NCBI RefSeq assembly: GCF_004359215.1
Contig: NC_090628.1
Location: forward strand, 1,187,634-1,223,881
Reading direction: 5' to 3'
Source: Bremia lactucae
Taxonomy: Eukaryota; Oomycota; Peronosporomycetes; Peronosporales; Peronosporaceae
DNA length: 36,248 bases
The notes beneath the pieces were generated by a model. It saw nothing but the letters and a program-made list of their open reading frames with translations, was not told the DNA's origin and did not search any database. This document shows positions 1-36,248 of this stretch, piece by piece (position 1 is the stretch's first letter; every line of letters starts with the position of its first letter). The position numbers were made by a program, and so were the translations under genes.

Positions 1-902
1 TTAATGATCTAGTGCTACTCTCTACGGTAAACTTACCTAAGCGATTAGTCACTAATGTGGGTAGCAGTAAACTACTACCCAAGTTCATTGGGCCTTTCCG
101 TGTACTGCATCGAAGAGGCAATGCGTACACAATAGAATTGCCACGTAGGATGCGAACGCATCCTACGTTTTACGTTGGTCGGCTCCGCCCGTACCATCAG
201 TACGCGGCTTCTTCCGAGGACGGATTTGACCACCCTTTTCAAGAATCCCCAAAAGATTCTTGTGACCGCGAACCAGGTTCTCATGTTGAACCTAAAGTTT
301 CTCATGCTTGTTCCGAAGATCCTCGAAACTACGATGAGCTGATGACAGCTCATCGCGAACAGCATGATAGTTCCGCTCGTACATCAACATGGAGTACGCA
401 CTCTTCGAACGGTTTTCCAACAGCTCGATATGGTGAGTCTGCACCGTCTGCTCAAACGAGCGATGCTTGCCGCGCTCGTATTTAAATCCCTCCTCCAAAT
501 CATGGAGGAAGTGATCGATTTTGTCGATCGTCGACATTAGATCCGAAATACGGTTCGGATCTAATTTTCTCTCCTCCACCACAACCATTGGTGGATTCCC
601 ACGGTGGTCAACTTTTCCTTGTGGAACGTATCCAGAACCACCGTGATGTGAAGGGGTAGCGAACGAGTTATCTTGTTCACTGGCGTGGTTACACACCTTT
701 ACATGACAGCTGGGAGCCTCGTTCCCAGCTAATTGCTGACGTTGAGGGCTTCGTCCGTCAGTATGACGACCCATCCGATAATTCAGAAGGCCCATCGGAA
801 AACACGCGCCCCTGGCGCTTGCAAAACGATTGCAAAACGTCAATCGCATCCCGCATCTCAATAGAGATGCGAGCCCTTCCCCAGGGCGAAGAAAGGGAAT
901 AA
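1..902 (+). pseudogene. Gypsy G1 pol 3' end: integrase C-terminus and chromodomain (broken)
   Basis: The first part (to 485) contains the post-core integrase module with SKLLPKFIGPF, GNAYTIELP and HPTFYVGRLRPYHQY, typical of gypsy pol. A stop ends this frame at 485. The chromodomain follows in another frame at about 600-775 (FLVERIQNHRDVKG, stop, then YLVHWRGY and HDSWEPRSQL). Chromodomains in gypsy elements bind modified histones and steer integration. A TAG at about 658 interrupts the chromodomain where the G3 copy reads through. The + frame stays open to about 902 and overlaps the antisense ORF tail-to-tail. It is a pseudogene, and its catalytic residues lie left of the window. Confidence 0.85.
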
Positions 903-1919
903 ACATCCCCTTTTACCCTCTTCGAGTTGTCAACACAACACGGACAGGGATCACCCCACTTGAGGCATGGAAGCCCAGCCTCACGTGACAGCCGATGCAA
1001 TTTATACTTTGCACCGGTTGGAGTTCGTTTCTCAAACTTAACGCGGTTCGCGTTAAGTTGTTGAAGCCAGGCTTCGCGTCCAATGTCTTTGACATTGCGA
1101 ATGGACGCGCTCCAGGCTTGTATAAGCGAGACTTTATCTCGCTTATTGTTGCCACTAAACCATCGATGCTTAAGAAAAGCATCGAGATAAAATCTTCCTC
1201 AGCGCGAAAGTTCTTTGCGCTGGGATCAAGGCCATGTAGCTTTTCGCAACAAATAAGATATATTTATTGTGAGAAGTAGTTTCTCCAGACATGCTATTGA
1301 TCAGCCGTTCTGACAAAAGCCACGGCTTCTTTACATGGGCGAGATGAGACAGTTTAGTGTCTTCACTCCTCTGAGTGGTACCCACTGAAGCAGGGGTACC
1401 ACAAGAACATTTATAACGATGGCTTACGCCATCGTCATCACCTTGCACAGAAACAGGTGCAGGTGACCATACGGGAGACAGAACGGGCGATGAGGGATCA
1501 TCCTCATCGTCGGAACCAAATAGACTATTAACTCGTTTATCAGAATGAGCCCTCTCATTCGAAGGCTCATAGTCAGCCGCCTGACGTCTATCAGGCGACT
1601 GTTCTACTCTCCCCGAGTCGGCAATTTTGTCCGATTCGCATTCGTAGTCGACCTCCAAAGAGGGGTTGTATTCACGTGGTGAATCACCACGTGCACCCGC
1701 AACATCTAGTGTTGCGCGAGTGGAAGATACTACGGCAGACATTATGTCTGCCGCAAGAGATAGCAATGCGTCACCCGCGGCTGCACGAACCGCAGCCGAA
1801 GGCGCAGCACTGTCGTCACCCCGCATGAGTTGATCCTTCATGCGATGGAATTTGAAATGATGGATCTGACCAATCAACGTCGTTTTAAAAATGAAGTGGT
1901 CACATAGCGACCACTCCAT
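758..1919 (-). pseudogene. Antisense ORF of gypsy G1 (unknown function, two frameshifts)
   Basis: On the strand opposite pol, an ORF starts at 1919 (MEWSL...) close to the polypurine tract and runs to 758, converging with the chromodomain. It has an Ala-rich N-terminal third (AAVRAAAGDALLSLAAD), an acidic/Ser/Pro middle (SLFGSDDEDDPSSP), a block around KKPWLLSERL and GETT, and a C-terminal Cys-rich stretch (GLPCLKWGDPCPCC) that could bind metal. One-base deletions near 1245 and 1190, relative to the G4 copy, split it into three frames. Homologues occupy the same place in G3 (30661-31896) and G4 (35398-36248). I do not recognise the family. Gag-like, accessory or domesticated origins are all possible. 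Confidence 0.7.
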
Positions 1920-1947
1920 TCAATGACAGTCAGACTAATTGTCGTTT

Positions 1948-1959
1948 AAGGAGAAGGGG
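1948..1959 (+). other. Polypurine tract of gypsy G1
   Basis: AAGGAGAAGGGG lies three bases before the LTR start (TGTAACGGGG at 1963). In LTR elements this primes plus-strand DNA synthesis, so it shows that G1 runs left to right. Confidence 0.75.
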
Positions 1960-1962
1960 TGA

Positions 1963-2837
1963 TGTAACGGGGTGTATCGTTACATGAGATCAACACTTAA
2001 AGGTTGTTAATTAATATATTGCCTAGAAGGTAGATAATATTTGGAAAACATTACTTTATGTTGTAATGTTCAAAGATCTTATCCATAAATAGGTATAGAC
2101 TATTATATCAATTTATCCCGCAGACTAATCATCTGTAGATGTAAACAGAAGAGAGATACAGATAAGATAAGATAAGATTTCAATTGCATGTTTAGTATTA
2201 GTTTATAATTAAGTTAGAGTTAACAGATAGAAAGAAGAGATACTTATTAATATTAATACAGTTTTCATTTTACCCTCTTCAATCTAGTTACCTTAAAGAG
2301 AAGTCTTCCTCTGCATGTACTAGTGTACGTGAAATAACGTAAGACACCACTCGCAACTGAAGCAGTGTGAAGTAGACTTGTCCTAAATGTTGAAGATTGA
2401 TGTGTTCATCGAAAGTGTTGCGCTTGCATATGCGTGTATAGGGGATCGTATCACAATTTTATACGGAAAATTTGAATACTCAGTAATGGTGTGTTGTGGC
2501 TCAGTCGGGTAAAGCATTGTAGTGCATCCCACTAGTCACAGGTTCGATACCAGGTGACGATTGAAAGTAAAACCTTCGGAAACTGGCGTTTGGGGGCCAC
2601 CAGCATTACCGCCAAATAGTTACGTTCCCAATTTACGGTAGTCCACAGATGTGGAAAACGTGGCTTAGCGAAGGATAGGAAAGAATTAACGGTAGGATAA
2701 AGTTAACGGTAACATTGAGATAAACGCAAAATATAACTTACTTGCCGGTTTGCAATCTCGACCGTAAGCCCATCTTCAAACTCATAGCGTTACGTAATGC
2801 AACATTAAAGTATTACAAGTCGTAGTGCCCAGTTACA
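1963..2837 (+). repeat. 3' LTR of gypsy G1, interrupted by a nested solo LTR
   Basis: The LTR runs 1963-2387 and resumes at 2805-2837. Without the insert and the duplicated 5 bp it is 453 bp, the same as the intact G4 LTR (34904-35356). It begins TGTAACGGGG and ends GTTACA. The first 22 bases form an imperfect foldback (TGTAACG...CGTTACA) that is also present in G3 and G4. The body is AT-rich. Confidence 0.85.
2388..2804 (+). repeat. Solo LTR, family S1 copy 1, with embedded tRNA-like module
   Basis: A 417-bp element starts TGTTGAAG and ends GCAACA, flanked by CTAAA (2383-2387) and TTAAA (2805-2809), a 5-bp target duplication with one change. It sits inside the G1 LTR, whose sequence resumes after it. 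At about 2492-2560 it contains a tRNA-like stretch: GTGGCTCAGTCGGGTAAAGC resembles a D-arm/A box and GGTTCGATACC is a B box. Two more copies (33311-33742 and 34232-34685) have the same ends and the same internal module. Confidence 0.82.
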
Positions 2838-2990
2838 CCTGTGGACTTTTCAGTCAATACTTCGGAGTCGTCATTGCGAGTGGCCAAAGCGAGCCTAACG
2901 AATGTGGTAATACCTTACGCTTTCAATTTAACGCCGATTTTGGGACTTAAGCATTACTTCTTAAGCTCAATCAAGACGGGTGAAAGATTT

Positions 2991-3071
2991 GTCAGCTGTG
3001 GGATTTGAACCCACGCGTTCGAGAACATTACGACCTGAACGTAACCCCTTAGACCACTCGGGCAAACTGAC
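2991..3071 (-). tRNA. tRNA-Leu (anticodon CAG), copy 1
   Basis: The minus strand folds as an 81-nt type II tRNA: acceptor GTCAGTT pairs with AGCTGAC, the D-arm is GCCCGAGTGGTCTAAGGGG, the anticodon stem TTACG/CGTAA encloses loop TTCAGGT (anticodon CAG), a long variable arm follows, and the T-arm is GTGGGTTCAAATCCCAC. It would read CUG leucine codons. The body is identical in all three copies in this window although the flanks have diverged. No clear T4 terminator follows directly. Confidence 0.93.
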
Positions 3072-3456
3072 TTGTTGATGCAAAGGATTCCTTTTGTTAT
3101 ATATATTTAATTTATATTCTCAAACTGCTCAAACTTTTCTTCCACCATCTTCCGCAAGATGGATATGACAGCTGTATTATAGCTCCTATTGCTTTGCCAC
3201 CTCCCTCCGAAGCCTCTCGGCCGTTCGTTAGATTCCGCTGCGTGTCTCTATCGTGATCCAGCCTGCCCTGCTGAGACGCCCAGGTCGCTCTGCTATCCTA
3301 GGTACCTCCGGATCTCCGCTGAACGCCATGGAAGCCTCAAATCCTGACGTGTCATCGGCTCTAGCGGCACCATCGTTAGCGACGAGCCGATAAACGCGCC
3401 ACACGATGCTCCTCTCTTACAATGACTGTGCCGAGTGATGCTGGCCCACCGACTCG

Positions 3457-3868
3457 ATTAATTGCAAATGGTGTCTCCCACTGACGGCTTTGTCGTGCCG
3501 CTGCTATCGACAGCATAGTTTATTGACTGTTTGTACCGATTTTGTACGCAAAAGAAGATCGCATCACATTGTAGCTCAATCGGTAAGATGTGGCACCACT
3601 AATGAGAGGTTCCGACTCCTTCCCCGTCAATGTCCGGAAGCTTAAATATATAGAGAACTGATGTTTGGCCTGCCAGATAATGACGTGTCCCATTTATGTT
3701 GCTGTGACAACAGAAGGAAAGTAACGTGCTTAAAAACTTATGGTCGATAGAAACGAATGGCCAGTAGCATTCCGTAGGAACAAATGGACGTAAGATCAAT
3801 TCACTCACGAAAAACACACTCAATTAACATACTAACTTCTGGTGTTACATACTCGACCACAAGCAACA
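3457..3868 (+). repeat. Solo LTR, family L2 copy 1, with tRNA-like module
   Basis: About 412 bp, ending ...CCACAAGCAACA at 3868. The start is uncertain: I place it after ACTCG (3452-3456), which nearly matches ACTCC following the end (3869-3873), but the expected 5' TG is not visible. At about 3565-3630 it has a tRNA-like stretch (TAGCTCAATCGGTAAGA, then GAGGTTCCGACTC) about 108 bp from the start, followed by GATGTTTGG...CTGCCAGATAATGACG, a block shared with copia A and S1 LTRs. Other copies are at 17243-17649 and 25694-26105. Confidence 0.65.
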
Positions 3869-4091
3869 ACTCCACAAGATTGAGACCTGTTAAAATTCTC
3901 AGGCAGCAACCTGCGTGTGAAGATCAGCGATGTTTATGTTCAAATAGTACGTTGCCTTCGCAGGTAATTCTTTTTGGCCTTTTCTTTAAACGGCGACTCA
4001 GAGAGACAAGCGGGCACGATCATGCTTCAAAGTTACACCCTCAGGCGTAAGTTGATTTGAGATGATGTTGTAAAACGAATTACTAAACTCT

Positions 4092-4579
4092 TGTCAAGTT
4101 GCCTTGTGGTCGGGACTGCAAGACCAAAAGGTGAGATTATGATTGAGTTAGGTCCGACCTTTTGTTCTTAGTCTTAATTGTCTAAACAATCATAATTCAA
4201 TCAATCTTTCATTGTCCAATCAACCAACACGTCCATTAGTCTCAACTTGTCTAATCAATCACAATCAGATCAATGTCAGTGTCCCAACTACGACTTCACC
4301 TATCTCTAAATGGCGAGGTTTAAAAAAGTTCCCATCAATCCACTTGACCAGCCTCATAACCGCTCTCTAATTAACAACTCAGAGCGAATCTTTCTTATTA
4401 ATAATTCAGAACTACTGCAATCGCAAACAAGTATCTATCTTTCTTAACGAAGCTAATCAAAAAGGAAGTAGAGGTAGGCCGTTTCTTATTTTTAATCAGA
4501 TGATGCTTAAGTTGTTCCAACTCTAACAAGCAACATGCAATTGTTAGATTGCGAAACAGTCACAACATCACCTTTAAAA
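4092..4579 (-). repeat. Copia LTR (element E, 3' LTR), with a 207-bp insertion
   Basis: On the minus strand the LTR would begin TGTTAAAGGTGATGTTGTGACTG and end at TTGACA (TGTCAAG at 4092 on +). The start is mutated, so the inner end reads TTTTAAAG. It is the same family as the LTRs at 16682-16967, 19688-19937, 23843-24091 and 26329-26598. Relative to those, about 4287-4493 is an extra AT-rich block inserted after GTGTCCCA, of unknown nature and without obvious terminal repeats. Confidence 0.7.
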
Positions 4580-4738
4580 TTCTGCTTGAGATTCGCAACG
4601 AATTTGTTGTATTTGTCTTTTGCAAGTGCCTTAGTCATGCCATCGGCTACCATGTGTTTAGTGGACTTGTATTCCAGTTCAATAATCTTCTTTTCCACTT
4701 CCTCACGGATATAGTGGTATTTAATGTTGATATGCTTA
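4570..4738 (-). pseudogene. Copia E RNase H C-terminal fragment
   Basis: The minus strand encodes HINIKYHYIREEVEKK and MVADGMTKALAKDK, the end of the Ty1/copia RNase H domain that precedes the 3' LTR. The upstream part of the same domain (QEAIWLRLLLK and onward) is found at 11152-11333, on the other side of gypsy G2. The two halves join at the G2 target duplication. The frame then runs on into the LTR. Confidence 0.8.
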
Positions 4739-5181
4739 TGTAACACTTAAACGTCAAGAAAGCTGATAGGACTCTAATGGCCAAGCTTTGGCAAAGAGCG
4801 GCTAGTAGGAAAGGAGTTTCTTCTGCTGAAAGCAAATTGAGAAGTGATTTATTAAGCTGACTGCTTATGGATTGCCCTTTGGCCAACTAGATTTACGCTT
4901 GAGCTATCTAGGTTCTATACCAAGAACTATCATACGCTAAGCTCATCTAGCACCTATTTTACCAGCCATAGTGTCTATGAACCTCATTAGTATGGATTAC
5001 CCTATCTTGGAATATATCCCATACGAGATAGTTAGTGTTTTTAGTATATTTAAGCCAACTACATTAAGGTAAACGATCCTTAAACTTTTATTAATAGAAA
5101 TATCGGTAGAGACAATTATGCATATGTAGTTATGTCTAATGACGTAGTTGAAGTTACTGATAATACTGCCTCTACGTCACA
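4739..5181 (-). repeat. 3' LTR of gypsy G2
   Basis: 443 bp, matching 10714-11146 along its length, with shared landmarks such as CCAGCCATAGTGT and AGAGACAATTATGCATAT. On the minus strand it is preceded by a purine-rich GAAAAGAGGTCA (5182-5193), a likely polypurine tract. Confidence 0.8.
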
Positions 5182-6607
5182 TGACCTCTTTTCAAAAAGA
5201 CGGCTAGTTATTGAACTGCTTTGGTCGTATCTTGTTGTTCCAGTAGAGGTCATTGAGTCCTGGAATCTGCCTTTGATCTCCACGGGCTCCCAAGTTGCGT
5301 CATCTTTCGATATACTGTGGCTTTCTCTTGTACTTCTAAGTTGCGTCATCTTTCGATATACTGTGGCTTTCTATTGTACTTGCGATGATTGACGGCTGCT
5401 TTAACAAGTTGTCCTTCGGTTTCTCCGGCTAAGACAATCTTGTTCACTTGGTGCGTTTGTTTTGGGTCTTTACGATTCGGTTTTAGCAAAGACGTGTAGA
5501 GCACTGGATGCAACTTCAATCCTTTCGATATCCCTAGCTCAAAGGAATCTTTCGAAATGTTCTATAACAGGGAAACGGTCAAAAGTATCGTGGAGCAATT
5601 TCCTTCGACTGTGCATATCCTTTGAGAAAAATGTCCAGGTTGTTGCCGTTCAAAAGCACTAAGTCGCTGACTTCAAAGTTCTGCACAAGTCGGTTCTTGT
5701 CGTATTAGACTTCATGCGTTTTTGCACTTCACTCATTCGGTCTTGTGCGGCCTTGAGGCGAGTTTCTTGTCAATTTAAAGATATATTGCATTTTTAAGTC
5801 CAAATTTTTAAACTCAGCATCAGATGCCACATCATCTGGCATATAGGCCACATACCCTAGCTCTACTTAAAAGGGTGATATTCCAATTGTTGAATGTACG
5901 CGTCGGTTGTAGGCAATTTGTGCCAAGCGCAAATAGCTATTCCAGTTATCTTGGGCTGGATTAACGACGCCTCGAAGATAGTCTCCGATAAAACGATCCG
6001 TCAGTTTGAGGTCGAAACGTGGATGACAGGTTGTGTTGTGTCCCAGGCGCACTCACAATACTCTGCTATAACTTAGATGTGAGTTTATAGTCGCGATCGG
6101 ATGTTATGTTTTTGGTAGTCCGTGATCATTCAGATAGTTTTTAATGAACGCATTAAAGATCCCCGTTGCTTTGTCGGTTGATTTTGCCGCGACAAATTTA
6201 CTCGCTCTGTGATGCGGTCGAAAATTACAATGATGGCATTGTTCCCTTCAGCACTGGTTGGAAGTGACACGACGAAGTCCATCGACCGGTAGGTATGTCT
6301 AATGGTTGAGTAGTCCTGGCAATTTTGTTTGCCTTGCCTTATTGCGCTGGCACATCTAGCATGTATTGACATGTCGCATGATGCGCTTCATCATCTTTGG
6401 CCGGTAGTATCGCTCACGTACTACCAAGTAGGTTTTATAAAACTCAGGATGGCCTGCCGTTACTGCGTCATGATTCTCACAGATAACTCGGTTTTTTTTA
6501 GATCTTCGTCATCGGTAATGTACAAACGTGGAGTCTCGTCTTCTCCAGTTTGGCAGTACAGCGTACCATCTTTTGAGGAATACTTGGGCACTGTATCACC
6601 TTGTTAA
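5182..6607 (-). pseudogene. Gypsy G2 integrase and chromodomain-like C-terminus (broken)
   Basis: Minus-strand pieces: a zinc-binding remnant near 6330-6420 (ending in HVNTC, stop, MCQRNK), the core with SMDFVVSLP (first catalytic Asp, about 6295-6270), a second region with MITDY, then RFIGDYLRG, VNPAQDNWNSYL and AYNRRVHSTIG (5867-6052). Near 5235-5295 DDATWEPVEIKG looks like the end of a chromodomain. A 46-bp tandem duplication (5292-5337 and 5338-5381) lies in this tail. The frame is broken many times. I could not place the catalytic Glu. Confidence 0.72.
5292..5381. repeat. Tandem duplication, 46-bp period, two copies
   Basis: AAGTTGCGTCATCTTTCGAT... occurs at 5292 and again at 5338 with almost no change. 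It lies inside the decayed chromodomain end of G2 and does not keep the reading frame (46 is not a multiple of three). Confidence 0.85.
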
Positions 6608-7324
6608 GCTTTTTGATTTTCCATTGTAGCTCCTTGTCCACAGATACAACGATTTTGCTGTTTGGATAACCTTTACCAAAGTTGCCACAATTTTACGATT
6701 CTAAGCAGTATCCAGTAACCCCTGCAAGCTGACATGGGCAGCGTTCCGCTCAAACTCCTAATTTCGTGATAATGCATTAGCGACTGTGTGGAATCACCGG
6801 AACATCCACTTGAAACAATGGTTGAAACTCAGCGATCTCTTCGAATCATCGTGCAACTCGCCGATTCGTTGTCTTCTGAATTAAGAGCATCTCAATGCTT
6901 GTGATCAGTCCACTGTAAACGTACGATCCAGAAGGTACACTCACCACACTTTAAGAGCATACAGGATTGCAAGTAGCTCTTGTTCCCAAACAGGATGTTT
7001 CGATTCGGCTCGCTTCATCTTTCGACCGGTGAAAGCAACTGGGCGCTCAATCCCTCCCTCCTTTTGAAACACGACACCTTAAATGGCGAAATTGAGGCGT
7101 TCATTCGGAGGCCAAAAGGTTGCGTAAAGTCAGTAAAAGCGGTGGCGATTTCAAGCGTCGTTTAAGTTCTTCAAAACAGGTCCATTGATCGTTTGTGAGC
7201 TGAATGTGCTCTCGAGATCTGTTACCAATCGCGTCAGCTGCAACCAGCTGAATGCAAATGAACATTTGCTCTTCCATGTTTGTCTGCATTCCGTTTCTGA
7301 CAATCCACTGCGTTAGCAATGGAA
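6608..7324 (-). pseudogene. Gypsy G2 RNase H domain (broken)
   Basis: The minus strand shows LTNDQWTCFEELKRRLKSP (about 7210-7155), then PVAFTGRKMKRAESKHPVWE and LLAILYALKVW (about 7070-6955), then a motif like VYLLDRTFTVD and VANALSRN near 6770. This is the usual order of the gypsy RNase H domain after RT. Stops and frame changes are frequent. Its junction with RT is replaced by a fragment of another gypsy family (7325-7740). Confidence 0.72.
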
Positions 7325-7740
7325 TCCTGAACGAGACGGATTACTGATTCTCGAGTCAGCAGAAGTTCCTCTGCTGACTCATTCGTTTTGTCTTTTTTTC
7401 AGTACGCTTTGTGCGCACTGCCATGAAATCTTTCTCATCTTCGATGTCGATTTCTTCGACATCACTCGCATCGTTGTTAACTTCGACGCGTGATGAGCAT
7501 GAGCCAAAAATGGTTTTGTTTGTGCGAATCCCCTCCTTTTAAACTAGAGAATCCTCTAATTGGATGGGTATGCGAGGATGGCGTAAGCCATTCACGAAGA
7601 ACAGTGTATGCTTTGTAGACGCATGCACCATATCATTGATGGCAAATTCGACCATCGGTAAAAACTCGCTCCAATTCGGATTCGTTTGCCTTTGATGCTT
7701 TCGTGTAATGGCTCCGCAAATTAGGCAAAGTTCTTACAGA
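7325..7740 (-). pseudogene. G1-type integrase fragment inserted in gypsy G2
   Basis: The minus strand encodes FLPMVEFAINDMVHASTKHT followed by FVNGLRHPR. This matches the integrase end of the G1/G3 family (29510-29620) and not G2. It lies between G2 RT and RNase H, where it does not belong. Like G1/G3 it carries tight foldbacks (arms 7353-7363/7370-7380, 11 bp; arms 7443-7450/7456-7463, 8 bp), unlike the G2 sequence around it. No target duplication was found, so the mechanism is unclear. Confidence 0.68.
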
Positions 7741-7744
7741 ACCA

Positions 7745-8660
7745 AAATATGTACACGTTAGTCCCTAGAAAGCTTTCCATGTGTTTTTTGGGCTTGGGAA
7801 TGGCCAATCTGCGATTGTCTTTACCTGTTCGGGTCCCCGGACGCTTTTTTTTCGACGAAGTCCCCTAGGCACGGAATCTCGCCCACGCAGAATTGGCACT
7901 TGAACAACTATATGTAAAGTTGTTGCTCTTCACATCGCTTCAGCACCCCGTCTAAGGACTGAATGTGTTCTTAGATATCTTTATTTTATGTGAGATGTCG
8001 TCAAAATAGACCTTCATCACATCTTTAAGGTTACAAATTGCAAGAGACGATTCTAAACGACCACTGAGTTCCATTGGAGTGACGAGGTATTCGAAAAGTT
8101 TGTCAGGAAGTGAAAAAGCCGTAAACGGGATATCCGATTCGCGTATTTAACTTTGGTAGTAACCCAAAAGTAGGACCATACATGAGAAATATTGACTGCC
8201 GCCATGGCGTCGTAGGTGCTTCATTGCTGCAGCATTGGTATCCCCGGCAAGAAAATTGCCAGATTAAGCTGACGATAATCTAGTTTACTGCGCCAACACA
8301 GGTTTCTTGGCACAGAACGTCGGCGCTGAATAGGCCGATGTACTTGGTTAAATAATGCCAGCTTGAACCATCTCTTTGGTTTAGTCTTGGATTGTTTGGC
8401 GTTCTTCGGGACTTTGGCGCCATTACTCCTTACTGAAATGGGCTGTAATAAGCCGCGTCGTACCATGCCGGCCCATATGGCCATGCTGCCGATGAGAGTT
8501 GAAGATCTCGCGGCTCTGAGCTACGCGAGGCTAGATGTCGTCCATGTACACGATAAAATGGGCGTTTTTTTTTGTTTGGGCAGCCTTAGTTGAGCTTTAT
8601 CGGAGCTGTTCACCTTGATGCGAGGCGAAACTTCGATATCTGGGTTTTGTTCGCGTAGCC
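7745..8660 (-). pseudogene. Gypsy G2 reverse transcriptase (broken)
   Basis: RT motifs appear on the minus strand: SKLDYRQLN (about 8285-8255), the catalytic box VYFDDIS (about 8010-7990, Asp-Asp kept), and PEQVKTIADWPFPSPKN (about 7830-7785), which is the region joining RT to RNase H. The order and spacing fit gypsy RT. Frameshifts and stops break it. Confidence 0.75.
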
Positions 8661-8663
8661 ACA

Positions 8664-9060
8664 TCAAACTAAAATTATATCTTTGTTTTCAGGACCGAAC
8701 ATAAGTTGGAATGTTCCAGATGTCAGTGGGAATCCAGATATCTTGAGGTTAATTTTTAATAGTTTGACGGGGTCGCTGGACAACTTGGTCATATTCAAGT
8801 TGACTTGCATCATTTCTCCTTCATTTTCCTCAAGTTCAAGTTTTCCACCAACATCCCAGAATACCATTTCAGAATGCCGCAGAGGTTGTAGCCGTTGTCG
8901 GTGAAAATGGTGACGGACCTTGCTTGATCCGCTGTCTTAAAACCTTGGGCTTCGGCTTCGAGGATTGCATAAAGTGCGCCGCTGATGTACCGGTTTGATT
9001 TCTTCAGCCTCTTTCATGCGCATAATCGCGGTGGACAACTGAATCGACGAAAGCATGCGC
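8664..9060 (-). pseudogene. Gypsy G2 protease region (degenerate)
   Basis: Between the zinc knuckle and RT, the minus strand has a 67-codon open stretch (8664-8867: KLELEENEGEMMQV, PVKLLKINLKISG) and upstream ADQARSVTIFTDNGYNLCGIL. The position is that of a retropepsin. I see TDNG but no clean DSG/DTG active site, so the identification rests on location. Confidence 0.45.
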
Positions 9061-9061
9061 G

Positions 9062-10412
9062 GCATTGTGGAGAATTGTGGTCGAATTTAACACAACTATT
9101 GCAAGTAGCTGTTGTGGAGTCGTCATTTTTTTCTTTTTTTCTTGCCTGGCCATTTTAATTTCTGGAATCTGTTATTGTCGGGGCGATGGACTGCTCTGGA
9201 CGCGGATATAGTTGACGGCTGAGTCGGTGTGCGTGGTGCTTTGCAGCGTAACGCGCAAACTCAAAATTGGATGCGATGTCGATAGCCTCTAGGAGCGTTG
9301 ACGGGCTTTCTTGCTAAATCTTCTTAGCGGCTTCTTCGCGTAACCCATTTGGAATCGCTGATGTCGAGCTCAGTTTGAGCCGGCAAGTCTTAAGACTTTG
9401 AGATGTATTCGTGGATGCTTTCCTTTTATTTCAAGTGGAACATCCGCTCGCGAAGATCATATTCGAAGTTCCTATACCTGAAGCGTTCGCTTAATTATTC
9501 TTAAAGAGCGACTATGATTTGTGCATGTTCATGCTCTCGCAGTCCATTTAAAAGGCACTATTCCAATTTATTACGGACAAGCCCTCATTGCTTGAGATTA
9601 GTGTCGTAAAACGTGATAAATATGTTTCTATACGTTGACGTTTACTGACATAATATTGCTCAGTAGCAAAGATCCCTAACTTAATGTGTTCGCCGAATTT
9701 TCCTACGTACATCGGACGGTCCTTCTTCGTTGCTTCCCGCGGGATGCAAGAGATCTTCAAGCTTTCATTAGCTTGCTGCATTTGCGCTTGCATATGAGCT
9801 TCAGCTAGGGCTTGATACTGTCGTTGCTGTTGTGTGAGGTACACTAACAGCTGCTGCATGGACATCAAGTCCATTCCTACAGGTGCCTCTGCCGTAGATG
9901 ACGAACCGGCCTGTGCATCAGCACGATCCTCGGTTGGCGTCGTATGCATTGGCGCGTGAAGCTCCTCTATTACTTGAAGAGATCATTCTGCTCTATTGAC
10001 GAGGTCTATAGTGTTTGGAGACGGGCACTCAGTTGCACAACCTCTTGTGGACTTCTCACTGCCGTGTACTGTCTTATATCAAAACCGAACCAAAAAAACT
10101 ATAGAAGAAAAGATCTTACTAACTCTTTACGTCTAATTATTCGAAAAGATGGATTATGTGATCTAGCGACGATTTTAAAGTCTCATGGATTTGGTCGATT
10201 CGCTTCTTGAGCAAACCAGTCGTTTCGTAAGCTGCATTACGAGCCCGGGGGTCTTTGCAATCCGAAATCTCGTTGCGAGCGAGCTTTGATTGCTTTGACG
10301 CTGCTGGCCACAAGTCACGTCGAGCTTTGTCGAGTGTTTTGTGATTTAACGACAGTGACTCTGCACTGTATTGAAAGGGATCTGTCGGCTCACGTGTTTT
10401 GCGTTTACCCAC
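9062..10412 (-). pseudogene. Gypsy G2 gag with CCHC zinc knuckle (broken)
   Basis: The N-terminal part is 10412-10137 (SLSLNHKTLDKARRDL), followed after a frame break by 9949-9548, with a Gln-rich coiled-coil-like stretch (MQQLLVYLTQQQRQYQALAE) and a segment KDRPMYVGKFGEH. A zinc knuckle CNSCVKFDHNSPQC (CX2CX4HX4C) lies at 9062-9103 and would bind packaged RNA. Several frame changes separate the parts. Confidence 0.72.
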
Positions 10413-10713
10413 ACAGTGTGCAACCAGAAACAGATCAGCAGCACGAGTGCAAATTAAGCAGCTCCAAAGAGTTCTTGTAGTTTTTTTTGAGTTCGTAATT
10501 CCAATGGCGGGACAGAGATTTGCCGAAGCAGAAGCACAGAACCACAGACCCGATTAATGAGACCCAACTATATATACCGCTTATAGAGTGCAACCGCACT
10601 AACTAGCCACCGAACGTTTGAGCTCGTTCACTAACACGACAACCCATTGTGATCTAGCACTTCCCACTATGTGGCTCGCAACCGATATCAACAGGAGAAC
10701 TCGCTTCCCACTA
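10413..10713. other. Gypsy G2 leader between 5' LTR and gag
   Basis: No gene is seen. A 16-bp sequence, CTTCCCACTATGTGGC, occurs at 10660-10675 and again at 10704-10719, so the inner edge of the 5' LTR is uncertain by 44 bp (10670 or 10714). I could not recognise the primer binding site. Confidence 0.5.
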
Positions 10714-11146
10714 TGTGGCCACGAGTAAGCTGGTTGCACTCTAACGGCCAACCTATGGCGGAGAGCGACTAGTTGGAAAGAGTTGTTGCTGCAAAAGCAA
10801 TTGGGAAGTGATTGGTCAAGCTGACTCCTTACCAATTGCCTTTTGACCAACTGGATTTACTTTTAAACCATCTAGGTCCTATCCTAAGAACTAACCTACG
10901 CTAATCACATCTGGTATGTACTCTACCAGCCATAGTGTATATGAACCTCAAAGTGTGGATTACCCAATATTGGAATATATACCATACGGATTTGTAAGTA
11001 TTCTGAGTATATTTTGAGCCAATCACACTTGGGTATACCTTCCTTAAAGTTCTAGTACAAGAAATATCAGTAGAGACAATTATGCATATCTATTTATGTC
11101 TTAAGACAAAAGTTGCAGTTACTGGTAATACTGCCAAAACGTCACA
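10714..11146 (-). repeat. 5' LTR of gypsy G2
   Basis: About 433 bp, homologous to 4739-5181 with many differences. It ends in GTCACA at the target duplication GTTTA. Confidence 0.75.
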
Positions 11147-11151
11147 GTTTA

Positions 11152-11333
11152 ATCCTTGAGTGGTAGACAAGATTCGCCGCCAATGCGATATATCCTTGAC
11201 TGTCTTGATAAATTGTTGTCGCATCACCCAAAAATGCTCCAAGTCTTTAGCAGTAGTCGGAGCCAGATCGCTTCCTGATTTGCGTTGTAAAGACTCATGT
11301 ACACAACTTGAAGAAGGTCTATGCCTGTAGAGC
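11152..11333 (-). pseudogene. Copia E RNase H fragment, upstream half
   Basis: The minus strand reads NQEAIWLRLLLKTWSIFGDA, TTIYQDSQGYIAL and a tail matching the RNase H segment of copia C (about 19950-20090). It is cut on one side by gypsy G2 and on the other by the copia A LTR at 11334. The rest of this element may be copia B (15463-16967), giving one old copia split by two later insertions. That is an inference from order, orientation and LTR family. Confidence 0.72.
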
Positions 11334-11778
11334 TGTTACTTGTGAGAATGTAAAACCATAAGTGGGTATGTGTTACTTGTGAATGAAAATTTTCACGTAT
11401 ATTCATTCCTAGGAAACAATGCTGGCGATTCGTTCCTATCGTCCAATGGTTTCTAACCACATTACTTTTCTTATGTTATTTGTCAAGGCACAAAATGGGG
11501 GACGTCAGTATCTGGCAGGATAGCGCTGGTGAACCCCAAACATCAGTTTCCTATATACTCAAAATTCCGTACCTTGCTGGGGCTCGCCCCCACGACCTCA
11601 CGGTTAGTGCTGCTTCATCTTACCGACTGAGTTATAATGTGGTTAAAGTTAAATTAAAAAAATTATTACTCCTGCGTACACCGAGTATATTAAAAACACT
11701 AAATTAAACTATGCAAATAAACCATCCTTTCCTACGTGTACAGTTATGTAATTACAGGGTTTCAACACCATTTTAACA
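11334..11778 (-). repeat. 3' LTR of copia A, with tRNA-like module
   Basis: 445 bp; on the minus strand it starts TGTTAAAATGG and ends CAAGTAACA. Its tRNA-like module (about 11650-11585, minus) has ATAACTCAGTCGGTAAGATG, then AGGTCGTGGGGGCGAGCCCC, which looks like a T-arm with TTCGAG changed to GGCGAG. The loop CTAACCG suggests a Val-AAC-like parent. After it comes GGGGTTCACCAGCGC and CTGCCAGATACTGACG, shared with S1 and L2 LTRs. The minus strand upstream of the LTR has ATCAAGGGAGAG, a polypurine tract. Confidence 0.8.
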
Positions 11779-11790
11779 CTCTCCCTTGAT

Positions 11791-12835
11791 GTTTGCACTC
11801 GGCGCTTGCTGAAATGTTCATCTTAAGACTCACAACGAACTTGCTCTATTTGTCCTTTGCAAGTGCTTTTGTGAGTTCATCGGCCATCACTTCTTCCGTG
11901 GGCTTGCATTCCAACTCGATGGACCTTGCGCTCGACCTTTCACATAAAAGTAATACTTGGCATCGATGTGCTTAGCTCTTTACGGCTAGACGGGATTCTA
12001 TGCCAATGCAACACATCCTTGTTTTTCTTGGAATATCGTTGTGGGTCCATTTTGAGGAAACTTCATGCCCTTCAGCAACAATCGAAGCCAAACCGCTTCT
12101 TTAACTGCGTTGTTGAGACTCATGAACCCAGTCTCTGTGCACAAAGTCGCAACCGTTGGCTGCCGCTTCGACTTCCACGAGATAACACCACCATTCAGGA
12201 AACACTACCATTTAGGTAACACTACCTTTCAGGAAGAAGACGTATCCAGTTGTCGAGCGTTGCGTATCCAAATTGCCAGCCCAATTGGCATCCGCCAAAC
12301 CAATGAGCTTTCCCTTGCTCGCGCGCCGAATACGATCTTAGTGCCTTAAGTTGTCTTCGCATACTTGAAAATCCTCTTGGCTGCAATCCAGTGTAGCTTC
12401 TCACAGTGCTCGCAGAACTTGGCCACCTCACAACGAGCATGTGCAATGTCAGGGTGAGTACAAGCTGCTACATACATGATCGATCCCACAAGTTCGCGAT
12501 ACGGGAACTTGGATACAATCACTTTCTTGTCCGTTAATTTTAGAAGCTTCGATACTGTCTGCTGGGGTGTGTACTTCCTTGCACTTCTCGGTGCCAAACT
12601 TCTTTGAAAGTCGCTTGATCTATGCGCACTGGCGCGCTGGTTCATTGAGATCATCTTGCGGCTTCTGTCGCGATGGATCTCGAATTCTGAACAGTATTTG
12701 AGCTCTCCAAGTTATTTGATGTTGGTTGCTTTCTTCAATGCGCTCTTGATCATTTCGAAATGCTCGGCGGCTCCGCTTCAAAATCCTCAGTCGCGACAAT
12801 TGCGAGTGCAGTATTATGAACTCCTTCCGATCCAC
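11791..12835 (-). pseudogene. Copia A RT end and RNase H (broken)
   Basis: The minus strand reads SKLLKLTDKK, FPYRELVGSIMYVAACTHPD, HARCEVAKFCE, WIAAKRIFKYAKTT and near the end VMADELTKALAKDK, all typical of the copia RT-RNase H junction and RNase H. The RT palm with Y-V-D-D is missing: at about 12800 the sequence jumps from the N-terminal RT motif (DTFVPVDRKE) to the segment after the active site. Stops are frequent. Confidence 0.75.
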
Positions 12836-13262
12836 TGGAACGAATGTGTCTGCGTAATCAATTCCGGGTCATTGTGCGATTCCCGTGGCCACGAGCCGTG
12901 TGTTGAACTTGATAAAAATCCATTCGGGTTGCATTTGATTCGAAATCCCACTTGCATACGATAGCCTTCTGTCCTTGCGGCATATCCACGAGCTCCCACG
13001 TCTTTTGCTTCTCCGACGATATAATTTTGCTCCTCATTGCTTCAAGCCACTGATCCTTGTATCTGCTAGTCATCACCTCACGGTACACAGGTCGCTTGGT
13101 CACCGTCAATGTCCTCGGCATTAAGGGAGTATCGCGCGTCGTAGTCGCCCGCATAGTTATACAAGTTGAATAATTTTCGGGGATTGTTTGGATACTCCGG
13201 CTCGTAGCGCACCACACCTCACTTCTCGCGTACCAGACGCACCATCGTATCTTTTCCTCCAT
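12836..13262 (-). pseudogene. Copia A RT N-terminal part (broken)
   Basis: The minus strand shows YKDQWLEAMRSKIISSEKQK, TWELVDMPQGQKAIVCKWDF, the usual entry to copia RT. It is followed by a shifted remnant of the Lys-rich fingers region and by the deletion of the palm. Confidence 0.75.
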
Positions 13263-13264
13263 CG

Positions 13265-14285
13265 CTACCTGGGGGTACTTGAAGTCCTTTTAGGTATGTG
13301 GTCTGTTGGCCCTGCTTCCATTCTATGTGTCTGGCTAGGGCGTAGCGGTGGTGTCCAACGTTCCTCTGGTGGCGACGTTTCACCATTTAGGTTGTTAGTA
13401 TTTACTACACTAGTAATGTCAAGGACATTGTCGGCTTGGTTTGTTTCGTGGGTCCTTGTTGCTTGCTCATCGAAAGTCACCTTTTGAGTTATTATGATTG
13501 ACCTATCGCTTGCATTGATAAGCCGGCATGCCTTGTGATCCTTGGCGTATCCGAGAAGGTAGCACTTTAAGCCAAAATCGTCCAGCTTCTTGCGCTCCTC
13601 CTTCGTTGTTCTATGCGCAAAGCATACAGCATTAAACACGACCATGTGCTCCATACGTGGTTTCCGCTTGAGCAACATCTCAAAAGGACTTGAGTTCTTG
13701 TTGGACGAATTTGGCAAAACATTTCTGATATCCGCTGCCATCATCGTTGCCTCGCTCTAATAGCTCTTGTCCAGACCGCTGTCTTGAAGCATGCATCTTG
13801 TTATCTCGACCAGGGTCCTGTTCATACGCTCTTCCATACCATTCTGCTGCAGATTACATGACACGGTATATTCTTGCTAGATTCCGCGTCTGCCACAAAT
13901 TGCTTCCATGCGAGTTTTTCGATACTCACCACAATTGTCACTGCGCAGCACCTTTAATTTTTGTGTCTGCAGCCGTTCTCACGTCCTTACAGAATTTATC
14001 AAACACTCCCGGTACTTCACTCTTAGTGCGCATCGGGCAGATCGTGAAAAATCGGCTCTTAATCGTAATAAAGGTAACGATATACTTGAAAACGGACTTC
14101 GAAGCTGGACTGATTGTTCCAATCACGTCTTTAAAAGCTGCTTCATCGTGTAAAAGGTATTTTTCACTTGCCTCAGCTGCAGCGCCGTTGATTTGGCCGT
14201 CTTTAGTCATCTCATCAACCGTTCTATAGCATGTATGGTCGAGACGTCTGTGCCAACTCCAATTTTGCCAGTTGTCAGGTGGCAT
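13265..14285 (-). pseudogene. Copia A integrase (broken, catalytic motifs partly kept)
   Basis: From 14285 the minus strand gives WSWHRRLDHTCYRTVDEM (zinc-binding region), VIGTISPASKSVFKYIVTF (around the first Asp), then SDNCGEYRKTRME (second Asp, about 13955-13915) and NGMEERMNRTLVEITR (Glu, about 13850-13800). The C-terminal part 13744-13265 has NSSPFEMLLKRKP, FNAVCFAHRTTKEER and LDDFGLKCYLLGYA. Frameshifts separate these pieces. Confidence 0.8.
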
Positions 14286-15395
14286 TCTTCTTCGGCATTC
14301 GTATTAATATATATAATCTTTCCTTTCTTCGGAACTGTCGCCACAAGCTTTCCTTTGAGCTTTACGATGCCTTTTCAGTAATCTCGACGGACATACCACG
14401 CGCAGTGCGGCTGTCACAGAAAATTAGTACTTGTTTTAAAAAAATTCATGAAGAATCGTCTCCAAGCGTGGTTTATCCATGCTGACCCGTTTGCACGCGT
14501 AGTGCAACAGTTCCGTATCCAAGAACCTTCAATTGTGCGCTGTTTTTTGCGCTGGGATACACTCTAATTTCTATCGCCTTGTACTCCACGAACGATTTGC
14601 GGTCCTTACACATGTATGTCGAAGCCCCCCTGTCATCAAACCACGCACCGCTTGAAACCGTATCCGCTCTGAGAAAAGCAACGTTTGATTGTTCATGTCA
14701 CTCGACTTGTCTCGCCTCTTGGATCGTCAGTCTCTTGCGTAGTGGCCCCTTTTGCCACAATTAAAGCACGCCTCAGATGATGCCTTGGTCTACGACCGCG
14801 CTGCTTTTTGTACTGCTACTTTTGATTCTTGCTGCTTGTTCACCGTGCCTTAGCTACCTCGATGCGCGTCGACTCCTTCTGACGCACTTCTTCAGCAATC
14901 AACTTGCTCACGGAATCCCCAACACTGAACGACGCGATCGACATTAGAAACGCTTTAATGAGACGATCGTAGCAAGCGGGCAACCTTCACAGCATCGTCG
15001 CGCAAACGTCGTCCTCGCCTGGTTCGCAATTCGCGATCTTCGTCTCCATTACCAGATTCTCAAACGCCATAACGTGGTCGCTGATATTTGGCGACGCATA
15101 CCGAAAAGACGCAAACTTGGTCTGTTCGCCATATTCTGCGTGCGATCAAACTTCTGAAGTATCACCCACGCCTCCTATGCACTTGTTGTAGTCACAACGT
15201 GCATAAGCTGCAAATCGCTGAGGCTGAGAGCGATCGGTGCGTGCGCTGCTGTTCCGTCGACTTTGATACGGGTGCTTCACCGGTAATTGCTCCTCACAGT
15301 CCCTTTGGCATGAGGTACATCCTCATCTTGAAACTCTTCAAGGCATAAATGCTTCCGTCGAAGGGTTGGATCTTGACGCTTGATCATTGTTTGGG
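14286..15395 (-). pseudogene. Copia A gag, zinc knuckle and protease region (broken)
   Basis: Gag begins near 15395 (MSPNNDQASRSNPSTEAF) and includes MRMYLMPKG and FASFRYASPNISDHVMAFE. The zinc knuckle CFNCGKRGHYARD is at 14727-14768, but the fourth Cys codon is TGA. The retropepsin site after it reads DDRGAS rather than DSGAS. It is clearly defective. Confidence 0.75.
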
Positions 15396-15565
15396 CTCAT
15401 AACGTAAAGAAGGTTTATGTTTGCAGAGTTGTGACTTGTGGCCGAGACTTCAAATCAAAAGTGTTAATCCCTTGGCCATGAGTCGTGCCTTGAGTTGGAT
15501 AACAGATCCATTCCGCAGCGTGAAATTCGAAAAACTCACTCTGCAAGTTCTCTAACGCAATGTAC

Positions 15566-15825
15566 TACCAACCTCGGTGGCCGAGTGATTAAGCTCTGGA
15601 ACTGGGATCGGGAGGTACGTAGATCGATACCCGCGGAGGGCGGTACGATGACACATCGCCAGAGATAGGCTAAAAAGCAGACGAGCAACCATCCAATGAT
15701 TGGCCGCTCTGCCAATCCGCACCGAAGGTGTGTGATAGTTGGGCGGGAGGAGGCCCTGTAGCAAAAATTCCCCATAGTATAATGAGGGGCGGGGTTTCAA
15801 TAAGAGAATTTCGTCAAAAATAAAA
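15566..15825 (+). mobile_element. tRNA-derived SINE-like insertion in copia B
   Basis: A 260-bp element starts with a tRNA-like head (CTCGGTGGCCGAGTGATTAAG as A-box region, GTAGATCGATACCC as B-box region, resembling a type II Leu/Ser tRNA) and ends in AAAAATAAAA. It is flanked by TCTCTAACGCAATGTAC (15549-15565) and TCTCTAGCGCAATGTAC (15826-15842), a 17-bp duplication with one change. Length, Pol III-like boxes, A-rich tail and long target duplication are the marks of a SINE moved by LINE machinery. No LINE is seen here. Confidence 0.85.
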
Positions 15826-15842
15826 TCTCTAGCGCAATGTAC

Positions 15843-16650
15843 TTCACTGAAGTTTCACGTCCTTGAACATATGCTTCGAAGGTCGCTGTCGATTAAACAC
15901 GCGGCGCTTACAGACAATTCAGTCGTATGACATGCAGCGGCTCCTCTGATCTTCGTCACTCGGCGACCCACGCTTCTTAGGTCAGCTGTCTTTTACTTAG
16001 TGGCCCGCCTTGCCACAGTTTAAGCGCGTTTCGGGCGCTGTCTCTATTCTACGCCCACGCTGCTTCCATAGCGGCTTCTTCGCATTCTTACTGTTGGCAA
16101 GCAGCACCGTAGTTTCTTCAATACGCACCGACTCTATCTGACGAACTTCTTCGGCGAACAGCTTGCTCACCATATCCCCAATCTCGATTGTCATTAATAA
16201 TGCCTGAACAAGGCTGGGCAAAGTCTGAAGCATTGTAGCGCAGACATCTTCTTCACTTGGCCCACAGCCTTCGCTCTTCATCTCTAGCATGAGCCTTTAT
16301 AAAGCCATAACAAGCTCATTGATGCTCGGGGACGTGTGCCGGAAAGACAAAAAATTCTCCTTGAGCCAGAGTCGATTCGCCATGCTCTGGGTCTCCAGAA
16401 AGCTAAGCTTCAAGCGCGATCCATGCATCCCGCACACTCTGTGCACTTATAACGTGCATAAACTGCGAGTCCCTTAGCTTCAGGGCAATTGCCGCGCGGG
16501 CCTGCTGCTCCGTTAGTATGGATACGGCCGCCTCGCCGGTTATCGCCACCCGCAGTCCCTTCGACATGAGGTACATCCTCATATTGAAATTCCACAAATT
16601 GTTAGTCGCTACAATCGAAGGGATTCACTCGGATACTGAAATCGTTACTT
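15843..16650 (-). pseudogene. Copia B gag and protease start (broken)
   Basis: The minus strand carries MRMYLMSKGLRVAITGEAAV, ALKLRDSQFMHVISAQSVRD, WLKENFLSFRHTSPSIS, CGPSEEDVCATMLQTLP and SKLFAEEVRQIESVRIEE. The knuckle reads RLNCGKAGH then a stop, so its first Cys is replaced by Arg. This is the UBN2-type gag of Ty1/copia elements. Confidence 0.78.
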
Positions 16651-16681
16651 GGGCTTATCTGAAAAAGGAATCACTAAAACT

Positions 16682-16967
16682 TGTTAAGTTGGCTTGTGGT
16701 CGGGACTGCAAAACCATAAGTGAGATTATGATTGAGTCAGGTCCTATCATGTGCTCTTTGTCTTAAATTGTCTAATCAATCATAGGTCAATCAATCTGTC
16801 ATTGTCCTATCAATCCACACGTCGATACGTATCGACTTGTCCAATAAATTATAAGTATATCAATCTGTCAGTGTCCCATTAATCAGGTGGGGCTTAAGTT
16901 ATCCCAAATCTAATATGCAACATGCAGTTGTTAGGTTGCTAAGCAGTCAGAACTTCACCTCTATAAA
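16682..16967 (-). repeat. 5' LTR of copia B
   Basis: About 286 bp; on + it starts TGTTAAGTTGGCTTGTGGTC and ends near CACCTCTATAA (expected CACCTCTAACA). It is the same family as 4092-4579 and the copia C LTRs. It has no tRNA-like module. Confidence 0.7.
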
Positions 16968-17242
16968 AACTTTGCAGCATCGTCGCGCAAATGTCATCCT
17001 CACTTGGCCCGCAATTCGCGCGCTTCAACTCCATAACCACTTTCTCTACATTCATAAAGTGCCCGTTGATATTTGGCGACGCATACCGAAAAGACGCAAA
17101 CTTCTCCTTAAGCCAAAGTCGGTACGCCATATCCTGACATCCTCATTTTGAAAGTGTGTTTCCGTCGAAGGGTTGGACCTTGACGCTTAAAACTTTGCTT
17201 GGGCTCACAATCTGAAAAAAAATTATGCATAAAAAGAAGCTA
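16968..17242 (-). pseudogene. Copia F gag fragment with internal deletion
   Basis: The minus strand starts MSPSKVLSVKVQPFDG near 17205, then jumps (deletion) to YRLWLKEKFASFRYASPNIN, VEKVVMELKRANCGPSEDDI and CATMLQ, ending at the copia B LTR. Upstream it abuts the L2 LTR copy at 17243, which lacks its last five bases. Confidence 0.7.
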
Positions 17243-17649
17243 CTTGTGGTCGAGTATGTAACACCAGAAGTTAGTATATAAATTGAGTATGTTTTTCGTG
17301 AGTGAATTGATCTTACGTCCATTTGTTCCTACGGAATGCTGCTGGCCATTCGTTTCTATCGACCATTAGTTTGTAAGCACGTTACTTTCCTTCTGTTGTC
17401 ACAGCAACATAAATGGGACACGTCATTATCTGGCAGGCCAAACATCAGTTCTCTATATATTTAAGCTTCCGGACATTGATGGGGAAGGAGTCGGAACCTC
17501 TCATTAGTGGTGCCACATCTTACCGATTGAGCTACAATGTGATTCGATCTTCTTTTGCGTACAAAATCGGTACAAACACTCAATAAACTATGCTGTCGAT
17601 AGCAGCGGCACGACAAAGCCGTCAGTGGGAGACACCATTTGCAATTAAT
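17243..17649 (-). repeat. LTR L2 copy 2
   Basis: A reverse copy of 3457-3868 missing the five terminal bases at the 17243 side. The tRNA-like module is at about 17480-17545 on the minus strand. Confidence 0.72.
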
Positions 17650-18034
17650 CGAGTCGGTGGGCCAGCATCACTCGGCACAGTCATTGTAAGGGGGGAGCAT
17701 CGTGTGGCGCGTTTATCGGCTCGTCGCTAACGATGGTGCCGCTAGAGCCGATGACACGTCAGGATTTGAGGCTTCCATGGCGTTCAGCGGAGATCCGGAG
17801 GTACCTAGGATAGCAGAGCGACCTGGGCGTCTCAGCAGGGCAGGCTGGATCACGATAGAGACACGCAGCGGAATCTAACGAACGGCCGAGAGGCGTCGGA
17901 GGGAGGTGGCAAAGCAATAGGAGCTATAAAACAGCTGTCATATCCATCTTGCGGAAGATGGTGGAAGAAAAGTTTGAGCAGTTTGAGAATAAAAATTAAA
18001 TATATATAACAGAAGGAATCCTACAAACCAACAA

Positions 18035-18115
18035 GTCAGTTTGCCCGAGTGGTCTAAGGGGTTACGTTCAGGTCGTAATGTTCTCGAACGCGTGGGTTCA
18101 AATCCCACAGCTGAC
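18035..18115 (+). tRNA. tRNA-Leu (anticodon CAG), copy 2
   Basis: Its 81-nt sequence is identical to the copies at 2991-3071 and 25228-25308, with all stems intact and anticodon CAG. The upstream flank is AT-rich (TATATATAAC), as in the other copies. Confidence 0.93.
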
Positions 18116-18820
18116 AAATCTTTCATCCGTCTTGATTGAGTTCAAGAAGTAATGCTTAAGTCCCAAAATAGGCGTTAAATTGAAAGCGTAAGGTATTACC
18201 ACATTCGTTAGGCTCGCTTTGGCCACTCGCAATGGCGACTTCGATGCATTTACTGAAAAGACCACCGGAAACTCCTCATGTACTTGTGTAAGGGACCCAC
18301 GTTTGGCTATTGTTGAGGTATATGTACATACCTCCCTGGAATCGATTCGTCCAAATGCGTGATGTTATGCTCGGTATTAATGCGTGGAATATGTCCGTCG
18401 TACGTATGGGATATGTCAGCGTAGCATTCAGCGTCAGTGTTATGGCTAGTCATCGGTGTGTCAAAATAACGAGATATTACAGCAACCTTGGGCAAACCCG
18501 AGTCAAGAATTCGAACAATTTAATTACACCATACAAATTATAGTCAGTCGCACAATGCATCTTGTATTACATTATTTTTAATTTGATACGCAAATAATTA
18601 AAATTATGGCATAAATGAAGTAATAGCAAGGTTGGTGCTATTCCCCGATGTATATCTTTATTTCGTATGTATCCTTAAGAGCAGCAAAATATTAATTAAA
18701 GATATCGACCGGATTTGAAGAATTCTATTTATGTGAGACTGGATCTTAAAGAGGTACAGAATAGAAGGAAAAATGAATTGTTTTGCTTAATATATCCTGT
18801 AATCTAAAAGTAATATCGTA

Positions 18821-18892
18821 GGGCGCATAGCGCAGTAGTAGCGCGTCCGCTTTGCATGCGGAAGGCCCCGGGTTCAATCCCCGGTGTGTCCA
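18821..18892 (+). tRNA. tRNA-Ala (anticodon TGC), copy 2, D-loop variant
   Basis: A 72-nt cloverleaf: acceptor GGGCGCA/TGTGTCC, anticodon stem TCCGC/GCGGA with loop TTTGCAT (anticodon TGC), T-arm CCGGGTTCAATCCCCGG, discriminator A. Against the copy at 24451-24522 it has one change, AGTGGTAG to AGTAGTAG, in the D-loop/A-box, which hits the normally invariant GG pair. It may transcribe or fold less well. Confidence 0.9.
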
Positions 18893-19198
18893 TCCATCAC
18901 TTTATAATTGAAACAAGACGCAACAGACGCCAAACACTGTAATCGTGGATAGACGTTCAACCTTCTTGTGCATATTTACCGCAACAAACATTTACGGTGA
19001 CCAAATATCCGAACAAATTCATTACATTACAGCTGAAATTTTATGCTTGGCGTTTTAACGTTGTAGAGTTGCTTGACTGCGTCCTTAATTTGACTACTAT
19101 TATCATTTGATTCTCAAGAAACAAGACATTACTGATCCAGCAACATCAAAACAAGTGTGGGCGGGCGCTACTATACCAGTACCACAATACTTAAGCAT

Positions 19199-19404
19199 AT
19201 CCAAGCACAGTAAGGAAGCGGCTTGACCATCTTCTCTCACGTGCAGAGAGGTAGTTGGTGGGCGCCTAAGCGACAGCACTCAACTAATTAAGAACCTGAC
19301 ACATCCAAGCACAGTAAGGAAGCGGCTTGGCCATCTTCTCTCACGTGCAGAGAGGTAGTTGGTGGGCGTCTAAGCGACAGCACTTAACTAATTAAGAACC
19401 TGTC
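19199..19404. repeat. Tandem repeat, 104-bp period, two copies
   Basis: ATCCAAGCACAGTAAGGAAG... starts at 19199 and again at 19303, with only a few differences. Each unit contains the foldback CTCTC-ACGTGCA-GAGAG. Confidence 0.88.
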
Positions 19405-19522
19405 ATAACGGAAGCGGTAATCCGGTTTCACGTGCACACTTGTTCACTAGAAGCAGTGAAGACTAATTTATATATTTAATCGAATCGATATAAATTACTT
19501 CAAACAATCAATAGATGCCATC

Positions 19523-19664
19523 TCTGTCGATGTAGACCTCTACATTGAGAGCGTATTCTTTCTAAATACCTTGATACTTGGGGGACTGACGTCTGGGACT
19601 GACGTCATTTCCGAGACGATGCACTTAAAATAAATACGCTCGCAATGTAGGTCTACGTCCACAG
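19523..19664. repeat. MITE-like foldback element (about 142 bp)
   Basis: Terminal inverted repeats: CTGTCGATGTAGACC then TACATTGAGAGCGTATT at 19523-19557 pair with the complement of 19632-19664 with few mismatches. Two GGACTGACGTC repeats lie in the centre. No target duplication is clear, so the class is not certain. Confidence 0.6.
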
Positions 19665-19687
19665 TGAAAAATGAATAACTTAATACT

Positions 19688-19937
19688 TGTGAAGTAGGCA
19701 AAACCAAAAGTGACCTTATGATTTAGTTAGGTCCTATCTTTTAAACTCAGTCTTAACTTGTCTAATCAATCATAAGTCAATCAACAATCACATCGATAAG
19801 TCTCGACAAGTCTAATCAATCACAAATAGATCAATCTGTCAGTGTCCCATCCATCAGATGATTCTTAAGTTGTTCCAACTCTAATAAGCAACATGCAATT
19901 TTTCGGTTGCTTAACAGTCACAACATCACCTCTAACA
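19688..19937 (-). repeat. 3' LTR of copia C
   Basis: On the minus strand it begins TGTTAGAGGTGATGTTGTGA directly after the polypurine tract and ends ...CTTCACA. It is the same family as copia B and E LTRs and has no tRNA-like module. Confidence 0.8.
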
Positions 19938-20480
19938 CTCGCCCTTGATGTTTGATCTATGAGTGGAAGACCAAATTCTTTTGCCAATGCGCTACATCCT
20001 TGGCTGTCTTGACAAATAGTTGTCGCAGCGCCCTGAAAATACTCTAAGCCCTTGAGCAGTTGTCGGAGCCAGATCGCTTCCTGAGTTCCGTTGTAAGGAC
20101 TTATGTACTCGGCTGCTGTACTCAAATTTGCCACTGTTGAGTGCCGCTTGGGCTTGCACGAGATGACGCTACCGTTTAAAAAGAGAACATAGCCTGTTGT
20201 CGATTGTCGCGTGCCTAAATCGCCAGCCCAATTAGCATCAGCAAAGCCAATCAGCTCTACGTTGCTAGCGCCGTCGAATAATATTCCAATTTCTTGCGTT
20301 GTCTTAAACTACTTAAGTATCCGCTTGGCTGCCGTCCAGTGCGATTTTTCGTACTCCTCGCAAAACTTAGCCACCTCTCCCACGGCGTGTGCAATGTCTG
20401 GTCGAGTACAAGTTGCCACGTACATCAGCGCTCCCTCCAGCTCTTGATAAGGGAACTTTGATAGAAAATCTTCCTCCTAT
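19938..20480 (-). pseudogene. Copia C RNase H domain (broken)
   Basis: The minus strand reads FPYQELEGALMYVATCTRPD, IAHAVGEVAKFCEEYEKSHW, ELIGFADANWAGDLGTRQST, TGYVLFLNGSVIS and NGTQEAIWLRQLLK. The DANWAGD and downstream motifs hold the RNase H acidic residues. The usual final Glu region reads STAAEYISP. It contains at least one in-frame stop. Confidence 0.8.
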
Positions 20481-21660
20481 ATTGGCTTGACAAGTTTTAA
20501 ATTACCGTTCGCTAGAGTATGTACACCCTTACAGTATTCCATGCTTGAAATCGCTTGCCGGCGTTGCCTCGAATGCACTCTTTAGAGAAATAGCTATACG
20601 TCTGCAAGTCGCTTGATATATGCACGCTGGTCAATCTTGATTTTCTTGTTGCTCCGGCCGCGATGTATCTCAACCCCCAAGCATTATTTTAGCTCGCCAA
20701 GCTCCTTAATAATAAAATCAATCTTGAATGCGCCCTTGATCGCTTCAATGTGCTGCTTCTTTCTGCTGAAGAGCATCAAATCGTTGACATATATGATAAC
20801 AATACTGTATTCCTCTGCTGACTTTCAAACGTAGACGCATGGGTCTGCGGCGGAGCGATCAAAACCTTGGCTTTCTAGGTATTGATTTAGTTTGTTGTTC
20901 CATTGCCGCGCGGCTTGCTTAGTTCCATAAAGAGCCTTATCAAACAGAGACTTCTTATTTGGACAGCTGACGTCTTTTTCAACCGTCCGGCTGCTCCATG
21001 CATATGGCTTCTTCCACTTCGCCGTGGAAGAAAGCTGTGTCAACTCAATATTCTTCGCTTCAAGATTTTCTGCTGCCGCTATCGCTAGTGCAGCTTGTAT
21101 CGACTTTTTTCGAGCCACTGAAGCAAACGTGTCTCCATAGTCAATGCCAAGTCGCTGTTTAAATCCTTTAGCAACAAGTCGCGCCTTCAATTTGATTATT
21201 GCTCCGCTCGGGTCGCGCTTTAAATGGAAAGCCTATTTGCACTTAATCGCCTTCTTTCCTTGAGGCATATTCGTTAGCTTCCAGGTCTTGTGATCACGAA
21301 GTGACTTCATTTCGCTCTCCATTGCTTCAAGTCACTGGTTCTTGTATTTGATCGTTATCACCTCACTCTATGACGTTGCTTTCTCCCCATCATTCTCTTT
21401 AGTGTTGAGGCAGCAAAGCGAGCCGAACTCGCCCTCAAAATCGTCCAAGTTGAGCAATCCTCGAGGATGTTTTGAAATCTTTTGTTCAAAGCGAACGACA
21501 CCCCGTTTCTTGCGCACCGGACGCACCATCTACTCTTCGTGTCAATCCCTATCAGAAGTGCTAGATGCTCGCGTGGGAACACATCCTGTTGGCTCATCGT
21601 GCCTTCCAGTTGTCGAGGTTGGCCAAAAAAGTGGCGTTTGGGGGTCTATTGCATTGCCGG
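20481..21660 (-). pseudogene. Copia C reverse transcriptase (active-site mutation YVND)
   Basis: RT signals on minus: MKARLVAKGFKQRLGIDYGD and TFASVARKKSIQAALAIAA (21190-21070), ALYGTKQAARQWNNKLNQYL (about 20940-20870), DPCVYV, then IIYVNDLMLFSRKKK near 20790. Copia RT normally has Y-V-D-D at that place; here the first Asp codon reads Asn, which would abolish polymerase activity. Stops and frameshifts follow. Confidence 0.82.
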
Positions 21661-22920
21661 TGGTGCTTTGACATTTGCATTATCAATTTCCAAGTTGTCA
21701 ATTACGTCAAAGAAAAAGTCCAAGCGAGTCTTCAGGCGTTCATAACCCTGACGAGCGCTGTCACTACAAGCCAGTCGGCGACCATTTTGAATGCTAAGGC
21801 TTTAAGAAGTAAACATTAATTCGCAGTATATTTGGCGAATGACCCAGGTACCGCTTGTCTTTGTTTGCTTGCTAGGCTTTCGTCAAAAGTCACACTTCGT
21901 GATATGACGATTGAGCGATCAGTCGCGTTAATGAGTCTGTATGTCTTCTGCTGTTTTGCGCATCATGTAAGATAGCACTTAGTCCAAGAATTCTCCAGCT
22001 TCTTTCGCCTTTTTATGGCAAGATGTGCATAGTATACGGTGCCAAATACACGCATGTGCTCTATATGTGGTTTTAATTTGAATATAGCTAAAAAAGACAT
22101 GAACTTTTGCTGGACGAATTTGGCAGTACATTTTGTATGTCTGCTACTGTCACCATCGCCTCACACCAATACCGCTGTCTAGATAACTGTCTTCGAGCAT
22201 ACATCTTGTCATTTCCACGAGAGTTTTATTCATTTGTTCAGCCTTGCCATTTTGCTGTGGGTTGTACGGTACAGTAAACTCTTGCTCGATCCCGAGCTGC
22301 TCACAGATTGTATCCATTCGAGCGTCTCGATATTCGCCTCCATTATCACTACGGAGAATCTTAACTTTCGCTTCTGGCACCGTCCTGACTTCCTTGCAGA
22401 TGCTTTCGGCACTTCGCTCTTGATTCGCATAGGATATAGAGTACCGAAGGCCGGATAATGAAGCAGGGGTAATTGGACCAAGAACGTCCGAGCCTAGACG
22501 CCATCTGAGCGCATACTCTCCCTCTCTTCCAGCATCGCCTTGCTTGTTTGAAATGTCTTTCTCTTGACTTATTTGGCTGTCGCATAAACTTCACAAACAC
22601 CTTCCGCCTCAACCGTGGCACTGCTAATACGGCCATCCTTAATCATTTCATTTACTGTTCGGTGCGAGGCATCGACAAACTAGTCGTCGATGCCCACACT
22701 AGATTTGCTGCAGCAGGGCATTCTTCTTCGGCGTCCGTTTTCAGATAAACGAGTTTGCCTCCCTTCGATCCTGTCACCACAGTCTTGCTTCCTGACTTCA
22801 CGACACGTTTGTCATTCAATAGTCATGTCCCGTGCAGTTGCAGCCATTACTGAAAATAGTTTTTTGTTCGGATCCTTAACATGCAGCGTCCTCTCCAAAG
22901 TGCGTTAATCAAGAGCTCCC
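21661..22920 (-). pseudogene. Copia C integrase (broken)
   Basis: The minus strand has a pre-integrase region (about 22900-22600), DVLGPITPASL near the first catalytic Asp (about 22490), KILRSDNGGEYRDARMD (second Asp, about 22360-22310) and NGKAEQMNKTLVEMTR (Glu, about 22260-22200). The C-terminal part resembles the copia A segment with LLGYA. Several frame changes occur. Confidence 0.8.
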
Positions 22921-23050
22921 CGACCAAACGCGCAGTGCAACTGTCCCACGACCGAGAAATTTTAAATTTGCACTCTTCTTTGCGCTCGAAGTGCTCTGCG
23001 TATTTTCTACCGCGATGTACTCCACAAAGGCCTCACGACCCTTGAACATA

Positions 23051-23818
23051 TGGGGCGAAGCCATGCTGTCGATGACTCACGAGCCGCTTGATGACGATTC
23101 AGCCGCATGAAATGCAACTTTAGTCTGCTCTTCGTCACTCGGCGACCAACGCTTTTTAGATCGGCAGTCTCTCGCGAAGTGGCCCGCCTTACCACAGTTA
23201 AAACACGTTCCGGACGCTGCCTTTACTCTACGGCTTCTTCGCATTCTTACTGTTGGCCAGCAGCGCCGTAGTTTCTTCGATACGAGCCGGTTCTCTTGAC
23301 GCACTTCTTTGGCGAACAGCTTGCACACCAGATCCCTAAATCTGAGCGACTTCATTGGCATTCGAAATGCCTGGACAAGGCTCTCGTAGCTAGTGGGCAA
23401 ACTCCGAAGCATAGTAGCACATCTTCTTCACTTTTCCCACAGCCTGCGCTGTTCATCTCTAGCATGAGCTTTTCTAAAGCCATGACATGCTCGCTGATGC
23501 TCGGGACATCTACCGGTAAGACGCAAACTTCTCCTTGAGCTAGAGTTGATTCGCCATTATCTGGTCTGATGAAAGCTTCAAGTGTAGTCCACGCATCCCG
23601 CGCACTCTGTGCACTTACTACACATTAGCTGTGAGTCACTGAGGTTCAGGACAATTGCCGCATGTACCTGCTGCTCCGTTGGTACGGGCGCTTCGCCGGT
23701 GATCGCCGCCCAAGTCTTTTCGACATGAGGTACATCCTATCTTGAAACTCCACAAAGTGTAGTTACTCTCATCGAAGGGTCGCACTCTAATTCTGAAATC
23801 GTTTCTTGGGTTCATCAC
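23051..23818 (-). pseudogene. Copia C gag, zinc knuckle and protease start (broken)
   Basis: Gag pieces run from 23818 (NPRNDFRIRVRPFDESNY) to 23077, with SLPTSYESLVQAFRM, CKLFAKEVRQE and an intact knuckle CFNCGKAGHFARDC (about 23210-23165). The retropepsin site at 23051-23084 reads VIDSMASPHM where DSGAS is expected, so the active-site Gly is lost. Confidence 0.82.
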
Positions 23819-23842
23819 CTAAAAATTGCACGACTGAACACG

Positions 23843-24091
23843 TGAGAAGTGTTCGGTCGGCCGGGCTCGGAAATCAAAATTGATATTATGATTAAGTTAG
23901 CTCCTATCTTTGATACTTAGTCCAAGCTTGTCTTAACAACCAACAGGTAGATAAGTCTCACGTTGTTCCTCAATCAGAAAGCAGATAAAACTTACGTAGT
24001 CTCATCAATCAGACGAGCTTAAGTTGTTCAAACTTTAACAAGTAACGTGAACTCGTAAGGTTGCTGAACAGTCACAATATCAACTTTAACA
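23843..24091 (-). repeat. 5' LTR of copia C
   Basis: 249 bp, ending on + in CAACTTTAACA. It is related to 19688-19937 but noticeably diverged, including a different GC-rich terminal stretch (GTTCGGTCGGCCGGGCTCGG). Confidence 0.75.
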
Positions 24092-24284
24092 GTAAAAACA
24101 AATAATCACGATATTGATTCGCTCATAGTAGCTCACTCAATCAATACTCACTTTTGGTTTTACAGTCCTGTCGCTGGTATCATTTTCACAAGGTGAGTGA
24201 GTGCCTTCATAGAGATATCGAAGCACTTGCTAGATCTGTGCGGTTTTCAGATTGCAATTCAACCTACATGTAGGGAGACATAGC
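24092..24284. other. Spacer between copia C and right inverted arm
   Basis: No gene. It contains a scrap resembling the end of a copia LTR (CACTTTTGGTTTTACAGTCC at about 24150-24170). Confidence 0.5.
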
Positions 24285-24450
24285 CGTAAAACGCCAAGCA
24301 TAAAATTCAGCTGTAATGTAATGAATTTGTTCGGATATTTGGTCACCGTAAATGTTTGTTGCGGTAAATATGCACAAGAAGGTTGAACGTCTATCCACGA
24401 TTACAGTGTTTGGCGTCTGTTGCGTCTTGTTTCAATTATAAAGTGATGGA

Positions 24451-24522
24451 TGGACACACCGGGGATTGAACCCGGGGCCTTCCGCATGCAAAGCGGACGC
24501 GCTACCACTGCGCTATGCGCCC
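24451..24522 (-). tRNA. tRNA-Ala (anticodon TGC), copy 3
   Basis: 72 nt on the minus strand with the standard D-loop AGTGGTAG, anticodon loop TTTGCAT and intact stems. Upstream it has a run of eight T on + (about 24529-24536) where copy 2 has a shorter A/T run. Confidence 0.93.
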
Positions 24523-25227
24523 TACGATATTTTTTTTAGATTACAGGATATATTAAGCAAAACAATTCATTTTTCCTTCTATTCTGTACCTCTTTAAGAT
24601 CCAGTCTCACATAAATAGAATTCTTCAAATCCGGTCGATATCTTTAATTAATATTTTGCTGCTCTTAAGGATACATACGAAATAAAGATATACATCGGGG
24701 AATAGCACCAACCTTGCTATTACTTCATTTATGCCATAATTTTAATTATTTGCGTATCAAATTAAAAATAATGTAATACAAGATGCATTGTGCGACTGAC
24801 TATAATTTGTATGGTGTAATTAAATTGTTCGAATTCTTGACTCGGGTTTGCCCAAGGTTGCTGTAATATCTCGTTATTTTGATATACCGATGACTAGCCA
24901 TAACACTGACGCTGAATGCTACGCTGACATATCCCATACGTACGACGGACATATTCCACGCATTAATACCGAGCATAACGTCACGCATTTGGACGAATCG
25001 ATTCCAGGGAGGTATGTACATGTACCTCAACAATAGCCATACGTGGGTCCCTTACACAAGTACATGAGGAGTTTTCGGTGTTCTTTTCAGTCAATGCATC
25101 GGAGTCGCCATTGCGAGTGGCCAAAGCGAGCCTAACGAATGTGGTAGTACCTTACGCTTTCAATTTAACGCCGATTTTGGGACTTAAGCATTACTTCTTA
25201 AGCTCAATCAAGACGGGTGAAAGATTT

Positions 25228-25308
25228 GTCAGCTGTGGGATTTGAACCCACGCGTTCGAGAACATTACGACCTGAACGTAACCCCTTAGACCACTCGGGC
25301 AAACTGAC
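25228..25308 (-). tRNA. tRNA-Leu (anticodon CAG), copy 3
   Basis: 81 nt, identical to the other two copies, with intact cloverleaf and long variable arm. Confidence 0.93.
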
Positions 25309-25693
25309 TTGTTGATGCAAAGGATTCCTTTTGTTATATATATTTAATTTATATTCTCAAACTGCTCAAACTTTTCTTCCACCATCTTCCGCAAGATGGA
25401 TATGACAGCTGTATTATAGCTCCTATTGCTTTGCCACCTCCCTCCGAAGCCTCTCGGCCGTTCGTTAGATTCCGCTGCGTGTCTCTATCGTGATCCAGCC
25501 TGCCCTGCTGAGACGCCCAGGTCGCTCTGCTATCCTAGGTACCTCCGGATCTCCGCTGAACGCCATGGAAGCCTCAAATCCTGACGTGTCATCGGCTCTA
25601 GCGGCACCATCGTTAGCGACGAGCCGATAAACGCGCCACACGATGCTCCTCTCTTACAATGACTGTGCCGAGTGATGCTGGCCCACCGACTCG

Positions 25694-26105
25694 ATTAATT
25701 GCAAATGGTGTCTCCCACTGACGGCTTTGTCGTGCCGCTGCTATCGACAGCATAGTTTATTGACTGTTTGTACCGATTTTGTACGCAAAAGAAGATCGCA
25801 TCACATTGTAGCTCAATCGGTAAGATGTGGCACCACTAATGAGAGGTTCCGACTCCTTCCCCGTCAATGTCCGGAAGCTTAAATATATAGAGAACTGATG
25901 TTTGGCCTGCCAGATAATGACGTGTCCCATTTATGTTGCTGTGACAACAGAAGGAAAGTAACGTGCTTACAAACTAATGGTCGATAGAAACGAATGGCCA
26001 GCAGCATTCCGTAGGAACAAATGGACGTAAGATCAATTCACTCACGAAAAACATACTCAATTAACATACTAACTTCTGGTGTTACATACTCGACCACAAG
26101 CAACA
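25694..26105 (+). repeat. LTR L2 copy 3, with tRNA-like module
   Basis: 412 bp, same boundaries as copy 1 (ACTCG before, ACTCC after). The tRNA-like module is at about 25802-25867. Confidence 0.68.
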
Positions 26106-26328
26106 ACTCCACAAGATTGAGACCTGTTAAAATTCTCAGGCAGCAACCTGCGTGTGAAGATCAGCGATGTTTATGTTCAAATAGTACGTTGCCTTCGCGG
26201 GTAATTCTTCTTGGCCTTTTCTTTAAACGGCGACTCAGAGAGACAAGCGGGCACGATCATGCTTCGAATTTACACCCTCAGGCGTAAGTTGATTTGAGAT
26301 GATGTTGTAAAACGAATTACTAAACTCT

Positions 26329-26598
26329 TGTCAAGTTGCCTTGTGGTCGGGACTGCAAGACCAAAAGGTGAGATTATGATTGAGTTAGGTCCGATCTTTT
26401 GTTCTTAGTCTTGATTGTCTAAACAATCATAAGTCAATCAATCTACCATTGTCCAATCAACCAACACGTCCATAAGTCTCAACTTGTCTAATCAATCACA
26501 ATCAGATCACTCTGTCAGTGTCCCATCAATCAGATAAGGCTTACGTTGTTCCAACTCTAACAAGCAACATGACATTTTAGATTGCTAAACAGTCAGAA
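26329..26598 (-). repeat. Copia LTR cut by gypsy G3
   Basis: This is the same LTR as 4092-4579, at the same place relative to the tRNA unit, but without the 207-bp insertion. It stops after AACAGTCAGAA where the G3 LTR begins. The insertion shared by copies 1 and 3 shows that the duplication came after this LTR was in place. Confidence 0.78.
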
Positions 26599-26664
26599 TG
26601 TAACGGGGTATCCCGTTACATAAGTATTATCTTTTACAAAAGGAATAATAAGTATTGTTTCCTA

Positions 26665-28020
26665 GGATTGGGACGTAAAATGTTCAATCCGAGTCTTCTC
26701 ATCGAGGACACTTTCGTCCATCGATGAGCTAGTGAGAATCCGATCGTTCTCAGGAAACAGTTCTGCCGAATAAATATCGGCCACGTACTTGTCACTGAAT
26801 ACAACTACGCAGATCTGCTTGACTTTGCCACTACGCAGATCACGCAAGAACCATTTCGGTTCTAGCGTTGGCAATTAAGTTATCTTCGACGTTAACTTCG
26901 AGGGCGCTGATAGATCAAGTGTATAAGCGCCTACATTTAACCCGTTGTTTACTAAGACATTAATTGTCTCGGTTTCTTCTTTGGAACTTATTTCCAAAGG
27001 TACCTTGGAACGTTTGACCACAAGTTTCCGGGGACTTATTCCAAAGGATTTTTTTAGGAGTATCCTCCTTAACTGCCTCTAGCTGTGGTTGCGCTACCAC
27101 AGCGAGATCCTCAACGATCGACTCTCCAGTCGTAGGATTTTCGCACTGTTTTTTTATAGACTGGCGCTTCAAACTTTATTGGATTTTGGTTTTTTAGCTG
27201 GCATCCTTCGTAACACTCAACTTATTCGAGTGGTGGAATTTCGACGCTTTCTGTGCTTGTACAGAGCCGTCGGTAACTATGTCCACGTCACAATGGTGGA
27301 CCTTCGACGCTGCCTGTGCTGGTGCACGGCCGTCGGGATCTACTCCAATGTGTTGGGTATTCACACTGAACACGCGTGCCCTGCTCCAAATCCAGGAGCT
27401 CGGCTCGAGCCTGAATTCGGCACTTGGCGGCTCTAATGTTTGTCTGAGCCGGGTCTTAAAGACCTCATATGATCCAAGACTAATAAATCGTGAAGCTTGA
27501 GCCCCAAGGCCCAAGATTTGGCATGTCCGGCTAAGTTGGACATGCCAAATTTCACTTTCGTCGCACCACCACTGATATGACGAGCTTCTATGGCGTCGTC
27601 TAACTCGACGAGCCATCTCAAAAGGGGGTCGCCTTCGACTGCCTTAAGCTTAGGTATTTCTATCTTTAAGCGTTCGGGTCGACGCGGAAGCATCGGCTTA
27701 TTAGCAGCATATACATGATGCTGTCTCAACAGCTCCAATTGTTGAGCACCCTAATTTCTCAACACCTATGCATGTTGAGAGCCTTGCTGGTGAAGCAAGG
27801 TTACTTTCTCTTGGGCCCCGTCGAGTTCGTGTTGAATGAACTTGGCTGTAGCCGCATGCTGTTCATCTCTGCCCAGAGTGTACAGCATAGCGCCAACGGC
27901 TGGCCCGCCTACAACCGAACTCATTTGTTTGACCACTCTCCATTCGAGATCACTCATTTGAGTAAACCTCTCACACGTTGCGTGATAACCTTCTTGATGG
28001 GCTTGGAAGCTCCCTCATTC
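26665..28020 (-). pseudogene. Inverted gag-protease segment of gypsy G3
   Basis: The minus strand carries gag: 27957-27766 (MSDLEWRVVKQMSS...), 27738-27433 (RLKIEIPKLKAVEGDPLLRW and HAKSWALGLKLHD), then in another frame FKTRLRQTLEPPSAEF and a Lys/Arg-rich tail (27172-26960). The protease-RT linker follows at 26874-26665 (PKWFLRDLRSGKVKQI, EKTRIEHFTSQS). No retropepsin DSG is present, so that part is lost. Read on the minus strand the segment ends exactly where the + strand RT at 28021 should continue, so a single inversion explains the layout. Confidence 0.8.
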
Positions 28021-28600
28021 TGGGAGTCTTTGAAGATAAACCCTTTATATGACGATTTGAAGGAATTTCAGGATGTCTTTCCTGAATCACTACCGTGCAA
28101 GTTGCCTAAGGATAAAGGCACTCGACACGAAATCGACCAAAATACAGGTTCGAAATACTGTGTCATGAAGCAATGGCCATTGCCTCGTAAACAAGTAATA
28201 GCGATCGACAAATTTTTTGCCGAACGCTTAGCAGCGGGCCATGTGAGGGGATTGACTTCCCCACATAGCTCAACGACCTTCTGTGTGCATAAAGGAACAG
28301 GAGGATGGCGGATACTGCATACATTCAATAAACTGAACGCTGCAACAGTACCGGCTCAAACGCCGAAACCACGAAGAGACGTAATCATTATAGGTATGTT
28401 AAAGAGTACTACCTCTTCGTCAATGGATCTAATGGATGGAATCTATCAGATCTTTATGCCTGAGCAGAATATTTCGCTTACAGCAGTGAGCACCCCAAAC
28501 ACTATGATATGGGAGTGGCTAGTCATGCCACAGGGGCAGTACTAAGCCCCTGTGACATTTAACGGATGTGTTATCAATCTGTTGAGATCGGTGCGGGATT
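28021..28600 (+). pseudogene. Gypsy G3 reverse transcriptase N-terminal half
   Basis: From 28021 the + strand reads WESLKINPLYDDLKEFQDVF, LPKDKGTRHEID, QWPLPRKQVIAIDKFFAERL, WRILHTFNKLNAA, SSMDLMDGIYQI (palm motif A Asp) and EWLVMPQGQY, then a stop at 28543. FNGCVINLLRSVRDF follows. The catalytic YxDD box and the thumb are missing: the sequence jumps at about 28600 to the end of RNase H. Confidence 0.82.
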
Positions 28601-30908
28601 TTGAAATAAACAAGGACGACTTGACGTCGTCGCTGATGCCCTTTCGCGCCGGCACGATGTTAAGCCGGCTGCGCAAATAAACAGTGAGGATAAGGCCACT
28701 GTTTCAACAATAAGTGTTCCTTCGTCAACATTACTCGACGATGTCAGAAGAAGCTTATCAAGAAGATAAGGCTCTTAAAGGATTGATAAATTACCATAAG
28801 AAAGCATCCCAACAACCCTTAAAGGGATTGTCGAAATTGTATTGATCTTCAACAGATCGATATACAACACGCAATGGTTTATTGTATTATACAGCCATTT
28901 CTAGCGACACGCCTCGTGTCGTTATCCGTAATCATAATGATTTGCGATTAAGCATCATATATGAGTACCACGATGCACCAATAAGCGGTCGTCGTGGATG
29001 TGAGAAGACTTATCTCACAGTAAGTCACGACTTCTACTAGCCACGCCAGTATGAGTTTGTCTGCAAGTACATACGTGCTTGCGAAGTTTGTCAGCGGGTA
29101 AAATCCAGCGCTTCGTTCCGTGCTCCGTTATAACCTCTGCCTGTTCCGGCAGAGTGTTGGCAGTCCATATCTATGGACTTCGTATTCGGATCCTCCGTAG
29201 ACACCCACAAGAATATTGGTATTCTTGTTTTTGTTGACCATTTAAGCAAGATGGTACATCTTGCTGCCGCTGTGCTCGCGCTTTTATTGACACGATATTT
29301 CGACTCGATGGGTTACCCCGTGAACTGGTCTCAGATCATGACCCTGGATTCACGGCGGAATTTTGGCAAACAGTGTTCAAATCACTTGGAAAACAGTTAA
29401 AAATGTCAACTTATGATCATCCCGAAACAAAAGATCAGACGGAGCGTGCAAACCGTATTAACGAAGAGACACTTCGCGGATACGTCCACTCTTTTAAGAG
29501 TTGAAGCGAGTTCTTGCCGATGGTAGAATTTGCCATCATAAATTCAGTGCATATTTCTACAAAGCATACACCGTTTTGTGAATGGCTTACGCCACCCACA
29601 TAGACTTACCCTATTTGAGAGTAGCTCTTATTTAAGGGTGAGGGACTCGCTCGAGTAAAGAGCCTTTTAACTCTTGCTCACCACGTATCAGCCCAAGGGG
29701 ATACCAATGTAAAGCTAACTAACACTGAAGTAGACAACGATGCTGAAAGACTCAGCATCAAAAACCACAATATGAATGGGAATGATAATGCTCTCAATTA
29801 ACAAGAGATTAATATATCCGCAGTGCGAGCCGATCGCACTGAGAACAAACATAAAACCGAGTCAGCAGGTGATTTCCTGCTGGGTAGAAAGGTTGTGGCC
29901 CGTTTCGTACAGGATTCCATCGCTGATGCGGTGTACCGACAGAAATAGAACTCTGACAAAAATTGAAGAGCAAACATACTTTCATTTAAAATTAATGACC
30001 CAGTCCTACTGGGTGCGGTAAATTTGCCACAACACGTAGTGACGAATGTAGGCAATAATAAATTACTGCCCAGGTATATCGGCCCGTTTCGTGTATTACA
30101 TCGCCAAGGCAATGCATACACGATCAAGCTGCCTCGTAGGATGCGTACGCATCCTATGTTTTGTGTTGGACCTCTCCGGCTGTACCATCATTACGAGGAT
30201 TCTTCCGATTCCAGATCACACCGAAACGGTCAAGGGCATCAGCCAAAGCCTGATGGTTCCGAGCCAAAGACTTATTGTCTCGGGACAGGTTCTGACCCTC
30301 TTAAACTAGACGATCCACTTTCATTCAAGGAAAACGTTTCTGACGAGCTGTCAACAGCTCGTTTTGAAGGGACTGATGTGGCCTTTCGTTCGCCAGTTGA
30401 TTAGTCGCAATCTGCGCGCAGCTTTCAACTGGTTACGAGAAAACACCTCGCTAACTCGCGACGATAGGATAGCTCGTGATCAAGATTCTCCCTTAAATAA
30501 TAAAGGGTGTGATCCAAACCACGATGTTGAATCGGGCTCGTCAACGAGACGAACCCAATCTTTCCTCTTCCTCGACATCCATTGAGGGATTCAGGTGGTG
30601 AGAAGCGCTTTCTTGTTGTAAGTTTCTTGAACTACCGTAAAGCAAAGGGGGTTCGAACGATTAATCTCGATTGTTGGCGAGGGTATTCACCCTCGCATGA
30701 TAGTTGGGAACCTCGTTCCCGACTAATGTTGGATGTTCTGGGTCTCGTCTTGCACTACGACGAGACCCATCCCCCTCGGCAGAAGGTCCATCGGAGAACG
30801 AGCGCTTCCCGCACTCGTAAAAGAATTGGAGGTTCTCGATCCCTTGACGCATCTCGTCAGAGACGGAAGTCCTCCAATGGGGATCTTTCAGAGAATATGC
30901 TTCCTTAG
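28601..30908 (+). pseudogene. Gypsy G3 RNase H tail, integrase and chromodomain (broken)
   Basis: VADALSRRHDV (about 28630) ends RNase H. The integrase zinc-binding domain lies at about 28965-29105 (YHDAPISGRRG, VSHDFY, CEVCQRV). The core starts SMDFVFGS (29170), continues IGILVFVDHLSKMVHLA, and is frameshifted around 29400. The C-terminal module (30024-30200: VGNNKLLPRYIGPFRVLHRQ, GNAYTIKLPRRM) and a chromodomain (about 30610-30770: LDCWRGYSPSHDSWEPRSRL) follow. Between 29400 and 30020 only remnants are readable (FVNGLRHPH near 29580). Confidence 0.8.
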
Positions 30909-31896
30909 GGGCGTGACCTGCACACTTAAAACAGCAGGGGCATGAAAACCACCAGGAGAGGCAAGGAATCCCTGTCTGTCTAGACAAACGGTGCAACTTA
31001 TAGCGTGCACCGACTACGGTCCGTTTCTCAAACGGCTCATGAAAAACGTTCAGCTTGTCTAGCCAGACCTTACGGCTTAAGTTTTGCTAATTCTGTAAAA
31101 AGGCTGTCCAAGCGTGAAACAAAGGTTTGCATCCTTTGCTCATTTGCAAGTGTCGGTAAAATGCATCGATGAAGAAATTCGTTTCGTCCTTAGCAGGCTT
31201 GTGAAGCCCGGATGAGATGAGTCGAATAAAGGAATATGATATTGATCGGTGGTCATACCAGACCAACGAATGAGGTTTCTCTTAGAGGGTAACCAAGGCC
31301 TTTTTAGGAGCAAACCGTAGCGTATTGTGGTCCCTCTCCTGCTGGTTTGTGTTACCGTTAACGTTAGCGTGACCTGGGAGCGATCCCTACAATCACTCTT
31401 TTCCTGGTGATGCAAACTAGCACCACCAGCAGCACTCTTCCCGTCACGATCACTGAGTTCCTGGTGACGCATACTAACGCCACTAGACTGATCATGCTCA
31501 AGGAGTCATCATCAGATGACTTCCCACCAAAGAGGTCCGACGAATTAAACAACCTCGTCATCACCTCTTTGATAGTCACGTTAGAACCCAAAATTATAAC
31601 GGAATCGGCCCCGGATGATCCGGCGGCCTTCTCAGTCGCCACTGAGTCGGGCGATGCAGGTGACTTGGACCAGCCACGTACAATTGGTGTAGCAGGTGAC
31701 TCGTCCCCGTCATCTGCAATGTCATGAGAAGATGACATACCCAGTCACCTCCAATGGGAGTAGGAGGTGGCATATGCCCCGCACTAGACTCATTAGCGTC
31801 TACGGAAACAATTTCCTTACTGACAGCTACACTGATCCGTGCAGCTGCTAGCTTAGCGGCTTCGCGACCGAAGTGCACAGACTTGTTTGTCGCCAC
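30661..31896 (-). pseudogene. Antisense ORF of gypsy G3 (unknown function, frameshifted)
   Basis: The minus strand starts at 31896 (MATNKSVHFGREAAKLAAAR), has an acidic/Ser stretch with NSSDLFGGKSSDDDS, then KRPWLPSKR, and ends with MHRLSRQTGIPCLSWWFSCP then CC and KEAYSLKDPHW (30996-30661). It aligns in order with the G1 and G4 antisense ORFs (SLFGSDDEDD, KKPWLL, HRLSREAGLPCLKW...CPCC). The N-terminus has diverged strongly. It overlaps the chromodomain frame by about 250 bp. Function unknown. Confidence 0.68.
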
Positions 31897-32058
31897 TTGA
31901 TTCTGGTCAAAATCAAGAATGCAAATAAATTGGTGTTTTGATTTAAATCAAAATGCAAGTAAATCGGTATTTTGATAAGAACCAATAAAGCTAATTACAG
32001 GAAAAGACTTATAATCTTTCCTGTCACCCTACATCAATCACTATAGTGACTGTCAGTT

Positions 32059-32068
32059 GGGGGGGGGG
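32059..32068 (+). other. Polypurine tract of gypsy G3
   Basis: Ten consecutive G precede TAC and the LTR start (TGTAACGGGG at 32072), confirming + orientation. Confidence 0.7.
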
Positions 32069-32071
32069 TAC

Positions 32072-32505
32072 TGTAACGGGGTGTCTCGTAACATAAGTAT
32101 TATTTCCTATACGAGGAACGATAAATATTATTTTCTATGAAAGGAAATATATAAAGGAGTGCAAAGTTATTATCTTTATTAATTTTGACCTTAATAGTAC
32201 CAATAATACCAACTTTGTTATTATTGATGCAATAAGATATTAGCTGTGTTGATTGGTTGATTTAAGTCCAAATCAACCCCGCCAATCGTTTCAAGACACG
32301 ATTGCGCGGTGTGCGAGGAGGCGTCATACTTAGTAAGTATGACGCCTCATCGCTCAGGGTCTTTAAATACCAAAAGTTGAATTACCTTTTGGTATTTAAA
32401 GACCCTTAGCACCCAAGAAACTTTCCTATGTACTCTTGTGTACGTGAAGTTTCGAGGCACCCTACCTACTCTGTAATCAGTGTAAGGTTAAATAGTACTG
32501 AACAG
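32072..32505 (+). repeat. 3' LTR of gypsy G3, truncated at its end
   Basis: It starts TGTAACGGGG and runs to about AGTACTGAACAG, where copia G begins. It holds two very strong foldbacks: 32318-32332 with 32334-32348 (15-bp perfect arms, 1-nt centre) and 32356-32376 with 32386-32406 (21-bp perfect arms, 9-nt loop). Confidence 0.82.
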
Positions 32506-32509
32506 AACT

Positions 32510-33310
32510 AGCTGGATGCTTATCAGCTCTACCTCGCTCGCGGCGTCGAATAATATTCCAATGTCTTGCGTAGTCTTCAAATACTTGAGAATCCGCTTAG
32601 CTGCAATCCAGCGCGATTTTTCGAACTTATCGCAAAACTGAGCCACCTCTCCTACGGCGTGTGCAATGTCTGGTCGAGAACAAGTTGCCAACATCAGCGC
32701 TCCTTCAAGCTCTTAATAAGAAAACTTCAATACAAAATCGTCCTCCTATATTGGCTTGAAAGGTTTTGAATCGCTGGCCGCTGGAGTGTGTACATCTTTG
32801 CAGTGTTCCATGCTAATTTTTCTGAAAGTCGCTTGATATATGCACGCTGGTCAATCTTGATTATCTTGCTGCTCCGGCCGCGATGTATCTCAACTCCCAA
32901 GCAGTATTTTAGCTCGCCAAGTTTCTTAATTCTGACATCAATCTTTAATGCGCCCTTGATCATTTCAATGTGCTTCTTCTTCCGTCTGAAAGCATCAAAT
33001 CGTCGACATATTTGGCAACAATACTGTATCCTCTGCTGACTTTGGAACGTGGACGCACGGGTTTGTGGCGGAGCGATCAAAACCTTCGCTTTCCAGGTGT
33101 TGTTTCAATTTGTTGTTCCATTGCCGCGCGACATGCTTAGCTCCATAAAGAGCTTTTCCAAGCAGAGACTTCTTATTTCGACAGCCGAGTCTTTTCAAAC
33201 CGTTCGGCTGATCCATGTATATCGCTTCTTCCACTTCGCCGTATAAGAAAGCTGTGTCAAAATCAATATTCTCCGCTTTAAAGAGATTTTGCTGCCGCTA
33301 TCGCTAGTGC
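32510..33310 (-). pseudogene. Copia G RT core and RNase H start (broken)
   Basis: The minus strand has CRNKKSLLGKALYGAKHVAR, QWNNKLKQHLESEGFDRSAT, a YVDD-coding stretch near 33005-32990 (kept, unlike copia C), IKKLGELKYCLGVEIHRGRS, IKIDQRAYIKRLSEKL and ATCSRPDIAHAVGEVAQFCD. Frameshifts separate them. Confidence 0.78.
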
Positions 33311-33742
33311 TGTTGAAGATTGATGTGTCATCGAAAGTGTTACGCTTGATGCATATGCATGCATAAGGGAAATATAGCACGGGATCGTCTTAAGAATTAT
33401 ACGAAAAAATAATGAGTGTAAAAGTCGTTCTATGTGGCTTAGTCGGGTAAGGCATGGCAGTGCCATCCACAGATCTTCGGTCCGATACCCGGCAACAACA
33501 AAAAGTAAGACCCTCGGGAACTGGTTTGGGGTTCACCAGGGCTGCACTGCCAGACTTTGACGCCCCCCATTTTATGGTCGTCCACATATGTGGGAAAAAT
33601 TGCGCAGCGAACGAAGGGAAAGAGGTCACGTTAGGATAAAGTTAACGGTAGGATCGAGATAAACGCAAAATAAACTTACTTTCCGGTTTGCATTTTCGAC
33701 CGTAAGCCCATCTTCAAGCTCAAAGGATAACGTAATTCAACA
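33311..33742 (+). repeat. Solo LTR, family S1 copy 2, with tRNA-like module
   Basis: 432 bp, TGTTGAAG...ATTCAACA, flanked by a perfect 5-bp duplication AGTGC (33306-33310 and 33743-33747). It interrupts copia G RT where copia C has continuous sequence. The tRNA-like module at about 33431-33500 has TGGCTTAGTCGGGTAAGGC and GGTCCGATACCC. Confidence 0.88.
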
Positions 33743-33747
33743 AGTGC

Positions 33748-34231
33748 AGCGTTTATCGACTCGTTTTGAGCTACCGGAGCAAACGTGTCTCCATAGTCAA
33801 TGCCAGGTCGCTGGGTAAATCCTACAGCAACGAGTCGCGTTTAAACTTGATACTTTCTCCGCTTGGGTAACGCTTTATAAAAAAAAACTTGCACCAGAAT
33901 ATTCGTAAGCTCCCACGTCTTGATTATGAAGTAACTTGATTTCGCTGTCCATTGCTTCAAGCCACTGGTTCTTGTGCTTGATCGTCATATGACGTTGCTT
34001 TCTCCCTATTGTAATCTTCAGTTTAGCAAAGCGAGTCGAACTTGTCCCCCAAAAATTTTCCAAGCTAAACACTCCTCGAGGATGGTTTAAATATTCCTGT
34101 CCATAGCGAACGACACCTCGTCAAGATGACCCCGGTACCGCTTGTCTTTGTTTGCTTGCTAGGCTCTCGTCAAAAGTCACACTTCTTGATATGACGATTA
34201 ATCCCATCCGTTTGCGTTAATGAGTCTGTAG
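33748..34231 (-). pseudogene. Copia G RT N-terminal fragment
   Basis: The minus strand reads TIGRKQRHMTIKHKNQWLEA and MDSEIKLL, then the region before the RT fingers, matching copia C at about 21090-21960 with deletions. Confidence 0.68.
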
Positions 34232-34685
34232 TGTTAATTTATGTTACGCTATGAGCTTGAAGATGGGCTTACTGTCGAGATTGAAAACCGGAAAGTAAGT
34301 ATATTTTGCGTTTATCTCAATTTTACCGTTAGCTTTATGCTACCGTTAACTTTATCCTACCGTAACTTTATCCTACCGTTTATTCTTTCCTATCGTTCGC
34401 TGCGCCCCCTTTCCCACATATGTGGACCACCATAAAATAAATGACGTCCCTGTCTGGCGGTACCGTGCTGGTGAACCCCAAGTACCAGTATCCGAAGGTT
34501 TAACTTTTTGTCGTTGCCGGGTATCGAACCGGTGACCAGTAGAATACACCGCCACGCCTTACCCAAGTTAGCCACAACACACGATATTTTCCACACTGAA
34601 ATTTTTTGTATAATACTTTTCATACGATCCCCTATACACGCATATGCAAGCGCAACACTTTCGATGAACACATCAATCTTCAACA
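34232..34685 (-). repeat. Solo LTR, family S1 copy 3, with tRNA-like module
   Basis: 454 bp in reverse orientation (on + TGTTAATT...CTTCAACA), flanked by TGTAG (34227-34231) and TGTAT (34686-34690). The tRNA-like module on minus (about 34580-34510) includes GGCTAACTTGGGTAAGGC and CCGGTTCGATACCCGG. Confidence 0.85.
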
Positions 34686-34839
34686 TGTATGCCTTCTGTC
34701 GTTTTGCGTATCCTAGAAGATAGCACTTAGTCCCAAAATCATCCAGCTTCTTTCGCCTTTCTATGGCAAGATATGCATTAGACACGGTGCCAAATACGCG
34801 CATGTCGTTCTCCGCTTGAATACCAGCTGAATAGGACAT
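34686..34839 (-). pseudogene. Copia G integrase C-terminal fragment
   Basis: The minus strand reads DMRVFGTVSNAYLAIERRKK and LDDFGTKCYLLGYAKRQKAY, the conserved post-integrase segment of these copia elements, then runs into the solo LTR. The stretch 34840-34903 shows no gene. Confidence 0.75.
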
Positions 34840-34903
34840 AAATTAATAACAATAATTTCTGTAAAAGTATGAACCTTTTATTGACGAATACAGCGGTCCC
34901 GTT

Positions 34904-35356
34904 TGTAACGGGGCATTATGACTTGTACTGTTTCAGTACAAGTCCACTTCGCACTGCTTCAGTTGCAAGTGGTGCCCTACGTTAATTGACGTACACTGTA
35001 CGTGCAGAGGAAGACTTCTCTTAAGGTAGTTAGCTTAAGAGGGTAAAATGAAAACTGTATTAAATATTATTAAGTGTCTCTTGTTCTATCTTTGTAAATG
35101 CTAACTTAATTATAATCTAATACTAAACATGTAAATGAATTCTCATCTCTATCTTATCTGTAACTCTCTCTTTGATTACTCCTACAGCTGATAGTCTGCG
35201 GAATAAATAGGTATAATGGTCTATGCTTATTTATGGATAAGAATTCTGAATATTACTATATAAAGTAATATCCTCCAAATATTATCTACCTTTTAGATAA
35301 TATATTAATTGACAACCATTAAGTGTTAATTTCATGTAACGATACATCCCGTTACA
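34904..35356 (-). repeat. 3' LTR of gypsy G4 (intact, 453 bp)
   Basis: On minus it starts TGTAACGGGA and ends CCCGTTACA. It has an 11-bp foldback GACTTGTACTG/CAGTACAAGTC at 34920-34930 and 34934-34944. It is the best reference LTR for the family in this window. Confidence 0.87.
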
Positions 35357-35359
35357 TCG

Positions 35360-35369
35360 CCCCTCCCTT
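35360..35369 (-). other. Polypurine tract of gypsy G4
   Basis: On the minus strand AAGGGAGGGG lies just before the LTR start, as in G1. Confidence 0.72.
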
Positions 35370-35397
35370 AAACGACAATCACTCTGAATGTCATTGG

Positions 35398-36248
35398 ATG
35401 GAGTGGTCGCTATGTGACCACTTAATTCTTAAAACGATGTTGATTGGTCAGATCCATCATTTTAAATTCCATCGCATGAAGGATCAACTCATGCGGGGTG
35501 ACGACAGTGCTGCGCCTTCGGCTGCGGTTCGTGCAGCCGCGGGTGACGCATTGCTATCTCTTGCGGCAGACGGAATGTCTGCCGTAGTGTCTTCCACTCG
35601 CACAACACTAGATGTTGCCAGTGCACGTGGTGATTCACCACGTGAATACGACCCCTCTTTGGAGGTCGGCTACGAATGCGAGTCGGATGAAGTGGCCGAC
35701 TCGGGGAGAATGGAACAGTCGCCTGATATACGTCAGGCGGCTGACTATGAGCCTTTGAATGAGAGGGCTCATTCTGATAGACGAGTGAACAGTCTATTTG
35801 GATCCGACGATGAGGATGACCCCTCATCGCCCGTACGATCTCCCATACGGTCACCTGCACGTGTCTCTGTGCAAGGTGACGACGATGGCGTAAGCCATCG
35901 TAAGAAAAGTTTTTGTGGTACCTCTGCTTCAGTGGGTACCACTTAGGGGAGTGAAGACAATAAAATGTCCCATCTTGCCCCTGAAAAGAAGCCGTGGCTT
36001 TTGCCAGAACGACTTATCAATAGCTTGTCTGGAGAAACTACTCCTCACAATAAATATCCCTTATTTATTGCGACAAAGCTACATGAGCTTGATCCCAGCG
36101 CGAAGAACTTTCGCGCTGAGGAAGATTTCTATCTCGATGCTTTTCTTAAGCATCGATGGTTTAGTGGCAACAATAAGCGAGATAAAGTCTCGCTTATGCA
36201 AGCTTGGAGTGCGTTCATTCGCAATGTCAAAGACATTGGACGCGAAGC
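35398..36248 (+). pseudogene. Antisense ORF of gypsy G4 (one nonsense stop, runs off window)
   Basis: The likely start is MEWSL at 35398, matching G1; the open frame itself extends further upstream, to 35323 inside the LTR. It encodes the same Ala-rich, then acidic/Ser/Pro protein as G1. One TAG at 35944-35946 interrupts it where G1 has CAG; after it the same frame continues to the window end through KKPWLLPERLINSLSGETT, FIATKLHELDPSAKNFRAEE and FLKHRWFSGNNKRDKVSLMQ. Apart from that stop the frame is clean for about 280 codons. It may still have been coding until recently. Function unknown. Confidence 0.72.

What the first reader, a model, noticed from the sequence alone, without database searches (positions are those of the whole stretch)
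26599..32505. Gypsy family G1/G3/G4 is saturated with perfect short foldbacks, in coding and LTR sequence
Reading by eye, near-adjacent inverted repeats with 7-21 bp perfect arms occur every few dozen bases. Examples in G3: 27516-27528/27538-27550 (13 bp), 27082-27089/27096-27103, 28529-28537/28546-28554, 29162-29169/29172-29179, 29207-29215/29220-29228, 29245-29252/29258-29265, palindrome 30137-30156, 30677-30684/30689-30696, 32318-32332/32334-32348 (15 bp), 32356-32376/32386-32406 (21 bp). An 8-bp perfect arm pair with a loop up to 10 nt is expected about once in several kb by chance. Protein motifs are still readable, so codon choice seems bent toward foldbacks. Possible causes are selection for structured genomic RNA or a replication process that makes palindromes.
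Basis: seen in the sequence. Interest (0 to 1): 0.9.

Follow-up and report, generated by a model that had tools for sequence, protein, structure and literature searches.

The report
Hairpin-saturated gypsy retrotransposon family
A family of jumping genes in what is likely a downy-mildew genome is spelled so that a young copy folds back into a short hairpin about every 75 letters, even inside its protein genes; the pairing is likely kept by selection, and would help keep its RNA single-stranded and out of reach of the host's RNA silencing.

Summary
All 10 quoted foldbacks are exact. Perfect arms of 7 bp or more with loops up to 10 nt number 36 in G3 against 3.0 in shuffles, 26 against 1.5 in window 1-2000 (G1) and 16 against 0.5 in G4; the rest of the window has far fewer. 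Fifty of the window's 56 arms of 8 bp or more lie in these copies. Codon-preserving shuffles reach the counts in 0-3 of 300 trials. Young copies hold 11-17 hairpins per kb, against 2-4 in RNA phages MS2 and Qbeta.

Hairpins belong to the replicating lineage: inserted copies decay without upkeep. Between young and old subfamilies (mostly 67-73% identical in pol), 209 of 284 stem pairs still pair and 26 of 38 double changes are compensatory, against 294 of 699 in control pairs. Both strands fold equally well.

Best reading: long-term selection for pervasive local folding of element RNA, likely on both strands, which would keep sense and antisense RNA from annealing. Templated hairpin correction during reverse transcription remains a rival. 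No expression data exist here.

The parts
1..1962 (+). G1: 3' part of a young family copy (pol end to start of 3' LTR), 25 perfect hairpins with arms >=7 bp
   Evidence: 27% of bases in perfect arms >=6 bp against 3% in shuffles
3..485 (+). G1 integrase C-terminal ORF, 5 hairpins with arms >=7 bp inside it
   Evidence: Pfam SH3_Tf2-1, E 3e-15; synonymous shuffles 0 of 300 reach 5
292..1919 (-). Antisense ORFs (1170-1919, 758-1198, 292-912) between integrase and 3' LTR, hairpin-dense
   Evidence: protein relatives; one of them (P0003) matches both the first ORF and the second (82% over 77 aa)
143..168 (.). 12-bp hairpin in integrase coding sequence; 11 of 12 pairs unchanged in the old subfamily plurality
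332..355 (.). 10-bp hairpin; 7 pairs unchanged, 1 compensatory, 2 lost in the old subfamily plurality
708..730 (.). 8-bp hairpin, 7 of 8 pairs unchanged and 1 compensatory in the old subfamily plurality
1963..2440 (+). G1 3' LTR (right end inferred), not enriched in structure (mean z -0.61)
   Evidence: LTR start motif
26599..32505 (+). G3: older, decayed family copy with 36 perfect hairpins (arms >=7 bp)
26660..27369 (-). Segment of G3 inverted relative to the copy in L016
27670..28545 (+). ORF of G3 containing a reverse transcriptase fragment (named from its homologue in L016)
   Evidence: the homologous L016 stretch matches Ty3 RT structures; no Pfam match of its own
29967..30404 (+). G3 integrase C-terminal ORF with SH3_Tf2-1 domain
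   Evidence: E 3.5e-12
32073..32505 (+). G3 3' LTR with 5 perfect hairpins (arms up to 21 bp), mean z -5.87
32318..32348 (.). 15-bp arms, 1-nt loop, in the G3 LTR
32356..32406 (.). 21-bp arms, 9-nt loop, in the G3 LTR
34900..36248 (-). G4: 3' part of a second young copy, pol sense on the minus strand (LTR about 34900-35352)
   Evidence: 92% identical to G1 over 892 nt
35323..35946 (+). G4 antisense ORF, 11 hairpins with arms >=7 bp

Best explanation
This is a Ty3/gypsy-type retrotransposon family whose sequence, coding parts included, is packed with short perfect stem-loops, and this pairing is likely maintained by natural selection on the element's RNA, which would keep its sense and antisense transcripts folded and single-stranded. 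Shown: the excess of hairpins over dinucleotide and codon-preserving shuffles, concentration in this family within the window, loops peaking at 4-6 nt, retention and compensation of stems between two subfamilies, equal folding strength on both strands, low unpaired G+C, and decay without upkeep after insertion. Inferred: that selection (not a copying process) keeps the stems, that RNA is the molecule concerned, that both strands are transcribed, and that the benefit is less annealing of sense to antisense RNA and hence less host RNA silencing. It would work like the structured genomes of RNA phages, in which strong local folding is reported to prevent dead-end double-stranded RNA.
For: Mean z of 150-nt windows is -4.1/-4.0 (G1, +/-), -4.7/-4.6 (G4) and -2.3 to -3.1 (G3), against +0.2 to -1.0 in 11 other window regions. 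Codon-preserving shuffles. Loop spectrum: 54 hairpins at 4 nt against 3.4 in shuffles, under twofold beyond 14 nt, chance beyond 60 nt. In the pol piece, 209 of 284 young stem pairs are Watson-Crick in the old subfamily plurality (57-86 of about 280 with slid partners); 26 of 38 double changes keep pairing against 294 of 699 control Watson-Crick pairs (p=0.002), compensatory versus single changes p=1.7e-7, and 20 of 26 hairpins keep at least 70% of pairs (no control was run for this last fraction). After insertion there is no upkeep: double private changes keep pairing in 28 of 49 stem cases and 164 of 360 controls. Both strands are alike: z difference -0.04+-0.07 over 345 windows of old copies. 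Unpaired G+C per nt is 0.117/0.126 on the two strands of the young pol piece, as in Qbeta (0.117/0.126), below its shuffles (0.159/0.152); G1 has 0.144/0.125 (shuffles 0.167/0.147) and G3 0.139/0.136 (0.152/0.147); the two copia stretches are near their shuffles. Fewer unpaired G and C lowers dsRNA formation in Qbeta replicase experiments (PMC6913131, part of abstract and passages). In P. infestans, small RNAs map in both orientations along two Gypsy elements (PMC3522703, passages).
Against: No transcription or small-RNA data exist here, so antisense transcription along pol is untested. Strand symmetry and the lack of a G-U excess (GU:AC at single mismatches 60:103 on the pol-sense strand, against 13:8 in the two phages; 29:31 by aligned helices) also fit a DNA-level copying process. 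The phage controls show no significant strand difference (-0.38+-0.30, -0.25+-0.22), so symmetry is weak evidence. Low unpaired G+C follows from any hairpin excess, so it does not by itself point to a function. With ascertainment removed, stem conservation among young copies is modest: ratio 0.33-0.89 in 8 comparisons, 3 of them at p<0.05. In the 3' part the compensation test is borderline (23 of 43 against 480 of 1253, p=0.055). Short 7-12 bp stems might only delay annealing. G1's LTR is not structured.
Confidence: 0.5

Rival explanations
1. Hairpin-templated correction during reverse transcription (quasipalindrome template switching) makes and repairs perfect inverted repeats at each replication cycle, without any benefit from folding.
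For: Perfect Watson-Crick arms with no strand preference and no G-U excess; some stems replaced almost wholly on both arms, e.g. G1 1122-1146 (read by eye); very long perfect arms in the non-coding G3 LTR.
Against: The window's copia stretches, which also replicate by reverse transcription, have 1 and 2 hairpins of >=7 bp against 2.6 and 1.6 expected. Many compensatory differences sit singly in otherwise unchanged stems (read by eye; clustering was not counted). Copies about 92-95% identical show only 0-3 double compensatory pairs per comparison, six comparisons. Loops are G+C-poor and stems G+C-rich, as expected for selection on stability.
Confidence: 0.25
2. Selection for structure, but for Gag binding: the hairpins are many dispersed packaging signals on the sense genomic RNA.
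For: Stem-loops are short and spread along the readable element (median centre spacing 52 nt in G1); the loop G depletion is on the pol-sense strand (G minus C -0.066+-0.028 over 85 old-family hairpins, background -0.015).
Against: No shared loop motif was evident in the loops listed (read by eye; no motif search run). No Gag was identified and none was searched for. No sense-strand preference in folding.
Confidence: 0.12
3. A DNA-level role (cruciforms, chromatin or recombination) keeps the inverted repeats.
For: Strand symmetry and palindromes with loops of 0-2 nt above chance (53 against 9.0).
Against: Loops of 4-6 nt are preferred over 0-2; genomic copies show no upkeep after insertion, which a role in the inserted DNA would predict.
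Confidence: 0.08
4. Chance, base composition or assembly artefact.
For: None found.
Against: Shuffles and codon-preserving shuffles; the same hairpins recur at the same places in many copies.
Confidence: 0.01

Closest known systems
[quoted passage not shown]
   Same: Folding excess spread along coding sequence.
   Different: Here in an LTR retrotransposon family, made of short perfect hairpins, equally strong on both strands.
Leviviricetes genomes (MS2, Qbeta)
   Same: Similar shortage of unpaired G+C on both strands and negative z of similar size.
   Different: About 3 to 9 times more perfect hairpins per kb in G1 and G4, 1.5 to 3 times in G3; the element replicates through DNA.
Ty3 genomic RNA structure (PMC11381356, passages)
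   Same: Ty3/gypsy genomic RNA with folded regions.
   Different: In Ty3 the well-folded core covers about 19% of the RNA in the passages read; saturation by perfect short hairpins was not mentioned in those passages.
Retand and other plant gypsy elements with antisense ORFs (PMC11963269, abstract and passages)
   Same: Antisense ORFs between pol and 3' LTR.
   Different: No TRP28 or other Pfam domain found in the ORFs here; the words hairpin, inverted repeat and secondary structure do not occur in that paper's main text.
Quasipalindrome-associated template switching (PMC7202029, search listing only)
   Same: Would yield perfect inverted repeats.
   Different: The listing describes it in E. 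coli; whether it can saturate a mobile element is not addressed there.

Membership tests
Ty3/gypsy LTR retrotransposon | Ty3-type reverse transcriptase | tested here: met
   L016:4804-5232 matches Ty3 RT structures 4ol8 (E 5e-8) and 7q5b (2e-7); Pfam RVT_1 only below its cut-off
Ty3/gypsy LTR retrotransposon | Integrase downstream of RT | tested here: met
   SH3_Tf2-1 domain of the integrase end, downstream of the RT fragment in G3; catalytic core not matched in Pfam (one stretch tried)
Ty3/gypsy LTR retrotransposon | Two LTRs, primer site, polypurine tract | tested here: inconclusive
   Same LTR start at 26600 and 32073 and a G-run before 32073; 5' end of G3 rearranged; flanks of G1 and G4 withheld; primer site not tested
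Ty3/gypsy LTR retrotransposon | gag gene | not tested
   none identified; no targeted search made
GORS | Folding energy beyond shuffled controls | tested here: met
GORS | Spread over the whole genome | tested here: inconclusive
   Dense in the readable pol and 3' parts; the 5' half of young copies was not seen; G1 LTR not structured
GORS | Structure forms in the RNA | not testable with these tools
   needs chemical probing
Retand-type elements | Antisense ORF between pol and 3' LTR | tested here: met
Retand-type elements | TRP28 domain in the antisense ORF | tested here: not met
   no Pfam match
Quasipalindrome correction | Arms rewritten together in recent copies | tested here: inconclusive
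   0-3 double compensatory pairs in each of six young comparisons; too few changes to decide

The most novel reading that the evidence does not exclude
A retrotransposon lineage has evolved an RNA-phage-like, both-strand hairpin armour along its readable length, denser than in MS2 or Qbeta, which stops its sense and antisense RNAs from forming the double-stranded RNA that host silencing needs, and this helped it spread through the genome.
Probability: 0.33. Interest if true: 0.88.

Novelty: new variant of a known kind. Interest (0 to 1): 0.74.

Why it matters
Genome-wide folding is a known trait of some RNA viruses and phages; its presence at higher hairpin density in a gypsy family would show that DNA-borne mobile elements can evolve it too. 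It offers a test of whether folding protects mobile elements from RNA silencing, and the many copies, young and old, let the decay and upkeep of each stem be measured. If the rival is right, it would reveal a reverse transcriptase that writes palindromes.

Tried and rejected
Chance and composition: rejected by dinucleotide and codon shuffles. Overlapping antisense genes as the cause: rejected, since the 1555 nt of the L035 pol piece that have no antisense frame of 100 aa or more still hold 16 of its hairpins with arms >=7 bp (listed). Hairpin upkeep in inserted copies: not supported. An early apparent strong depletion of changes in stems of young copies was inflated, because stems were defined in one of the two sequences compared; with stems taken from a third copy it is modest, and pairs of old copies show none (stem 0.179, loop 0.216, flank 0.156). 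An early hint of antisense-strand preference (GU:AC 1:8 in G1+G4) was not borne out by aligned helices or z-scores. The 20 copies are not all independent: L016-L019, L027 and L028 are one segmental duplication and were reduced to L016 in the pair counts; L010 and L013 are near-copies, both kept, L010 dropped from then on; L021, L026, L012 and G1 were left out. The comparison with the young lineage used 7 old rows (and second part) and 8 (and first part), the others lacking a long enough match. Viral contigs: none of 5 candidate stretches encodes a relative. A structure prediction of the antisense protein gave mean pLDDT 48, too low to use. Literature on hairpin-dense LTR elements: nothing found in the listings (open-licence papers only).
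Full report
What was checked. Counting every perfect inverted repeat with arms of at least 7 bp and a loop of at most 10 nt, G3 has 36 against 3.0 expected from dinucleotide shuffles (4.6 with another seed), window 1-2000 (G1) has 26 against 1.5, and 35300-36248 (G4) has 16 against 0.5; the two copia regions have 1 and 2 against 2.6 and 1.6. Four other regions have 3-10 against 1.2-4.4. Of 56 arms of 8 bp or more in the window, 50 are inside the three family copies, which make up 9.7 of 36.2 kb. In G1, 27% of all bases lie in perfect arms of 6 bp or more, against 3% in shuffles, and hairpin centres are on average 76 nt apart.

What carries it. The family is of the Ty3/gypsy kind: a copy's RT stretch matches Ty3 RT structures and the integrase end carries an SH3_Tf2-1 domain. 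The window lies in a 116-Mb genome of 220 contigs in which the first look finds 2449-3451 candidate places for three pieces of the family; only 40 were scored per search. Among the 120 of 163 listed protein relatives of the integrase end, those with an organism name are from Peronospora matthiolae and Hyaloperonospora arabidopsidis, so the host is likely a downy mildew; the species is not given. G1 and G4 are a young subfamily (92% identical to each other): 19 other places share one identical score at 97% identity to G1 over 460 nt. G3 and most fetched copies are an older, star-like burst: eight rows are 82-86% identical pairwise, the other old rows 73-88%. G1 and G3 are 54% identical in the 3' part; the young pol piece and the old copies are mostly 67-73% identical, one (L026) 56%. 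Between integrase and 3' LTR the family has antisense ORFs with 20 protein relatives; no Pfam match was found.

Codon choice. Shuffling synonymous codons within each ORF, which keeps the protein and the codon counts, gave as many hairpins as observed (arms of 7 bp or more) in 0, 0, 1, 0, 0, 0, 3 and 1 of 300 shuffles for the eight family ORFs. At longer arms the decayed G3 ORF 27670-28542 is not exceptional (1 at 8 bp or more, reached by 69 of 300). The seven control ORFs had 0-1 hairpins and no excess at 7 bp; one of them has a single 9-bp hairpin reached by 11 of 300 shuffles. Six open frames in three further young pieces gave 0 of 300 each at 7 bp; these frames overlap and the pieces are homologous.

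Shape of the hairpins. Over 54 kb of element segments (53 segments, two near-copies among them), loops peak at 4-6 nt (54, 37 and 40 against 3.4, 2.6 and 2.8), are above chance but rarer at 0-2 nt, and the excess falls under twofold beyond 14 nt and to chance beyond 60 nt. Stems are G+C-richer and loops poorer than the whole. Compared with MS2 (2.0 per kb) and Qbeta (4.0 per kb), G1 has 12.7, G4 16.9 and G3 6.1 perfect hairpins per kb. Three other young pieces have 11.1-14.1 per kb, and a non-element stretch of L016 has 1.0. Mean folding z of 150-nt windows is near -4.0 to -4.7 in G1 and G4 on both strands, and between +0.2 and -1.0 in 11 other regions.

Time course. In the old burst, private changes in stem columns mostly break pairs (388 break, 58 make, 57 neither; no control was run for the 58), and their rate in stems (0.067) is near that in loops (0.075) and elsewhere (0.086). 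Double private changes keep pairing in 28 of 49 stem cases and 164 of 360 control cases. So inserted copies simply decay, and the hairpins belong to the replicating lineage. Between the young and the old lineage the stems persist: in the pol piece 209 of 284 testable stem pairs are still Watson-Crick in the old plurality, against 57-86 of about 280 with slid partners. Of 38 pairs changed on both sides, 26 are compensatory, against 294 of 699 in control Watson-Crick pairs with the same spacing (p=0.002), and 20 of 26 hairpins keep at least 70% of pairs. In the faster-evolving 3' part 123 of 215 stem pairs persist (42-64 with slid partners), 23 of 43 double changes are compensatory against 480 of 1253 (p=0.055), and 9 of 19 hairpins are kept; some hairpins there look replaced by others at or near the same place, e.g. 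G1 240-262 and 1122-1146 (read by eye). Among young copies, with stems defined in a third copy, stems change at 0.33-0.89 of the rate of loops and flanks, three of eight comparisons at p<0.05.

Which strand. In an RNA under selection on one strand only, G-U pairs should be tolerated more than A-C on that strand. Here they are not: single mismatches within stems are 60 G-U to 103 A-C on the pol-sense strand (the phages have 13 to 8), aligned helices show 29 to 31, and z-scores of the two strands differ by -0.04+-0.07 over 345 windows of old copies. RNA phages lean to the plus strand, but not significantly. Unpaired G+C per nt is 0.117 and 0.126 on the two strands of the young pol piece, as in Qbeta (0.117, 0.126) and close to MS2 (0.121, 0.132), below its shuffles (0.159, 0.152). 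G1 (0.144, 0.125) and G3 (0.139, 0.136) are also below their shuffles, by less; the copia stretches are near theirs. Any hairpin excess would lower this number, so it fits the model without proving it. Work with Qbeta replicase reports that unpaired G and C promote annealing of the two strands into dead-end double-stranded RNA and that evolved RNAs lose them (PMC6913131, part of abstract and passages).

Mechanism. I commit to selection for pervasive local folding of the element's RNA on both strands, which would keep sense and antisense transcripts from annealing and so reduce feeding of the host's RNA silencing. Shown are the structure excess, its codon cost, its persistence with compensation, its loss after insertion, and its strand symmetry. 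Not shown are transcription of both strands, folding in the cell, and any benefit. In P. infestans, small RNAs map to both strands along two Gypsy elements (PMC3522703, passages), which makes antisense transcription plausible in oomycetes. The main rival is that reverse transcription through hairpins rewrites one arm from the other; it explains perfect pairing and symmetry, but not why the copia stretches are nearly spared or why many compensatory differences sit singly in kept stems (read by eye).

Novelty. Genome-scale RNA structure is known in RNA viruses (PMC9784701, passages), and Ty3 genomic RNA has been probed (PMC11381356, passages). I found no report of an LTR retrotransposon saturated with perfect short hairpins in the listings of my searches, which cover open-licence papers only. 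I rate it a new variant of a known kind.

Noticed in passing
window 292-1919 (-), 35323-35946 (+): Antisense ORFs between integrase and 3' LTR with 20 protein relatives at 48-83% identity and no Pfam domain found; P0003 matches two of them in one frame. A structure prediction was of low confidence.
   Followed up: partly
L016-L019, L027, L028: A block of up to about 9.5-10 kb holding an FHA-PP2C phosphatase gene and an old copy of this gypsy family is repeated nearly identically (99.0-100%) in these six loci (shorter, 6.1 kb, in L018); further hits with the same score may be more copies.
   Followed up: partly
window 26660-27369: A 0.7-kb segment of G3 is inverted relative to the copy in L016.
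   Followed up: no
window 2841-3140 and 25078-25377; 18035-18116: A tRNA-Leu (cag) gene occurs three times with the same score, two of the copies in 98% identical 300-nt repeats.
   Followed up: no
window 19196-19403: Tandem duplication of a 104-nt unit, 95% identical.
   Followed up: no
window 7353-7380 and 7443-7463: Two perfect hairpins outside the named copies, near a family fragment at 7566-7673.
   Followed up: no
window 1963-2440 and 32073-32505: G1's LTR is unstructured while G3's LTR has the most negative mean z measured; unexplained.
   Followed up: no
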